Of a stretch of 64,000 nucleotides of DNA, positions 1 through 64,000 are shown piece by piece; the stretch's first letter is position 1; every line of letters begins with the position of its first letter. The DNA comes from Pelagicoccus enzymogenes (GTDB lineage Bacteria; Verrucomicrobiota; Verrucomicrobiia; Opitutales; Opitutaceae), in contig NZ_JACYFG010000002.1 in NCBI RefSeq assembly GCF_014803405.1, positions 310,001-374,000 of the forward strand, read 5' to 3'. A program made the position numbers and the translations under genes. The notes under the pieces are model-generated. The model had not been told where the DNA came from. It saw only the letters and a list, made by a program, of their open reading frames with translations, and did not search any database.

Positions 1-2324
1 TCGTAAGCGAGCTCATCCCAACGAAGCCTGTATTCAAATTCACCCTTCACCTTCCGACCAAGGGATTTTCCGTTGAGGAAAAGCTCAGCTTCGTCTCCAG
101 ATGTGAATACGTGAACCGGCGTCACCTCTCCCTCGCGTCCTTCCCAATTCCAATGCGGCAGGATGTGGGCCATCGGATAGTCTGGACGCCAATGGGCCTG
201 GTAGAGGTAGAAGCGATCCTTCTTGAATCCGGCGAGATCGATCACGCCGAAGTAGGAACTGCGGGCCGAGTAGTATGGGGTCGGCTCACCCAAGTAATCC
301 CAACCGCTCCAGATGAAACCACCTCCCACATAAGGGTGACGCTCCAAGGATCCGAGCACCTTGTCGGCCGAGGAACCGAAGGGCGCTGTATACAGCTCGT
401 AGGAACTCACATGGGCCGACACCGGATCCCCACCCGCTCCGTCAGCCACCGGAGCGCTGATGCCATCGGCCACAGGGAAAAGGTACTCGCCGCGCGAGCT
501 CACCGCAGCGGCATTTTCGCTGCTGATGATCATTTTGTTCGGATACGCGTCGTGAAACTTTGGATACAAGGGCGGCGTGTTGATTCCTTTCAAGTGAGCA
601 TAGGCAGGAGCGTTGCGAATTCCCTCCCCTTGGTAGTTTAAGCTGACGGTGTCCATTACCGCGGTGATCGGCATGTGCGGCTTGGCAAAGTTGAATGAAG
701 CCGCGGTCGGACGGGTCGGGTCTTCTTCCTTCGCCATATCGTGCAAGCGTTGGGCCAAGGCGGAGCCGGCTTCCTCCGTATACTGTTCGCCGACTTCGTT
801 GCCGATGCTCCACATGATCACCGACGGATAATTGCGATCCCGTCGAATGAAAGCCCGCAGGTCCGGCTCGTGCCACTCCGGAAAAATCAGGTGAAAATCG
901 AGCGGAGTCTTTTTGCGGGCCCAGCAGTCGAAAATTTCGTCGATTACCAAAAAGCCCATACGGTCGGTCAGCTCGAGCAATTCGACCGCTGGCGGATTGT
1001 GGGCAATGCGAATCGCGTTGCAGCCCATCTCCCGCAAGATCTCGAGCTGACGCTCCGCCGCTCGCACATTGAAGGCCGCACCCAAGGCTCCCAAGTCGTG
1101 ATGCTGGTTCGCCCCCTGCAGGTAAATGCGCTCGCCATTTACGAACAACCCCTTCTCGCCGTCGAAGCGCAAGTCGCGAATGCCAAAGGTAGTCTCGTAG
1201 GTGTCAACGCTCCCGTCGGCCGCGCGCACTTTCGTGACCGCCACGTGCAGATGCGGTTCTTGATTCGGATACGGCCCCCAGAGCTTGGGGTTCTTGATCA
1301 CGACCGAATCCGCAAAGGTGGCGCTCGCTCCCGCCTCGAGTTCGCCTTCAAGAGCTTTGAGGGACGCGATCTTCCGTCCTTTCGCCTTCCCGTTTTCGTC
1401 AGCCCGGAAAATGTCAGTGCTCACCACAACGCTCGCGGCGCTGTCGCCGTCGTTATCCACCGTAACCTCTAGGGAAACCGTCGCCGCCTTTTCAGAAACT
1501 TCCGGCGTGGTCACGTAAGTCCCCCATTGGGCAACGTGCACTTTGGGAGTCTTGGTCAGCCAGACGTTGCGATAGAGGCCTCCTCCCGGATACCAACGAG
1601 AGGAAAAGGGAGGGTTGTCCACCCGAATCGCAATTTGGTTCGCGCCTCCAAAATTCAAATACGGGCTCAAGTCCACTCGCCACGACGCGTATCCGTAGGG
1701 CCAGCCGCCCACCAAATGCCCGTTGCACCAAACCATCGCATACGACATCGCTCCATCGATATCGAGAAAGATGGACCGAGCCTGATCGGCCTCTGGGATA
1801 TCCAGGGCCCGCCGGTACCAAGCAACGCCCGGACTTGGTAGGCGCCCCATGCCCCCTCCCACCGGAGCGTCCCAGCCTTCCATGAACGGACCCTCGATCG
1901 CCCAGTCGTGCGGCAAGGTCACCCGCTCCCAAGTGCTATCGTCGAAATCTTCCTGCACGAACGGGAAGTCGCTTCCTGGATTGCCTTCCGGTCGCTGGTG
2001 CCGATCGGATGGATTTTTTATGAAGTCGTTCGCTGTTGGCAGTATCCAATCTTTAAGCACAGGCTCCTTCGCCTCTACCTCTACCGCGGCGGTCGGCTTC
2101 GCGTCGGCAGCCTTTCCGTCCTCGCCATCCGTCACCTCCGGACGCACATCGTAGATGAGTCGATCAGCCTGCTCGGCCGACGCGTATTTCATGAAGCGCC
2201 ACTCGTCGTTGATCGAAATTCGTTCGCGAGAAGAGATGGCTCCCTCGGTTCGGGCCACCAGGGAGCTTGCGAGGGAAGCCGAGGCGATCATCGCCAGCAA
2301 GGTTGAAAGGGCATATCTTTTCAT
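1..2324 (-). CDS. GH2 beta-galactosidase-like glycoside hydrolase (3' end cut by window edge)
   Basis: The reading frame is open on the minus strand from an ATG at 2324 to the left edge with no stop, about 774 residues visible. A signal peptide of about 24 residues precedes the GH2 sugar-binding start motif (ISINDEWRFM). The acid/base glutamate is E510 in VIMWSIGNEVGEQY, and the nucleophile is probably E603 in MIISSENAA. Near the edge the sequence DEAELFLNGKSLGRK is typical of the DUF4982/Ig-like domain of secreted Bacteroidota and Verrucomicrobiota GH2 enzymes. Periplasmic or secreted removal of beta-galactosyl (or other) side chains from hemicellulose fits the neighbouring xylanase and kinase genes. 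GH2 also includes glucuronidases and mannosidases, so substrate is inferred. The C-terminus lies outside the window. Confidence 0.9.
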   Translation of the reverse strand, partial: MKRYALSTLLAMIASASLASSLVARTEGAISSRERISINDEWRFMKYASAEQADRLIYDVRPEVTDGEDGKAADAKPTAAVEVEAKEPVLKDWILPTANDFIKNPSDRHQRPEGNPGSDFPFVQEDFDDSTWERVTLPHDWAIEGPFMEGWDAPVGGGMGRLPSPGVAWYRRALDIPEADQARSIFLDIDGAMSYAMVWCNGHLVGGWPYGYASWRVDLSPYLNFGGANQIAIRVDNPPFSSRWYPGGGLYRNVWLTKTPKVHVAQWGTYVTTPEVSEKAATVSLEVTVDNDGDSAASVVVSTDIFRADENGKAKGRKIASLKALEGELEAGASATFADSVVIKNPKLWGPYPNQEPHLHVAVTKVRAADGSVDTYETTFGIRDLRFDGEKGLFVNGERIYLQGANQHHDLGALGAAFNVRAAERQLEILREMGCNAIRIAHNPPAVELLELTDRMGFLVIDEIFDCWARKKTPLDFHLIFPEWHEPDLRAFIRRDRNYPSVIMWSIGNEVGEQYTEEAGSALAQRLHDMAKEEDPTRPTAASFNFAKPHMPITAVMDTVSLNYQGEGIRNAPAYAHLKGINTPPLYPKFHDAYPNKMIISSENAAAVSSRGEYLFPVADGISAPVADGAGGDPVSAHVSSYELYTAPFGSSADKVLGSLERHPYVGGGFIWSGWDYLGEPTPYYSARSSYFGVIDLAGFKKDRFYLYQAHWRPDYPMAHILPHWNWEGREGEVTPVHVFTSGDEAELFLNGKSLGRKVKGEFEYRLRWDELAY

Positions 2325-2478
2325 AGGGAAATATTGAGCAATGGGGTAAGTGAACTCAGGTCAGGCCGCCTGATGCTAAGGGAGTGCTAGCATAAGCAAC
2401 GATGCAACGCTATCCTAAGCCTATAAATAGAGCGGGAAGCAAGTCGCCTCCACAAGCATATGATTGGCAGAGCATCAC

Positions 2479-2494
2479 TATGACTATAGTCATA
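2479..2494. promoter_or_regulatory. 16-bp perfect palindrome between divergent GH2 and sensor-kinase genes
   Basis: TATGACTATAGTCATA is a perfect inverted repeat with no spacer. It lies in the 286-bp intergenic region, about 155 bp upstream of the GH2 start and 117 bp upstream of the kinase start. Its position and symmetry suit a dimeric regulator's operator for one or both genes. The regulator is unknown; the response regulator at 5691 or the LacI protein at 11874 are candidates. Confidence 0.4.
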
Positions 2495-2610
2495 CTGCAC
2501 ACGATAGACCTCCGCCGCCATTGCCCTCCAGCCTGAAACCAAGGGATACCTCCCGTCTCGGTCAGGCCCCTTAAACAAGCCCACCCTCTGCCGATCGAAA
2601 CGAAATCTCC

Positions 2611-5600
2611 ATGCGCCCAGTTCTTCCGCAGTTCAAAGCAAGGACCGCTCTCCCCAGCAGCACGAAAAGACTTCGCGGAAAGGCTCTTCACCAGCTCTTC
2701 GCGGGCGCCGCTCTCGCAGCCCTCCTATTCCTGTTTCCGCTTTCCCTGCACGCTTCCATCGAAATCGGTTTCCCCTTCAACCGATCCTACTCCCTCGAAG
2801 AGGTCGGCGTATCCCGCGGCGTTCAACTCGGCTTCGATCCAATCGGGCGGCTCGCCGCCATCGACCGCAACAAGTACGTCGTGCTCAACGACTCCACCTG
2901 GATAAACCTCCTCGAAGCGGACCAGGTATCGAGGAGCTACACCAGTTCCACCGTCGATCGTAGCGGCACCATCTACTACGGCAGCCTTTCCTCCTGGGGA
3001 ACCCTGCAACCGGGTTCCAACGGTCTGCTAAAGCGCGTCTCGGTTCGTCCGGAAAACGCTCCTCGCTGGGTCAACTCCACCTCCTTCTCCCACCTCATGA
3101 CCTTCCGGGAAGGCATCTTCTTCGCAGGCATAAACGGACTCGTATACTGGGAGCGGATCTCCGGCAGCCAGCGCTTCATCGAAGCCCCCGATCTCGTGCA
3201 GCTCTTCCAACTTGGATCGAAGCCCTACCTTTCCTCCCACAGCCTCGGCATTTGCGAGATCGATATCGAAACCGAAACCCTGCGCCCCATCGACCTCGGG
3301 CTCTCCGCCCGCACCACTTTCCTAGACGCCGTTGACATCGGAGAGGGATATGCAGCCGTCTCCACCACCGACCACGAACTCGCCCTCTTCGACGGCCAAA
3401 AACTCCTCCATTGGCCCAACGAGCTCGGCTCCCAGCAATCCACCCAGATCTCCAACCTGCTGCGCCTGCCGGACGGCGACCTCGCCGTCGCCATCGACAA
3501 TCGCGGACTCTTCATCCTGACTCCCGCTGGCGAATGCAAGCAGGCCTTCACCACCCCAGAATACCACCTAATCAACCACCTTGCCGCCCGCGAAGCAGGC
3601 GTGCTCTGGGTCGTTACCGAAAGCGAAATCCAAAAGATCCTCTACAGCGACCCCGTCACCCTAGTCGACCAACGTTCAGGCGTCACCGTCAGCTGGCCGC
3701 AACTGATCGAGCATAAGGACGATAGCCCGCTCATCGTTTCCCACGGAGCGCTCTACGCAATCGACTCCGGAAACCACGGACTCTCGCCCCGCTTTCGACG
3801 TCTCCCAAATCTGCCCGATTCCGGCGTCCTCGCCGCAATCCATCTCGCCGACCAATTACTCGTAGGAAATCGAGAAGGGGTATATCGAAAAACCTATGAC
3901 GGATTCGAAAAGGTGCTGGCCAACATCGAAGTGAACCGCCTCCTGGAGATCGGCCCGGACCGCTGCCTCGCAATCGGCCGCGCCAAAATCGCCGCCCTCG
4001 AATGGAACGGCAGCCGCTGGATCGAGGCCGCTCCCAGCGTCCCCGGAGTCGGCTTCCCCTATATCTGCATCGCCACCGACTACGCCGCATGGATCGAGCT
4101 CGGAAACGATCGCAGCGCCCGCGTCACCCTCGTCGACGGCAGCATCCAGGCTCAAGTCTTCGAAAGCTATCCTTGGAGCGAACCCTCATGGGTACACATC
4201 GGAGTCGTCGACGGTATCGTCGTGCTCGTAGGCGACGGAGACGGACACCGTTTCTACGACGACAGTCGAGCCGCCTTCACCGAAAGTCCAGAGCTCGAGC
4301 AATTGATCGCCGAAGCCCCCACTCCCATCTTTCGTCCCATCCAAGACGCCAGCGGCACCATCTGGGCCGCCCACGACTACGGGATCTACGCCATCGAAAA
4401 AAGGAACGGACGCTACCATTTCGACAGCGATTCCTACCGCACCATCCGGGCCCACGTACCGATCCTGCAACGCACCGGCACCCACGACATCTGGGTCACA
4501 AACGGCTCCACCCTTTTTCACGTCACCCAGCGACGCGCCTCCCGTACGCCACCGCCGCACCAGCCCTTGCTCGTATCCATCACCGACACCCAAACCAATA
4601 AGATCCTGTATTCAGTTTTTGGATCCGTACCGACCCCCGATAGCTTCCCCTTTTCGCTCAACGACTTGGAGTTCCAGTTTTTCGGTGGCAGCTACTCCTC
4701 CGCCAGTTCGCTCTTCTACGAATTCGAGCTGGCCAGCGGAGCCACCAACTGGACCATCCGCAGCACCGAATCCACCCTCGAGCTCTCCAACCTCAGCGAA
4801 GACACCTACCGCCTCTCCGCCCAACTCTCCGACTCTGCCCGGCGCCCAATCAGCGAACCGCTCCTCGCAAACTTCGTGATCATCCCGCCCTGGTTTCGCA
4901 CCCGTCTCGCCTACGCCTGCTATTGGGCAATCTCAGCCGTCGCCATCCTCTCCCTCGCCCTCATCGTCGCTACCCGCAGCAAACGCCGGCACGCTTACCT
5001 AGAAACCCTGGTGAACGAACGCACCGAGGAACTCCGCAGCACCCTCGAGAAGCTCAACGAAAAGGAACGCAAGGCCGCCATCCTCTCCGAACGCAACCGC
5101 CTCGCCAGCGAGATCCACGACAGCGTGCAACAGGGGCTCAGCGGACTCGCCCTCCAGCTCGAAGCGACCCTCAAGCTCCCCGAACTCGTCAAGTCCGTGC
5201 GCTCCCGGCTCGACGTAGCCAAAAACATGGTCTCCTTCACCCGCCACGAAGTCCAGCAAGCCATCTGGGGCCTAGAGTCCCCTCTGCTCGAAAACTCCGA
5301 CCTCGCCAGCGCTCTGCAAAAGATGGTCGAACTCCTCCACTCCGGCTCCCCAAGCATCGAATTCCACAGCTCCGGCGTACGACGGAAGCTCGCCCCCAGC
5401 ACCCAGCACCACCTCCTGCGCATCGCCCAAGAAGCCGTCACCAACGCCATCAAACACGCCCACTGCCAGCAAATCATCATGCAGCTGGTTTTCGACGATG
5501 AGACCGTAAGCCTGCAAGTCCGCGACGACGGCGTCGGCTTCCAACCCGACGAGGTACTCACCCACCGCATCGGCCACTTCGGCATGCGCGGCATGAAAGG

Positions 5601-5694
5601 TCGGGCCGCTAAAGTCAAAGGTCGCCTCCAGATCCTAAGCGAGCCGGGCCAAGGCTCCGAAGTCCGCATCACCTGCCCCCTCTCCGAAACATGA
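2611..5694 (+). CDS. Sensor histidine kinase with extracytoplasmic propeller-like domain, Y_Y_Y domain and HisKA_3 core
   Basis: The 1027-residue protein has a signal peptide or anchor to about residue 48. A long beta-rich region of propeller type follows, then a Y_Y_Y-like Ig domain (about 682-765), one membrane helix (about 765-790), a coiled coil, and a NarX/DegS-type HisKA_3 domain. The phosphoacceptor is His836 in LASEIHDSVQQG. An HATPase domain follows, with EAVTNAIKHA, DDGVGF and a GMRGM glycine box. This architecture is used to sense polysaccharide fragments in the periplasm, though here the kinase is not fused to its regulator as in Bacteroides HTCS proteins. Its stop overlaps the start of the response regulator by 4 bp (ATGA), so the two are translationally coupled. 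The signal is probably a xylan or galactoside oligomer, inferred from neighbours. Confidence 0.9.
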   Translation: MRPVLPQFKARTALPSSTKRLRGKALHQLFAGAALAALLFLFPLSLHASIEIGFPFNRSYSLEEVGVSRGVQLGFDPIGRLAAIDRNKYVVLNDSTWINLLEADQVSRSYTSSTVDRSGTIYYGSLSSWGTLQPGSNGLLKRVSVRPENAPRWVNSTSFSHLMTFREGIFFAGINGLVYWERISGSQRFIEAPDLVQLFQLGSKPYLSSHSLGICEIDIETETLRPIDLGLSARTTFLDAVDIGEGYAAVSTTDHELALFDGQKLLHWPNELGSQQSTQISNLLRLPDGDLAVAIDNRGLFILTPAGECKQAFTTPEYHLINHLAAREAGVLWVVTESEIQKILYSDPVTLVDQRSGVTVSWPQLIEHKDDSPLIVSHGALYAIDSGNHGLSPRFRRLPNLPDSGVLAAIHLADQLLVGNREGVYRKTYDGFEKVLANIEVNRLLEIGPDRCLAIGRAKIAALEWNGSRWIEAAPSVPGVGFPYICIATDYAAWIELGNDRSARVTLVDGSIQAQVFESYPWSEPSWVHIGVVDGIVVLVGDGDGHRFYDDSRAAFTESPELEQLIAEAPTPIFRPIQDASGTIWAAHDYGIYAIEKRNGRYHFDSDSYRTIRAHVPILQRTGTHDIWVTNGSTLFHVTQRRASRTPPPHQPLLVSITDTQTNKILYSVFGSVPTPDSFPFSLNDLEFQFFGGSYSSASSLFYEFELASGATNWTIRSTESTLELSNLSEDTYRLSAQLSDSARRPISEPLLANFVIIPPWFRTRLAYACYWAISAVAILSLALIVATRSKRRHAYLETLVNERTEELRSTLEKLNEKERKAAILSERNRLASEIHDSVQQGLSGLALQLEATLKLPELVKSVRSRLDVAKNMVSFTRHEVQQAIWGLESPLLENSDLASALQKMVELLHSGSPSIEFHSSGVRRKLAPSTQHHLLRIAQEAVTNAIKHAHCQQIIMQLVFDDETVSLQVRDDGVGFQPDEVLTHRIGHFGMRGMKGRAAKVKGRLQILSEPGQGSEVRITCPLSET

Positions 5695-6326
5695 AAACCC
5701 AGAAAAAAACCAAGATCCGCATCCTTCTCGTAGACGACCACATCGTCCTTCGCATGGGACTCGTTACCGCTACCAACGGCGAGCCCGACATGGAAATCGT
5801 CGGCGAAGCCGAGAACGGAGCCGAAGCCCTGGAAGCCTTTCGCGAGACCAACCCCGATGTAGTGGTTCTAGACCTACGCATGCCGGAGATGAACGGCTTC
5901 GAAACCATTCGCCTCATCAAGAAGGAATCCCCCAGCGCCCGTATCCTCGTCTTCAGCAACTACGCCGACGGCGACGAAGTCCTACAGGCCTTTCGCGAAG
6001 GCACTCTCGGTTTCGTCGTCAAGGAAATGCCGCTCGAGCAACTTCTCGACGGTATCCGAAAAGTGAATAAGGGCGAACAATTCATGCCGCCCGAAATTTC
6101 CGCTCGCCTGAGCAGCTGCGTCATTTCCCAGCTTTCCCCACGCGAGCTGGAAGTCCTCTCCCTCGTGGCCCGCGGTCTCAGCAACAAGGAAATCGCCAAC
6201 GAGCTCCACCTCGTGGAGGGCACCGTAAAGGTTCATATCACGAACATTCTTTCAAAGCTGGGCGTCTCCGATCGCACCCAAGCGATCCTCGCCGCGGTCA
6301 AGCGCGGTATCATCAGCATCGACTGA
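5691..6326 (+). CDS. NarL/FixJ-type response regulator
   Basis: This 211-residue protein has an N-terminal receiver domain with the acidic pair DD (15-16), phosphoacceptor Asp61 in VVVLDLRMPEM, and the conserved Lys in FVVKEMP. A C-terminal LuxR-type helix-turn-helix runs from about residue 146 to 205 (LSPRELEVLSLVARGLSNKEIA). The start overlaps the end of the histidine kinase gene by four bases, which fixes the pair as cognate partners. It probably activates the adjacent xylanase at 6429, the divergent GH2 gene, or both. The target choice is inference from gene order. Confidence 0.95.
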   Translation: MKTQKKTKIRILLVDDHIVLRMGLVTATNGEPDMEIVGEAENGAEALEAFRETNPDVVVLDLRMPEMNGFETIRLIKKESPSARILVFSNYADGDEVLQAFREGTLGFVVKEMPLEQLLDGIRKVNKGEQFMPPEISARLSSCVISQLSPRELEVLSLVARGLSNKEIANELHLVEGTVKVHITNILSKLGVSDRTQAILAAVKRGIISID

Positions 6327-6428
6327 AGCGGAGCAAGCGCTCGGTCAACGTCTAGTTCAGCCCTTCTTGAACACGACCATGCGGTGGCCTTCCATGGCGC
6401 GATCGATTCGCCCTCATACGTTTGCCCC

Positions 6429-8420
6429 ATGAAAAAACGTCTCCCTCTTTGCTCGTTCGCGATCGCCTTGCTCGCGCCCTCCATCCTCAACGGTCAAAAT
6501 GCGACAGCTATCGTCATGGAAGCGGAGAACGCGACCCTCGGCAGCTCCTTTTCCACCGCTACCGCAGACGGAGTCACCTACATCACGCCCAGCGTCAACT
6601 TCACTGGCTCGGCCCCCACTTCCGCAAGCACTGTGGCGAGCTTCAGCGTCACCTTTCCGGAAGCCGGCGACTACGAGCTCTTCGCCCGCATCTACGTCGG
6701 CAACGGAGCCGCGAACGATGACAGCTTCATTCCCGCAAATGACCTGGGAGACGCGACTGTCGGCAATAACGACGACTGGAGCGCCGCCAACGGACTTTGG
6801 AACGCCGGGTTCTCCGATCCCGACGAAATCGTTCTCTCGGTCGGCGACACCGGAACAACCACATGGAAATGGATACGCGTATCCACATTCTCTGACGTCG
6901 GACTGCTGACAGTTCCCTCCTCTCAGCTGGCCCAGACCTACAAGCTCGCGAGCCGCGAAGATGGACTTCGCATCGACAAGATTGCATTCGGCCCGCTCCG
7001 CGTAAGCTTCACGGTCGACCAACTCGACAACGGACTCGCCGGCTGGGATCAAAGACAGCCGAACGACGGCCAAGACTTCCAAGCGACCGGCCCCATCCTC
7101 GCCCACGGAAAAAGCAAGTTCCTCGGCAGCGTCTGGTCCTCCACCGCTTCCAACAACAAGGACTTCGAATTCTACTGGAATGGAATGTGGCACGGAAACG
7201 GCGGCAAATGGGGATCCGTAGAGAGCACGCGCGACAACATGAACTGGTCAAACCTCGACCAAGGATACCAGTTCGCAAAGGCCAACGGCGTTAAGTTCAA
7301 CTTTCACGTTCTGCTCTGGGGAGCCCAACAGCCAAGCTGGATCAGCGCCCTTCCGCCAGCCGAACAACTCGAAGAAATCGAGGAATGGATGTCTCTCGTC
7401 GCAAACCGGTATCCAGACATCGACTACCTACAAGTCGTAAACGAACCCATCAACGCTCCTCCCGACGGCAGCGTTTCCCCCGAAGGAGGGAGCTCCCGAG
7501 CTAACTATATCGCCGCCCTCGGCGGAACCGGCGAAACGGGATTCGACTGGATTCTCGAATCCTTTCGCCTCGCTCGTCATTATTTCCCGGATACGCCGCT
7601 CATGATCAACGAGTACAATATCGAAGGCAACCACGACCGCTCCGACCGCTATCTGGAAATCATCCAAACCCTGCAGGCGGAGGACCTCATCGACCTCGTC
7701 GGCTTCCAAGGCCACGCCTTCTCCACCAAGTTTGCCAGCTCCCAAGACTTGTCCACCATCCTGGACAAAATAGCGTCGACCGGTCTGCCCATCATGATTA
7801 CCGAGATGGAAATAGACGGACACGACGACTACGTCCAACTCGCCGAGTACCAACGCGTCTTCCCCATCTACTGGGACCATCCCAGCGTCATCGGAGTCAA
7901 CATCAGCGGACACATCGGCAACTGGCGAGCCGATCAAGGCGCCGTACTGGTGAACGACAACTTCACCGAGCGCCTCGCCCTGCAGTGGCTGCGCGAATAC
8001 GTGGCAGACTCCGGTTGGACCAGCTTCTCCGGCTACCTATCCAAGCGAGATCTGGACTCTCAAGTTCATGCCTTCACTAACGACGCCGATGGAGACAAGC
8101 TTTCCACGGGCCTGGAATTCCTGCTGGGCTCGGATCCCCAATTCCCTTTCAACGAAGTCGCGCCCCTCTGGGCTTGGTCCATGAAGCGTGGCGAGCTCAC
8201 CTTGCCCTTCTCCCCCGATACAGGAGAAGGAAAGGTCACCATCCAATCGAGCGTCGACCTCAAACACTGGCAGGACGAAGCAAGCTATGACTTGCGATTT
8301 CGCAGAGCGGAAGGGATGGAGATCGTAGGCAGCGACGAGTCGCCGGTGCTGAGGTTTCAAGGAAACGCGTTCAGCGAGCCCGCCTTGTACTACCGCCTCA
8401 AGTTCTCCCTTCCCCAATAG
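6429..8420 (+). CDS. Secreted GH10 endo-1,4-beta-xylanase with N-terminal CBM-like domain
   Basis: The protein is 663 residues. The ATG at 6429 was chosen because it begins a classical signal peptide (MKKRLPLCSFAIALLAPS); an in-frame start 45 bp upstream would bury it. Residues about 25-195 form a carbohydrate-binding jelly-roll-like domain opening with VMEAENATLG. The GH10 barrel follows, with acid/base E339 in LQVVNEPINA and nucleophile E459 in PIMITEMEID. A C-terminal segment with DADGDKLSTGLEFLLGSDP, a short calcium-binding-like motif common on secreted Verrucomicrobiota enzymes, leads to about 80 further residues of unknown role. It cuts the xylan backbone outside the cell; xylo-oligomers would then feed the GH3 and xylitol dehydrogenase operon. 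It follows the two-component pair on the same strand. Confidence 0.93.
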   Translation: MKKRLPLCSFAIALLAPSILNGQNATAIVMEAENATLGSSFSTATADGVTYITPSVNFTGSAPTSASTVASFSVTFPEAGDYELFARIYVGNGAANDDSFIPANDLGDATVGNNDDWSAANGLWNAGFSDPDEIVLSVGDTGTTTWKWIRVSTFSDVGLLTVPSSQLAQTYKLASREDGLRIDKIAFGPLRVSFTVDQLDNGLAGWDQRQPNDGQDFQATGPILAHGKSKFLGSVWSSTASNNKDFEFYWNGMWHGNGGKWGSVESTRDNMNWSNLDQGYQFAKANGVKFNFHVLLWGAQQPSWISALPPAEQLEEIEEWMSLVANRYPDIDYLQVVNEPINAPPDGSVSPEGGSSRANYIAALGGTGETGFDWILESFRLARHYFPDTPLMINEYNIEGNHDRSDRYLEIIQTLQAEDLIDLVGFQGHAFSTKFASSQDLSTILDKIASTGLPIMITEMEIDGHDDYVQLAEYQRVFPIYWDHPSVIGVNISGHIGNWRADQGAVLVNDNFTERLALQWLREYVADSGWTSFSGYLSKRDLDSQVHAFTNDADGDKLSTGLEFLLGSDPQFPFNEVAPLWAWSMKRGELTLPFSPDTGEGKVTIQSSVDLKHWQDEASYDLRFRRAEGMEIVGSDESPVLRFQGNAFSEPALYYRLKFSLPQ

Positions 8421-8463
8421 AAAGAAACGCCCGCCGAAGCTACCTAACAAACGTCGACGGGCG
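8421..8463 (-). terminator. Rho-independent terminator of the GH3-xylitol dehydrogenase operon
   Basis: Read on the minus strand, CGCCCGTCG and CGGCGGGCG pair over 9 bp with one wobble and are followed by TTTCTTT. It lies 60 bp past the stop of the dehydrogenase gene and against the stop of the convergent xylanase gene. The plus-strand version has one mismatch and no T-tract, so it mainly serves the minus strand. Confidence 0.55.
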
Positions 8464-8523
8464 AATCTTCAACCTTGAACAAAACTGCTTTGGCTCAACC
8501 TGAAATTGAGCCCTAACAATAGC

Positions 8524-9555
8524 TCACAACTCGATCTGCACCTTCACGCTCCTCGGCTCCGGTTTGCAGGCGTAGTCGAATGCCTCCACCGCTTCGGAAA
8601 ACGGGTAGCGATCCGTGATCAGCGGCGCCACCTCGATCGCTCCACTGCCCAACAATTCAAGGGCTCTCGGATAAACGTGAGCATAACGAAACACAGTCTC
8701 GATCCGAACTTCCTTTACCTGCGCGGCTACCACGTCAAAGGGGATCGCTTTTCCCGGCATACCGATCAGCGCCAGGCATCCTCCCGGACGCAGCGCCTCC
8801 ACCCCCTGCGATAGGGCGTTGGGGACTCCCACCGCATCGAATACGATATCGGCGCCCCAGCCGGCCGTCGCCTCGAGCACCGTCTCCGTCAAGGACTGGC
8901 TGGACACGTTTACCGGCACGACCGATCCTAATTTTGCCGCAATCTCGAGTTTTGCATCTTGTATATCGGAAATGAATACACGACTGCATCCTCCCGCGAG
9001 AGCAGAGAGCGCCGTCAACATCCCAATCGGTCCGGCTCCGAGCACCACTGCCACATCGCCAGGCTTAATCCTCGCCTTGTTCGCTGCGTGCATGCCGACA
9101 GCTAAAGGTTCGACCATCGCTCCTTCGGCGAAGGAAACCGGATCGGGAAGCTTGAAGGTGAAAGCTTCGGGATGGACGACTGAGTCCCGCAAGCATCCGT
9201 GCACCGGCGGGGTCGCCCAAAAACGAACGTCGGGATCAAGGTTGTACATGCCGAGACGAGTTGCCCGCCCCTCGAGATTGGGGATCCCGGGCTCCATGCA
9301 AACGCGATCTCCCACTTTCAGCGAACGCACGTCCTTTCCCACTTCCGCAACGACCCCAGCTGCCTCGTGTCCAAGCACCATCGGTTCCTCGACGACAAAG
9401 GGTCCAATCGATCCGTGTTGGTAGTAGTGGACATCGCTGCCGCAAATACCGACGACTCTGATATCGACACGCACATCGCGAGGACCGAGGTACTCTTCGA
9501 TTTCAATTTCCCGCAAGGCGAGCTGTCCTACCTTTTCAAGTACAAGCACGTTCAT
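8524..9555 (-). CDS. Zinc-dependent xylitol/sorbitol dehydrogenase (MDR family)
   Basis: The 343-residue medium-chain dehydrogenase has catalytic-zinc ligands C38 ([10 protein letters not shown]), H63 and E64 (GHEAAG), a later Glu in VEPLAVG, and a Rossmann motif VLGAGPIG. The segment [21 protein letters not shown] closely resembles bacterial NAD-dependent xylitol dehydrogenases. As in sorbitol dehydrogenases, the four cysteines of the structural zinc site are absent. It would oxidise xylitol (or a related polyol) to xylulose in the cytoplasm. Its start is 12 bp after the stop of the GH3 gene, so the two form an operon. L-arabinitol or sorbitol are other possible substrates. Confidence 0.88.
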
Positions 9556-9567
9556 AAAATGGATAGC

Positions 9568-11724
9568 TTAAGGTTTGAGTGTTACGGATACGGTAGCCGG
9601 CACCGCAGCGCCTAGCTCCAGCGAACGGGCGCCCGGGGACGAAGACCCAATGTGGATCCGGTATTCGCCCGGCACGAATTGCTTTTCCCCTTCAGCGTCG
9701 AACAGTCCGAACTGCTCAGCAGACAAATCGAAACGAATTTCCTTCGATCTTCCTTCCAAGACCTCAATCTTTTCGAATGCGAGCAATTGAGCCCGCGGCG
9801 CATCCGGCCAATCCTGCGGGGGAACCATGTAGCACTGAACCGTTTCCAAAGATGGGCGTTCGGAGGAGTTGCGAACCGTAACGACCAACCTCAGTAGATC
9901 CGATCGCCCCAGGTGAGTTCTGTCTGCATTCACGGATACATACTCGACCTTACCGTAACCAAGGCCGAAGCCAAACGGATAGAGGGGCTCCGCTGTCGCG
10001 AACTTGTACGTCCGCCCTCGCATCGAATAGTCTTCGAAAGGCGGCAGATCCTCGGTGCAGCGCGGAACGCTGACAGGCAGTCGCCCCGATGGCGCGACAT
10101 CCCCAAACAAAACGTCCGCGACCGCGCGACCTCCTTCGCATCCGGGATACCAACAGAGCAAGACTGCGTCGGCCAAATCATGGGCCTCCGGCGCCGCAAT
10201 CGCCCCACCTCCCGTCAAAACCAAGACCAGCTTTCGGCAGTAGGGACGAAGCTGTCTCAAAAACTCCCGTTGCACTGCAGGTAGCTCGATCGTATCGCGA
10301 TCCCCCCCACTCGCAGACGCGACCGTGTCCCCTTCCTCCCCCTCCAAGGTATGATCAAGCCCCATCACGGCGATGACGTAGTCCGAGTTGTTGGCAGCTT
10401 CGAAGGTGTAGTTGACTCCTGGAGACTGCTCGCTCAGCAACGGGCAACCGGGGCGGTACTTAACAGCCGTGTTGGGCGGCAATGCTTCAAGGATGCCTTC
10501 CACGATCGTGCTCAAGCTCCCGGAAATTCCATGGTAGTTCCCCAACAAGGCGCCGATGCTCGCAGCAGTTGGCCCTACCACCAGCGCACGTTCCGGAGAG
10601 CGGGACAACGGCAGAGCGTCATTTTCGTTCTTGAGCAAGACAATCGATTCAGACGCCGCACGACGCGCCAAAGCCCGATGCTCAGGCGATTCAACCACTT
10701 CGAGCGGTGGAACATCGCGCGGCACCGCATCCAGAAGACCAAGCTTCAGCTTCGTCCTGAGCAAGCGACGCACCGAACGGTCGACCTCATGCTCGCTCAG
10801 CAAGCCGCGTTCGACCGCGTCCAAGGCGCTTCCATAGGTGCTTCCGCAGTTCAAGTCGCAGCCTTTCCCAATTGCGAGGGCCGCCGATTCGGCAGGAGCC
10901 TTGGTCACGCCATGATACAAATGGAAATCGTCGATCGCGCCACAGTCACTGACGTAGTGCCCGTCGAAGCCCCAACGGCCGCGCAGCACCTCCTCCATCA
11001 AGAACGAGCTCGCGCAGCACGCTTCGCCGAGGGTTCGGTTGTAAGCGCCCATCACCGACTCCACTCCGACTCCGACCAAGGCCTCGAAGGCTGGCAAGTA
11101 GGTTTCCCAAAGGTCCTTGGCCTCCGGCCGAGCGTCGAATTCGTGTCGCTTCGATTCGGGGCCGCTATGTACCGCGAAGTGCTTGGCGCAAGCCGCCGTT
11201 CGCAAGCGTTCCTTTTCTTCCCCCTGCAAGCCCTTTACCATCTCGCTGGCGAGCGAAGCGGTCAGGTAGGGGTCCTCGCCAAACGTTTCCTGCCCGCGGC
11301 CCCAACGCGGATCGCGAAAGATGTTAATGTTCGGCGTCCAAAACGTGAGCCCCCGGTACTGTCCTCGCCAGCCGCGCCGGGCCGCGTCGAAATGCTTAGC
11401 CCGGGCTTCCAAGGCAGTCGCTTCTGCCACCCGGCGCAGCAATCCCCGATTCCAGGTGGCTGCCATTCCGATCACTTGCGGAAAAACGGTCGCCCGCCCT
11501 GCTCGCCCGACTCCATGGCAAGCCTCGTTCCACCAATTGTAAGCAGGTATGCCGAGACGATTTATGGCAGGATTGCTGTGCAGCATTTGCCCGAGCTTTT
11601 CCTCCAGCGTCAGTAGCCCCATCAACGCTTCGAGGCGCTCCTCCAGGGGAACCTCCGGGTCCTTGAACTTCCAGTCGCTAGACTCGTTCGTCAAAGTTCC
11701 TGCATCGCGCGAGCCTTGGTGCAT
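9568..11724 (-). CDS. GH3 beta-xylosidase/beta-glucosidase-like glycoside hydrolase
   Basis: The 718-residue GH3 enzyme has YNWWNEACHGVG near the N-terminus, KHFAVHSGP in the TIM barrel, and nucleophile D260 in HYVSDCGAIDD. The alpha/beta-sandwich domain follows, then a C-terminal fibronectin-III-like domain. YNWWNEALHGV-like sequence is typical of the beta-xylosidase branch. The ATG at 11724 is preferred over an in-frame TTG 87 bp upstream, which would run into the operator region. No signal peptide is seen, so it probably acts on imported xylo-oligosaccharides in the cytoplasm. It heads the operon with xylitol dehydrogenase and is divergent from a LacI regulator. Glucosidase or arabinofuranosidase activity cannot be excluded. 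Confidence 0.9.
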   Translation of the reverse strand: MHQGSRDAGTLTNESSDWKFKDPEVPLEERLEALMGLLTLEEKLGQMLHSNPAINRLGIPAYNWWNEACHGVGRAGRATVFPQVIGMAATWNRGLLRRVAEATALEARAKHFDAARRGWRGQYRGLTFWTPNINIFRDPRWGRGQETFGEDPYLTASLASEMVKGLQGEEKERLRTAACAKHFAVHSGPESKRHEFDARPEAKDLWETYLPAFEALVGVGVESVMGAYNRTLGEACCASSFLMEEVLRGRWGFDGHYVSDCGAIDDFHLYHGVTKAPAESAALAIGKGCDLNCGSTYGSALDAVERGLLSEHEVDRSVRRLLRTKLKLGLLDAVPRDVPPLEVVESPEHRALARRAASESIVLLKNENDALPLSRSPERALVVGPTAASIGALLGNYHGISGSLSTIVEGILEALPPNTAVKYRPGCPLLSEQSPGVNYTFEAANNSDYVIAVMGLDHTLEGEEGDTVASASGGDRDTIELPAVQREFLRQLRPYCRKLVLVLTGGGAIAAPEAHDLADAVLLCWYPGCEGGRAVADVLFGDVAPSGRLPVSVPRCTEDLPPFEDYSMRGRTYKFATAEPLYPFGFGLGYGKVEYVSVNADRTHLGRSDLLRLVVTVRNSSERPSLETVQCYMVPPQDWPDAPRAQLLAFEKIEVLEGRSKEIRFDLSAEQFGLFDAEGEKQFVPGEYRIHIGSSSPGARSLELGAAVPATVSVTLKP

Positions 11725-11820
11725 GTCGGGGAATATTTTTTGGGAAACAAGGGGTGAAGCGGCGCCGATTGCCCGCCACAAGAAGCTCCCAGAAAAGCCA
11801 AGTCCACACAACGGCCTCGA

Positions 11821-11838
11821 ATTTCTAACTTTAGAAAT
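11821..11838. promoter_or_regulatory. LacI-family operator candidate (8-2-8 inverted repeat)
   Basis: ATTTCTAA-CT-TTAGAAAT has perfectly complementary 8-bp arms around a 2-bp centre. It lies 36 bp upstream of the LacI ATG and 97 bp upstream of the GH3 ATG, in the only 149 bp between the divergent genes. This is where an autoregulated local repressor would bind. The central pair is CT rather than the common CG of many LacI operators. Confidence 0.65.
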
Positions 11839-11873
11839 CGACCTCGGAGGGGATTGCGAGGAAGTTGGTATCC

Positions 11874-12974
11874 ATGGATAGAGGCCGTGTGACCCTGCAA
11901 CAAATCGCTGATCGAGACGGAACCCATGTCACCACCGTTTCGCTGGCCTTGCGCAACAGTCCTAAGCTGAACGACGCCACTCGAGCTCGTATCCAAAAGC
12001 TGGCCGACGAAATGGGCTACGTGCCCGATCCCGCCCTAAATGCCTTGGTCGCCTACCGACGGGGAAGCAAGGCGAAGCCCAACAGCGAAACCTTGGCCTA
12101 CATAACCAACTGGACCAGCCGCCTCGGCTGGCAGGAGCATCCCGCCCATGCCCAATTTTTCGAGGGAGCGACTGCCACCGCTGAAAGCATGGGATATCGC
12201 CTCGAGCACTTTTGGCTCAGCGAGCCTCACCTCTCCCATCAGCGTCTCAGCAAGATACTGGAGCACCGCGGCATCCGCGGGCTCATCGTCGCCTCCCACA
12301 GCCGCCAGATGGAAGCGGAACTCAAGCTCGATTGGCCGAACTTCAGCGGAGTCAAAATCGATTTTTTCCCGCATGAGCCTCAACTTTCGGGTGTCACTAA
12401 CAACCAAATACAAGTAGCGCGGCTCGCCGTTCGCAAAGCCCTGGAGAGCGGAGCCCGCCGCATCGGTCTGGTCATGCACCGTGGCTGGGACATGAGCGTC
12501 GACCGACGTTGGACCGCTGGATTTCTCGTCGAACAAGCCCTGCTCCCCGAGGCGGATCGCATCCCGATTTGCTACTTTCCCGAGGAAACGCCGCGCAGCG
12601 CCTGGGAAAACGAAACGGAGTCCGAGGTACGAATCTCTCCCGATGCCTTTCGATCCTGGTACCAACGCTGGAAGCCAGAGGTCATCATCGGCTGCCACAG
12701 CTTCCTCGCCGACGCCCTTCCCAGCTGCAAACTTAGCATTCCACAGCACTTTTCCCTGATAGACCTTTTCCTTTACGAAGAAAATCCTTCCTTCGCCGGA
12801 CTCCTGCAAAACCACCGGCAAGTGGGAACGGCCGCAGTCGAATTGCTAGCGGGCCAACTCGTCCGCAACAGCTTCGGCATACCCGAGATTCCCACCCTTA
12901 CTCTTGTAGAGGCGAATTGGAGCGAAGGGGCCTCCCTCGCAGACTTTTCAAGCTCGGCGCCTACCAAGCCCTAG
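11874..12974 (+). CDS. LacI-family transcriptional regulator
   Basis: The 366-residue protein has an N-terminal LacI helix-turn-helix (VTLQQIADRDGTHVTTVSLA, about residues 6-25), the hinge region MGYVPDPALNALVAYRR, and a periplasmic-binding-protein-like ligand domain. The ATG at 11874 is preferred over an in-frame TTG nine bases upstream. It is divergent from the GH3-xylitol dehydrogenase operon across a 149-bp spacer holding a perfect 8-2-8 palindrome, so it is likely their local repressor, relieved by a xylo-sugar. The sugar and sign of control are inferred. The ATPase gene downstream begins 33 bp after its stop. Confidence 0.92.
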   Translation: MDRGRVTLQQIADRDGTHVTTVSLALRNSPKLNDATRARIQKLADEMGYVPDPALNALVAYRRGSKAKPNSETLAYITNWTSRLGWQEHPAHAQFFEGATATAESMGYRLEHFWLSEPHLSHQRLSKILEHRGIRGLIVASHSRQMEAELKLDWPNFSGVKIDFFPHEPQLSGVTNNQIQVARLAVRKALESGARRIGLVMHRGWDMSVDRRWTAGFLVEQALLPEADRIPICYFPEETPRSAWENETESEVRISPDAFRSWYQRWKPEVIIGCHSFLADALPSCKLSIPQHFSLIDLFLYEENPSFAGLLQNHRQVGTAAVELLAGQLVRNSFGIPEIPTLTLVEANWSEGASLADFSSSAPTKP

Positions 12975-13007
12975 TCTACCCCTGCCGCTCAAACAACGTT
13001 CACACAC

Positions 13008-14438
13008 ATGCTCATCCGCGCCTTGCACACAGCTCAACTCAACATCCACGACTGGCGACTGGCTCCAGACGAGACCTGGTGCGTGCTCGGCAACAACGCC
13101 TCGGGAAAAAGCCAGCTCGCGGCCGCGCTTTGCGGCGAACCCGTGGCCGGCCAAATCGAAATCGAAGATGCCCCCTCGAGAGCGGCCTGGGTCGGCTTCG
13201 AGACGCTGCAATCGGACTACGAGCAGCAACTCGCCAACGACGAAACCGATTTCCTCGATCGACTCGACCATGGCTCCACCGGACTCGAGATCCTGCTCGA
13301 ATCCGGGGCCTCAGAAACGGAAATCCGCGAACAAGCAGAACGCTTCGGCATCGCCCCCTTGCTCAACCGCGGATGCCGCCTCTTCTCCAGCGGCGAACTC
13401 AGACGCGTGCAAATCCTCGCCCACTGGCTGGGCAAGCCCGACTTGCTCATCCTCGACGAACCCTTCGACGCCCTCGATATCCAAGCTTACGCCGAATGCT
13501 CCACCCTCTTCGAGTCCTTGATAAAAAGCGGCCAACGAATCCTCTTGCTCGTCAACCGCATCGAGGACGTCGCTCCCTGGAGCAGCCATCTCGCCGTCTT
13601 GCACAATGGAAAGCTCGCCGCTACCGGCCCCCGCTCAGAGGTTTTGCAAGCACCCGCTCTCGCAGCCCGGGCCCGGAGCGCCCCATCCGCTCAAGTACGA
13701 CTGCCCCCTACGCTTCGACCAGGAGCCACAAGCTTCTCTCCGCTTGTTAAGCTATCAGATGCATCTATTAACTATAGTGGCGTATCCCAATTCGAACGCT
13801 TCGATTGGACGCTCAATACGGGCGATCACACTCTCATTACCGGACCGAACGGCTGCGGAAAGTCCACGCTGCTGGCGTTGCTAACCGGCGACCATCCTCA
13901 GTGCTACAGCAACCAAATCGAGATATTCGGCTACCGACGCGGCAGTGGGGAAAGCATTTGGGACATAAAGCGCCACATCGGCTACGTATCGCCCAGCCTG
14001 CACCGCGACTATCGCGTGAGCTGCAGCGTGGAAACGACGGTGCTCTCCGGATTTCACGACAGCATCGGCCTCTACCAAGCCTCAAACGCCCAAGAGCTCG
14101 CCACCGCACGCCAGTGGTTATCTCTTTTCGAGCTCTCGAAATACGGCCAACGTCCCTTCCGCTCACTGTCTTACGGACATCAGCGACTCGCCCTCATCGC
14201 CCGCGCCCTCGTCAAGCAGCCCGCCCTCGTCATCCTCGACGAACCCACCCAAGGGCTCGACGACCTGAACCGCCACCTCGTGCTCGCCTGCCTCATGAAA
14301 TTGGCATCGCTAAGACACAGCACGCTGCTCTTCGTCAGCCACCGCGAGGACGAGCATCTTCCGCTCTTCGAAAAGCGGCTCCATTTCGAAGCGACCCATC
14401 GGGAAAGCCCACGTTTTCGCATCCGTAAGCTCAGCTAA
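13008..14438 (+). CDS. Twin-domain ABC ATPase of the ModF/PhrA type
   Basis: The 476-residue protein contains two complete ABC nucleotide-binding domains and no membrane segment. Domain 1 has Walker A GNNASGKS, signature FSSGELRR and Walker B LLILDEP. Domain 2 has Walker A GPNGCGKS, signature LSYGHQRL and Walker B LVILDEP. Length and order match E. coli ModF (about 490 residues), a soluble protein of unclear role near molybdate genes. No permease or binding protein gene is adjacent, so a transport role has no support here. It may be co-transcribed with the lacI gene (33-bp gap). The second signature is SYGH rather than LSGGQ, as in ModF. Confidence 0.85.
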   Translation: MLIRALHTAQLNIHDWRLAPDETWCVLGNNASGKSQLAAALCGEPVAGQIEIEDAPSRAAWVGFETLQSDYEQQLANDETDFLDRLDHGSTGLEILLESGASETEIREQAERFGIAPLLNRGCRLFSSGELRRVQILAHWLGKPDLLILDEPFDALDIQAYAECSTLFESLIKSGQRILLLVNRIEDVAPWSSHLAVLHNGKLAATGPRSEVLQAPALAARARSAPSAQVRLPPTLRPGATSFSPLVKLSDASINYSGVSQFERFDWTLNTGDHTLITGPNGCGKSTLLALLTGDHPQCYSNQIEIFGYRRGSGESIWDIKRHIGYVSPSLHRDYRVSCSVETTVLSGFHDSIGLYQASNAQELATARQWLSLFELSKYGQRPFRSLSYGHQRLALIARALVKQPALVILDEPTQGLDDLNRHLVLACLMKLASLRHSTLLFVSHREDEHLPLFEKRLHFEATHRESPRFRIRKLS

Positions 14439-14532
14439 TTTCCGCTTAACGGTTACAGCCGCGCGGCCTCGCCTTCATTTTTAGGTTCCATAATTCGGAT
14501 CTCTAATACCTAATCCCGCCCAAAATTTCCTC

Positions 14533-15330
14533 ATGACCATGCAATTCTCCATTCTAGGTAGCTCCAGTTCCGGCAACGCCGGCCTGCTGCTCACGGAAAA
14601 TTGCAAGGTCCTCATCGATGCCGGCTTCAGCTGCAAGCGCCTCTGCGGCATGCTCGAAGAACGCGGCGTCAAGCCCGAGGAAATCGACGCCATCTTCGTC
14701 ACCCACGAGCACAGCGACCACACGGCAGGCATCTCCACCTTCGCTAAGCGATTTGGCCCCAAGGTCTTCGCAAACCCGCTTACCGCCAAGGCCCTCCAGC
14801 CCAAGCTCAAGAACAAGCCAAACTGGGCCCTCTTCCAGACCGGCGCCCAATTCGAGTTCCGAGACCTCACCGTCGAGAGCTTTTCCATCCCCCACGACGC
14901 CCACGACCCGGTAGGCTTCACCTTCACCTCCGGCCGGGGAGACGACCTTTTCTCGCCTATCAAGCGAATGGCCTGGGTCACCGACCTCGGCTTCGCGCCC
15001 CGAAACATAGCCCAGCGTATCCAAGACGTAGACACGCTCGTCGTCGAATCGAACTACGACGACCAAATGCTGCAGGACGACACCCGTCGCCCCTGGGCCC
15101 TCAAGCAACGGATCAGCGGCCGCCACGGCCACCTGTCCAATTCCGCGGCCAAGGACCTGCTCTCCTCGATCGAGCGCCCCCGATGGAACCGCGTTTACCT
15201 CGCCCACTTGAGCAGCGACTGCAATAGCTCCGCTGCTGTCGACACTACCTTTGCAGAACTGCGCCGCACGGCGCCCTTTCAAATCGAAACGATCCATTCA
15301 GGCGGAGGCAGTGCCCTCGCCGCCGTGTAG
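14533..15330 (+). CDS. Metallo-beta-lactamase-fold hydrolase (YycJ/WalJ-like)
   Basis: The 265-residue protein opens with MQFSILGSSSSGNAGLLL, the usual N-terminus of the YycJ branch, and carries the metal motif THEHSDHTAGI. Further ligands are HDAHDPVGF, WVTDLG and the C-terminal LAHLSSDCN. Family members are cytosolic metal-dependent phosphodiesterases or nucleases; WalJ of Gram-positives has been tied to DNA repair and cell-wall regulation. Two in-frame ATGs lie six bases apart (14533, 14539). No neighbour points to a specific substrate. Confidence 0.87.
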   Translation: MTMQFSILGSSSSGNAGLLLTENCKVLIDAGFSCKRLCGMLEERGVKPEEIDAIFVTHEHSDHTAGISTFAKRFGPKVFANPLTAKALQPKLKNKPNWALFQTGAQFEFRDLTVESFSIPHDAHDPVGFTFTSGRGDDLFSPIKRMAWVTDLGFAPRNIAQRIQDVDTLVVESNYDDQMLQDDTRRPWALKQRISGRHGHLSNSAAKDLLSSIERPRWNRVYLAHLSSDCNSSAAVDTTFAELRRTAPFQIETIHSGGGSALAAV

Positions 15331-15446
15331 GACCCACCTACGCTCGATCGTGACCGTGGCGCGCAAACGCCACATCCCACACCTTGCCTTAAGCGGCAGC
15401 GGTGAAAACCTAAACAAACTCTCTTCACACTCAGAACTCATACATC

Positions 15447-16910
15447 ATGTATCAGGACTCACATCGCATCCCTCGACGTACGAAAGTCATCTTTACCATC
15501 GGTCCCGCTACCGACAGCGAAGAGATGCTCGAAAGCCTCATCGGCAAGCATTACGTCGATATCTGCCGCATCAACATGGCGCACGCTAACCACGACTACG
15601 TTCGCACCGTAGTCCGCCGCATCCGCAAGGTGGGAGAGCGTCTCAACCGCCATATCCCCATCATGATGGACGTAAAAGGCCCCGAAGTCCGCACCGGCGA
15701 CCTGGAAGCTCCCATCGAGCTCGAGGAAGGCCAAATCTTCGACTTCACCATTAAGCCCGGAGGCGAAGACGCGCGCGGCAGCAGCGGAGAGGAAATCCGC
15801 TCCGTCGACGTCAACTACGCCGAACTCATCAACGACGTCGAAGTCGGATCCATCGTTCTCGTGGACAACGGTCTCATCCGCCTCGAAGTCCTCGAGAAGA
15901 TCAACAACCGCATCCGCTGCAAGGTCCTCATCCCAGGCGAGCTCACCAGCCGTCGCCACATCAACCTCCCCGGCGTCAAGGTCAACCTCCCCGCCCTTAC
16001 CGAGAAGGACCGCAACGACACCCGCGTGGGAATCGAGGAAGGCGTCGACTTCTACGCCCTCTCCTTCGTGCGCGAGAGCTCCGACCTGCAACTTCTGCGC
16101 GACTTCCTCGACGCCAACGGAGCCCACCGCTCCCTCATCATCGCCAAAATCGAAGACCAGTCCGCCATCACCAACCTCTACAGCATTGTGCAAGACTGCG
16201 ACGGCCTCATGGTCGCTCGCGGCGACCTCGGTATCGAGTGCCCCTTCGAAACCTTGCCCACCATCCAGCGTAAAGCGGTCAAGGCCTGCCTCACCCTTGG
16301 CAAGCCCGTCATCATCGCCACCCACATGCTGGAATCGATGATCAGCAGCCCGATGCCCACTCGCGCCGAAGTCTCCGACGTGGCAAACGCCGTACTCGAA
16401 GAGGCGGATTGCGTAATGCTCTCCGGCGAAACCACCGTTGGCCAATACCCTGAGCAATGCGTGGAGGCCATCACCAAGATCTCCACCGAAGTCGACCGCA
16501 AGGGAGAAAAGACAGGCTTTGCCAGACACTTCTCGCTCAACAGCGACAAGGCGAAGATCCAGCACTCCGCCGTGGTCATGGCCAACGAGCTCAACGCGGT
16601 TGCCATCATCTGCTTCACCCGCAGCGGCAACATGGCAAAAGGCGTTTCTGCCCTCCGCCCCGAGCGCTCGCCCATATTCGCCTTCTCGAATTCCCACGAC
16701 ACCATCAAGCAGCTGCGCATGCACCATGGCGTCATCCCCTTCGAGATGATCTTCTGCACCGAGCCCGACGCCACCGTCAGCCGCGCCATGAAGCACCTCA
16801 AGAAGATGGGCTACCTCATCCCCGGCGACAAAATCGTGGTCGTATCCGACATCCTCGCATCCGACTCCGTCATCGACTCCATCCAGCTCCGTACCGTATC
16901 AGCGGACTAA
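15447..16910 (+). CDS. pyk: Pyruvate kinase
   Basis: The 487-residue enzyme makes pyruvate and ATP from phosphoenolpyruvate and ADP, the last step of glycolysis. Landmarks are RTKVIFTIGPATDS at the N-terminus, KGPEVRTG, the catalytic Lys/Glu in IIAKIEDQ, GLMVARGDLGIE, ATHMLESM and CVMLSGETTVG. A C-terminal allosteric domain is present. Odd points: the usual NFSHG is NMAHA (N43, A45), and the Asp-Thr of LLDTKGPE is Asp-Val (D75, V76). Thus two monovalent-cation ligand positions known from muscle pyruvate kinase are changed, while the Glu in KGPE is kept. It has its own strong terminator and is probably monocistronic. Confidence 0.95.
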   Translation: MYQDSHRIPRRTKVIFTIGPATDSEEMLESLIGKHYVDICRINMAHANHDYVRTVVRRIRKVGERLNRHIPIMMDVKGPEVRTGDLEAPIELEEGQIFDFTIKPGGEDARGSSGEEIRSVDVNYAELINDVEVGSIVLVDNGLIRLEVLEKINNRIRCKVLIPGELTSRRHINLPGVKVNLPALTEKDRNDTRVGIEEGVDFYALSFVRESSDLQLLRDFLDANGAHRSLIIAKIEDQSAITNLYSIVQDCDGLMVARGDLGIECPFETLPTIQRKAVKACLTLGKPVIIATHMLESMISSPMPTRAEVSDVANAVLEEADCVMLSGETTVGQYPEQCVEAITKISTEVDRKGEKTGFARHFSLNSDKAKIQHSAVVMANELNAVAIICFTRSGNMAKGVSALRPERSPIFAFSNSHDTIKQLRMHHGVIPFEMIFCTEPDATVSRAMKHLKKMGYLIPGDKIVVVSDILASDSVIDSIQLRTVSAD

Positions 16911-16958
16911 CGGAGGGACGCGGTCCACCGCGTCCGCAAAAGCGCTTCGAATTCTCCA

Positions 16959-16987
16959 ACGCGAGCCCGACAGGCTCGCGTTTTTTT
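16959..16987 (+). terminator. Strong Rho-independent terminator after pyruvate kinase
   Basis: ACGCGAGCC and GGCTCGCGT form a perfect 9-bp stem with a CGACA loop, followed by seven T. It lies 48 bp after the pyk stop. Confidence 0.9.
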
Positions 16988-17036
16988 GTCACCCATGGGA
17001 GCGAGAATCCGCAATACGCCGTCCACACACCCGCCA

Positions 17037-18449
17037 CTAGAAATGGTGCACGTAAAAGCCATGCTTCGTCCGGCTGCCCACCGTATAGTGGGCCGCGGCA
17101 AACAGGAAGGGCAGCCAAATAAGAAGCTGCAAGGTCCACGGCATCGACCAAACCTGCGTGTCGCCAAAAATCCGATACGCTCCAAAATAGGCGAACACCG
17201 AAAGGCTCGCCACCCGAAAGACGTAGTTGCCGCTACCCACTCCCACGATCGCCAAAAGCAGGAAGCTCCATGGGTAAATGGTCGTCGCCAAAGCAATCGT
17301 CCAAACCAGATAAAAGGACATAAATCGCTCCAAACTCTCGCAAGTGTGCACCATGCAAATGGTGGCGATTCCCAATATCGAGAGGAAGATCATGGGACTC
17401 AAGGAAGCGCCGGAGACGAACGAAACCATGGCCGGAATCAAAGATATGCTGCGATCTCCAAGCCCAAACTCAGGCGCCACGATCTTCGAGAAGTCGACGT
17501 TGAGCGAGATCGATGCCCACATCAAAGAGAGCACCAAGGGAGCCGCCGCAAAGACGAGCGCCACCAAGCCGGCTCGAATCCCCGAACGCTTGAGCACGTG
17601 CCAAACCAGCCAAAGCAGGCCCGGCACCATCAACACGTTCATGGCAGCCCCGATCCCCATAAGCAAAGCGGACACGCACACCATCTGGCCCAAGGCGCTG
17701 CCAATGCCGCCAGACGCTTTGATCACCGAGACGCCGCCCTTTTGGTCGATCCAAAAGTCCCAAATCAAATAGCCCGCTACGAAGGGCAAAAGGTAGAGGC
17801 AGTAGTCGATGCCTAAACCACCCACCGAGTAGATAACCAAGGGGTTCCAAGCGTAGAGAGCTGCCCGGTCCGCCCCGAAGCGCAAAGCGAAAAGCAAGCA
17901 GAGGGCAAGGTCGACAACCACCAGCAATGACTTGAACCAGTCCTCCGGATTCCCGATTTCCTCGAAAGCGCTGTATACCCAAAGCAAGCCGGGCAAGTAG
18001 CGCGAGGGCGATTGCTTGTCCGGAACCGACTCCCAATTCTCGCCGCGAAACGGAACCAGCCTCTCCTCGTTGGGAGCCAATTCGTAGGGATTGTGCTCCG
18101 CTTCCAAAATCTTGGCGTCCCACAAACGCCGATTCAGCAAGTCCCCCGTCTCCACCGGCAACAGAGCGATACGAGCTACTGCCGCCACCAAGAGCATCAA
18201 CCAGGTCAGGCGCTTGGCAAAATGCCAAGAGAGCAAGTACCCCAGCGCGATGAAACCAAAGCTGATCTGAAATTTGGATACGTTTTCCGGAAGCCCCAAA
18301 TCCGAAAATCCCACCAAGCGAAAGCTCCCCAACAGCACCAGAGCCGCCGCCAAGAACGGCAACACGTAGTCACGACGCTTCGTCCGGTAAAACGAGCCGT
18401 TTCGAGAATTGCCTCCCGGTTGATTAAAGACTGCCGAATTCCCACGCAT
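17037..18449 (-). CDS. Polytopic GT-C-type glycosyltransferase-like membrane protein
   Basis: The 470-residue protein has about 11 hydrophobic segments. Its first extracytoplasmic loop contains a conserved-looking NPYELAPNEERLVP and a later SPSRYLPG, and mid-protein it has YAWNPLVIYS. NPY and WNPL motifs are characteristic of GT87 and mannosyltransferase-like GT-C enzymes that use polyprenyl-phosphate sugars at the periplasmic face. An acidic residue in the first loop would be catalytic. The donor and acceptor cannot be told from sequence, and no other glycan gene is near. It is divergent from gdhA, with 210 bp between the starts, where no operator is evident. Confidence 0.7.
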   Translation of the reverse strand: MRGNSAVFNQPGGNSRNGSFYRTKRRDYVLPFLAAALVLLGSFRLVGFSDLGLPENVSKFQISFGFIALGYLLSWHFAKRLTWLMLLVAAVARIALLPVETGDLLNRRLWDAKILEAEHNPYELAPNEERLVPFRGENWESVPDKQSPSRYLPGLLWVYSAFEEIGNPEDWFKSLLVVVDLALCLLFALRFGADRAALYAWNPLVIYSVGGLGIDYCLYLLPFVAGYLIWDFWIDQKGGVSVIKASGGIGSALGQMVCVSALLMGIGAAMNVLMVPGLLWLVWHVLKRSGIRAGLVALVFAAAPLVLSLMWASISLNVDFSKIVAPEFGLGDRSISLIPAMVSFVSGASLSPMIFLSILGIATICMVHTCESLERFMSFYLVWTIALATTIYPWSFLLLAIVGVGSGNYVFRVASLSVFAYFGAYRIFGDTQVWSMPWTLQLLIWLPFLFAAAHYTVGSRTKHGFYVHHF

Positions 18450-18659
18450 AAAGGGCTAAGAATCAAAGGGCTGCCAACTTGGGGACGACAGCCAGCCCCA
18501 ACTCTTAGCATTTCCGCGATGCACTCAAGCAATATGCGGTTTGATTCGTGTAATAAGAAAATAAAAGCGTAATTTGAGCTTACTCCTTTGTAGTCGGCCA
18601 CTTGCGATCCCGAGCCCACAGACTATGCTGTAGGGAGAAAGCGACAACCCCGCCCTGAA

Positions 18660-19997
18660 ATGAGTACCTATCTGAAACGTTCCCTCGACACCCTCTCGGA
18701 GCGCAATCCGGCACAGACCCTCTTCATGCAAGCCGTCACCGAGGTCTTCGAATCGCTCGAACCCTTGCTGGCAGAGATTCCAGACATCCAGGCCAACGCC
18801 ATCCTCGAGCGCATCTCCGAGCCGGAACGGCAGATCATGTTTCGCGTCGCATGGGTCGACGACCAAGACCGTATCCAAGTAAACCGTGGCTACCGCGTCG
18901 GCTTTTCTTCCGCTCTCGGCCCCTACAAAGGAGGCATGCGCTTCCACCCCACCGTCAAGCTCGACGTCATCAAGTTCCTCGCCTTCGAGCAAATCTTCAA
19001 GAACAGCCTCACCGGCCTCGGAATCGGCGGCGGCAAGGGCGGTTCCGACTTCGACCCCAAAGGCAAATCCGACGGCGAGGTCATGCGCTTCTGCCAAGCC
19101 TTCATGAGCGAGCTCTATCCCTACCTCGGCGAGGGCACTGACGTGCCCGCAGGCGACATAGGCGTCGGAGCAAGGGAGATCGGGTATTTGTCGGGCCAAT
19201 ACAAACGGCTCACCAAACGCTTCGCCCAAGGCGTGCTTACCGGCAAGCAAGTCGGTCTCGGAGGATCGCTGGCCCGTAAAGAGGCCACCGGCTACGGCGC
19301 CGTCTACTTCGCCGCTGAGATGCTCGCCACCCGCAACGACAGTCTCGAAGGCAAGAACTGCGTCGTCTCCGGGTCCGGCAATGTCGCCATCTACTGCGCC
19401 CGCAAGATCTGCGAGCTCGGCGGCAAGGTCATTGCCATGTCCGACTCCGGCGGCAGCATTCACGATCCCGCCGGCATCGACCTCGATATCGTCACCTCCT
19501 TGAAGGAAGTCGAACGCGCCCGCATCCAAGAGTATTCAAATCGTCGACACGGCTCCAAGTACTTCGAGGGCCAAAAGGTCTGGAACTTCCCCTGCGATAT
19601 CGCTTTCCCTTGCGCCACGCAAAACGAGCTGAACGCGGAGGACGCCAAGTCGCTGCTCGACAACGACTGCATCGCCGTCGTCGAAGGCGCCAACATGCCC
19701 ACCACGCCGGACGCCATCGCGCTGCTGCGCAAGAAGGACGCCCTCTTCGCCCCCGGCAAAGCAGCCAACGCGGGAGGCGTCGCCGTATCCGCTCTCGAAA
19801 TGCAGCAAAACGCCGCCTTGCAAAACTGGAGCTTCGCCCAAGTCGACGAACGCCTCAATGCCATTATGGCCCACATCCACAAGGACTGCGTCTTCTACGC
19901 CAACAAGTATCGCCGCCCCGACGACTACGTCTTCGGGGCCAATGTAGCTGGCTTCCTGAAAGTCGCCGAGGCCGTCAAAAGCTACGGCGTGACCTGA
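18660..19997 (+). CDS. gdhA: NADP-type glutamate dehydrogenase
   Basis: The 445-residue enzyme matches the hexameric short-form GDH length. It shows RVGFSSALGPYKGGMRFHP, GLGIGGGKGGSDFDP, AGDIGVGAREIGYLSGQYK (dinucleotide and substrate region), GSLARKEATGYG, and a Rossmann motif GSGNVAIYC followed by AMSDSGG, which suits NADP(H) use. It would assimilate ammonium onto 2-oxoglutarate. It stands alone, with a divergent membrane-protein gene upstream and a 430-bp non-coding stretch downstream. Confidence 0.95.
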   Translation: MSTYLKRSLDTLSERNPAQTLFMQAVTEVFESLEPLLAEIPDIQANAILERISEPERQIMFRVAWVDDQDRIQVNRGYRVGFSSALGPYKGGMRFHPTVKLDVIKFLAFEQIFKNSLTGLGIGGGKGGSDFDPKGKSDGEVMRFCQAFMSELYPYLGEGTDVPAGDIGVGAREIGYLSGQYKRLTKRFAQGVLTGKQVGLGGSLARKEATGYGAVYFAAEMLATRNDSLEGKNCVVSGSGNVAIYCARKICELGGKVIAMSDSGGSIHDPAGIDLDIVTSLKEVERARIQEYSNRRHGSKYFEGQKVWNFPCDIAFPCATQNELNAEDAKSLLDNDCIAVVEGANMPTTPDAIALLRKKDALFAPGKAANAGGVAVSALEMQQNAALQNWSFAQVDERLNAIMAHIHKDCVFYANKYRRPDDYVFGANVAGFLKVAEAVKSYGVT

Positions 19998-19999
19998 CT

Positions 20000-20429
20000 G
20001 TCGCTGCGGGAAGCAGCCTCCTGCCTCGATTTCCGAAAACGCCTCCGGCTCAGATCGAACGACTCGTGTCCACAAGTCGGATACGTCCTTTCAACTCCGG
20101 GACCAAAGCTGCCTAGGCTTGAGGAGAATGCCTCTGATTCCTCTAGCCTCTCCAGCGCTAGGTTCGACCAGCCGAAATTGGTCGCCGAAAATCGCCGTCG
20201 AAATCCAGCTGGAGCATTGAAGTGGATTTTGCCGCCACGGTTTTTAACCGTTGAAGCGTGTCGCAGATTACCCTCGAGATGGCCAGTCTCCCATGGCGTC
20301 CAACTATTAACGTTCCTTAAGGCCTCACTCCCTCAAATTCCTATGTCAAAAGATATAAGGGAATGTTCTTTTCCCCAGTCGAGAGCCCTGTAGTCTCGAT
20401 AAAACTACCCCCAATACTACCTACCCGTC
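20000..20429. other. 430-bp intergenic region with one interrupted palindrome
   Basis: No convincing gene is seen. The only clear symmetry is ACGGTT-TTT-AACCGT at 20237-20251, which could be an operator for the large FG-GAP gene or part of a weak gdhA terminator. Short open frames here lack database-like composition or recognisable motifs. Confidence 0.4.
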
Positions 20430-23400
20430 ATGAAAAAAGTCCCCTTGATCCTTGCTGGACTGTGGTTCCCCGCATCCATCTATGCCACCTACCAAAGCCT
20501 GCCTTTCGCTCCGTCCAGCGTGCCAGCGGCAGACACCCTCTTCACGCAGCTGACGCCGAGCGATACCGGCCTCCAAGGAAAAAACGCCTACGCCGACCCC
20601 GAAATGTGGGGAGAAAAGTACAGCGAATTCCAAGGTGGAGCGGTAGGGACTGGCCTAGCCGTGGGAGACGTCGACGGCGACGGACAAGTCGACCTCTACG
20701 CCGTCCACAAAACCGGCCCCAATAAGCTCTACCGCCAAGTCGCTCCCCTGAAATTTGAAGACATCACCGATCAGGCGGGCGTTGCGGGAGGGACCTCCTG
20801 GGGTACCGGTTCGACCTTCGCAGACATCGACAACGACGGAGACTTGGACCTCTACGTCTGCCAGTTCGACGCCCCCAACCTCCTTTTCATCAACGACGGC
20901 CGAGGTCGCTTCACCGAGGCCGCTGCCGCAGCTGGCCTCGACCTGCAATCGGGCAGCGTCATCGGCGCCTTCGAGGACTACGATCGGGACGGAGATCTCG
21001 ACCTCTTCCTTCTCACCAACGTCCTCGACGCCACCGAGCATCCTGAGGGCGAACCCGATTACCTCTTTCAAAACCAAGGCGACGGCACCTTTAAAGACGT
21101 TACCCATTCAGCCGGGATCGCCAACGACCGCGGCAAAGGCCATTCCGCCACCTGGTGGGACGCTGACGGGGACCTCTGGCCGGACCTATACGTCTCGAAC
21201 GACTTCGAAGGGCCAGACCACCTTTACAAAAACAACGGAGACGGCACCTTCACCGACATTACAGACCTCGCCCTCCCCCACACCGCATGGTACTCCATGG
21301 GCTCCGACTTCGGCGACATCAACAACGACGGCCGCCTCGACCTACTCACCTCCGACATGGCCAACACCACCCACTTCAAGTCGAAGGTCACCATGGGAGA
21401 CATGGGGGGCTGGGTCGATTTCTTCGACGCGCAAGTCACGCCCCAGTACATGAAGAACGCCCTCTTCCTGAACTCCGGAACCCATCGCTTCATGGAAGTC
21501 GCAAAGATGACCGGACTTTCCAGCACCGACTGGACCTGGTCCACCCGATTCGAGGATTTCGACAATGACGGCTGGCTGGACTTGCACGTCACGAACGGAA
21601 TGGTGCGCTCTTTTACCGACTCGGATATGGTCAACAAAATCAAGGCCCTCCAGTCGAAACGCCAAATCATCGCGCTCGTCAAAAACAGCCCCGTTCTGCG
21701 CGAAAAGAACTTGGCCTTTCGTAACGACGGAGCAGATACGCTGCACTTTTCCAAAGTGACCAGCGAGTGGGGCCTCGAGCACGAGGGCGTTTCCTTCGGC
21801 TCCGTCGCGGCAGACTTCGACAACGACGGCGACCTCGACCTCGTGTACTCCAACTACGAGGACGAGCTCTCCTTCTACCGCAACGATAGCCAAGGAAATT
21901 CCCTCATCGTCGAATTGGCAGGCTCTCGCAGCAATAGCCAAGGCATCGGAGCCCAAGTCATCGTGGAGAGCAGCCAGGGCACCCAGATTCGAAAGCTCAC
22001 GGTCGCTCGCGGCGTGCTCTCCTCCTCGCAGGCCATCGCTCACTTCGGACTCGGCTCCGATACGGCTGCAAAATCCGTGACGGTCCACTGGCCAAGCGGA
22101 ACCGTGCAGAGCTTCTCCGCCGTCCCCGCCAAACAGAAAATACGTATCCAAGAACCAACCACAGGAGCCACCGCCCTCCCAGCCAAGAGAGCCGTAAATC
22201 CTGTTTCTGGACTGTTTACGGAGAGCGCCAAGGAGCTTGGACTCGATTTCACGCACAAGGAGGAGACTTTCAACGACATGGTTCGCCAACCCCTGCTCCC
22301 TCACCGCATGAACACACTCGGAGGCGGCATCGCTATCGGCGACGCCGATGGCGACGGTGACTCCGACATCTATTTCTCAGGCGCGGCAGGACAAACCGGA
22401 GCCCTTTACCTGAACGATGGCAACGGCCACTATACCGCCGACGCGCGCGAACAACCTTGGTCCCGAAAAGTCCAGAGCGAGGAAATGGCTCCTCTTTGGA
22501 TCGACATAAACCGCGATGGGGCCCTCGACCTCTACGTTTCTTCCGGAAGCGTGGAAACCGAGGCGGGAGACCCTTCCTTGAACGACTCGCTGTATCTAAA
22601 CGATGGACACGGAAAGTTTAGCGAAGCGGACAGCAGCATCTTCAGTCCTGTCGCGACCAGCAACTCCGTCGTGGCAGCGGCGGACTACGACCGCGACGGC
22701 GACCTCGACCTCTTCGTAGGCGGACGGGTCGTTCCCGGAGAGTACCCGAGAGCGCCGCGCAGCGCCTTGCTTCGCAACGACGAAGGCACGCTCGTTGACG
22801 TTACCGACAGCGTTGCGCCCGGACTCGCCGACTCCGGCATGGTGACCGCAGCCCTCTGGACAAACGCCAATGGAGACGCGTCGCGCGACCTGCTGGTGCT
22901 GGCCGAACTCGAAGCCCCCAAATACTATCAAAACGTCGGCGGGAAGTTTGCGGAAACGCCCTACGACAACGGCCTCAAGCACTTGAAAGGCTGGTGGAAC
23001 TCGCTCGCAGCTGCGGACGTGGACAACGATGGAGACATCGACTACATCGCCGGGAACCTCGGTCTCAACACCAAGTACAAAGCCAACTCGGACCACCCCT
23101 TCCGCATCTACTTCAACGACTTCGAAGGCAGTGGAAAGTGCAACATCGTCGAGGCAAAGTACGAGGGCGACAATCTTCTCCCCGTGCGCGGCCGTAGCTG
23201 CAGCTCGCGGGCCATGCCCTACATCGCTGAGAAGTTCCCCACCTTCCATGACTTTGGGGCAGCCAGCCTCGAAAGCGTCTACGCGCCGGAAAAGTTGCAA
23301 GAGTCGCTGGTCAAGGAAGCCACCGAACTGGGCAGCGGTATCTTCATCAACAACGGGAAGAACAAGAAATTCACCTTCAAGCGCCTTCCCCGCATCGCTC

Positions 23401-24002
23401 AGACTGCCCCCATCTACGGAATCGCTGCTGCCGATTTTAACGGCGACGGAAACATCGACCTCGCCCTCGCCCAAAACTTCAACGGCCCCCAAGTCGAAAC
23501 GGGCCGCTACGACGGCGGCATCGGACTCCTCCTGCTGGGCGAAGGCAATGGCGAGTTCCGCGGAACGGAGGCCAACGAGAGCGGCATCTTCATCGAAGAC
23601 GAAGCCCGTGGCATGGCCGTGGTGGACCTCAACGCGGACGGCTGGCCAGATCTGCTGACAAGCCGCCCCAACAACCAAGCTCAAGCCTACCTCAATGCGG
23701 GCGAGCAACAAAACCAGTCCCTCGCGCTGTCCTTCCACTCCCACATCCGGGGCAACCCCCAAGCCCTCGGGGCCGAGATCCTCGTCACCTACTCGGACAA
23801 GACGAAACGGGCCTTCGAGCTCACCGCCAACTCCGGCTACCTCTCCCAAAACGAGGCCAGCATTTTTCTTGGCTTCAATTCTCAGCGAACCCCAGAAAGC
23901 GTGCAAGTCGCATGGCCGGACGGAACGCGCAGCCAAGCCTTGATCGATACGCAGCAACGCAAGCAACTCATCGAGCAACCCACGAGCTTGGTTGCTCGCT
24001 GA
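20430..24002 (+). CDS. Giant FG-GAP/VCBS repeat protein with two ASPIC/UnbV domains
   Basis: The 1190-residue secreted protein has a signal peptide ([19 protein letters not shown]). Many calcium-binding FG-GAP/VCBS repeats are visible through their DxDxDG motifs ([33 protein letters not shown] and others). An ASPIC/UnbV domain ends the first half (about 506-578: AHFGLGS, VHWPSG) and a second ends the protein (about 1113-1185: VAWPDGT). The layout looks like two CRTAC1-type modules joined in one chain. Such proteins are abundant in Verrucomicrobiota, Planctomycetota and Bacteroidota and are presumed beta-propeller adhesion or binding proteins; no enzymatic function is established. The DUF255 gene begins 65 bp downstream and may be co-transcribed. 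Confidence 0.9.
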
Positions 24003-24067
24003 GCGAGAGCTCCCTTCGAACTTTCCCCCTTGCTGGCCTGTCCCCGACAGGCCAGCCTCGTATCTCC

Positions 24068-26236
24068 ATGCTTCGACTAATCGCGCTTACCCTCCTCGCT
24101 TGGCCCCTCTGCCTTGGCGCAAATCGCCTGAGCGACTCGCAATCCCCCTACCTGCTGCAACACGCCGACAATCCGGTGGACTGGTATCCCTGGGGTCCCG
24201 AGGCCTTCGAGAGGGCAGAAGCCGAGAACAAGCTTGTCTTCATCTCCATCGGCTACTCCACCTGCCACTGGTGCCACGTCATGAATCGCGAGTCCTTTTC
24301 CGACGAGGAAATCGCTGCGTATCTGAACGACAACTACATCTGCATAAAGATCGACCGCGAGGAGCGGCCCGACATTGACAGCGTTTACATGAATTTCGTG
24401 CAAAACCTGACCGGCACCGGAGGCTGGCCATTGAACGTTTGGCTTACCCCCGACAAAAAGCCCTTCTTCGGCGGCACCTACTTTCCGCCGCAGGATGATC
24501 CCAGACGCGGACGCGGTTTCCTGCAGATTTGCAAAGACATTAACGGTTTCTGGCAAAACGATCCCGACGGCTTGCTCTCCCGCAGCGAGAGCATCGTCAG
24601 CACCCTTAACGCAAAAGACGGAGCCCAAACGAGCGAAGCAGACACCACTGCTATCTCCATCGACCGCATCGCCGACGCGATCTCCGCCCATCTCTTCGCT
24701 TTCGACGAGGATAACAAAGGCTTCGGACGAGGCGAGAAATTCCCCAGCGCCAATACCCTGAGCTTCCTGTTGCGCTCCGCCGCCACAACCCAACTACATC
24801 CCGAGGACCGCGAGACCGCGCGACGGATTGGGCTTGAGACTCTCGACGCCATCATCACAGGAGGGATTCGCGACCATCTAGGAGGTGGCTTCCATCGCTA
24901 TACCGTGGACGCCGGGTGGAAGCTGCCCCACTTCGAAAAGATGCTCTACGACCAAGCCATGCTGGCCAACGCCCTCATCGACGCTTGGCAGCTTACCGGA
25001 GAAGATCGGTACAAACAGGCGGCAACCGAGACGCTCGACTACGTCAGCCGCGACCTGCGCGACCAGCGTGGAGGCTTCTACAGCGCCGAGGACGCCGAAA
25101 GCCTCGACCCCGAAAATCCGAGCCGCAAGCGAGAAGGCGCCTACTACCTTTGGACGCACCAAGACTTCGAACGACTGTTCCCCAACGAAGCCCAACGCGC
25201 TTTCCTCATCCAATACTTTGGCGTCAAGAAAGCCGGCAACGCGCCCTACGGCAACTTTCCCAGAGAAATCTTCGAAGGGTACAACACGCTTCGTATCCTA
25301 GTTTCCACTTCAACTCCAGAGCAGCAAGAATGGCTACAAGACGGCCTTGCCATCTTGAAGTCAGAACGGGCGACACGAGCGCGCCCACATTTGGACGACA
25401 AGGTTATCACATCCTGGAATGGCCTTGCCATCTCCGCCTTCGCTCGAGCTGGACTCGTTTTCGAGCGACCGGATTACACCCAGGTCGCCAGCGATGCGGC
25501 GCAATTCATCCTCCAGGAACTCTACGATGAAAACTCCCAAACGCTCTACCGCCTCTTTCGCCAGAACACCTCACCCGTGACCGGATTCGCCGAGGACTAC
25601 GCCTTCTTAGTCGAAGGACTACTCGATCTCTATGAAGCCACTGCAGATCACCGTTGGATCCAGAAAGCGAATACGCTGCAAGACGCCCAGGACGCAAAGT
25701 TTGCCGACCAAGAGGAAGGAGGCTACTATCTCTTCGAATCCACCGAGGACATCGTCTTCAACCGCAGCAAAAGACCTTCCGATTCAGCTCTTCCCTCACC
25801 CAGTTCCGTCGCCGCTAAAAACTTGGCTCGCCTTTCCCAGCTCTACGACAGCGAGATACGACTGAAGCAAGCGGAGACTGCGATCGCAGCGTTCGGGGCC
25901 GACCTGCAGCGTTCCGGATCAAATTTCCCTACCCTTCGTGAAGCCATCCTCTACGTAGCCAGGAAACCACTACAGATAGTGATCGCCGGGGATCCCGAAT
26001 CAGACTCCGTGAAAACGATGTTGAGCGAAGTGAACCGACGCTTGCTGCCAGCTCGCATGCTCATCTACGCCGACCAAGCGGACGGACAAGCGTTTCTCGG
26101 CGAACACCTAGAGTTCATCCAAACCGCCAGGTCCTACGACAATCAAGCCACCGTTTTCGTCTGCGAAAATTTCGTCTGCCAAATGCCCACCGAAGACCAG
26201 AAGGTCCTTGCCCAGCAGCTCGACGCCAAACGCTGA
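24068..26236 (+). CDS. DUF255 thioredoxin-like / YyaL-type protein
   Basis: The 722-residue protein has a signal-like N-terminus ([20 protein letters not shown]). A Spermatogenesis-associated-protein-20/YyaL N-terminal thioredoxin-like domain follows, with [18 protein letters not shown] and the CxxC pair C66/C69 in [10 protein letters not shown]. An (alpha/alpha)6 barrel of N-acylglucosamine-2-epimerase type comes next ([27 protein letters not shown]). The ATG at 24068 was chosen because it starts the signal peptide and clears the upstream gene; the frame remains open further upstream inside that gene. The biochemical function of the family is unknown. Placement after the FG-GAP gene may reflect a shared extracytoplasmic role, which is inference. 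Confidence 0.85.
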
Positions 26237-26273
26237 AGCGCCGCGCTGCGGCATTCGACGCATGGCGCAAAAG

Positions 26274-26303
26274 CTAGATGACATGAGGGCGGGTGTCATC
26301 TAG
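26274..26303. terminator. Bidirectional terminator-like hairpin between convergent genes
   Basis: CTAGATGACA and TGTCATCTAG form a perfect 10-bp stem with T-runs on both sides (TTTT on plus; CTTTTG on minus). The right arm contains the stop codon of the minus-strand DUF6941-like gene. It separates that gene from the convergent DUF255 gene. Confidence 0.6.
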
Positions 26304-26725
26304 TTTTCCATAGAACCGCGCATGCGATTACGCTTCTGCGTCTGCGCCACCAAGAGCGGGATGCTGCTGCGAACTTCGCCATCCACGAGGAGTCGGATGT
26401 CATAGGTTCCAAAATGCGGGAACCTCATCCCGTTGATGTTGAGCACCAAATTGTGGGCGCCGCTCGTCCGCCCTGCATGGATCTTCACGTCCACCTTCGC
26501 AGACATGGTGGGACCGACGACCTGGCCTTCATGGTCCTCGAATCGAATTTCAATCGCGTGCTCACCGGTTTCAGCCGCATCGAAACGCATGCGAACCGCC
26601 AAAGAGCAGCGATCCCTTTTGACCGGAGCCGATAAGGCGGCGATCCCTTCGAAGGCGCCAAGGATATTTAGCCTGCCACCGTAGTCGGTCGCAGCGTCGC
26701 AGATGGTGAAAATCTCAACAAACAT
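26300..26725 (-). CDS. DUF6941-like small protein
   Basis: The 141-residue soluble protein, with no signal peptide, opens with MFVEIFTICDAATDYGGRLN and ILGAFEGI. The short pattern CD-A-Y-GKL-ILG-FD is typical of the uncharacterised DUF6941 family. The rest is predicted beta-rich, including NINGMRFPHFGTYDIRLLVDGE, which resembles an Ig-like strand set. The function is unknown. It lies 61 bp downstream of trpA on the other side of a short spacer, on its own transcript or read through from neither neighbour. Confidence 0.65.
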   Translation of the reverse strand: MFVEIFTICDAATDYGGRLNILGAFEGIAALSAPVKRDRCSLAVRMRFDAAETGEHAIEIRFEDHEGQVVGPTMSAKVDVKIHAGRTSGAHNLVLNINGMRFPHFGTYDIRLLVDGEVRSSIPLLVAQTQKRNRMRGSMEN

Positions 26726-26786
26726 CGAAGAATTACGCTAGGCTAGCCAAGGAAAAACGCAACGCCCCGAGTTCTAGCCGCTGCAA

Positions 26787-27593
26787 CTAGCGAACTTTGG
26801 TACCTGCCACCAAGTCGCTCACCAGCTCCCCCATGCGAGACGTGATCGCCGCAGTGTCGCCCAAGTTGTCCTTGATCGTATTCACGATCGCGCTACCAAC
26901 AACGACTCCGTCCGCGAGCTCGCAAATGGTCTTAACTTGCTCCCGCTTAGAAACGCCAAATCCCACCACCAAGGGCTTGTCCGTCGCTTCGCGAATCATT
27001 CCCACCATCTCGTTCAAGTCGTCCGCCAAATCCTCGCGCACGCCGGTCACGCCGGTACGGGAAACGTAGTAGATGAATCCGGTCGCATGCTTGGCGATGA
27101 AGCCCACGCGAGCGGCCGGAGTCGTCGGAGCGATCAAGAAAACCGTTTTCATGCCATGCTTCTCGCAGGATGCCATGTGATCCTCCGCCTCCTCGGGCGG
27201 CAGGTCCAGCACCAGCAACCCATCCACCCCAGCAGCCTTCGCATCGGCGATATATTGGTCCAAGCCATTGCTGAACATTAAGTTGTAGTAGGTGTAGAAA
27301 ACGATGGGAACCTCGTCGTTCTCCTTGCGGATATTGCGGACCAGCTGAAAAACGTCCGCTTGCGTGGTGCCCGCTTCCAGCGCTCGCTGCGCCGCCAACT
27401 GGTTGGTCAAGCCATCGGCCAAGGGATCCGAAAACGGTACGCCCAGCTCCATCACATCGACGCCACTTTTGATCAAGGTGCGACAAACCTCCAGAGAGGT
27501 ATCGATGTCCGGGTCGCCAGCGCAGACGTAGGAAACGAAGGCGGAACGCCCTTCTGACTTAGCTTTGGAAAATGCAGACTCGATACGGTTCAT
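26787..27593 (-). CDS. trpA: Tryptophan synthase alpha subunit
   Basis: The 268-residue protein has exactly the E. coli TrpA length when started at the ATG at 27593 (MNRIESAFSKAKSEGRSAF). In-frame ATGs 12 and 36 bp upstream add unconserved residues. Catalytic E49 (VMELGVPFSDP) and D60 (DPLADG) have canonical numbering, and the phosphate-binding loops (VSRTGVTG, GFGVSKREQV, GSAIVN) are present. It cleaves indole-3-glycerol phosphate and channels indole to TrpB. Unusually for many bacteria, trpB and the other trp genes are not adjacent. Confidence 0.97.
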   Translation of the reverse strand: MNRIESAFSKAKSEGRSAFVSYVCAGDPDIDTSLEVCRTLIKSGVDVMELGVPFSDPLADGLTNQLAAQRALEAGTTQADVFQLVRNIRKENDEVPIVFYTYYNLMFSNGLDQYIADAKAAGVDGLLVLDLPPEEAEDHMASCEKHGMKTVFLIAPTTPAARVGFIAKHATGFIYYVSRTGVTGVREDLADDLNEMVGMIREATDKPLVVGFGVSKREQVKTICELADGVVVGSAIVNTIKDNLGDTAAITSRMGELVSDLVAGTKVR

Positions 27594-27773
27594 CGCCCAA
27601 GCCATGGAGAACCCGTCGAGAGAGGTCAAGCGCCTGGCCAGGCCCTGCCCGCATTAAGTCTGGATCGGAGCTTTGCCCCCGAGTTCCTTGCCGGCTAAGC
27701 TCAACAACGCGGTAAGATTACCGCCCAGTACCCCGTTGACATCAGATCGTGCTGTAATAGACGAAACCACGGG

Positions 27774-28175
27774 ATGAGATGGAAAGAGGAATACGCCACT
27801 GGCATCGCCTCCGTCGATGATCAGCACAAGATGATCTTCAAGATGGCTAAGGACTTTAACGATGCGCTCGTTGAAGGCCAAGGGGAACGGGTCTACGGTA
27901 TCCTGCTAAGATTTTTGAGCCAATACGTTAAAAAGCACTTCGAAGTAGAGGAGCAGTGCATGGCCAAATACAACTGCCCGAAGGCGCAGGAAAACATCGA
28001 CGCTCATCGAGCCTTCGAGGACGTGCTGCTCCAATATTCCGAACAGTACGAGAAAGTCGGCTACACCTACGAGGACGCGAGCCAACTCATGCGGACGATT
28101 GAGAAGTGGCTCAGCAACCACATCTGCAAAATCGACCGCCACCTCAGAGATCGCCCACGTCGAGCGAGCGCCTAG
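27774..28175 (+). CDS. Bacteriohemerythrin
   Basis: The 133-residue single-domain hemerythrin contains the full di-iron ligand set: H18 (DDQHKM), H55 and E59 (KKHFEVEE), H78 (DAHRAF), and H116 and D121 (HICKID). It has no signal peptide or fused chemoreceptor, so it is a free cytoplasmic oxygen-binding or oxygen-delivery protein. Similar proteins occur in bacteria facing fluctuating oxygen. It is divergent from trpA (180 bp apart). The C-terminus is a short basic tail (RDRPRRASA). Confidence 0.92.
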   Translation: MRWKEEYATGIASVDDQHKMIFKMAKDFNDALVEGQGERVYGILLRFLSQYVKKHFEVEEQCMAKYNCPKAQENIDAHRAFEDVLLQYSEQYEKVGYTYEDASQLMRTIEKWLSNHICKIDRHLRDRPRRASA

Positions 28176-28350
28176 TCTCGCGCTAGGCCCCAAAGGGCGC
28201 AGCCAAAACATCGACAGGGCGCTCTCGCTGCCCAGACGACACGAAGCGTGTCCCTCCTGTTCGATCGCCCAGGAGAGAACAGTGAACGTGTCGCTTCGGC
28301 GCCAGCCAGTCCGCAGTGCAGGATAGCTCCCTGCGGCAAGGTAGAATGAA

Positions 28351-28477
28351 GCCCCGTTCGCTGCCGCTCACCGAACGCGGCTTCGCCGGTTCAAGTCCTA
28401 CGCCCTCGGATTCCGGGCACAAAAAAAGCCGAGACTACGAGAGCTCGGCTTTTCTCAGGATGGGGTGATAAACCGGA
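28351..28477. repeat. 127-bp direct repeat, distal copy, containing a tRNA-His 3' fragment
   Basis: This copy matches 28535-28661 at a constant offset of 184 bp with two mismatches seen (CCTACGCCC against CCTCCGTCC). It contains a short hairpin (CGTTCG/CGAACG), a copy of the terminator stem, and the last 17 nt of tRNA-His (TGGGGTGATAAACCGGA). The match breaks exactly inside the T-arm of the tRNA, so the copy is a partial tRNA. Confidence 0.85.
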
Positions 28478-28534
28478 TTGGCTCGCGAGGCCTACGGCTT
28501 CGTCTCGGGGCTGCCGCCCTCGCTCCTGCGTCGC

Positions 28535-28644
28535 GCCCCGTTCGCTGCCGCTCACCGAACGCGGCTTCGCCGGTTCAAGTCCTCCGTCCTCGGATTCCGG
28601 GCACAAAAAAAGCCGAGACTACGAGAGCTCGGCTTTTCTCAGGA

Positions 28645-28661
<17 letters not shown>
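28535..28661. repeat. 127-bp direct repeat, tRNA-proximal copy
   Basis: This is the copy attached to the intact tRNA-His gene and holding its working terminator. The 57 bp between the copies (28478-28534) is unique and GC-rich. Neither copy encodes a recognisable protein. Confidence 0.85.
28605..28637 (-). terminator. Terminator of tRNA-His
   Basis: AAAGCCGAG and CTCGGCTTT form a stem with A and T runs on both sides. On the minus strand it lies 8 bp after the tRNA 3' end and ends in seven T. An identical hairpin is present in the distal repeat at 28421-28453. Confidence 0.8.
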
Positions 28662-29110
<449 letters not shown>

Positions 29111-30322
29111 ATGAGTAATGTAAATCCCTCCAAACTGTTCACCGCGAGCTGTCTCGCTTTGATCGTGACAGCGATGACCTTCGCTATCCGAGCCGGCATC
29201 CTTTCCGAACTTGCTACTGATTTCGGCCTGTCCGACACCCAATTGGGTTGGGTGAACTCCATGGCATTCCTCGGCTTTCCAGTGGCCATGATGATTCTCG
29301 GGTTGGCCTACAACTACCTTGGCGCCCGTAACCTCATGATCATCGCTTTCGTCGGTCACCTCGCCGGCTTGCTGCTCACCATCTACGCTGGCGGTTTCTG
29401 GAGCTTGCTCATCTCAACCTTCCTCATCGGCTTCGCGAACGGTTCTGTCGAGGCAGCGTGTAACCCGCTCATCGCGGACATGTATCCGAAAAACCAGACG
29501 ACCATGCTCAACCGCTTCCACGTCTGGTTCCCCGGCGGGATCGTGATCGGAGCCTTAGCCTCCAAGTTCATGACCGACGCGTCGCTTGGCTGGCAGCTGC
29601 AAATCGCGATCATGCTGGTCCCGACTATCATCTACGGTATCTACGTCTTCACCCAAGCCTTCCCTGCTTCGGAGAACATCGAGACGAACACCGGCACCAA
29701 CATCAAGTCGCTCTTCTCCCCTCTCTACATTTTCATGATCCTCTGCATGTTCATGACTGCCATTTCCGAATTCGGCCCACAACAATGGGTCGGCCGCCTC
29801 CTTTCCGAGAGTGGAGCTTCGCCTATGATCATCCTCGCGCTTGGCACCGGCCTCATGGCTCTCGGTCGCCAATTCGCTGGCCCGATCGTCCACAAGCTGA
29901 ACCCCATCGGCGTATTGCTGCTATCTTCGATCATCACCTGCCTTGGCATCTACCTCCTCAGCACCGCAACGGGCAGCGTCATCTACCTAGCGACCGCAGT
30001 CTTCGCGCTGGGCGTCTGCTACTACTGGCCAACCATGATCGGCTTCATCGGCGAATACCAGCCCAAGACGGGAGCTCTCGGCATGTCCCTCATGGGTGGC
30101 GCCGGTATGTTCTCTGTCAGCGTCTGGAATCCGATAATCGGGAGCTGGATCGACACGGCACGCGCAGAGGCGACAGCAGCCGGTATCCCTGCGGAGGAAA
30201 TTGAACTGGCAGCAGGCCAGGCAACCCTCGGAAACATGATGCTTTTCCCAGGTATCCTGATCGTGGCCTTCGCCATCCTCTTCGCACTGCGCGGCAAGGT
30301 GCAAAAAGCTGCAGTAGTCTGA
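29111..30322 (+). CDS. MFS transporter, probably for sugars
   Basis: The 403-residue inner-membrane protein has about 12 membrane helices. It opens with MSNVNPSKLFTASCLALIVT, carries FAIRAGILSEL in helix 1, and between helices has ADMYPKNQTTMLNRFHVWFP. The sequence resembles the FucP/NagP-like sugar:H+ symporter branch of the major facilitator superfamily; the substrate cannot be read from sequence. It has a perfect terminator just downstream, so it is probably a single-gene unit. The carbohydrate-degrading character of the organism supports a monosaccharide substrate. Confidence 0.85.
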   Translation: MSNVNPSKLFTASCLALIVTAMTFAIRAGILSELATDFGLSDTQLGWVNSMAFLGFPVAMMILGLAYNYLGARNLMIIAFVGHLAGLLLTIYAGGFWSLLISTFLIGFANGSVEAACNPLIADMYPKNQTTMLNRFHVWFPGGIVIGALASKFMTDASLGWQLQIAIMLVPTIIYGIYVFTQAFPASENIETNTGTNIKSLFSPLYIFMILCMFMTAISEFGPQQWVGRLLSESGASPMIILALGTGLMALGRQFAGPIVHKLNPIGVLLLSSIITCLGIYLLSTATGSVIYLATAVFALGVCYYWPTMIGFIGEYQPKTGALGMSLMGGAGMFSVSVWNPIIGSWIDTARAEATAAGIPAEEIELAAGQATLGNMMLFPGILIVAFAILFALRGKVQKAAVV

Positions 30323-30351
30323 GGAAGTTAAACCCAGATTTCTTCGAACAA

Positions 30352-30382
30352 AGCCCTTCGCTCCCCGAGCGAAGGGCTTTTT
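30352..30382 (+). terminator. Rho-independent terminator after MFS gene
   Basis: AGCCCTTCGCT and AGCGAAGGGCT form a perfect 11-bp stem with a CCCCG loop, followed by TTTTT. It lies 30 bp after the stop. Confidence 0.93.
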
Positions 30383-30436
30383 GTTGTCGCGACATAAGCT
30401 TGCCAGAGATACCGGAAAGCTTGCTCAATTCGCAAC

Positions 30437-30868
30437 ATGTCAAAACGGCGGATCATCACCCTTGCAGCCACCTGCTGCGCCATCGCCTTTCTCGTATTCA
30501 CGGTTTGGATCATCCACGAAGCCAATATCGGCCGGGACAACATCCTGTTCAAGACGGTGAGGGCGACCCCCTACGGCGACAAGATAGGGCATTTCTTCCT
30601 CGCAGGCATCCTGACCCTGACCGCCAACTTCCTCTTTCGCCACCGATGCTGGCGCCTCGCTCGGCTATCGGTTCCCTACGGCTCGATCCTCATCCTCGCA
30701 ATTGCCATCATCGAGGAAGCCAGCCAATACTTCCTGCCCACTCGGTCCTTGGACATCTACGACGCCCTCGCAAACTTCGCGGGCATCCTAGCCTTTTCCG
30801 TTCCCGCGATCCTTTGGCCGCGCCCAGCCAAGAGCGAGCTAGCCGACCACCGACAGGATCGCCGCTAG
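30437..30868 (+). CDS. VanZ-like small membrane protein
   Basis: The 143-residue protein has about four hydrophobic segments and the VanZ signature: DKIGHFFLAG in an early helix and EEASQYFLPTRSLDIYDALANFAG late, with its conserved E-x-Q-x-F-P-R and D-x-x-x-N. VanZ relatives have been linked to teicoplanin resistance in Gram-positives, but the function in Gram-negatives is unknown. Its last 30 bp overlap the end of the convergent DMT transporter gene. Confidence 0.78.
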   Translation: MSKRRIITLAATCCAIAFLVFTVWIIHEANIGRDNILFKTVRATPYGDKIGHFFLAGILTLTANFLFRHRCWRLARLSVPYGSILILAIAIIEEASQYFLPTRSLDIYDALANFAGILAFSVPAILWPRPAKSELADHRQDRR

Positions 30869-31714
30869 CAGGAGCACCGACCCGACAAGTCGCCTCAGCA
30901 GCACCCCACGGCTCAGTCGCTGTTCCTCGTTAGAGAACCAGTGGCCAATCCACCAAACGAGCAACACGCTCCAGATCCCTCGCGAACTGTACAAGATGTT
31001 CACCACCGTCGCCTTGCCGTAAGTGCTGAGGACAAAGGCCATCAATCCAGCCTGTACCGCCATCAAGACAGCACCAGCTCCCATCCACTTCCAAGTAGAG
31101 CGGCTGATGCTGCTCATGTTGGACTTAAACAGCGGCACCAAGCCGAAGGAGCACAGCATCACGCCGGTAAACATTCCAGCCACCATCGTGTGGAAGCCCA
31201 ATTCAAGCCCTACGGATGCCACCAAGGAGTCCGCCCCCGCAAACCACAAGGCGCTGCCCACGCCCAAGAAAATGGTCAGCGTAACCTTGCCCCGATCTGC
31301 GGTGCTCCCGCCTCCCATCAACAAAATCGCTATCGCGCTCAAAAACGCACCCAGCCAAACGGAGGGTTCCAAACGCTCCCCCATCGCGAACGAGACGATC
31401 AATGCCACGAATACCGTCTTGGTGCCTAACAAGGGAGTGAGCAAGCTGACGTCCCCTCGATGGATCGCCAGGCAGGTCAGCAGCTGACCTACGAAAAAGG
31501 CCACCCCCACCCCCAAAGGTATCAGCAAGGCGCTGGGCGACTCGATCGGTTCCCCAAAAAACCAAAGGGGAAACGCGGCCAAGAACATGGCTAAGTTTGA
31601 TATGAATGTGGTCCGCCAAGGGCCCACCCCATGAGTGGTCGCTCGCTTCAGGCACAGGGCAGCCAAGGTGTAAACGACGGCGTTCAACAACGGTATCCAC
31701 TGGTAAGGCTGCAT
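30839..31714 (-). CDS. EamA/DMT-family transporter
   Basis: The 291-residue protein has about ten membrane helices arranged as two EamA halves. The ATG at 31714 (MQPYQWIPLLNAVVYTLAAL) is preferred because the 39 extra in-frame residues upstream are polar and begin inside another gene's terminator region. Family members move small metabolites or drugs across the inner membrane. The substrate is unknown. It overlaps the convergent VanZ gene tail-to-tail by 30 bp with no room for a separate terminator. Confidence 0.8.
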   Translation of the reverse strand: MQPYQWIPLLNAVVYTLAALCLKRATTHGVGPWRTTFISNLAMFLAAFPLWFFGEPIESPSALLIPLGVGVAFFVGQLLTCLAIHRGDVSLLTPLLGTKTVFVALIVSFAMGERLEPSVWLGAFLSAIAILLMGGGSTADRGKVTLTIFLGVGSALWFAGADSLVASVGLELGFHTMVAGMFTGVMLCSFGLVPLFKSNMSSISRSTWKWMGAGAVLMAVQAGLMAFVLSTYGKATVVNILYSSRGIWSVLLVWWIGHWFSNEEQRLSRGVLLRRLVGSVLLLAAILSVVG

Positions 31715-31785
31715 CCAGCGAACACTCGTTCCCGCTTCCTCGAGCGCAAGCCTACAAATCTGTCGGGCTTTGCTGCCTTGGCTCC

Positions 31786-31817
31786 AAAAAAAGTGCGTCG
31801 AGCAAGCTCGACGCACT
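31786..31817 (-). terminator. Terminator of the O-acetylhomoserine sulfhydrylase gene
   Basis: AGTGCGTCGAGC and GCTCGACGCACT are perfectly complementary over 12 bp with two bases (AA) between them, followed on the minus strand by seven T. It lies 30 bp past the stop. Confidence 0.9.
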
Positions 31818-31846
31818 GGAAATGAACGCAATTAACAGCCCTGCAA

Positions 31847-33130
31847 TCAGGCTCCCGCCGCCGCGATGGCTTGGTCGATGTCGGCGATGATATCCTCGAT
31901 GTTTTCGATACCCACCGAAAGACGGATCAACTCCGGAGTGATGCCGCCCGCCGCCTGCTGCTCTTCCGATAGCTGGCTGTGAGTGGTAGTCGCGGGATGG
32001 ATCGCCAAGCTCTTGGCGTCGCCGACGTTGGCGAGGTGGCTGAAGAGCTTCAGCGAGTCGATGAACTTCGAGCCCGCCGCGGCGCCGCCCTTGATGCCGA
32101 AGACCACCATGGAACCGCCCTTGCCTTCCAAGTACTTCTGAGCCTTGGCGTAGTTCTCGTTGTCCTCAAGTCCTGGATACTTGACCCATTCCACCGAGTC
32201 GCTGGCTTGCAAGTGCTTGGCCACCGCCAAAGCGTTTTCGCAATGCCGCTCCATGCGGAGGTGCAAGGTCTCGATACCCTGCAGGATAATCCAAGCGTTG
32301 TCGGGAGAAATACAGGCGCCGAGGTTGCGCAGCGGCACGGTGCGCATGCGGAGGATAAATGCCAGGGCAGCCAGCGGCTCCGGCAAGTCATGTCCCCAAC
32401 GCAGACCGTGGTAGGATTCGTCGGGTTGATCGTAGAGCGGGAACTTTCCGTTAGCCCAATTGAACTTGCCGGAGTCAACCACGATACCGCCTATTCCCGC
32501 GCCGTGGCCGCCCAGCCACTTGGTTAGGGAGTGAACCACGATGTCCGCCCCGTGCTCGATGGGACGCGTCAGGTAGGGCGTCGAGAAGGTCGCGTCCACA
32601 ATCAGGGGCAAGCCGTTGGCATGAGCGACTTCCGCCCAAGCGGCGATATCCGTAACCTCCAGAGCAGGATTCCCCACCGTCTCGCAGAACACGCCGCGGG
32701 TGTTCTCGTCGATGGCCTCGGCGACCTTGGCGGGATCGTTGGCATCGACGAACTTCACGGTGATTCCCAAGTCCGGCAGGATGTTGGCGAACTGAGTGTA
32801 GGTACCGCCGTAAAGGTTGTTTGCGGATACGATGTTGTCGCCCGCCTTGGCGATGTTGATGACCGTGTAGAAAATGGCGCTCGTTCCAGAAGCAAGAGCC
32901 AAGGCAGCCGCTCCCCCCTCCAAGGCCGCGACCCGCTGCTCGAGCACGTCCTGCGTCGGATTCATGATACGGGTGTAGATGTTGCCCAACTCCTTGAGGG
33001 CGAAAAGATTCGCGGCGTGCTCGGTGCTGTTGAAGACGTAGGAGGTCGTACGGTGGACGGAAACGCCACGCGAGTTGGTAGTCGGGTCAGGCTCTTGTCC
33101 TGCGTGCAGGCACTTCGTTTCGATATTCAT
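31847..33130 (-). CDS. metY: O-acetylhomoserine aminocarboxypropyltransferase / sulfhydrylase
   Basis: The 427-residue PLP enzyme of the Cys/Met-metabolism family opens with MNIETKCLHAGQEPDPTTNSRGV. It shows the cofactor-binding SGTSAIFYT, YGGTYTQF and DATFSTPYLTRPIEHGADIVVHSLTKWLGGHG; the Lys in SLTKW forms the internal aldimine. It incorporates sulfide into O-acetylhomoserine to make homocysteine. The ATG at 33130 is chosen because the further 71 in-frame residues upstream are not conserved. The 163-bp leader towards the divergent MATE gene shows no recognisable SAM riboswitch. metX is not adjacent. It complements cysH at 60.6 kb, which supplies sulfite for sulfide production. Confidence 0.93.
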   Translation of the reverse strand: MNIETKCLHAGQEPDPTTNSRGVSVHRTTSYVFNSTEHAANLFALKELGNIYTRIMNPTQDVLEQRVAALEGGAAALALASGTSAIFYTVINIAKAGDNIVSANNLYGGTYTQFANILPDLGITVKFVDANDPAKVAEAIDENTRGVFCETVGNPALEVTDIAAWAEVAHANGLPLIVDATFSTPYLTRPIEHGADIVVHSLTKWLGGHGAGIGGIVVDSGKFNWANGKFPLYDQPDESYHGLRWGHDLPEPLAALAFILRMRTVPLRNLGACISPDNAWIILQGIETLHLRMERHCENALAVAKHLQASDSVEWVKYPGLEDNENYAKAQKYLEGKGGSMVVFGIKGGAAAGSKFIDSLKLFSHLANVGDAKSLAIHPATTTHSQLSEEQQAAGGITPELIRLSVGIENIEDIIADIDQAIAAAGA

Positions 33131-33293
33131 TAAGGGAATAAGCAAGGGTTGATTTAGTAGACTGCCGCCGCGCCTGGCAGCGACAAATCGCGAAAGGCCG
33201 GAAGCTTGCCCGAGCTTTCCCCTCCGCACAACAAGGAAACCGCTCGTTTGAAAGCGAGAGGCAAAAAAAGCGGATCTCGTATTTGTCTTCCCA

Positions 33294-34706
33294 ATGGCGA
33301 TAGATTCCCTAGGTCCCTCTCTCTCAATGTTCACAGGTTTCAAAGCTAGATGGCAGGAGGAGGCCGGCTACCGCCAACTTCTCAAAGTCGCGTTTCCGCT
33401 GATCGTCAGCTCGGGCTCGACCTCCCTCATGCTGTTCATCGACCGCATGCTGCTGAGCTGGTACTCGAACGAAGCCATCGCCGCAACCCTGCCTGCTGGA
33501 CTCCTGCACTGGACGCTGATCTGCCCCTTCTTCGGAATGGCAATGTACACTTCCACCTTCGTGGCCCAATACACTGGGGCCAATCGTCCGGAACGCGTGG
33601 GAGCTTCCATCTGGCAAGGCTTGTACCTCTGCTTGATCGGCTCGCTAGCGCTACCCGCGCTTTCCCCTTTGGCAGACGAGTTCTTTGCCTTGGTCGGGCA
33701 CGCTCCTCGTATCCAAGAAATGGAGTCGAGCTATTTCAAGATCCTCTGCTTCTGCTCCTTCTTCTTCCTTACCAACGCAGTGCTCTCCAGCTTCTACTCC
33801 GGACGCGGCAAGTCGTGGACCATCGTTTGGATCAACTTGCTGGCCATGTTCCTCAACACGCTGTTCGACTACGCATGGATCTTCGGACATTGGGGCTTCC
33901 CTGAAATGGGCATCCGCGGAGCGGGCTACGCCACCATGGCAAGCTCCTGCATCGGCTCCGCGGTCTACTTCGTGCTAGTGCTCAGCTCGGCCAACGACGC
34001 AACCTACTCGACGAAACGATCCTGGAAGCTCGAGGTCGACCTCATCCGCCGCATGATCAAATTCGGCCTGCCAGCGGGCGTGCACTTTTTCTTGGATGTG
34101 ATCGGTTTCACCATCTTCATCATGCTCATCGGCCGACTCGGCATCGCCGCTTCCGCCGCCACCAACATTGCCCATCAAATACATCTTCTCGGACTGCTGC
34201 CGCTGGTCGGTCTAGGGATTGCGAATTCGATATTGGTCGGACAGTACCAAGGGGCCAAGCGCAGCCCCCTCGCCGTCAAGGCAACCTACTCCTCCATCCA
34301 GCTGGCAACCGCCTACAACATCGTAGCCGCCTCCTGCTACCTCTTCCTGCCCCTGCTCTTCATCGGCCCCTTCTTCCTGGCCCGACAAGACCCTCCATCC
34401 CCCGAATTGGTGGAGCTCATCTCGAACCTGCTCAAGTTCGTAGCCCTCTTCACCTTCTTCGACGCGTTCGTCATCTTGACGAGCGGAACCTTGAAAGGCG
34501 CAGGCGACACCAAGTTCGTCATGCGTACCCTCACCCTCACGTCGGTCATTCTCGTGATCGTCCCCACCGTCCTGATCATCGAAGTCTATCGGCTCCCCTT
34601 GTACTACGCGTGGAGCATCTTGGCGGTGAACCAGATCTGCCTGAGCATCATTTTCTACCTGCGCTTCCGCAGCGGAAAGTGGAAGGATAACCAAGTGATC
34701 GAGTAA
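33294..34706 (+). CDS. MATE-family efflux transporter
   Basis: The 470-residue inner-membrane protein has 12 predicted helices in two MatE halves. The first half carries FPLIVSSGSTSLMLFIDRMLLSWYS and the second FGLPAGVHFFLDVIGFTIFI. LKGAGDTKFVMRTL near the C-terminus is a typical MATE motif. It probably exports cationic drugs or metabolites by Na+ or H+ antiport. A second in-frame ATG at 33327 (MFTGFKARW) is an equally good start. It is divergent from metY. Confidence 0.88.
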   Translation: MAIDSLGPSLSMFTGFKARWQEEAGYRQLLKVAFPLIVSSGSTSLMLFIDRMLLSWYSNEAIAATLPAGLLHWTLICPFFGMAMYTSTFVAQYTGANRPERVGASIWQGLYLCLIGSLALPALSPLADEFFALVGHAPRIQEMESSYFKILCFCSFFFLTNAVLSSFYSGRGKSWTIVWINLLAMFLNTLFDYAWIFGHWGFPEMGIRGAGYATMASSCIGSAVYFVLVLSSANDATYSTKRSWKLEVDLIRRMIKFGLPAGVHFFLDVIGFTIFIMLIGRLGIAASAATNIAHQIHLLGLLPLVGLGIANSILVGQYQGAKRSPLAVKATYSSIQLATAYNIVAASCYLFLPLLFIGPFFLARQDPPSPELVELISNLLKFVALFTFFDAFVILTSGTLKGAGDTKFVMRTLTLTSVILVIVPTVLIIEVYRLPLYYAWSILAVNQICLSIIFYLRFRSGKWKDNQVIE

Positions 34707-34805
34707 ACAAATCCAGCAAGGCCAACGCCCCCCCCACAGGACCCGGTTCTGGCCCCTTCCCGGACTCGCCGCCCGCGCAGATTTCGCGAGCTCTTCGACT
34801 CGATT

Positions 34806-36170
34806 CTAAAAGCGCTTGCTCAGGCCCACGCTCAGCAGCGACACGGACGCATCGATCTTGCCGTGGAGTCGTTGTCCCGCTGCGTGGCTGCTGTTGTCGA
34901 TCATCGGGTCATCCACCAGAATGTTCACGTAAGCGAAATGCAAATCGAGCTGCTTGGTAGCGGCCAGGCTGAGCCCCAATGCGATCCACTTGCGATCCTC
35001 GTCGGGTATCCGTGGGGAACGTACATCGTCGTTGGGCACAGGAGACTCGTCATAAGCCAATCCGAAGCGCCCGGTCACCCTATCGTTAAAACGGTAGGAA
35101 GCCCCGAGACTGTACTTGTTGACGTCCTCCCAAAGCTCGGGAATCACAGTGGCCGGCGGTGATGGGTTTTCGAATACGATTCGAAGCTCCTGAAATTCGC
35201 TCCAGGAGGTCTTGGTTACGTCCGCCATCAGGCTCAGACGCTCGTTTACGTTTCCATAGAAGGATATCGAAAGCGTATCCGGGAGAGTGATATCCACGCC
35301 CCCGCCTTGGTCCGCAAAGGCAGGCCCCAGCAGCCCTTCCAGCGCTCCCACGGTAAAGTCAGCTTGACCGCTCAGGGCCAACTCAACCTTCGAACGGTAG
35401 TGCACTCCCCAACGCCAGTCATCGTTGATCTCGTAGAGGGCTCCGACGTTGAACCCCCAACCGTCACCGTCGCCCTCCAAGCGAATTCCGCCATCGTACT
35501 TGCTGCCGCCAAGGTTCGCTTGCACATCGCCCGCAATGGCCATGGTTTGGGAATTCGAGGGGATACCGCCAGACTGGTATTGGTTCAAGAAAACCAGCCC
35601 CATATCGATGGCATTGCTCAGGACCGCATCGGCCTTGACGTAGTCAAGCCCCCCGCCAATCGACAGCTTGTCGTTCACTCGATAGGCCAGCGAGGGATTG
35701 ACCAAAACCGTCTTCAATTCGGTTCGCCGCGCCACGTAGCGGCCAACCCAATCCTCACCGTAGTCCGTCGTCAGCCCGTAAGGCGCGGAAACGCCCAAAC
35801 CCCAAACCAAATCGTCGTTGAAGGGAGCCACGTAAAAGAGATTCGGCACCAAGGCCTCCTCCTCGGAAACCGCGTCACTCCCCTGCGTCGGAGCCGCCAA
35901 AGTAGTGGAGCCGAAATCCGTAAACGCTGCTTCCGGCAAGATAAGGTGCAGCCCAGCATGCAGCTGAGGCTTTTCGATCAAGGACATGCCCGCGGGATTG
36001 AAGTAAACGGTGGAGGCATCTTCGGCCGAGGCCGCTCCTCCCGCATAGGCGTTGCCCAAGCCAGAAACGCTTTGCTCTTGGATGGCAAAGCCGGCGGAAA
36101 ATCCTGCTGGGGCGAGCACGCTAGCAGCCAGGGCAGCGCAAACGCAGAAGGTCTGGGGACGACATCTCAT
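34806..36170 (-). CDS. FadL/OmpP1/TodX-type outer-membrane transport protein
   Basis: The 454-residue beta-barrel protein has a signal peptide to about residue 26. It then shows the FadL N-terminal plug sequence GFAIQEQSVSGLGNAYAGGAA and DASTVYFNPAGMS, and ends on Phe (SVGLSKRF) as outer-membrane barrels do. FadL relatives pass long-chain fatty acids or other hydrophobic compounds across the outer membrane. No fatty-acid catabolic gene is nearby, so the substrate is open. The spacing to the MATE gene stop is 99 bp, GC-rich and without a clear terminator. Confidence 0.9.
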   Translation of the reverse strand: MRCRPQTFCVCAALAASVLAPAGFSAGFAIQEQSVSGLGNAYAGGAASAEDASTVYFNPAGMSLIEKPQLHAGLHLILPEAAFTDFGSTTLAAPTQGSDAVSEEEALVPNLFYVAPFNDDLVWGLGVSAPYGLTTDYGEDWVGRYVARRTELKTVLVNPSLAYRVNDKLSIGGGLDYVKADAVLSNAIDMGLVFLNQYQSGGIPSNSQTMAIAGDVQANLGGSKYDGGIRLEGDGDGWGFNVGALYEINDDWRWGVHYRSKVELALSGQADFTVGALEGLLGPAFADQGGGVDITLPDTLSISFYGNVNERLSLMADVTKTSWSEFQELRIVFENPSPPATVIPELWEDVNKYSLGASYRFNDRVTGRFGLAYDESPVPNDDVRSPRIPDEDRKWIALGLSLAATKQLDLHFAYVNILVDDPMIDNSSHAAGQRLHGKIDASVSLLSVGLSKRF

Positions 36171-36301
36171 GAATCAATTTTCGGGACGGGGTTGAGGCGC
36201 AGTCGAAGCTCTCAGCGAGACCCACGACGTTTCTGAAGGGATTACATGCCACCTCCCCCTTTTGGCAAGCAGGCGAGGCAATTGTAGTTGCTTTTCGCGG
36301 A

Positions 36302-37204
36302 CTATTTACGCCGAGAAAGCACGAAATCGCATTCGCGCATCAGTCGATCAGCCAAAACTTGCCCGGAACGATAAATGCGCTGCTGCTCTTCTCGGTATTC
36401 TTCCCGACCCGCTGCCGTTTCTATGTAAATCGGCTTATAGTCGTATTCAGAAAGGTCGTACGGACTTGCACGCATATCGAGCTCTCGAGCTTCAAGAGCT
36501 AATTCGAAGCAGGCACGCAAGAGCTCGGAACCCAACCAAGGGCTGCCCTTGTAGGTCCATCGATAGAGGTCCATGTTGAAGTGGATACAGCCAAACTGCT
36601 CGTTCTCCTCCCTACCTTCCGCTTCAGGTGTCAGTTCGTTTAATGGTCGGGCCGCTGGCGTGAAGAAGCGAAATGCGTCCCAATGCGAGCAGCGTATCGG
36701 ACTTCCTTCCACGACCTTTGCCACTTCTTCCGGACTGAGGCGAAGCGGTGTGGTTTCATGGCGAATTTCCTTTGCCTTGTAGACCATCGCCCATTCGTGC
36801 AGACCGAAGCAATTGAAGCGTGGCGGACGAGACTTCGCTGCTTGAATCAGAGAACGTACCCAGCAGATGCGCTCCCTGACATTTTCCTCCAACCGATCAA
36901 GATTCAAACCGATACCGTATTCGGTCTCGTGATACCGATCGTCTTCCAAAAAGCCGCGAGCGGCATCGCCTCTCAGAAACTGGAATGCAGCGGGACGCCA
37001 GCGACGCAGCGTGGTTCGGTTGGTTTGATAGTAAGCGAAAAGGAAATCGTGTACCGGATGCTTTTGCCGGCTGTCTCGACGCTTGCGGTAGGCATCGATG
37101 TAGGGACCGACTCCCTCCTCGTGAGCAGCAGCCAGCGACTTCCATTCTGTTTCTTCGAGAACCTGTATTTGGTCCTCAACTACAAAACTTGCTTGGCGAT
37201 CCAC
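36302..37204 (-). CDS. Protein of the family annotated as 3-methyladenine DNA glycosylase (DUF-type)
   Basis: The 300-residue soluble protein contains the family's long conserved blocks: KHPVHDFLFAYY, RFNCFGLHEWAMVYK, IRCSHWDAFRFFTPAARPLN, CIHFNMDLYRW and ELDMRASPYDLS. Actinobacterial relatives are labelled 3-methyladenine DNA glycosylase, but they do not resemble AlkA, Tag or Mpg in motifs, so the enzyme name rests on annotation only. The start is a GTG at 37204 overlapping the end of the upstream PhnA-like gene by 25 bp, indicating translational coupling. Confidence 0.75.
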   Translation of the reverse strand: MDRQASFVVEDQIQVLEETEWKSLAAAHEEGVGPYIDAYRKRRDSRQKHPVHDFLFAYYQTNRTTLRRWRPAAFQFLRGDAARGFLEDDRYHETEYGIGLNLDRLEENVRERICWVRSLIQAAKSRPPRFNCFGLHEWAMVYKAKEIRHETTPLRLSPEEVAKVVEGSPIRCSHWDAFRFFTPAARPLNELTPEAEGREENEQFGCIHFNMDLYRWTYKGSPWLGSELLRACFELALEARELDMRASPYDLSEYDYKPIYIETAAGREEYREEQQRIYRSGQVLADRLMRECDFVLSRRK

Positions 37205-37581
37205 TCCTCAACCTCCTCCTCGAAAAAAACGTCATCAAGCGCTTCCCTCGCCCAAAGTTCCGTCTTACCCAAACGATCCAGGACGCGAGCCGCTACAACT
37301 TGTACGGCAGGTACTTCGCTCCAAACCGACTGAGCGGCGCAACGCCAATGAGACGCATCGATTCGCTTCGGATTCTCAAGCTGCTCCCGGCAGAGGTCGC
37401 AGGCAAAAAGGCAAGTATCGACCCGAGGTTCGTCCTCTTCCGGCGGAACGGGGTACGGACGCAAGGAGACTCCCGAGGCCTCGCAAAGTTCGCACTTCGA
37501 TCCTGAGCGACGCGTTAGGTCTTTGCCGAGAGCGCTGAGCTGCGCCTGCTTGGCTTGGTGCTTTTCAAGTCCTTTTGCCAT
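37180..37581 (-). CDS. PhnA-type zinc-ribbon protein
   Basis: The 133-residue protein has a PhnA-like zinc ribbon (CELC at the N-side and CDLC later) followed by the family's C-terminal block HWRCAAQSVWSEVPAVQVVAARVL. PhnA was named from the phosphonate operon but takes no proven part in C-P cleavage; some relatives are called zinc-ribbon domain proteins. The ATG at 37581 (MAKGLEKHQAKQ) is preferred over a start 36 codons upstream. It overlaps the glycosylase-like gene by 25 bp, so the two are co-expressed. Confidence 0.82.
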   Translation of the reverse strand: MAKGLEKHQAKQAQLSALGKDLTRRSGSKCELCEASGVSLRPYPVPPEEDEPRVDTCLFACDLCREQLENPKRIDASHWRCAAQSVWSEVPAVQVVAARVLDRLGKTELWAREALDDVFFEEEVEEWIAKQVL

Positions 37582-38164
37582 GGTAGTCGATAAAACCCTA
37601 TACAATGCCCGCCCAATCGAACTCTGGCAACCTTTTGCAGGCTCAGCGTTCGAAAAGGTGGACGAATCCTGCGACGCAGCCGAGGTCACAAGAGTTCCAA
37701 CAGCGCTGTCGCTCGATTAAGAGCTGCCCCAAAACGGCTGCGATTCCTAGGAATCGCTCCTTCTTTCGGATGCCGCCAAGACACCGCAAGCCGACTTAGC
37801 GCCGGATACTAAGAGTCCGCCCCCAATGCCGAGGGCTCGCTATTTACGATCTTTTAAGAACAAGCCCCGCAAAACGACGCAGATGCCCTATCAACAAGCC
37901 AAGAGTCAAGGGATCCTCTGGCCCACACCCCGGACAACACCCCAGACGATTGAGCGATTTCGGAAAACTCCCCAGCGCCTCCCCTCTATGCGCTTACTGC
38001 GCCAATAGAGACTTCCCTCTAGTGGCAGTGAATTCTGTTGCGGCATTCGCTTAACCTGATTCAACATGCCTATCCTTTCCACAAGGAACCGGTAGCCGCT
38101 CGGATTCACGACCTCCGCCCCTATCGGACCCAGCCGACCGAAAAGCAACTACCAACAACGACTG
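37582..38164. other. 583-bp intergenic region, no feature recognised
   Basis: No gene, RNA motif, strong hairpin or clear palindrome is evident. It must contain the minus-strand promoter of the PhnA/glycosylase pair and the plus-strand promoter of the small ORF and pdxH. Confidence 0.4.
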
Positions 38165-38416
38165 ATGGACCCGATCAATTCGAATCCCTTTTTCAATTCC
38201 GCTCGCCTCTACCAGAATCAGCAGCCGCAGCAGAAGCCGAATCCATCCGTCGACAACGCATTCGCCACCTCCGAACTGAGGAACAGCCAGACGCCGCCGG
38301 CCGAGAACGCAGCCTACTCGAACCTCTTCGACGACGACGCCCTCCTGAAACTGCAAAGCAACCTCGAAGCCATCGCCCAGATGGCCGAGCAGTCGCTCAA
38401 GCGGATCGACAGCTGA
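38165..38416 (+). CDS. Small hypothetical protein, Gln/Asn-rich
   Basis: The predicted 83-residue protein (MDPINSNPFFNSARLYQNQQ...) is polar and rich in Asn, Gln and Ser, with a C-terminal helix containing LLKLQSNLEAIAQMAEQSLKR. No signal peptide, Cys or known motif is visible. Codon use matches the neighbouring genes, with many GCC, CTC and TCG codons, which supports coding. It ends 100 bp upstream of pdxH. Homologues would be needed to confirm it; function is unknown. Confidence 0.5.
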   Translation: MDPINSNPFFNSARLYQNQQPQQKPNPSVDNAFATSELRNSQTPPAENAAYSNLFDDDALLKLQSNLEAIAQMAEQSLKRIDS

Positions 38417-38515
38417 ACAGCCTTCGCACACCGAGCCATTGAAATTTGCCGCGGGCGCTGAGGTTTCCCGGCAAAAGCATTGCACATCGCTCACGCGGCG
38501 GTAGACCCTTCTCGC

Positions 38516-39157
38516 ATGGCAGATCTTGGCGATTTGAGAGAAGAATACGGTCACGATTCACTGAGCGAAGACTCGGTTCATCCAAATCCGGTCGAGCAGT
38601 TTCGAATCTGGTTCGATCACGCCGTCGACAAGAAGATCCCCGAGCCCAACGCCATGAGCTTGGCGACTGTAGACGAGACGGGCCAACCTTGGCAGCGAAC
38701 CGTGCTGCTGAAGGCCTATGACGACAAAGGCTTCGTCTTCTACACCAACTACGAAAGCCGCAAAGGCAAGCAACTGGCCCACAACCCCAAGACCTGCGTC
38801 CTTTTTCCTTGGATACAACTGGAGCGTCAGGTGATCGTCACCGGCTCGGTCGAACGCGTCTCCACCAGCGAGTCCCTCAAGTACTTCGCAAGCCGGCCCT
38901 TCGGCAGCCGCCTAGGCGCTTGGGTTTCGCAACAGAGCTCCGTGGTATCCTCCCGCTCCATCTTGCTCGCTAAGTTCGAGGAGATGAAGAACAAGTTCAA
39001 AGACGGCGACGTTCCTCTACCTTCCTTTTGGGGCGGCTACCGCATCGTTCCGGACACCATCGAGTTCTGGCTGGGCGGAAAGTCGAGAATTCACGACCGT
39101 ATCTTCTACCGCAAGGCCAGCGACGGTAGCTGGACCATCGAACGCCTCGCCCCTTGA
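38516..39157 (+). CDS. pdxH: Pyridoxamine 5'-phosphate oxidase
   Basis: The 213-residue flavoenzyme starts at the ATG at 38516 (MADLGDLREEYGHDSLSED); an in-frame TTG 36 bp upstream is less likely. Family landmarks are PNAMSLATVDETGQPWQRTVLLKAYDDKGFVFYTNYESRKGKQL, where FMN and PLP contacts lie, FGSRLGAWVSQQSSV, and the C-terminal WLGGKSRIHDRIFYR. It oxidises pyridoxine or pyridoxamine phosphate to PLP, the cofactor used by MetY and others. It is convergent with the Fpg-like gene. Confidence 0.95.
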   Translation: MADLGDLREEYGHDSLSEDSVHPNPVEQFRIWFDHAVDKKIPEPNAMSLATVDETGQPWQRTVLLKAYDDKGFVFYTNYESRKGKQLAHNPKTCVLFPWIQLERQVIVTGSVERVSTSESLKYFASRPFGSRLGAWVSQQSSVVSSRSILLAKFEEMKNKFKDGDVPLPSFWGGYRIVPDTIEFWLGGKSRIHDRIFYRKASDGSWTIERLAP

Positions 39158-39203
39158 TACCTAGTTGGGTCGGCCGTTCCGCGGGCGACAAAGCGACCTC
39201 CCA

Positions 39204-40004
39204 CTACCGCTGCACCTCGGGCGACCAACAGGTCGTTCGCCCTGCAACCGTCTCCCGCTTGAGCGGCAGTTTCGACTTCGGGCAAATTCCACCATCCTTC
39301 CAGCGGTGCGTGAACAACCAGCTTTTCGGTGGATCGCTGTAGTCCTTGCCGATGATTCGCAGCGATTCGCGACAAACCCAGCGGAGCTCCCGGTAGAGCG
39401 CGTCGCGTTCAGCTTGGCTCAAGCTTCCCAATCGCCGGTCCGGCCTCAAGCGAGCCCGCCACAGGATCTCGTCCGCCATCCAGTTTCCAACGCCGGGAAA
39501 CAATTCCTGCTGCAGCAAGAGCCCTTTGAGCACCGCCTTTTCCCTTCGCTTCAAAACGCTTTCGAAACGCTCGCTCGTGAAAGCGACATCGTGCGGCTCC
39601 GGGGGCAAGGCCTCCCACCAATCAGGCAGCTTGCCACCTTCCGTTTCGTGCAAGGCAAGCTTTCCAAACTGACGCGGATCGCGAAACAACAAGGTTGACG
39701 CTTCGCTTTTCAACGCAAGGTGGTCGTGCTTTCGCTCCTCGTAATCGACATCCATCCGATGCAGCGAGCCCGTCATTCCAAGATGCACCTCCAGGAAGCA
39801 ACTACCCGAAAACGCGAACAGCATGCGCTTTCCATGGGTGTATCCAGAGAGCAATGTCGAAGACGAAAGCTTACCCGCAAGCGCCTCGGAGGCCAAACCT
39901 CTGGCGCAGCGAGTCTTGTCGTGCAACCAAGCCAAGCGGAAGCGCTCGCCTTGGGCCGCTTTCCAATGCGAACTATGGTAATAAACTTCCGCGAGTTCAG
40001 GCAC
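39204..40004 (-). CDS. Fpg/Nei-family DNA glycosylase with degenerate zinc finger
   Basis: The 266-residue protein is read from a GTG at 40004, giving MPELAEVYYH with the catalytic Pro2 and Glu3. It continues with THGKRML (catalytic Lys), HLGMTG, RDPRQFG and GVGNWMADEIL (helix-two-turn-helix). The C-terminal finger keeps the Arg in VAGRTT but only two cysteines (GICPKSK, TTCWSP) where classic Fpg has four. It is therefore a zincless-type finger or a degenerate one. Its GTG overlaps the TAG stop of the upstream M24 peptidase by one base (TAGTG), so translation is coupled. It repairs oxidised bases; Fpg and Nei specificity cannot be separated here. Confidence 0.82.
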   Translation of the reverse strand: MPELAEVYYHSSHWKAAQGERFRLAWLHDKTRCARGLASEALAGKLSSSTLLSGYTHGKRMLFAFSGSCFLEVHLGMTGSLHRMDVDYEERKHDHLALKSEASTLLFRDPRQFGKLALHETEGGKLPDWWEALPPEPHDVAFTSERFESVLKRREKAVLKGLLLQQELFPGVGNWMADEILWRARLRPDRRLGSLSQAERDALYRELRWVCRESLRIIGKDYSDPPKSWLFTHRWKDGGICPKSKLPLKRETVAGRTTCWSPEVQR

Positions 40005-41170
40005 TATTTCAGCTGCCAGCGGTAATGGTACTTGCTCAGCAGCTCGGGACCTTCGTCCCGCACCGCAACCACGTCCTCGATGCGGCAACCGCCAACCCCA
40101 GGATAATAAAGCCCTGGCTCAACCGTCACCACCGCGTTTCGTTTCAGCTTGTTGGATACAATAGAAACGCGAGGCGCTTCATGCACCTCTAGCCCAAGTC
40201 CATGTCCAGTTCCATGGATGAAGCCTTCCGCCCCATTTTCGCTGCGACGGGTTTCGTATCCCAAGCGGGAAAAGGTTTCCACTACGGAACCGTGCACGTC
40301 CTTTCCGTTCACGCCCGTCTTCACTTTTTGAATCGCATCCTGCTGGGCCTTGAAAACCGCGTCCACAATTCCTTTTTGAGCCTCGTTGGCTTTGCCTTTG
40401 AGGAAGGTTCTCGTCATGTCGCCGTGGTATCCAGTTTTGGATACGCGTGGAAATACGTCCACGATAATCAGCTCGTTAGCCCGCAGGGGGCCATGTCCGG
40501 CGCAATGAGGGTCGCAAGCTTGGTCTCCACCCGCCGCGATCGTATCCATGGAGAGCGAACCAGCCTCCAAACACGCGACTTCAATGATTCCACGAAGCCG
40601 TTCGGAGCTAAGGACCTTGCCGCCCAAGTAAAGCTTGCCCTTCTTGATCACGCTCTGGCGAATCGCCTTTTCGGCCGCTCGAATGCCCGTAGCGCTGCAG
40701 CGGTTCCCTTCGCGGATCATGGCGATTTCTTCTTCGCTCTTTTTCTCGCGGCTGGGAAACAAAGTGCCTTCGCACACGTCGAGCTTCACCCCCATCTCCA
40801 CCAAGCGGAATGCCAGCGAGCTTGGGAAGTCGCCCGGCACCTTGAAGCTCTCGATCTCGAACTCTTCCGCCAAAGTCGCCACCAACTCTGCGTATCCCAC
40901 TTTCGCTCGCTGGAACTTTTCCCGCGCCATCTCCAGCCAGAGTTCCAGTTGCAACACCTCGTCGAAACGCGATTCCTTCAAGGCCCGGGCGTACTCCAAC
41001 TGGTTGAGCACCGCATACCAATTGCGGCCTTTCTTGAAGGAGACAAAAGCATCCGGGACCGTGAAGCCCCCCACGTAAAGCTGGTCAGCGCTCTTCTGCG
41101 TATCCGCAAAAAGCAATGGGGAGGCGGGAGCCTTCTTGGCTCGCTTGGCAGTGGCTTTCTTCTTTGGCAT
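40004..41170 (-). CDS. M24 Xaa-Pro aminopeptidase-like metallopeptidase
   Basis: The 388-residue protein starts at the ATG at 41170 (MPKKKATAKRAKK, a lysine-rich lead); an in-frame TTG seven codons upstream is less likely. The M24 metal ligands are two Asp in IIVDVFPRVSKTGYHGDMTRTF, His in FIHGTGHGLG, and Glu in VTVEPGLYYP and CRIEDVVAV. A creatinase-like N-terminal domain precedes them. It should release N-terminal residues next to proline. The stop overlaps the start of the Fpg-like gene by one base, forming an operon of two unrelated functions. Confidence 0.88.
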   Translation of the reverse strand: MPKKKATAKRAKKAPASPLLFADTQKSADQLYVGGFTVPDAFVSFKKGRNWYAVLNQLEYARALKESRFDEVLQLELWLEMAREKFQRAKVGYAELVATLAEEFEIESFKVPGDFPSSLAFRLVEMGVKLDVCEGTLFPSREKKSEEEIAMIREGNRCSATGIRAAEKAIRQSVIKKGKLYLGGKVLSSERLRGIIEVACLEAGSLSMDTIAAGGDQACDPHCAGHGPLRANELIIVDVFPRVSKTGYHGDMTRTFLKGKANEAQKGIVDAVFKAQQDAIQKVKTGVNGKDVHGSVVETFSRLGYETRRSENGAEGFIHGTGHGLGLEVHEAPRVSIVSNKLKRNAVVTVEPGLYYPGVGGCRIEDVVAVRDEGPELLSKYHYRWQLK

Positions 41171-41425
41171 GCGCACATGGAAGGCGGGCAAACTGAAATT
41201 GTAAATGTCCGAGTGCAGACGCGCCCCAAGCTCAACGCAAATAGTACTCAGACAGAAACTCTGACCTGCCAGCGCCAGATTCAGGTAGGAGCTAATCTAG
41301 CAGCCGCCAAAGTTAACGATAGGGACTATTATTCATTTTGCCACATTCCGGAGGGTTTACCCTTGATTAACAATCGAGTTCTGCCGATGGGGCTATCAAC
41401 AAAAGCCGCAACTCGCTCGAGCACC

Positions 41426-42391
41426 ATGAACAGCCTCCAACGAATCGTCAAAGCCTCCGCCCTCGCTTGCGGAATCACCTTATCCATCGCGTCACTGCAC
41501 GCCATCAACGTAAATCTCGACGAAGCCGGCGGCTACAACCTCGTCACATGGGGCGACGCAACCTTGAAGAATTCGGATACCGAAGGACGCGTAGCAGTAG
41601 GCGGAAACGCCACCTTCGGCTCCTACTCTGTGGGCTACTCCAGTACAGCTGGCGATCCTGCGCGAGCCCAGCTGACGGTGGGCGGAAACCTCGACGGCTC
41701 CGGCGGCGGACAGGTGTACAACGGCAGCATCTACGTTGGCGGAAACTACACCAGCCCCGGATACAACCTTCACTCGGCCGCCGGCTCCACCACCCAGTCG
41801 AACCTCGGCAAAGGCAACCTGCCTTTCAACTTCGACGCAGCCCAAGCCGCCCTCCTTACCAAATCCACCGACTGGGGCGCCCTCAGCGCAACCGGCTCCT
41901 CAACGACGCAATGGGGAACCCTGACGCTGGAAGGCAACGAGGACGGGCTGAACATCTTCAATATCGACGCCGCCACCCTCGCCGCAGCTCACACTTTCGA
42001 AATTTTCGTGCCCACCGGAGCAAAAGCCTTGATCAACGTTTCGGGCGCCGTTGCCGAGATGAGCAACATGGGGTTCTTCGGAACCCACACCGCCCCAAAG
42101 ACCCTCTTCAACTTCTTCGAAGCCACTCAACTCGACATGGTGGGCATCGGGGTAACCGGCTCCATCCTCGCCCCTCTAGCCGACCTCACCTTCACGAGCG
42201 GCAACGTCGACGGTCAGGTGATCGTCAACTCCTTCCAAGGCGCCCAATGGGGCAGCGGAGAGATGCACGACGTGATCTTCGAGGGCGACCCCAATTCCCC
42301 AGCGCCCATTCCTGACACTGGATCCACGCTCGCCCTCATAGCGACCGCCCTCGTAGGCATCGTAGCCGTCTCCAGAAAGCTGAAAGGGTAA
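41426..42391 (+). CDS. Choice-of-anchor-A surface protein with VPDSG-CTERM-type sorting signal
   Basis: The 321-residue secreted protein has a signal peptide (MNSLQRIVKASALACGITLSIASLHA). It then shows the choice-of-anchor-A adhesin-like domain: YNLVTWGDATLKNSDTEGR, AVGGNATFG, VGGNLDG and NGSIYVGGNY, with the later GSILAPLADLTF and NVDGQVIV. At the C-terminus, PIPDTGSTLAL begins about residue 294, followed by one hydrophobic helix and RKLKG. This is a variant of the VPDSG-CTERM signal described from Verrucomicrobiota, with Ile for Val and Thr for Ser. It is presumably processed and exported to the cell surface or matrix by an exosortase-like system encoded elsewhere. The frame is open for 400 codons upstream inside the antisense of the peptidase gene, so the ATG at 41426 was chosen from the signal peptide. 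Confidence 0.85.
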   Translation: MNSLQRIVKASALACGITLSIASLHAINVNLDEAGGYNLVTWGDATLKNSDTEGRVAVGGNATFGSYSVGYSSTAGDPARAQLTVGGNLDGSGGGQVYNGSIYVGGNYTSPGYNLHSAAGSTTQSNLGKGNLPFNFDAAQAALLTKSTDWGALSATGSSTTQWGTLTLEGNEDGLNIFNIDAATLAAAHTFEIFVPTGAKALINVSGAVAEMSNMGFFGTHTAPKTLFNFFEATQLDMVGIGVTGSILAPLADLTFTSGNVDGQVIVNSFQGAQWGSGEMHDVIFEGDPNSPAPIPDTGSTLALIATALVGIVAVSRKLKG

Positions 42392-42463
42392 CGCTGATTT
42401 TTGGGTGGAACGTCCGCTCCGCGGCCGTCGGCTCCTTCGATCCTTGCTCCACCCGCTCAGCGC

Positions 42464-43267
42464 CTACTTGGCCTTGTCCGCCACGTAGGCCTCCATCATT
42501 TCTCGGGAAACACGGTGCTTGGCCGCGCAGCGCGGGCAATTGACCTCGATCAATTCCTCGCCGAGGAAAAGGTCCTCTGGGTCGCTCTGGAAAGGAGCCG
42601 ACAAGGCCCCCAGAATCCGCTCCTGGTTGCAACCGCAATGCCAACGCACGAAACGCGTTTCGAGGTCCACCACCTCCTCGGTCTCCTCGATGCGGCGAAT
42701 GTCTTCCAGGGTCACTGATTCGAACCAATTTTCGTCATAGTCCGGGTGAGCGGCCAAGATGGCGAATTCGTCAGGCGCCAATTGGAAAAAGCGAGCCGGA
42801 CGCTGTTCGCTGAACTTGTAGAACTCCTCCACGGCGTGGATCAAGTCGGGGCCGTTGAAACCGACGATCGAGCGATGCGGTTCGCGGTTGCGACGCACGA
42901 CATCCTGGTAGAAAACGTTCTCCTCCGCCTGCTTCACCCCCTCAGTGTAAATACGTCCGGTCACGTCACCCGTACCCGTGTCCCCGGCTAGAAATAGGTT
43001 ATGCAGCGGCTGCTGGAAATTCACCGTCCACGCCAAAATGTCGTTCCTCGGACGTGAAATGCAGTGCAAGCTGAACAACGCGATCGCGCTCTTCAGTCGC
43101 TCATCGAACTCCGGAGTCAACGAAAGGGCATTGTCTTTCTGGTGCAGGTAATAGTCGACGTAGAGCTGGCTGAAGTTGGCCCTCGCGTACAGCAAGTTGC
43201 GACCGCGCACGAAGCGCGACTTGATGGCAAGGAGCTCCGATTCGTCTGAAGGCAGATTATCTGGCAT
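42464..43267 (-). CDS. hslO: Redox-regulated chaperone Hsp33
   Basis: The 267-residue protein has the Hsp33 N-domain (RFVRGRNLLYARA at the start) and an intact zinc-binding redox switch: C211-G-C213 (HCGCNQERIL) and C244-P-R-C247. Oxidation would release zinc and activate holdase activity against aggregation under oxidative stress. The ATG at 43267 was chosen; the 19 residues upstream are not Hsp33-like. It is the first of two minus-strand genes in this stretch and is 84 bp from the TPR-like protein. Confidence 0.9.
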   Translation of the reverse strand: MPDNLPSDESELLAIKSRFVRGRNLLYARANFSQLYVDYYLHQKDNALSLTPEFDERLKSAIALFSLHCISRPRNDILAWTVNFQQPLHNLFLAGDTGTGDVTGRIYTEGVKQAEENVFYQDVVRRNREPHRSIVGFNGPDLIHAVEEFYKFSEQRPARFFQLAPDEFAILAAHPDYDENWFESVTLEDIRRIEETEEVVDLETRFVRWHCGCNQERILGALSAPFQSDPEDLFLGEELIEVNCPRCAAKHRVSREMMEAYVADKAK

Positions 43268-43351
43268 TCCACGGTATTGGGCAATCCACGCGCAGATCTC
43301 AAGCCCCAGAAATCGAATCCTCAAATTCCCGCGAATCGCCTGCTCCCGCCC

Positions 43352-44197
43352 CTACTCGGCCGTTGGCTGGGCCACCTGCTTGCGCAAGCGCTGGGCCGCT
43401 TCCACGAATTCTACAAACCGCTCATGTCGCGGAGCAGAGCGAACCAATTCGTCGTAGGCCAGCAACGCCCGCTCGTACTCTCCGATCTCTTCACCTAGCG
43501 AGGCGATCCGCTCCAGCACTTCGATGCGGATGGACCCAACCGGGATTCCCAAACGATAGGCCTCCACCATGTGCTCGTAGGCGAGCTGCGAATCCAGCTC
43601 GAAACCGAAGTAGGCCTCGCCCATGATGCGGTGCACGTTTTGCCGTAGCTCCGGAATGGAAATGTCCGATACAATCGGCTCCAAATTTTGGATACGCTGC
43701 CAAACGCCATCCCCGCTCCCATCGTCGTCGTAGATGTGCAGCGTCGCGTACTTTACGAACGCCATCTGTCCGAAAAACCGCTGGGGCCAGCGTTCATAAA
43801 GCTTCCAATAAAGCTTCTTCGCTTCCGCAATGTCCTGCTCGTAAGGGTTGGACTGAGTGATGCGAGCGTTGTAGTAGGCGGAAGCCAGGCCAATGGCGTC
43901 GCTGTCGTTGTCCGCGATGATCAAGCGAAAGATCCGCTGGGCCACCTGGTAAGGTTTCTCTCCCTCCTCCACGGGCACCTTTCCGTGCAAGGTATCGAGA
44001 GCCGTGGTGTAGAGCGACAAACGCTTGTTCTCCTTTCCAATGGAACGGAGGCGATTGAACTCGGTCGAGCGATCGCTGTAGACCAGCATGACCTCCTGCT
44101 CCCATATCGGGCGTTCCTCCTCCTGCCCGCCTGCTCCCGTCCCACAGCAAAGAAGGAGAATGCACAAAACGAGACGCGAAGGGGTAAGGGTGTTCAT
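43352..44197 (-). CDS. Secreted hypothetical protein with TPR-like C-terminal half
   Basis: The 281-residue protein starts at the ATG at 44197 with a hydrophobic export signal (MNTLTPSRLVLCILLLCCG). The Cys-Cys near its end is not a classical lipobox. The C-terminal half holds helical repeats such as AYYNARITQSNPYEQDIAEAKKLYWKLYE and EYERALLAYDELVRSAP, which look like tetratricopeptide repeats. No function is known. It lies 155 bp from the divergent lipoprotein gene, and both may belong to one cell-envelope function; this is inference. Confidence 0.6.
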   Translation of the reverse strand: MNTLTPSRLVLCILLLCCGTGAGGQEEERPIWEQEVMLVYSDRSTEFNRLRSIGKENKRLSLYTTALDTLHGKVPVEEGEKPYQVAQRIFRLIIADNDSDAIGLASAYYNARITQSNPYEQDIAEAKKLYWKLYERWPQRFFGQMAFVKYATLHIYDDDGSGDGVWQRIQNLEPIVSDISIPELRQNVHRIMGEAYFGFELDSQLAYEHMVEAYRLGIPVGSIRIEVLERIASLGEEIGEYERALLAYDELVRSAPRHERFVEFVEAAQRLRKQVAQPTAE

Positions 44198-44413
44198 GAT
44201 AAGTCGAGAAGCGTAAGGGGCAAAGCTAGTCAGTATCCTCGGTCCAAATCTGCAAACGCGCAACCCAGGATTCAATTCCTGGTCTCAACTCTTTCTACGA
44301 AGCCAAAAAGCAAGCGGATTCCCTGAATGCTTGCTAAAAGCGAGAGTCTGGGAATACTCAATCCCTACCCCACTGCTTGCTGCCCAACGCAACCTCGACC
44401 CTTCGTCCCACGA

Positions 44414-45118
44414 ATGCTAAGAAAACGCCTCGCTCAGTTCCTTGTCCTCGGTCTCCTTCTCTCCTTCCTCTCAGGTTGCGTCTACCTGAGGCTGCTCCGT
44501 TTCAAAAACCAGCTGCACGACTTCGACAAGCACGTGGTCGTCGAGCTGGACAAGGGCCTATCCCTAAAGTTTCCCGAACCGGTGGTGAGAGACGAGGACT
44601 TCGTCTTCATCACCGAATCCGAACCCAGCAGCATCGTCGAAGTCTCCCAGAGCCCCCGGATAGAAGACTGGGACTGGCGTTTCGAGAAGCAGATGCAAAC
44701 CGAGGACGGCACCCCTTTCAGCATCATTTTCCGCACCCGCTTCCAAGACGGCCTGCTCACCCAAATCGATTTCGACGAAAAGCTGCTGGAGGCGATCCCT
44801 GAAGATTTCATCGTGGAGCTCTTCCGCAGCCTCGGGAAGGCCAAGATCAACAAGCTGCGCAAAAGCGCCACCGCCGCCATGAGCCGGGATACCTTGGACG
44901 GGGTGCCGCTTCCGACCTTGGCAGACATTTCCGTGGTCATGGGTCAGCCCACCGACAAGGACAACAAAGACAAGCGCCGCCTCTGGCACTACGTCTTCAA
45001 CTTCTACAACCCCAAGAACAAGGACTTGTCCGGCCAGTTCGCCATCGTTTTCCAGAGCGATTCCGAAAGCCTCGACCATGAAATTGCCGGTTTCGAACTC
45101 ACCGGCAAAGCCCGCTAA
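44414..45118 (+). CDS. Hypothetical lipoprotein
   Basis: The 234-residue protein begins MLRKRLAQFLVLGLLLSFLSGCVYL, a lipoprotein signal with lipobox LSGC (Cys22). The mature part has no recognised domain; it includes FVFITESEPSSIVEVSQ and a C-terminal WHYVFNFYNPKNKDLSG. It probably sits in the inner or outer membrane. Residues after the Cys (VYLRLL) give no sorting clue. It is convergent with a TPR protein (24-bp gap). Confidence 0.65.
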   Translation: MLRKRLAQFLVLGLLLSFLSGCVYLRLLRFKNQLHDFDKHVVVELDKGLSLKFPEPVVRDEDFVFITESEPSSIVEVSQSPRIEDWDWRFEKQMQTEDGTPFSIIFRTRFQDGLLTQIDFDEKLLEAIPEDFIVELFRSLGKAKINKLRKSATAAMSRDTLDGVPLPTLADISVVMGQPTDKDNKDKRRLWHYVFNFYNPKNKDLSGQFAIVFQSDSESLDHEIAGFELTGKAR

Positions 45119-45142
45119 TGGGTCTCGTTGCAGGCCCGCTGG

Positions 45143-46231
45143 TTACTTGATGCGCAACAACTGGCGGAAGGCGGTGATCGCCCCTTCTACGCCCAAGTCT
45201 CTGGCTAGCGACAGCCCCTTCTGGTATTGAGCCGCCGCCTCCTGGGTGCGATCGAGCGCTTCCAGCATGCGGCCATAGAAAACATAAGCGTCAAGGTAGT
45301 TGGGGTTCTCCTCCAGCAGGGACTTGAAGGTCGTTTCCGCTTCCTCGTACTCGCCGAGCTGGTTGAGAAAATTAGCGAGCGCCAAGAGCGATTCATTGTT
45401 CTTCGGCTCGACTTCCAAAGCGCTGCGGATGCTGCGAACCGCTCGGCTCAAACGCCCTGACTCGGATTCAGCGTATGCATAAAGCTGATACGCATGTACG
45501 AGCACCTTTTTCACGCTTTGCGAATCCGGATGCTCCTCCAGCAAATCCTCCAAGAACCTCACCCCGTCCCGGTGCTCGCCCTGCGAGAGCATAAGATCGC
45601 CTTTCATGAGGTAGACTTCGAGAATCTCCGTGTCCTTGGCTATCAGGTCTTCTACGATTTTTGAGGATTCCTCCCATTTTTTCTGCAAGCGGTAAGCATC
45701 GGCTAGATGGTAGCGATAGGACTCCTTTTCCGGCGAAAGCTGGATGACCTTCTTGAGATTCGAGATCGCCGCGTAAGGCTTGTCGAGGCCGATGTAGGCC
45801 TTGCCAATTTCATAGGTTAGCAATTCCGAATCGGGAAACTTCTCGAGGCCTAGGGCGAGGGCGTTCACTGCATGCTCAGGCCCTCCTACGATCTGCATGA
45901 CCCGCGCGACCTTCACGAAAAGCTCCTCGCTCCCCCCGAACTCCTGAATGGCCTTCTCGAAAACGAGAATCGCCCTTTGGGCGTCTCCACCTTGCAAATA
46001 CAAGTCACCGATTTGATCCAGCTTCTCCAAGCTCGCGCCGTTTTCTTCCACGTCCTTCAGCAAGGCGGCAATCTTGGCGACCAAGGCTTCGCGATCCGAA
46101 GGGTCCGCTGCCGAGGAACGTTCCTGAGCAGCCGCGCTGTCCGGAGAAACCGCCGCATCCTGAGCGGAGCTGGAAAAACTGATGGAAGCGCCGAGAATGG
46201 CGCACAGGGGTAGGAACAAAGATGACTTCAT
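45143..46231 (-). CDS. Secreted tetratricopeptide-repeat protein
   Basis: The 362-residue protein has a signal peptide (MKSSLFLPLCAILGASISFSSSAQ) and about eight tandem TPR-like helix pairs, such as GDAQRAILVFEKAIQEF, PYAAISNLKKVIQLSPEKESYRYHLADAY and GEYEEAETTFKSLLEENPNYLDAYVFYGRM. It is a likely periplasmic scaffold for protein interaction. The partner is unknown. Three TPR-type proteins occur in this window (here, 43.4 kb and 54.3 kb). Confidence 0.8.
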   Translation of the reverse strand: MKSSLFLPLCAILGASISFSSSAQDAAVSPDSAAAQERSSAADPSDREALVAKIAALLKDVEENGASLEKLDQIGDLYLQGGDAQRAILVFEKAIQEFGGSEELFVKVARVMQIVGGPEHAVNALALGLEKFPDSELLTYEIGKAYIGLDKPYAAISNLKKVIQLSPEKESYRYHLADAYRLQKKWEESSKIVEDLIAKDTEILEVYLMKGDLMLSQGEHRDGVRFLEDLLEEHPDSQSVKKVLVHAYQLYAYAESESGRLSRAVRSIRSALEVEPKNNESLLALANFLNQLGEYEEAETTFKSLLEENPNYLDAYVFYGRMLEALDRTQEAAAQYQKGLSLARDLGVEGAITAFRQLLRIK

Positions 46232-46329
46232 TGAAATTCAAGAAAGGTATTGGGGCTAGCTACACTGGCTAATGCAAGCGAGCTTAGGCAAGGTTTTCTG
46301 CGGCGCTTTCTACCAGCCCAGCCTCCAAA

Positions 46330-47172
46330 CTAAAAGCGCCGCACCAAGGTGCTGCAGCTTAGGGCGGCAAACAGGCTGCGCCGCGAAAGCCCTTCGCAAT
46401 AAGAGTACGGAAACAATTCCCATTCATCCCGCAAGCCTCGCCCTAGCAAGTCCCACTGGTATCCAAATCCCGCCTTCCTCGCCCCCTCAAGCGCAAGGGA
46501 GCGAATCTCGCTGTTCGGGCGAAAAAAAACGTAGCGGCCAAGGTAGTCGAAAAACTCCTCGCAAAACCCATGCAGCGTGCTGCCGCGAGAGCGGCGGTAA
46601 TGCGGAAACTTGCCGATTCGCAAGCGACTCCAGGATCTTAGCCAGCGCAACAAGCCATCGCGATCTACCCGATGGGCCCAAGGGACGCCGCAATGCGGTT
46701 CGACCAACGACTCTTTCGAAGGGTAAAAGTGTACACTACTCCCTCCCTGCCGCAGCACCCTAAGCTCTTGGGCGAAAAAAGCCCCTAGGTCCTTCACGTG
46801 CTCGAGCACTTGGTTGGAAATCGCGAGGTCAAAGAAGCTTTCCTCGAAGGGCCAAGGATCACCCGCTGCAGCAAAGCGAACGCGGTCGTCCCAAGCCACC
46901 TCCCTCACAGCACGGGAAAGGCGATCAATCAAGCTCTCCGCAAAACCGGGAATTCCCGCCCGATGGTCGTAGACCTCGAAGCCGTAGATCTGCAGCTCCG
47001 GTAGCGAAGCTGCAGAGCGCGACCAATGCTCAGCTAGGTCGATCATGAGCTGGCCATGGCCACAACCGATGTCCAGGACGCGAATCGGCGGATGCCTGCG
47101 ACTCAAACCCGCCCCGATTCCCTTTAACTCGGCGAGAGCTGCAGAAAGCAAATGGACATGAGCGGACTTCAT
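46330..47172 (-). CDS. Class I SAM-dependent methyltransferase
   Basis: The 280-residue protein starts at the ATG at 47172 (MKSAHVHLLSA). A longer frame would overlap phoU. Motif I is VLDIGCGHGQLM; motif post-I FEVYDH and motif III LAISNQVLEHVKDLGAFF follow, typical of methyltransferase domain 11. The target is unknown; a lipid, quinone or small-molecule acceptor is possible. It lies 61 bp after phoU on the same strand, so it may be the last gene of the pst operon. Confidence 0.78.
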   Translation of the reverse strand: MKSAHVHLLSAALAELKGIGAGLSRRHPPIRVLDIGCGHGQLMIDLAEHWSRSAASLPELQIYGFEVYDHRAGIPGFAESLIDRLSRAVREVAWDDRVRFAAAGDPWPFEESFFDLAISNQVLEHVKDLGAFFAQELRVLRQGGSSVHFYPSKESLVEPHCGVPWAHRVDRDGLLRWLRSWSRLRIGKFPHYRRSRGSTLHGFCEEFFDYLGRYVFFRPNSEIRSLALEGARKAGFGYQWDLLGRGLRDEWELFPYSYCEGLSRRSLFAALSCSTLVRRF

Positions 47173-47233
47173 TCGCCGCTCACAGTGCAGCGAAGCCGCA
47201 GCTGCGGTAAAGCCTGAACTCCGCGGGCTACTG

Positions 47234-47902
47234 CTACTTTTTCTCGGCAATCACTTCCTTGAGCGATTGCGTGGTCAGGAGGTAGTACACCTCCTCCGCG
47301 ATGTTCTGGGCATGGTCCGCGATGCGTTCCATCGACTTGGAGATAAAAACCATCTCGGTGGCGAAATCGACCAAGGCCGTGTTGTCCTTCATGAGGCCAA
47401 GGAAATAGCGGAAGTTCTCGCGATTGAGCGAGTCCACTTCCTTGTCCCGCTCGGAGATGGCGATCGCTCGGCTGGAATCTTCGTCGATGAAGCAATGCAG
47501 CGCATCCTTGAGCATGCCTACCGCCAGCTCGCACATGCGCGGCAGTCGGCCCAGATCGTCAATGGAGCGACCTGTCTTGAGAATCTTGGCCGTGCGCTTG
47601 GCGATACTGGTCGCCTCATCCCCCACTCGCTCCAAGTCATGGCTGGCCTTGATCGCTACGAAGAGCAGGCGAAGGTCGCGGGCAACCGGCGCGCGCAAAC
47701 CGATGTAGCGAGCAACCTCGTCATCGATCTGTTTTTCGATCTCGTCGATGCGATCGTCCGCCGCCCGTACTTTCTGAGCGGTCGCTAGGTCAGAGTCGAG
47801 CATCGCGCGCATCGCGAGGTTGACGTTGGCGATGGCCTTTTCGCCCATCAGCATGAGATGGGACCTAACGTCTTCTAACTCTTCGTGGAAATAGCGCTTC
47901 AT
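47234..47902 (-). CDS. phoU: Phosphate-transport regulator PhoU
   Basis: The 222-residue protein has two PhoU domains, each with a conserved three-helix bundle; IDDEVARYIGLRAPVARDLR and SHDLERVGDEATSIAKR are recognisable, and MERIADHAQNIAEEVYYLL repeats the signature. PhoU restrains the sensor kinase PhoR and PstSCAB activity when phosphate is plentiful. It is 101 bp downstream of pstB in the pst operon, the usual position. Confidence 0.95.
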   Translation of the reverse strand: MKRYFHEELEDVRSHLMLMGEKAIANVNLAMRAMLDSDLATAQKVRAADDRIDEIEKQIDDEVARYIGLRAPVARDLRLLFVAIKASHDLERVGDEATSIAKRTAKILKTGRSIDDLGRLPRMCELAVGMLKDALHCFIDEDSSRAIAISERDKEVDSLNRENFRYFLGLMKDNTALVDFATEMVFISKSMERIADHAQNIAEEVYYLLTTQSLKEVIAEKK

Positions 47903-48003
47903 AAATCAGTATACGAGAAATGGGAGCCCCCAAGGGGTACTCGACTTCTAGAGGACAGTGAAAGTTGGAGGAGGATGGAGAATCGGAGTTTCAATCAGGC
48001 CGA

Positions 48004-48843
48004 TCAACCGAAACGACCCGAGATGTAGGCTTCGGTCTGCTCGTTCTTCGGGCTCATGAAGATCTGGTCCGTTTTGGCCATTTCGATGAGCTTGCCCAAG
48101 TAGAAGAATGCCGTTTTGTCGGAAACGCGAGCCGCCTGCTGCATATTGTGGGTCACGATCACGATGGTGTACTCGCTCTTCAGGGAGTGAATCAACTCTT
48201 CCACCTTGGCGGTTGCCACGGGATCGAGCGCCGAACACGGCTCGTCCATGAGGAGGATGTCCGGCTCGACCGCGAGGGCGCGGGCGATGCAAAGGCGTTG
48301 CTGCTGGCCACCGGAAAGGCTGAGGCCGCTGGTATCCAAACGATCCTTCACTTCGTCCCAGAGAGCAGCTCCCTTGAGGCAGCGCTCAACCGCTTCGTCC
48401 AAGGTGGACTTCTTGTTGATGCCTTGGATGCGCAAGCCGTAGATCACGTTTTCGTAGATCGACTTCGGGAAGGGGTTCGACTTCTGGAAAACCATGCCGA
48501 CGCGCTTGCGGAGCTCGATGGTATCGACGCGCGGATCGTAAATGTCGGCGCCGTTGACCTCGATCTTGCCGCGACCGATGCGGGCCACTTCGACGAGGTC
48601 GTTCATGCGGTTGATGCAACGAAGCAAGGTGCTCTTGCCGCAACCGGACGGGCCGATGAACGCGGTGACCTCGTTCTCCCGCATATCCATGTTGATATCG
48701 AAGAGAGCCTGCTTCTCCCCGTAATAGAAGTCGAAATCGGAGACGCGAATGAGCGGGCGTTTGGGTTCAGGCTTTTCGTTGGCCATGGACGAAGTAGTCT
48801 TGGGAGAAGTAGTTACGGATGGATTGTCTTTAACGAGTGCCAT
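48004..48843 (-). CDS. pstB: Phosphate ABC transporter ATP-binding protein
   Basis: The 279-residue ABC ATPase has Walker A GPSGCGKS, signature LSGGQQQR and Walker B ILLMDEP, plus PstB-specific [16 protein letters not shown]. An N-terminal extension of about 20 polar residues precedes an internal Met; either start is possible. It powers phosphate import through PstC/PstA. Its ATG lies one base after the pstA stop. Confidence 0.97.
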
Positions 48844-48844
48844 T

Positions 48845-49987
48845 TTACCAGCGATATTTTTTCCGCATGCGGATTCTTAGGAGGATGGAAGCAAGAGCGA
48901 TACCAGCTACGATAACCAGGAACACAAAGGCAGTGCCGTACTGCATGCGCTCGGTGTATTCGTTTTGCGGGATCTTGGCGCTCACTACGTAGATGTGATA
49001 CGGAAGGGCCATCACGCCCTGGAAGAAAAAGTCGGACCATTTCTCCAGGCCTTCCCATGGAAGCTGGTCGCGCATCGCATAGGCCGCCGTAAACATGATC
49101 GGAGCGGTTTCACCCGCGACCCGAGCCACACCGATGATGGAGGAGGTCAAAATCCCCGGCATCGCGTAAGGCAAGACGTTGGTGCGAATGGCCGTCCACT
49201 TGCTGGCCCCCAATGCCAGGGACGCTTCGCGCAATCCTTGTGGAATCGCCCGCAAGGACTCTTCGCTCGCCGAGATGATGACGGGCAACACCATGAACGC
49301 CAAGGTGAAGCAACCCGCCAACAGCGAGACGCCCCAGCCAAACTTGTAGTAGAAGCCGGTATTGCCCAACTCCGTGAAGGTAGCGGCCGCGTCCTGCTGG
49401 AACGCGAACTGGGGAGCAGCCAACACGAAGAAGCCGACCCCGAAAATTCCGAATACGATGGAAGGGACTCCCGCCAAGTTCAGGATGGAAAGTCGAATCG
49501 TATTCAAGGTCTTGCCTGGCTTCGAGTACTCGCTGAGGAAGATGGCGCTGAGCACGCCCAGCGTCAGGGCGATCGCCATGGCGCCCAAGACAAGCAACAC
49601 CGTGCCCACGATACAGGGCCAAATGCCGCCTCCCGAGTACGCGTAGGTGACCGTATCGATCTCGAGGCCCTTCTCCTCCTCGAAAGCTCGGAAATTCGTA
49701 TCGCTCAGCTCGTACTTCTCACCTTCGTGCTCGAAAACGTGCAAAGTCTGGGGAGCCTCGGTGAGGAATTCCACATTCACGAAGGGAAACTCCGTTTGGA
49801 ACACCGTCTGGCTTCCTTTGTAGAAAATCGTCAGAAAGATAACCGAGGCGCAGAGCAGGATGAAGTAAGTGCTCAGGCGAAAAAGCCAAAAGACCGCTTT
49901 CTCCGTGGACTTGGCTTTGGAAGGTTTCTTGTGGAAGCCGAGCCCTTCTTGTGGGCGGCTCTTGCGTACTGTGGCGGTTGCTGACAT
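48845..49987 (-). CDS. pstA: Phosphate ABC transporter permease PstA
   Basis: The 380-residue inner-membrane protein has six membrane helices and the BPD-transport EAA loop ([22 protein letters not shown]). A periplasmic insert of about 80 residues follows the first helix, longer than in E. coli PstA (296 residues). It forms the phosphate channel with PstC. Spacing to pstC is 9 bp and to pstB 1 bp, so the genes are tightly co-translated. Confidence 0.95.
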
Positions 49988-49996
49988 CGTTCTGCC

Positions 49997-51589
49997 TTAG
50001 CCTCGAGAAATCTGGTACTTCAGAACGATCTTCTGCGCCAGGTAGTTGATTAGGAGAGAGAGTAGGAAGAGCACCATGCCGACCATGAAAAGAGCCCGGT
50101 AGTGGATGCTTCCGTTAACGACTTCGCCAAGCTCCTGAGCGATGATGCCCGTCATCGTATGCACTGGCTCGAAAAAGGCCCCCAGACCATGGGTGAAATC
50201 GGGAATCTCGATGCGATTTCCCGCGCAGAGCAAGACCACCATCGTTTCGCCAATCACTCGGCCAAAGCCCAGGAGCACGGCGGAAATGATGCCGGAAAGC
50301 GAGGTCGGCACGATGATACGCATCGTCGTCTGCAAGCGGGTCGCGCCCATGGCCAGCGAAGCTTCCTTGAAAGCCTTGGGCACGTTGTTGATAGCGTCCT
50401 CGGCCAAGGTGAAAATCGTAGGGATAGCCATCAGGGCGAGCAAGCAACCGGCCGTGAAAGCCGTTAGGCGCTCGCTGATCGGAAACATGTCGAAGCCCGA
50501 GAAAATAGCCCATCCGGAAGCTTGACGGACAAACTCCCCGAACACGGCGATGCCGAAAAAGCCGATCACTACGGACGGTATCGCGGAAATGAATTCGATG
50601 TATGGCTTGATGAAGTTTTGCTCCGCGGGCGTGGCCACTTGGTTGATGTAAATGGCAGCTCCCACTCCCAACGGAATGGCGATGACCATGGCGATCGACG
50701 CCACAAGCAGAGATCCTGTGAATAGCGGAAGGATTCCGTACCAGTCCTGAATCGAGGAATTGGTGACCCAGTCCTTACCGAAAACGAACGAGGTGAAGGC
50801 CGTTGACATGCCAACGGGTTCATCCGGACTCCACTCGGCAAGTCTCGTTTCGTAACCATCCATCTCATCGACGAACATGAGGGCGAGCTGCCGGAAGCGC
50901 TGCATTTTTTCGTCCAAGCTCTCGACCCCGATGGTCGGCAGATCGCTGGTGAGCTCACGGATTCCAGCTTCCAGCTTGTCGTTGATCGCGATGAAGTCCG
51001 ACTCCCCTTCCCTGATCATTCCAACGAACATGCTGAGATCCACGTCCAAGACTTCCACTTCCGCGGCTTCTTGCACTCGGCCCAGCTCGAGAAGGTTTTC
51101 CCGGTGCTCGCGGTAATTGGCAGCCTCCACGAACATGTTTCGAGCCCCGATCGCCACCTCGTTCATCTCGAGCACATATTCGCGAAGCGGATATCCCAAG
51201 TCTTCGAAGTCGTAGATGAAGTCTTCGTAAGCCGCCATTTCCGCCTTCGCTTCAGAAAACGGTATTCCCTGATCTCGCAAGAGAGTGGCATGCTCGCTCT
51301 TGATGGAATTGAGATACTTGTTGAGCTCAGTGAACGCAGAGCTCTCTTGCTTCATAATCTCGACGTACTCGAGCCCAGACTCCCTGTAGAGCTCGATCTC
51401 GTGTCGGTATTGACCGAAGAAGCCAGATCCCTCCTTGAAAAGGAAGAAGGTAATCAGGGCGAGGACGATGATAGACGCCAAGGCGTTACCGCCAAAAAGG
51501 CCCTTGAGGGCTTGGTCCTTGTCCAGGCCGAGGAAGCGCCTCCTGCGAGAGTGCAAATCGTAGCGATTGGTCTGTGCTTCGTTGGTCAT
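49997..51589 (-). CDS. pstC: Phosphate ABC transporter permease PstC with a large periplasmic insert
   Basis: The 530-residue permease has a first helix near residues 35-55, then a hydrophilic, helical insert of about 200 residues, then the standard five-helix PstC core beginning with TAFTSFVFG and including the EAA loop FKEASLAMGATRLQTTMRII. E. coli PstC is 319 residues, so the extra mass lies almost wholly in the insert. It resembles the elongated PstC of some Verrucomicrobiota and may contact PstS or the envelope. It is the first gene after a hairpin that follows pstS. Confidence 0.93.
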   Translation of the reverse strand: MTNEAQTNRYDLHSRRRRFLGLDKDQALKGLFGGNALASIIVLALITFFLFKEGSGFFGQYRHEIELYRESGLEYVEIMKQESSAFTELNKYLNSIKSEHATLLRDQGIPFSEAKAEMAAYEDFIYDFEDLGYPLREYVLEMNEVAIGARNMFVEAANYREHRENLLELGRVQEAAEVEVLDVDLSMFVGMIREGESDFIAINDKLEAGIRELTSDLPTIGVESLDEKMQRFRQLALMFVDEMDGYETRLAEWSPDEPVGMSTAFTSFVFGKDWVTNSSIQDWYGILPLFTGSLLVASIAMVIAIPLGVGAAIYINQVATPAEQNFIKPYIEFISAIPSVVIGFFGIAVFGEFVRQASGWAIFSGFDMFPISERLTAFTAGCLLALMAIPTIFTLAEDAINNVPKAFKEASLAMGATRLQTTMRIIVPTSLSGIISAVLLGFGRVIGETMVVLLCAGNRIEIPDFTHGLGAFFEPVHTMTGIIAQELGEVVNGSIHYRALFMVGMVLFLLSLLINYLAQKIVLKYQISRG

Positions 51590-51692
51590 GTGCTTGGAGG
51601 ATTGAGACAGTCAGTGCTGTTACAGGTACAATCGAGTTCAATCGCAAACCGTTTTCGTAACACGATTGCGCGTCGTTCGACAGAGGCTGCCC

Positions 51693-51732
51693 AAAAAAGA
51701 CGGCGTCCTCAAAGGAGCTCGAGAACGCCGCC
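51693..51732 (-). terminator. Intercistronic terminator/attenuator between pstS and pstC
   Basis: On the minus strand GGCGGCGTTCTC pairs with GAGGACGCCGTC over 12 bp with two wobbles, followed by TTTTTT. It lies between the pstS stop (51756) and the pstC start (51589). Partial termination here would give more PstS than permease, as known in other pst operons. Confidence 0.7.
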
Positions 51733-51755
51733 AAATTGCAATTCGGAGACCTCTT

Positions 51756-52595
51756 CTAGAGTATGGAAATGAAGTGCACGTCCTTGACGATCTTCTGGCC
51801 TTCCTTGCTCAAGCAGAAGTCGACAAACTCCTTGACGATGGGACGCATCTCTGAGTTGCCGTTGTAATAGTAGTAGAGCGGACGAGCGAATGGGTAACTT
51901 GCCTTTTCTGGAGTAATTCCATCAACAGGGAGCGTCTTGATGCCTGGCGTGCTGAGGTAGGCGAGGCCCACGTAGCCAATTCCGTTCGGGTTCTTGGCAA
52001 CTTCGGAAGCGATTTGCTCGTTGCCTGCCATCTTCTGGGAAGCGGGGGCATAGTCGCGCTTGCGCAGGGCCATCTGCTGAAATACCGCATAAGTGCCAGA
52101 GGATGTGTTGCGGGTGTAAATCGAGATGTCGCCGGAAACCCCGTTGATCGAGCTCCAGTTTTCCACATCGCCGGTGAAGATCTTTTCTACTTCGCGAGAA
52201 GTGATTCCATCCATGGGATTCTTCTCGTTAGCTACGACAGCGATACCATCCTTGGCGACTTCGATCGGAGTCATCTTGACGCCCTTCAGAAGAGCCTTGG
52301 ACTCTTCAGTCTTCTTGGCTTCACGGGAAGACATGCCAAGGTCCGCAGTGCCGTCGATGACAGCAGCCACACCTGTAGAAGACCCTTCCGCAGCGATCTC
52401 GAAAATAACTTCAACTCCTTGCTTGGCCTTGATTGCCTTAAATTCTTCAGCCAGCTGCGGCACCATTTTAGCTCCGAGAGTATCAGAACCCTTGATTACG
52501 ATTTTTTCAGCTGCGAACGCATTTCCTGAGATACCGAAAGCGAGCGCCAAAGCGGCAAGCTTCAGGGAGATAGTTTTAGAGACCTTAGTTTTCAT
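51756..52595 (-). CDS. pstS: Phosphate-binding protein PstS
   Basis: The 279-residue periplasmic protein has a signal peptide ([21 protein letters not shown] to about residue 29). It has the PstS-family phosphate contacts KGSDTLG near the N-terminus, SSTGVAAV and TRNTSSGTY, and the C-terminal [14 protein letters not shown]. It delivers phosphate to PstCA. Upstream sits a Pho-box-like array. Confidence 0.96.
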
Positions 52596-52750
52596 TTCTG
52601 TAGTACAACTTGTTTGTAAGAGGTTTCAGACCACTGCATCAGCGGCATGCTTATTGAAAAGCCGAGCAGCCGACATTTGGACTGATTACGACAGCAGACG
52701 AATAGACCCGATCCCCGCTTAGCGAGTGGATTCTGTCGCCCGGACGAACT

Positions 52751-52794
52751 CTTCACTTGGCCGTAACACTTCCGTAACCTCGTCGTAACATTAC
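52751..52794 (-). promoter_or_regulatory. Pho-box-like array for pstS
   Basis: Three CGTAAC(A/C) units start at 52762, 52773 and 52784, exactly 11 bp apart, with a weaker fourth at 52751 (CTTCACT). Read toward pstS they are TGTTACG, GGTTACG, TGTTACG and AGTGAAG, each followed by 4 bp. The 7+4 period and TGTTAC core match PhoB boxes (CTGTCAT-type repeats) of other bacteria. The array lies 156-199 bp upstream of the pstS ATG. Confidence 0.75.
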
Positions 52795-52976
52795 TCCCAT
52801 TATCGGCTTCGCAACGGTATCCAATGCCCCATGACAGAGCGCTCAGATCCGCTCCAGCTGGTTTCAGAAAGGCGCGAATGACACACGAATAACAATGTTA
52901 CAGCGTCAGCTCCTTTGTGACATCTGCGATTCGTTTCTGTGACATTGAAGGATTTTCCCTAGATTTCCGCCCTTTT

Positions 52977-52998
52977 TGTTACGGCCGCGTTACGTTTG
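52977..52998 (+). promoter_or_regulatory. Pho-box-like pair for the divergent porin
   Basis: TGTTACG at 52977 and CGTTACG at 52988 are 11 bp apart with 4-bp spacers, followed by a weaker TGTAGTT at 52999. They have the same orientation relative to the porin as the other array has to pstS. The pair ends 58 bp before the ATG. Two TGTGACA elements at 52916 and 52938, 22 bp apart (twice the period), may extend it. Confidence 0.65.
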
Positions 52999-53056
52999 TG
53001 TAGTTTTCGAGTTATCGGATTGCCCAATCAAAAAAAACAGGCTCATCAACGAATCC

Positions 53057-54211
53057 ATGGACAAACTCACAGACCTCGTAATCACAGCGCTAGCAGCTGG
53101 CATCATTTTGTCCGTCCCAACCGCTTCAGCGGCCGACGGAGAAAGCAGCTGGGCTGACACCCTTAAATCCATGGGTAAAGTCTACTCGGACAAAAACAAT
53201 CCCTCCATCCAGGAGGTTAAGTTCTTTGGTCGCGTACACCAACAGTGGAACTATTCGGACGGCGAGAGCGCCGGCAACGACTTCAGCGGAAACGGCGACG
53301 AGCTGCGACGCCTCCGCGCTGGCGTATCCGTCAAGTTCCTCGACGGCTTCAAGGCTCTCGGCCGCGCCAACTTCGAAAAGGGCGGCTTCCGCGACACGAG
53401 CATCGGCTACAGCAGCTTCGACGAGCTCTATGTGGACTACAGCAAGGACGGCCTTTTCGGTTTCGACGAGGCAAGCATCGGCTACGGTCGCTACAAGGTT
53501 CTCTTCGGCGGCGAAGAACGGGTCTCTTCCAAGAAGATCAAGACGGTCGAACGCAGCAACATCAACAACCGCTTCGGCAGCCTTCGCCCAACCGGCATCG
53601 TACTCAACGGCGAAAAGAACGACGTTAACTACGTTTTTGGAATCTTCTCCACCGAGAGCGATTCGGAAACCTTGGCAGGCTGGTCCGACGGTACTGCCTT
53701 CCAGGCAGGCGTTGAGTTCGACGCAATGGAGGGAAGCGTAACTGCTGACTTCATCTACGCAGACGATTCCGCCAACGACCAATCCGTCTTCGACTTCGAC
53801 TGGGCCACCTCGCTCACCTACAACCGTACCTACGGCGACGTTAACGTGCTTGCGAACGTCACCTACGGCAACGAGGGCAGCGAAGACATCTACGGCTTCG
53901 TCGTCGTTCCGAGCTTCTACATTACCGGCAAGCTCGAAGCCGCATTTCGCTACCAGTACGGCCACTCTACCGACCAGACAGGCGTTCCCAAGAGCAGCAG
54001 CAGCCGTGGACTACGTCGCGTCGCTCGCAACGACGGAGTGGGAACAGGCTCCGGCGACACCAACCACACGCTTTACGCAGGACTCAACTACTACATCGAA
54101 GACGACTACGTTAAGATCATGACTGGCGTCGAATACGAATCGATCGACGGAGCTCCCGGGCTCGGAGTAGAAGGAGTCACGTTCTGGGCCGCCTTCCGCA
54201 GCTACTTCTGA
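53057..54211 (+). CDS. OprP/O-like phosphate-selective porin
   Basis: The 384-residue outer-membrane protein starts at the ATG at 53057, which begins a signal peptide (MDKLTDLVITALAAGIILS) ending about residue 27; a longer frame upstream is polar. The mature part is a beta-barrel with FFGRVHQQWNYSD near the start, GRANFEKGGF, and a terminal Phe (AAFRSYF). The fold suits the phosphate-selective porin O/P family of anion channels. It is divergent from pstS and shares a regulatory region with Pho-box-like repeats, so it is probably induced by phosphate starvation. Confidence 0.88.
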   Translation: MDKLTDLVITALAAGIILSVPTASAADGESSWADTLKSMGKVYSDKNNPSIQEVKFFGRVHQQWNYSDGESAGNDFSGNGDELRRLRAGVSVKFLDGFKALGRANFEKGGFRDTSIGYSSFDELYVDYSKDGLFGFDEASIGYGRYKVLFGGEERVSSKKIKTVERSNINNRFGSLRPTGIVLNGEKNDVNYVFGIFSTESDSETLAGWSDGTAFQAGVEFDAMEGSVTADFIYADDSANDQSVFDFDWATSLTYNRTYGDVNVLANVTYGNEGSEDIYGFVVVPSFYITGKLEAAFRYQYGHSTDQTGVPKSSSSRGLRRVARNDGVGTGSGDTNHTLYAGLNYYIEDDYVKIMTGVEYESIDGAPGLGVEGVTFWAAFRSYF

Positions 54212-54241
54212 ATCGCTACCCAAATCAGCTCTTCCTCTTTG

Positions 54242-54273
54242 GATCTTCGCCTACCGGGCGAAGATCTTTTTTT
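54242..54273 (+). terminator. Rho-independent terminator after the porin
   Basis: GATCTTCGCC and GGCGAAGATC form a perfect 10-bp stem with a TACCG loop, followed by seven T. It lies 30 bp after the stop. Confidence 0.93.
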
Positions 54274-54287
54274 GGCTTCGCCGCGCC

Positions 54288-55238
54288 CTAGTTCGGAGGT
54301 TGCCCTTCGATTTCGACAATCAACTTCTCCAGTTCCGCCAACGCGTCCTTATTGTCCAAGTTGAGCGCAACAGCCCGTTGCAATAATTCCAAGGCTCGGT
54401 CGAAATCGGTTTGCGAGCGGGCCTCTCGGGCGAAGCGAAGCAACAGGTCCGCATCGTAGCAATAGTCCTGCAAGAACAAGAGATGCTCGTCGCTCATCTC
54501 GTACACGAGGTCCAAAGCCTCCCCTTCTCGCCGCAAGCTTTTCGCAGCCTCCACGTCTCCAGTCTCCAAATACACCTCCGGGAGCAAGTCATAGACAATC
54601 CCCAGCTCCGGCCTCTGGTCTTTCGCTTGCTCCAACCAATCTCGAGCGGCGCTCCAGTCCTCTCGCGCGATGGAGACGCGCCCCATAGCGACCCGCCCCC
54701 AGGCGTCCCGCGGCGAACCAAGCAAGCGATATTCGAACGCCGTTTCCGCTTCCTCAAGCAGTCCGCCCTTTAAATAAGCGTTTCCCAACCTAAGGTAGGC
54801 CAGGGAATGGGTCGGATCTAGCCGGATCGCCCGAGCGAAATGCGTCGCCGTGACAGCTTGATCCTGGCGGTCCAGCTTCAGAATGCCCAAGAGATATGGC
54901 CATCGCGGGTTTTCGGTCTCGAATGATTCCAGCCCAAGGTAGCAGGATTCGGCCTGCGAGAAGAAACCGTTCGCATGATAGAGGTACGCAAGCTCGACCA
55001 AGGCCTCCCGCTGCAGCTCGCCCACATGCAAATTGCCGTGGGCAAGTTCCAATCGCTCGATCAACTCCTGCGGACGCCCCGTCAAGTCCGGCAACTCCGG
55101 CAAGACTTCCACAATCAAGCGGTCAAAAGGACGCGGCGCCTCACGCTCGAACTTCCGCACCATCAAGGACAAGCCGCCCATCACCACGAGCGATATCAAC
55201 AAAGGGGTAATTTGCTTGAGGAAGCTTTTCCGGTTCAC
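54288..55238 (-). CDS. Membrane-anchored TPR protein
   Basis: The 316-residue protein has one N-terminal membrane helix (about residues 8-27, TPLLISLVVMGGLSLMV) and a mostly helical extracytoplasmic part. It includes TPR-like units such as AYLYHANGFFSQAESCYLGL, SLAYLRLGNAYLKGGLLEEAETAF and TDFDRALELLQRAVALNLDNKDALAEL. No enzymatic motif is visible. It is a likely scaffold at the inner membrane. It is convergent with the porin gene. Confidence 0.75.
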   Translation of the reverse strand: MNRKSFLKQITPLLISLVVMGGLSLMVRKFEREAPRPFDRLIVEVLPELPDLTGRPQELIERLELAHGNLHVGELQREALVELAYLYHANGFFSQAESCYLGLESFETENPRWPYLLGILKLDRQDQAVTATHFARAIRLDPTHSLAYLRLGNAYLKGGLLEEAETAFEYRLLGSPRDAWGRVAMGRVSIAREDWSAARDWLEQAKDQRPELGIVYDLLPEVYLETGDVEAAKSLRREGEALDLVYEMSDEHLLFLQDYCYDADLLLRFAREARSQTDFDRALELLQRAVALNLDNKDALAELEKLIVEIEGQPPN

Positions 55239-55295
55239 TTTGAGAGCTTACGAGCAGAAGGCTCACGCAGATGCGCTCCACTCGCAAGCCTCGCC

Positions 55296-55301
55296 TTGAC
55301 A
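55296..55301 (+). promoter_or_regulatory. Possible -35 element of a leader transcript
   Basis: A perfect TTGACA lies 41 bp before the leader-peptide ATG. No good -10 hexamer is visible 16-18 bp downstream (CTAGCT region), so the promoter is tentative. Confidence 0.3.
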
Positions 55302-55336
55302 GATCAGCCAGACGATCTAGCTTCCCCGCAGACTCG

Positions 55337-55417
55337 ATGAACTCCATCACCGCCACCACCATCATTATGATGACCAAAGCAAACACGCTTCGGGCCGGTG
55401 GCATGCGTCGATACTAA
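55337..55417 (+). CDS. Putative 26-residue Thr/Ile-rich leader peptide
   Basis: ATG at 55337 to TAA at 55417 encodes 26 residues. Residues 4-13 are ITATTIIMMT; in total there are five Thr and three Ile. The stop is 28 bp upstream of a strong terminator, and no other gene ends between them. This is the layout of amino-acid operon leader peptides such as thrL and ilvL, where ribosome stalling on Thr or Ile codons controls the hairpin. A chance short frame is possible. The downstream gene (55523) is a hypothetical protein, not a known Thr or Ile enzyme. No ribosome-binding site is evident, as for most genes here. Confidence 0.4.
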   Translation: MNSITATTIIMMTKANTLRAGGMRRY

Positions 55418-55445
55418 ACGATATCCGACAACCATCACTTTCTTA

Positions 55446-55480
55446 AAAACGCCCGAGGCTTCCACGCCTCGGGCGTTTTT
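55446..55480 (+). terminator. Strong terminator-like hairpin between leader ORF and hypothetical gene
   Basis: AAACGCCCGAGGC and GCCTCGGGCGTTT pair perfectly around a TTCCA loop and end in TTTTT. It lies 43 bp upstream of the next plus-strand start. No annotated gene ends here, so it terminates a short upstream transcript, which supports an attenuator. It is symmetric, so minus-strand use is also possible. Confidence 0.9.
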
Positions 55481-55522
55481 CGTTTTCCAAACCAAGCTTC
55501 TGAACAACCGAAACTTACAACG

Positions 55523-55894
55523 ATGCAAAACCTAGCCAATCCCTCATCCCTACGCCAACCTTCGCTACCCGAAGATCCGCCCCACCGACGAGAACCTACG
55601 CTCAATTCTCTTTGCCAGCAAGTGCTGGCCTACGCCCTGAAGGCCAAGGTCCAGCGCTTCCGCTACTGCCGACAGCCCTCCGCCCCCTCTTCGCCTCACC
55701 GCAACCTCGCCGAGGCGCTCCGGGCGCTTTCGTCGGAACTCGAAAAGGCGGCTCGCCAGCCCGTTTGCCAAACGCAGGCCATCGAGCTACTACGCGAACT
55801 CGCTTCCCTCGCCCATCAGCCACCCTGCCAATCCAGCCGACAACAAAAAGCCGCCGCGCTGCTCGTGAACGCCGCCTTGCTGGACCTTCGCTGA
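55523..55894 (+). CDS. Hypothetical protein downstream of the attenuator candidate
   Basis: The predicted 123-residue protein (MQNLANPSSLRQPSLPEDPP...) is basic, Ala/Leu/Gln-rich, with a C-terminal helical part (ALRALSSELEKAARQPVCQTQ) and three Cys. No signal peptide or known domain is seen. It lies 43 bp after the terminator hairpin and 23 bp from the convergent gene. Composition resembles neighbours, so coding is plausible; the function is unknown. Confidence 0.5.
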   Translation: MQNLANPSSLRQPSLPEDPPHRREPTLNSLCQQVLAYALKAKVQRFRYCRQPSAPSSPHRNLAEALRALSSELEKAARQPVCQTQAIELLRELASLAHQPPCQSSRQQKAAALLVNAALLDLR

Positions 55895-55916
55895 AGAGAG
55901 AAAAAAGAGAGACAGC

Positions 55917-56480
55917 CTAGGACTCGGCCTTACCCTCGCCCTCGTCCACGTCTTCGGAAGCAGACGCATCCTCGTCCCCGTCCGCTCCGTCAACCAGGAA
56001 GGCGAGCTTCTCTTCGTTCTCCAAGAAAAACTTCGGATCCAAGTCCACCGCCGGCACCAGAAACTCCCGCTTGGACGGTCGGTGCACATAGCGCGTATAC
56101 TTCCGCGTCCGCGCCTTGACCCTGAGCACGCGGCGACGCTCCAGCATCAGACCGAGGAAATGCTTCAGCTCCGCATTCTCCTCGGAAAGCGTGCCTTCCT
56201 CCTCCCCCTCGAAAAAGCTGATGAACAAGTTGTCCGCCGTCAGCTTCAGGGCCTCCTCCTCTTCCTTCCCATCCGTAGGCTTCGGCTTGAACTTCTGAGT
56301 CCAGCGACACAACACCTTGCCTGGCATTTCCACCTTGTTGGCCTCGGAAATGAGCACGTCCACCCGCACCAACTCGCCCTCCTCGGTCTTCACCAAAGCG
56401 CACGCGATCGCGTCATCCTTCGCAAATTCCACGTGGGAGTGAAAAGACTTACGAGCGATAGGGGTGATATGCCATTCCAT
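55917..56480 (-). CDS. Conserved-looking hypothetical protein with acidic C-terminus
   Basis: The 187-residue soluble protein starts at the ATG at 56480 (MEWHITPIARKSFHSHVEFAK); seven more residues upstream are possible. FHSHVEFAKDDAIAC and VRVDVLISEANKVEMPGKVLCRW suggest a folded N-terminal beta domain. Residues about 150-187 are highly acidic (DGADGDEDASASEDVDE). No family was recognised. It is divergent from the isochorismatase-fusion gene. Confidence 0.65.
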   Translation of the reverse strand: MEWHITPIARKSFHSHVEFAKDDAIACALVKTEEGELVRVDVLISEANKVEMPGKVLCRWTQKFKPKPTDGKEEEEALKLTADNLFISFFEGEEEGTLSEENAELKHFLGLMLERRRVLRVKARTRKYTRYVHRPSKREFLVPAVDLDPKFFLENEEKLAFLVDGADGDEDASASEDVDEGEGKAES

Positions 56481-56554
56481 AAGCCACCCACTATTATTCA
56501 CCGAGCCAAACTGGCTAGAAAATTTTCGGTCTTCGGATTGATTATGCGCGGAGA

Positions 56555-57820
56555 ATGCTCTTTAAGGTCAGGCTCTTACGGGACGAGACCGTTCCGCAAC
56601 TCAACCGATACCAACCTGGCATGCAACTAAACCGCAAGGTTCGCCCCGAAATCCTAGACTCCGTCGCCCTGCTCGTAATCGACGCCCAAGACGTCTTCAT
56701 CGACGCCATCAGCGACAAGGATACCTTCAAGAAACGCGCCGCCTTCGCCATCGAAGCCGCCCGCTGCCTGAAGATCCTCACCCTGTTCACGGAGCAAGCG
56801 CCCGAAAAGCTGGGCCGCACCAACAGCGAACTTTTCAAGCTCGCCCGCAACCCGCGGGTCTTCAGCAAGCAAACCTTCTCCGCCCTCGGAGCGACCGGCC
56901 TCGATCGATTCCTGCGCGAAAAGGAAATCTACAATCTTCTCATCGTCGGCCTCGAAACGCCTATCTGCGTCTACCAAACCGGCCTGCAAGCCACCGACGA
57001 AGACATCGACACCACCTTCCTCAGCGACTGCCTCGGAGCTCGCCGCCCGGAAGACCAAGCGCCGGTGCTCGACGCGCTGCGCAGCATGGGCTGCCAAGTC
57101 CTGCCTTCGGAAACCATCTTCTACTCCCTCCTTTCCGACACTCAGAACCCCTACTTCCGTGCCTTCACTCAAATCGTAAAAGCGTTCGGAGCGGAGGATT
57201 TCGATCTTCAAGCCTACCTCAAAAACCGTCCCGCCGAGGTGGACGAAACACCCGAGCGCCCGCAAAAACCGCAGCGTGACGACCGCGGCGAGCGAAGCGA
57301 TCGCTCCGAAACGCAAGACAAGCCGTCCCACAACGCCCCCCAAGACGGGCGCGAAAACAAGCAACAAGACGACGGGAATCCAGACGAACGCCGCAATCGC
57401 AAGCGCAGCCGCCGTCGCGGGCGCGGGCGCGGTCGAGATCGACGCGAAGGCGACTCGGATTCCTCCGGCGAAAAACAACGCGAAAACCGCCAAGCTTCCG
57501 GCGAGCGCCCACAACGCTCAGAACACACGGGCAACAAGCCTCAGCCGCAAAACGAATCGCCCGCGCCGAAAACTCCGGAGCCCCAAGCCGCCGAACGAGC
57601 GACAGCGCCCAAAGCGGAGCCCAAGGAGAAGGCTTCCGACGCTCCAAAGCCACCCGCTCCGGACACCTCGGTAGAAAAAGAGCCCGCCAAGAAAGCGCCC
57701 GCGAAAAAGGCAGCTAAGAAGGCAGCCAAGAAAGCGGCGAAAAAGGCAGTAAAGAAGGCTGCCAAAAAAGCCGCAAAAAAGGTAGCGAAGAAAGTCGCGA
57801 AACAGCCTGAGACCGAGTAG
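56555..57820 (+). CDS. Isochorismatase-family hydrolase fused to Arg/Gly-rich and histone-H1-like tail
   Basis: The 421-residue protein has a cysteine-hydrolase domain (about 1-225) with a likely Asp43-Lys105-Cys138 triad: LLVIDAQDVFID, RVFSKQTFSALG and GLETPICVYQTG. Residues about 226-370 are charged and disordered, including RKRSRRRGRGRGRDRREG near residue 290. Residues about 374-421 are (A)KKA-type repeats resembling histone H1 or bacterial H1-like DNA-binding tails. Isochorismatase relatives normally are 180-220 residues with no tail. The tail suggests binding to nucleic acid or another polyanion; the substrate is unknown. A second in-frame Met at 56621 is a possible start. Confidence 0.85.
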   Translation: MLFKVRLLRDETVPQLNRYQPGMQLNRKVRPEILDSVALLVIDAQDVFIDAISDKDTFKKRAAFAIEAARCLKILTLFTEQAPEKLGRTNSELFKLARNPRVFSKQTFSALGATGLDRFLREKEIYNLLIVGLETPICVYQTGLQATDEDIDTTFLSDCLGARRPEDQAPVLDALRSMGCQVLPSETIFYSLLSDTQNPYFRAFTQIVKAFGAEDFDLQAYLKNRPAEVDETPERPQKPQRDDRGERSDRSETQDKPSHNAPQDGRENKQQDDGNPDERRNRKRSRRRGRGRGRDRREGDSDSSGEKQRENRQASGERPQRSEHTGNKPQPQNESPAPKTPEPQAAERATAPKAEPKEKASDAPKPPAPDTSVEKEPAKKAPAKKAAKKAAKKAAKKAVKKAAKKAAKKVAKKVAKQPETE

Positions 57821-57934
57821 GCAAAACGCGTCAGCCACGGCCCTTTCGACGGATGCGCGACATCCCGAGGGGCCCGATTAACGAATCCTCCACTCGCTCC
57901 TCGTTGCAGCCCCCCTCCTTGTCAAGGCGTCCAG

Positions 57935-58969
57935 CTACGCAAGCGCGTCGAGCGGCAAGCTAGGCGCGATATCAAGCAGCTCCGCTCCACGTGATTGCTT
58001 TTCAAATACATGGCTGAAAGCGATCATTCCGGCATTGTCGCCGGTGTGGCAACGCTTCGCCAAAAGGCTCTGCACCCTTCGCTTCTTTCCTAGGGATTCG
58101 AAACGAGCCCGCAGCACGCTATTGTTGGAAACGCCACCCGAAAGCCCCATACTCTTGTAGTCACCACGCTTCAATGCCTTGTCGCTCTTGCGTATCAATG
58201 CATCCACTACGGCTTCTTGGTAGGACGCGCAAAGGTTGTTGATATCCGCTCCAGCCGCTTCTGGGCCCATTTTTTCGACTTGGTAACGTAAACTCGTCTT
58301 CAAGCCAGAAAAGCTGAAGTCCAAGTGCGGCTTGCCCACCAAACCTCGTGGAAACTGATAGGCTTTCACATCACCGCCAACCGCGAGCTTCTCCAGTTTC
58401 GGCCCTCCCGGGTAACCCAGCGCCAGCAGCTTCGCGCCCTTGTCCAGAGCCTCTCCCGCCGCATCGTCGATCGTTTGCCCTAGGATGGAAAGGCTTCGGT
58501 CCTTTTCGATTCGAGCCAAAATCGTGTTCCCCCCTGAAACGATGAGAGACAGATGCGGAAGCAATTCGTCCGCTAGCCGATGATCGAAAGCCGCAGGCTG
58601 CTCCTCGTAGACGGAAACGAAAGGCGAGTGGGCGTGCGCTCGCAGATGGTTCACGCCGAAAACCGGGACTTTCCACGCTAGCGAAAGCGCGTTGGCAACC
58701 GCTAGTCCCATCGCCAGGCAAGCCGCTAGGCCCGGCCCCGTCGTTACCGCGATTTCGTCAACGCCTTCAAAACCGACCTCCCGGCGAGCTGCCTCAAGCA
58801 GCGGGGCGAAATTGTTCAGATGCTCGCGACTGGCCAAGTCAGGAACCACGCCACCGTATTCAGCGTGCAATGACACTTGGCTGCTGATCCACTCGCCACG
58901 CAGGCCGACGCCGCGCTCGAAAAGAGCGAGGGCTGATTCGTCACAGGAGCTTTCGATGGCCAATAGCAT
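57935..58969 (-). CDS. tsaD: tRNA N6-threonylcarbamoyladenosine transferase TsaD
   Basis: The 344-residue protein of the Kae1/TsaD family opens with MLLAIESSCDESALALF. It carries the metal ligands H108 and H112 (NHLRAHAHSP), the nucleotide loop SGGNT, and the late DNAGM (CHTGDNAGMIAF). It transfers the threonylcarbamoyl group to A37 of tRNAs reading ANN codons. It is convergent with the fusion hydrolase gene and divergent from the MidA-type gene. tsaB, tsaC and tsaE are not in the window. Confidence 0.96.
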   Translation of the reverse strand: MLLAIESSCDESALALFERGVGLRGEWISSQVSLHAEYGGVVPDLASREHLNNFAPLLEAARREVGFEGVDEIAVTTGPGLAACLAMGLAVANALSLAWKVPVFGVNHLRAHAHSPFVSVYEEQPAAFDHRLADELLPHLSLIVSGGNTILARIEKDRSLSILGQTIDDAAGEALDKGAKLLALGYPGGPKLEKLAVGGDVKAYQFPRGLVGKPHLDFSFSGLKTSLRYQVEKMGPEAAGADINNLCASYQEAVVDALIRKSDKALKRGDYKSMGLSGGVSNNSVLRARFESLGKKRRVQSLLAKRCHTGDNAGMIAFSHVFEKQSRGAELLDIAPSLPLDALA

Positions 58970-59084
58970 GCTGCCTCACTGCTTTACGACTCGTACCCGC
59001 TCCCGCAACAATAATAGAGTCCAATCAAAGTGCGTGACTCCCGCGGCGAGATCTGTCTCGTTGCCAAACGTCAAACTTTCCCCG

Positions 59085-60089
59085 ATGAGCGAATCGCCAA
59101 AACAGTCTCCCGAAATCATCGCCGCCCTTGCCGATCGAGCCGACGCGAACGGTTTTATCGAACTCCCCGTTTTCATCGAGACAGCCCTTTACCACCCCCA
59201 ACACGGCTACTACTGCAAAAAAAAGCGCCGCGTCGGAAAAAATCCACAATCCGACTTCTATACGTCGCTCAGCCTCAAGGAGGCCTTCGCGGAGATCGTG
59301 GTCGAAGCATCGAGCGCGTTGCTGGAAAAAGCGGGGCTCTCCCCCGCCCAAACCGACTGGGTCGAGCTAGGAGCAGAGCCGGGCGGAACTTTACTCTCGC
59401 CCGAAGCCTCCCCGTTTCAATCCGTCACCACCGTCGGAATCGGCCAAGAAATCGAAATCCCCGCCAACGCAGTCGTTTTCTCCAACGAGCTCTTCGACGC
59501 TCAAGCCTTTCGCCAAGTTCGCTTCGACGGAAGCAATTGGGTCGAGTACGGCGTGCAAATGCAAGGCGACCGATTCAGCTGGACCCCTCGCGCTAGTCCC
59601 AGCGCCGAAGCTCTCTACTATATAGAGCGCCTTCCCTCCGAGCTGCCGACAAACTACACCGTCGATCTCCCCACGGGCTCCCTAGCCCTGGCTCGAAGCA
59701 TTCTCTCCCAAAAGTGGAACGGAGCATTTGTCGCCTTCGACTACGGAAAGACTTGGAGCTCCCTCGCATGCGACACGCCTCAGGGGAGCGCCCGCGGCTA
59801 CTACCGCCACAAGCAATTGCCTAATATCCTGGAGGCGCCCGGATCCATCGACATTACTCACCACATTTGCTGGGATCATCTCGAAAACGCACTCCAGAAC
59901 GCCTCCTTTCGCGAGCTTTCCCTGCAAAGCCAAGAATCCTTCATCGTCCACCGGGCCCCCGCTTTCCTGCAAAAAGCGTTCGACCCGAACCTCCCCGCCC
60001 TCGCTCCTATCCGTCAGAAGCTCAAGGAGTTGATGCACCCAGCAATGATGGGGCAAAAGTTCCAAGCCCTCTCCGCGATACGTGCCTGA
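59085..60089 (+). CDS. MidA/NDUFAF7-type SAM-dependent methyltransferase
   Basis: The 334-residue protein starts at the ATG at 59085 (MSESPKQSPEIIAAL); the frame is open further upstream only inside antisense of tsaD. It has the family's N-terminal GYYCKKKRRVGKNPQSDFYTS (usually GYY...IG..GDFYTSP) and VVFSNELFDAQAF, then AFVAFDYGKTW and a C-terminal Rossmann-like region. MidA/NDUFAF7 methylates an arginine of complex I in mitochondria; bacterial targets are unknown. The glycine-rich SAM loop is weak here (ELGAEPGG), so activity is not certain. Confidence 0.82.
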   Translation: MSESPKQSPEIIAALADRADANGFIELPVFIETALYHPQHGYYCKKKRRVGKNPQSDFYTSLSLKEAFAEIVVEASSALLEKAGLSPAQTDWVELGAEPGGTLLSPEASPFQSVTTVGIGQEIEIPANAVVFSNELFDAQAFRQVRFDGSNWVEYGVQMQGDRFSWTPRASPSAEALYYIERLPSELPTNYTVDLPTGSLALARSILSQKWNGAFVAFDYGKTWSSLACDTPQGSARGYYRHKQLPNILEAPGSIDITHHICWDHLENALQNASFRELSLQSQESFIVHRAPAFLQKAFDPNLPALAPIRQKLKELMHPAMMGQKFQALSAIRA

Positions 60090-60186
60090 CCACAAAACGC
60101 AGCGACCAATCCCAAATAATTCGATTTGGTTCTTGCCAAGGCCCCTCCCGAACCATTTCTTCCCCGTTTCTCAACCAATTTCCGAC

Positions 60187-60417
60187 ATGGCAAGAATCTG
60201 CGCAATCACAGGCAAACGTCCAACTACTGGCTCTATCATCCACCGCAAAGGTCAGTCCAAGAAGAGCGGCGGCATCGGCACGCACGTAACCAAGACTACC
60301 AAGCGTAAGTTCCGTCCAAACGTGCAGCGCGTGAAGGTTCGCCTCGCGTCCGGCCAAGTAAAGCGCATGTGGGTAAGCGTGAAGGCGATCAAGGCCGGTC
60401 TCGTTGAAAAGGCGTAA
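60187..60417 (+). CDS. rpmB: 50S ribosomal protein L28
   Basis: The 76-residue protein (MARICAITGKRPTTGS) matches bL28 in length and carries KRKFRPNVQRVKVRL and the final basic VKAIKAGLVEKA. The CxxC zinc pair of some L28 proteins is absent (single Cys5). A good terminator follows. No L33 gene, its frequent neighbour, is adjacent. Confidence 0.96.
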   Translation: MARICAITGKRPTTGSIIHRKGQSKKSGGIGTHVTKTTKRKFRPNVQRVKVRLASGQVKRMWVSVKAIKAGLVEKA

Positions 60418-60442
60418 GCTCCTCCACCATAAACACTTTCAT

Positions 60443-60475
60443 AAACCGCTCATCCAAATCGGAGAGCGGTTTTTT
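60443..60475 (+). terminator. Terminator after rpmB
   Basis: AACCGCTC and GAGCGGTT form an 8-bp stem with a 12-nt loop, followed by TTTT. It lies 26 bp past the rpmB stop. Confidence 0.8.
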
Positions 60476-60532
60476 CGTGCCCGAGCTAAATAAGGAGGGA
60501 CGAGTTCCACCTCGTCCGCAGTTCCCAACTAT

Positions 60533-60567
60533 AAAAAAAGGCCGACACGTACTTAACCGCGTCGACC
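60533..60567 (-). terminator. Terminator after cysH
   Basis: On the minus strand GGTCGACGCG pairs with CGTGTCGGCC over 10 bp including two wobbles, then seven T. It lies 33 bp after the cysH stop. Confidence 0.75.
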
Positions 60568-60599
60568 TCCGAAAATCAGGAAACTGAAACAGGCGGGAC

Positions 60600-61319
60600 C
60601 TAAATCTGGAAGTCGGATTGACCGGAAAGCTCGTGCAGTCCGCACTCGCGCTTGACTCCGCCAAAACGGGTATCCGCTTCCACCATGCCCGGCATCAACT
60701 TGGAAGTGCTGTGCCAATCCCCCAATGAGACATAACCTTCGTCCCACAAGGGATGGTACGGCAAGTCGTTGGCGGTCAGGTACTCGTGCATCTTCCGGTT
60801 GTCCCAGTCGATGATCGGGTAAACCTTGGTCATCTTGTTCTGGACCTGCAACGCGGGACGCTCGCTGCGCGTCGCTCCCTGGGAACGACGCAAGCCCGCT
60901 AACCAAGCCTTGGCGCCCAACTCGCGCACAGCCCGATCCATCGGCTCGACCTTGTTGATGAGACCGTACTTCTTGAGTCCTTCCTCACCGTTTTCCCAAA
61001 GCTTGCCGTAAAGAGCCTCCTGCTCGGCCGCCGAAATCTTGGCCTGGTACTTCTTTATGTTCAGGTTCAAGCGCTCCGTCAAAGAGGCCGCAAAACGATA
61101 GGTCTCGGGGAACAGGTAACCAGTATCGATGAAAACCACCGGAATGTCCGGGACCACCGACGTGACCAAGTGCAACATCACCGCAGAGTGAGTGCCGAAG
61201 CTCGTGGTCATGATTAGCTCGTCCCCAAACCGTGCCGCCGCCCAGCGGACGCGTTCCACCGCCGAGGCCTTTTCCAGGTCGATGTCCTTCAGTTCCATGA
61301 TATCAGTTGCGGCACTCAT
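60600..61319 (-). CDS. cysH: Phosphoadenylyl-sulfate (PAPS) reductase
   Basis: The 239-residue enzyme of the PAPS/APS reductase family has the PP-loop [34 protein letters not shown] and the C-terminal catalytic ECGLH. The CC...CxxC iron-sulfur motif of plant-type APS reductases is absent (INKVEPM where they have CC-RK-EPL), so it is a thioredoxin-dependent, E. coli-like PAPS reductase making sulfite. An internal Met at residue 8 is a possible start. It supplies the sulfur that MetY (31.8 kb) uses. The gene stands alone. Confidence 0.92.
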
Positions 61320-61607
61320 CGTCTTATCTTTAGTAAATTGGTTATCTTATGCAGGTTTATCTAAATCAAGCACGATTTCGAGGAAAGCTTGATTGCCTGC
61401 GGAAGGCACATCCCTAGCGGAAAGGCGGAGCTGCTTACCCTAGGCCAAGCCACGGGGGATCTCCCCAAGCAAAAATGTAAAACATGAGCAATTTCCGCAT
61501 CAAGACCTAGCGCGAACAGCCGATCTAATAGCCACCACGAGCCCCCAATCGGACGTGAACCCATCCCTTTCGTCAAAAAGCGAAGCAACACCAAAATCCC
61601 CGTTTAA
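61320..61607. promoter_or_regulatory. AT-rich leader of cysH with AGATAA direct repeats
   Basis: Reading toward cysH, three AGATAA elements occur within 45 bp of the start (AGATAAACC, AGATAACC, AGATAAG), in an AT-rich block unlike the rest of the spacer. They may be regulator sites or part of the promoter. No riboswitch is recognised in the remaining spacer towards the chemoreceptor gene. Confidence 0.3.
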
Positions 61608-62798
61608 ATGACCAAAAACCTCTCCATCAGCGCTCGGCTCTTTATCCTAATCGGCACCCTCAGCCTCTTTGTCATAGCCATAAGCGCCGTTAGCATAACG
61701 GGTTCCAGAACGATCGCCTCCACCGTCGAGCAAGTCCAGAAGGCCCAGTCTCTCGAACAGGCGCAAGCCCAGGTGGCTGAACTCTCCGCCTCGGCCAGCT
61801 CCTACTCTACCCTTTCCATCGCTCTGCTAGCGCTGGGTCTTTCGGCTTCAGGACTCTTCGCCTTCACCTCAATCAAGGCCATTACCAAGCCGCTCAACGA
61901 GGTCGAAACCACCCTGCTCGCCATGTCGCAGCAAACCGGCAGCGCCGCCGCCCAAGTCTCCGCCTCGAGCCAAGGCCTCGCCGACGGATCCAGCCGCCAG
62001 GCGGCCTCCATCCAACAGACCTCGGCCGCCCTTTCCGAGCTTTCCAGTACGACTTCACGCAACGCCGCCAACGCCTCCAAGGCCCGCAACATGGCGAACG
62101 AAACGCGCGCCGCCGCCGAGGACGGTTCCGAGGGCATGCATGAAATGTTCGAGGCGATGAACGCCATCAAGGCTTCCAGCGACAACATCGCCAACATCAT
62201 CAAGGCCATCGACGAAATCGCCTTCCAAACCAACATCCTAGCGCTTAACGCAGCCGTCGAAGCGGCTCGCGCTGGCGAGGCCGGCGCCGGTTTCGCCGTG
62301 GTCGCCGACGAAGTACGCAATCTCGCCCAACGTTGCGCCGCAGCCGCAAAAGACACCGCTTCCCAAATCGAGGATTCCATCCAACGCTCCGAACGCGGGG
62401 TGGAAATCTCCAACCGCGTTGGCGAGAGCTTCGACAACATTCTCGGCAAAGCTCGTAACGTAAACGAGATCGTCGAGGAAATTTCCGCAGCCAGCCAAGA
62501 GCAGACCAACAGCATCTCCCAAATCAATACCGCCGTCAGCGAGCTCGACCGCGACATCCAAGCAAACTCCGCCACCGCAGAGGAGACGGCCAGCACCTCC
62601 GAAGAACTCTCTTCACAAGCCGAGATGCTGCAGCAAACCGTGCTCGACCTGCAACGCATCCTAAGCGGACAAAGCCAGTCGGCCGCCGCGCAAAGCTTCG
62701 CCGCCGCGCCCCGCCGGGCCGCCTGCGCAAAAAAGACAGATTGGGACAGCTTCGACCTGAGCTCAGATCGCTCCAAGGACGAAGTCCTCTTCAACTAA
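61608..62798 (+). CDS. Methyl-accepting chemotaxis protein with minimal periplasmic part
   Basis: The 396-residue protein has TM1 (about residues 8-30), a periplasmic stretch of about 35 residues, TM2 (about 67-88) and then the signalling domain. Only a short HAMP-like AS1 start ([15 protein letters not shown]) is present, so a full HAMP linker is missing. The signature hairpin [18 protein letters not shown] is intact (about 202-219), so it should couple to CheW/CheA. Sensing must be by TM, energy or cytosolic partner, not by a classical ligand domain. The C-terminus has a basic, Ala-rich tail and an acidic end ([20 protein letters not shown]). No other che genes are nearby. Confidence 0.92.
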
Positions 62799-62816
62799 AA
62801 AGCCATTTTGCGAGAC

Positions 62817-62845
62817 AGCCGTATCCACGAGGATACGGCTAATTT
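62817..62845 (+). terminator. Weak terminator-like hairpin after the chemoreceptor
   Basis: AGCCGTATCC and GGATACGGCT form a perfect 10-bp stem with an ACGA loop, followed by AATTT rather than a proper T-run. Confidence 0.5.
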
Positions 62846-63125
62846 CTGTAAGAAATGCTATCCCTGCTGCTCCACAGGATTCCCATCTCAGAAGAGCAGG
62901 ACTTGGTTGTCCAAAGGCGGGGTAGCCTCAAGCGGCTTGCCTTGGTTAACCCCAGCCACCGCGAAATCCCTGATGACAATTCCACTAACAGCGCGGATTA
63001 GCTCGCCAGCATTGTCATCCCAAATCCTTAAGTACTTACTCAGTTAGAACTTGAATTCCTTGTTGAGCACGTAATTCTCACCTTCGCACGACCCGTGCGT
63101 AAACCCAAAGTAATCAGATCATACT
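62846..63125. other. Intergenic region upstream of the DUF3015 gene, no feature recognised
   Basis: After the hairpin nothing gene-like or clearly symmetric is seen. The 80 bp next to the DUF3015 start are relatively AT-rich and probably hold its promoter. Confidence 0.35.
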
Positions 63126-63593
63126 ATGAAAAAACTATCTCTTCTCGCCCTCTCCGCCGCTGCTCTTTCCCTTTCCACCGCCGCAAACGCTCGCACCTTC
63201 GCTGAAATCTACACAGATTGCGGACTCGGCGCCTTGATCGCCCCCAACAACGACGCCGTAGCCGCGGTAACCAACGTGACTTGGGACTGGGGAACAACCG
63301 CCATCAGCTCCAACGTAAGCAGCCCAGACAGCTGCGCAGGTGGCCAGGAGTCGACTGCATCCTTCATCTACCAATCCTACGACGCGATTGCAGCTGATCT
63401 GGCGAGCGGCGAAGGCAAGCACCTCACAGCGCTTCTCGAAATCGCTGGCTACGCCTCCGAAGACCAAGCTCAAGCCGCCGCGTTCTTGCGCCAAGACTTT
63501 GCCGAAGCAGTCGCTTCCGAAACCTACAACAGCTTGACTCACTACCAAAAGGTCGAGCAACTCTACGGTCTGGTTTACGGAAGCAACGTATAA
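63126..63593 (+). CDS. DUF3015-like secreted protein
   Basis: The 155-residue protein has a signal peptide (MKKLSLLALSAAALSLSTAANA). The mature part contains TDCGLGALIAPNND, TTNVT-like VTNVTWDWGTTAISSN, and SSPDSCAG, which resembles DUF3015 (a CGLG motif and a conserved later Cys). The two mature Cys probably form a disulfide. The function is unknown. It is followed by a terminator and a DUF4105-like gene, an arrangement also known in Proteobacteria. Confidence 0.7.
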   Translation: MKKLSLLALSAAALSLSTAANARTFAEIYTDCGLGALIAPNNDAVAAVTNVTWDWGTTAISSNVSSPDSCAGGQESTASFIYQSYDAIAADLASGEGKHLTALLEIAGYASEDQAQAAAFLRQDFAEAVASETYNSLTHYQKVEQLYGLVYGSNV

Positions 63594-63638
63594 GCGCGTC
63601 CATCACCCTCTTTGGGAATCGATAGACTTCGACATTCC

Positions 63639-63670
63639 AGCTGCTGCGGTTTCTATCGCAGCAGCTTTTT
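63639..63670 (+). terminator. Rho-independent terminator after the DUF3015 gene
   Basis: AGCTGCTGCG and CGCAGCAGCT form a perfect 10-bp stem with an 8-nt loop, then TTTT. It sits 26 bp upstream of the next start, so the next gene needs read-through or its own promoter. Confidence 0.88.
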
Positions 63671-63696
63671 CATGCCCAGCTTCCCCTTGTTCCGTA

Positions 63697-64000
63697 GTGC
63701 ACCAGCAGTCTCCCAAGCAATCCCCGGTCTTCCTCTCGCTACTTGTCCTCGTTGCTGCTCTCGCAGCTGCCTCGCTCCAAGCGAGCGACGAGCTGTTGAT
63801 CGAACAACTAATCCTCGACGCCCAAGACCAATCGCTGCACGAGCAACGCACCTGGCGACGCCTCCTGCACTTCAGAGACGGAGCGAAAAAGAGCGAAATC
63901 AAATCGGAGGAGTTTTTCCTCTCGGCTGCAGGAAAGTCCGACCCACAGGCAGAATTGGAAGCAACCCTAAGGGCCTATTTCGTTTCGGACGAGGAGAAGC
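63697..64000 (+). CDS. DUF4105 (Lnb N-terminal) family protein, 5' part only
   Basis: About 101 residues are visible before the right edge. A GTG at 63697 gives MHQQSPKQSPVFLSLLVLV, a signal peptide or anchor ending at SLQA. The mature start includes WRRLLHFRDG, FFLSAAGKSDPQAELEATLRAYF, typical of the N-terminal periplasmic part of DUF4105 proteins (usual pattern: W..LLHY, FFL...G..DP..EL.ATL). The frame stays open with no better ATG close by, so the exact start is uncertain. It accompanies the DUF3015 gene. Confidence 0.75.
   Translation, partial: MHQQSPKQSPVFLSLLVLVAALAAASLQASDELLIEQLILDAQDQSLHEQRTWRRLLHFRDGAKKSEIKSEEFFLSAAGKSDPQAELEATLRAYFVSDEEK

Follow-up and report, generated by a model that had tools for sequence, protein, structure and literature searches.

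A MAR1/ISOC-type isochorismatase-fold hydrolase with a disordered basic tail in Pelagicoccus, and the RNA-related gene cluster of its relatives

Introduction

Why should a cysteine hydrolase with an acidic domain carry a long, strongly basic, disordered tail? The question is raised by a gene in a 64,000-nucleotide stretch of the genome of the marine bacterium Pelagicoccus enzymogenes (the window, as this whole stretch is called below), in which positions 56555-57820 of the + strand form an uninterrupted open reading frame of 421 codons. MAR1/ISOC/YcaC-type isochorismatase-fold hydrolases are widespread, including in people, and for many of them we know of no substrate. An initial annotation of this frame proposed an enzyme tethered to the nucleoid or to ribosomes/RNA. 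The relatives of the domain, the tail and the neighboring genes are considered in turn.

The Hydrolase Domain and Its Relatives

Judging from alignments with tailed relatives, the protein probably starts at the ATG at 56621, because the sequence MQLNRK/MQISRK is common to the four compared congeners, none of which has an upstream methionine in this frame; the eight residues that precede this methionine recur in the nearest congener alone. With the start chosen from conservation in this way, the gene occupies 56621-57820 (+ strand, stop included) and encodes a 399 amino acid isochorismatase-fold cysteine hydrolase with a disordered basic tail. The possibility that the reading frame is an artefact was rejected, given its PF00857 match and its matches in genomes of the family.

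Isochorismatase (PF00857) is the single Pfam domain in the protein (E 1.3e-26). Its score of 94.2 bits, against a curated cut-off of 27, together with an Asp-Lys-Cys triad places the protein in this superfamily, and so the hydrolase domain named in the initial annotation is confirmed. The domain comprises residues 1-192 (56621-57196, + strand), has a pI of 5.2 and has a MAR1/ISOC/YcaC-like fold. The triad consists of Asp21 (56681-56683), Lys83 (56867-56869) and Cys116 (56966-56968), all on the + strand and numbered from the internal methionine at 56621. All three are invariant in the 80 aligned homologue rows, as are, among others, E58, Q59, P61, G65, E112, Q119, D136, R141 and D145. Presumably these three residues have the catalytic role of the Asp-Lys-Cys triad in the isochorismatase family, where it is of the amide/ester hydrolase type. 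The invariance of the triad argues for catalysis.

The best sequence-profile matches and the best fold matches both fall in one subgroup, which we call MAR1/ISOC-type; the grouping of the matches, with the link to ISOC, is our own. The MAR1 name reportedly rests on an early biochemical study. The subgroup includes chains from Caenorhabditis elegans (2b34), Ustilago (8rl0), Phytophthora (8rkz) and Leishmania (1x9g/1xn4). The profile of the hydrolase matched solved sequences with E values of 5.3e-35 (2b34_A) and 8.3e-35 (8rl0_A), and fold comparison gave Z scores of 25.7-24.7 for 8rkz, 2b34 and 8rl0, followed by YcaC and the Trypanosoma and Leishmania proteins. The D-K-C triad together with the motifs TEQ.P.KLG.T and ETPICVYQT is present in our alignment rows as well. 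However, the three nearest chains are only 25-28% identical to it, and at 192-220 residues the solved MAR1/ISOC chains are too short to have a tail of the Pelagicoccus type.

Several more specific names were rejected on their NCBIfam scores: nicotinamidase (23.5 bits, cut-off 174), biuret hydrolase (31.1 bits, cut-off 370), RutB (14 bits, cut-off 378) and YcaC (12.5 bits, cut-off 310). The YcaC proteins of Escherichia coli and Pseudomonas do share the fold of the hydrolase (Z about 23), but they are only 18-19% identical to it.

Another isochorismatase-like protein, CrcA (PA1677), acts in post-transcriptional control. It does so by binding Crc, and the available portion of the paper does not mention a tail on CrcA (PMC10213629). 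The CrcA entry, 8CIB, is absent from the 35 solved sequences that match the hydrolase profile at E <=1e-5.

The Basic Tail

The tail that follows the domain has 207 residues, a net charge of +19 and a pI of 10.1, compared with 5.2 for the domain. An AlphaFold2 model, built from 65 of the 80 aligned rows, gives a confident hydrolase domain (block pLDDT 93-98 for residues 11-200), a stretch predicted to be disordered (block pLDDT below 60 for residues 221-360) and a 32-residue helix at residues 362-393 that covers a Lys/Ala-rich tract (block pLDDT 58-79). Thus the disordered extension of the initial annotation is supported by the low pLDDT, and its length of about 195 residues is corrected to 207.

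Three features can be distinguished. A proximal motif beginning DFDLQAYL (residues 193-213; 57197-57259, + strand) contains a short predicted helix at 196-201 and is similar in several tailed genera. An Arg/Gly-rich block, ERRNRKRSRRRGRGRGRDRR (residues 256-275; 57386-57445, + strand), has 12 arginines in 20 residues and a net charge of +11; an RG-like block had been noted in the annotation, and this sequence replaces the RGRGRGR given there. The C-terminal Lys/Ala (KKA, histone-H1-like) tract (residues 355-399; 57683-57817, + strand) has a net charge of +17 over 45 residues and nine KKxx units, rather than the 12 or so first reported. Being disordered and built of repeated Lys/Ala units, the tail is of the bacterial H1-like style that had been suggested for it. 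The positive charge is carried by the Arg/Gly block and the KKA tract; each linker has a net charge of -3, as does the proximal part.

Comparisons between Pelagicoccus congeners indicate that, in all five pairs, conservation is higher in both blocks than in the spacers. For example, the window protein and its congener L004 are identical at 19 of 20 positions in the arginine block and at 39 of 45 in the KKA block, and at 16 of 42 and 33 of 78 positions in the tail linkers. In the other four pairs the KKA block is identical at 30-39 of 44 positions and the linkers at 21-39%, with arginine block identities of 12/19, 16/19, 13/20 and 15/20; the KKA tract is self-similar, and part of its aligned identity is therefore built in. 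By simple Nei-Gojobori counts, dN/dS in these other pairs was 0.09-0.41 in the arginine block versus 0.11-0.25 in the domain. The KKA tract had a pS of 0.78-1.08, above the 0.37-0.51 of the domain, which may come from units paired out of register and not from true synonymous divergence.

As grounds against its own reading, the initial annotation had named a general lack of the tail among homologues together with an origin of this tail by local repeat expansion. The first point holds for most homologues, as described below. The second was rejected, because the KKA units use a mixture of codons and tails occur in nine genera. For a possible copying of the KKA tract from the Rho gene of the same genome, the results were mixed. 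The DNA identity of the two tracts looked high against a codon-shuffle null (0.828, null mean 0.754, 1 of 500 shuffles as high). It did not once the tracts had been trimmed and their 12-base units were shuffled intact (0.75, null mean 0.76, equaled or exceeded in 1406 of 2000 shuffles).

Distribution of the Tail

A match to the hydrolase (E <=1e-10) is present in 77 of 120 genomes of the family, and the combination of domain and tail recurs within the clade, in 17 of the 77, representing nine genera. It is therefore more than a chance occurrence. The 17 are all five sampled genomes of the genus (that of the window and four others) and, outside the genus, G012, G057, G048, G101, G078, G008, G032, G070, G036, G033, G013 and G029. 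The other 60 appear tailless; 55 of these were fetched and have 0-10 residues past the domain, and five were judged by the room in the open reading frame only. In a sample of the phylum, 149 of 387 genomes match the hydrolase. Seven long-frame loci outside the tailed group (L156-L162) have 0-6 residues past the match, and most of the remaining phylum matches, judged by their open reading frames, show little room for a tail. Of eight named loci, seven are tailed and one, L106, stops with the domain; three of the seven, Pelagicoccus mobilis (L100), L103 and L105, are additions to the 17, and the other four are apparently the same as G089, G110, G063 and G008.

The 17 tails vary widely in composition, in length (70-256 residues, the shortest being that of G070, which is truncated by a contig end) and in net charge (-22 to +27). 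An arginine-rich patch (at least 9 Arg in 20 residues) is present in nine of them, namely the five of the genus and those of G036, G033, G013 and G029. The tails of G013 and G029 are net acidic overall (-13 and -22), yet they retain the patch. Eight or more KKxx units are present in only six, the five of the genus and G008. Therefore, the long Lys/Ala tract looks like a later elaboration.

In a quick tree built from the domain alone, from which G029 was left out, the 16 tailed rows form one cluster with a support of 88; a tailless long branch, L023, falls inside it. Eleven of the rows form a single branch (support 97) that lacks the gene cluster described next; we refer to it as the Pelagicoccus branch.

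The Gene Cluster in Relatives

The comparison of neighboring genes covered up to 14 kb in 20 relatives and the window, and short flanks in the rest; at most loci these flanks are about 1.2-1.5 kb and may conceal neighbors that are further off. In most of the tailless orthologues the gene order is a divergent orphan gene (c1), an ApaH/Pnkp-like phosphatase, the hydrolase and a YhaM-like 3'-5' exoribonuclease, with many of the gaps, measured between match ends, near zero. Among the 55 tailless loci of the family, 49 have the YhaM-like gene on the same strand, no more than 400 bases downstream, and six have none nearby; the phosphatase (a metallophosphoesterase) adjoins the hydrolase in 44, both partners are present in 43, and c1 is within 1300 bases of the hydrolase in 47. 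Of nine loci from other families of the order, seven have an adjacent phosphatase and seven have c1; a YhaM-like gene was found in none of the nine within about 1.5 kb of the hydrolase. Five tailed relatives keep the cluster wholly or partly, with a YhaM-like gene in four (the fifth is at a contig end) and an adjacent phosphatase in four. A YhaM-like frame also lies directly 3' of the tailed hydrolase of G029. As a separate observation on this cluster, which is seen in L126, L131 and related loci, a Rho gene is located 2.7-4.9 kb upstream in five of the 21 loci that were compared over long flanks.

Three members of the exoribonuclease family match nearly the full length of the YhaM model NF010007 (E 1e-43 to 4e-50) with scores of 149.5-170.7 bits, below the cut-off of 460, hence the name YhaM-like; one member has a Pfam HD domain above cut-off and an OB-fold match below cut-off. 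Three members of the phosphatase family are likewise below the NCBIfam cut-offs (92-104 bits versus 176 for the ApaH-type model NF001204 and 89-112 versus 750 for Pnkp), and the one member scanned against Pfam has Metallophos (PF00149) above cut-off.

The Pelagicoccus branch displays a different pattern. In none of its 11 genomes does either partner gene adjoin the hydrolase, and genome-wide searches at E <=1e-8 found neither a YhaM-like gene (0 of 11, versus 10 of 11 comparison genomes, the exception being G070, which is 75% complete with the locus at a contig end) nor the phosphatase (0 of 11, versus 11 of 11). The YhaM family model gave the same picture (0 of 11 versus 9 of 9). We chose the comparison genomes ourselves, most of them in the knowledge that they carry the cluster. 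Their high counts therefore cannot serve as an independent estimate, and the zeros are the result. Taken with the tree, this pattern indicates that both partners were lost jointly, apparently in one event on the Pelagicoccus branch, while the hydrolase and its tail were retained. Any link between the tail and the loss is unproved, because this is a single event on one branch and the tail predates it on the tree. No paper in our literature search had isochorismatase and YhaM together, and none had isochorismatase and Pelagicoccus together.

Of the 11 genomes of the branch, 10 retain the remaining member, c1, next to the hydrolase. In the window it is the divergent, conserved neighbor at 55917-56480 (- strand) and encodes a 187 amino acid orphan protein with an acidic C-terminus. 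No PDB match to its fold was found at E <=0.001, and against Pfam two families each matched one member among 50. The last 45 residues have 12-17 D/E in the five Pelagicoccus rows versus 4-10 in the other 11. One idea, suggested by composition, is that this acidic end could be complementary to the basic tail of the hydrolase; it remains an idea because c1 accompanies tailless as well as tailed hydrolases, including those of other families of the order.

On the other side, the convergent downstream neighbor in the clade without the cluster is TsaD (t6A tRNA modification; 57935-58969, - strand in the window), which we do not think is part of the system. Farther away in the window, 48845-54208 contains two BPD_transp_1 permeases, a PBP-like binding protein and a Porin_O_P match; these transport genes look like a phosphate uptake system.

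The neighbors in the relatives argue for a role in RNA-linked metabolism, and they bear on two explanations that differ over what the domain does. The domain could itself be a ribonuclease of the MAR1 kind with the tail as its substrate-binding part; the closest solved relatives include proteins with this name, and a YhaM-like exoribonuclease is in the cluster. However, the triad is that of the amide/ester hydrolases of the superfamily, and CrcA of the same superfamily showed no RNase activity when assayed, according to the Discussion of that paper (PMC10213629). This explanation is very improbable. Alternatively, the domain might be a regulator or adaptor instead of an enzyme, one that, like CrcA binding Crc (PMC10213629), works through a partner, which the tail would bring to RNA. 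The gene order with the phosphatase and the YhaM-like gene does suggest a common task, but the triad and its surrounding motifs are invariant in all 80 rows, including those from genomes without the partners, and so we give this explanation hardly more credence than the previous one.

KKA Tracts in Other Proteins

The hydrolase is not the only protein of its genome with such a tract. Searching the genome with the tail (E <=10) revealed at least four further KKA tracts, in topoisomerase III, Rho, a ribbon-helix-helix protein and pyruvate phosphate dikinase (PPDK; E 5.2). Four is a lower bound because low-complexity queries search poorly. The ribbon-helix-helix protein (227 amino acids; L109:1132-1812, in the P. 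enzymogenes genome at about 533151-533276 of contig C50) has a C-terminal half that consists almost entirely of KKA/PKKA repeats and is a candidate nucleoid protein. In PPDK, another metabolic enzyme that thus bears a tail of the H1-like kind, the tract is N-terminal (L110/L165; contig C6:299700-299999, - strand). It is nearly identical in four of the five sampled genomes of the genus, and the fifth has a shorter, Lys-rich N-terminus. Among seven other genomes searched, the N-terminus was read in five; a shorter Lys-rich stretch is present in four of these, including G003, whose hydrolase is tailless, and absent from G008. Since PPDK is a metabolic enzyme, such tails need not imply nucleic-acid metabolism.

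Three known types of protein invite comparison. The Rho of the same genome has, in addition to its KKA tract, a charged, Gly/Asn-rich N-terminal part, and in Bacteroides a disordered Rho region is described as driving condensates in the available text of two papers (PMC13269538, PMC10284900). Rho differs in being an RNA helicase, whereas the folded part of the tailed protein is a metabolic-type hydrolase. The histone-H1-like proteins AlgP/PhaF also have a long, disordered Lys/Ala C-terminal tail (PMC9239181, in part). However, their repeat unit is KPAA, and that of the hydrolase is KKAA, attached to an enzyme domain and accompanied by the extra arginine/glycine block. Actinobacterial TopA is also an enzyme with C-terminal lysine repeats, which are held to stabilize DNA binding and processivity (PMC7398561, in part), but the substrate of TopA is DNA itself and that of the hydrolase is presumably either a small molecule or a group linked to RNA. 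Thus, with AlgP/PhaF, TopA and the KKA tracts of the same genome at hand, the earlier statement that the combination lacked any described precedent goes too far where the type of tail is concerned. Among the literature matches listed, which comprised titles and the beginnings of abstracts, no paper reported a tail of this kind on an isochorismatase-fold protein.

These tracts also lend some support to two other explanations of the tail. The Lys/Ala tail could work like the KPAA tail of AlgP/PhaF, on DNA or on polyphosphate granules and not on RNA. This would fit the KKA composition and the presence of the same kind of tract on the ribbon-helix-helix protein and topoisomerase III; in addition, the part of the AlgP study at hand describes KPAA peptides as binding DNA and the AlgP KPAA domain as required for the spacing of polyphosphate granules (PMC9239181). 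However, of the tailed relatives in which the cluster is kept, G036, G033, G013 and G029 have in common an arginine-rich patch and not a long Lys/Ala tract, and the genes clustered with the hydrolase in relatives are RNA-related. We consider a nucleoid or polyphosphate tether unlikely. The part of the initial annotation that pointed to the nucleoid is accordingly weakened, and a nucleic-acid tether as such is still plausible, with the cluster of the relatives pointing to RNA.

The other explanation is that charged, low-complexity tails are simply a habit of this lineage, present on many proteins and aiding solubility, abundance or crowding with no specific target. The tracts on Rho, topoisomerase III, the ribbon-helix-helix protein and PPDK agree with this, as does the wide variation in length, composition and net charge among the 17 tails. 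A neutral tail, however, would not be expected to have two blocks that exceed the linkers in similarity in each of the five congener pairs, and this explanation also seems unlikely to us.

What the Tailed Hydrolase May Do

The explanation that we prefer, although we would put it a little short of an even chance, is that the protein is an active MAR1/ISOC-type hydrolase of RNA-linked metabolism and that the tail is a multivalent polyanion grip on RNA, ribosomes or condensates. The domain would act as a cysteine hydrolase within RNA-linked metabolism. The Arg/Gly block and the Lys/Ala helix, carried on flexible linkers, would grip a polyanion at several points, and in this way the tail could retain the enzyme on RNA, or else on ribosomes or in condensates. 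In the relatives this enzyme is encoded together with an ApaH/Pnkp-like phosphatase and a YhaM-like exoribonuclease; on the Pelagicoccus branch both partners were apparently lost and the hydrolase kept, with the Lys-rich part of the tail long in Pelagicoccus itself. A basic tail argues for retention on a polyanion, and triad, neighbors and tail together suggest that the enzyme is probably kept on RNA, at the site where its substrate would be formed or attached. Of this, the domain, the triad, the recurring tail blocks, the predicted disorder, the cluster and the absence of both partners are computed results, and catalysis, RNA binding, the substrate and a functional tie of the tail to the lost partners are inferences. 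The KKA tracts on Rho, topoisomerase III and the ribbon-helix-helix protein provide supporting context, and CrcA, which binds Crc, sets a precedent for the involvement of an isochorismatase-like protein in post-transcriptional control (PMC10213629, in part). Counting against the preferred explanation are the KKA tract on PPDK, the net-acidic tails of G013 and G029, the modest identity of the arginine block in the other congener pairs, the loss of the partners as a single event that the tail predates, the scores of the partners below NCBIfam cut-offs, the tailless loci and other families with no YhaM-like gene nearby, and the lack of RNase activity in CrcA.

A more specific version is a good deal less probable. 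The cluster might be an RNA-end maintenance module in which the phosphatase and the YhaM-like enzyme trim RNA ends and the hydrolase removes from RNA a group held by an amide or ester link, such as a modified base, an acylated end or a cap derived from a nucleotide. The Pelagicoccus hydrolase would then work alone, recruited to RNA by its own tail. If this were true, it would be the first enzyme of the superfamily known to us that acts on an RNA-linked group.

Conclusions

In conclusion, the tailed hydrolase is an unusual variation on known parts and not a new system, and the gene cluster with the apparent joint loss of the partners is a more informative finding than the tail itself. An enzyme tied to RNA handling, by gene order in the first place and then by its tail, would be a tractable clue to the role of this subgroup of hydrolases. 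The family also offers a natural comparison between tailless hydrolases with RNA-processing partners, tailed ones with these partners and tailed ones without them.
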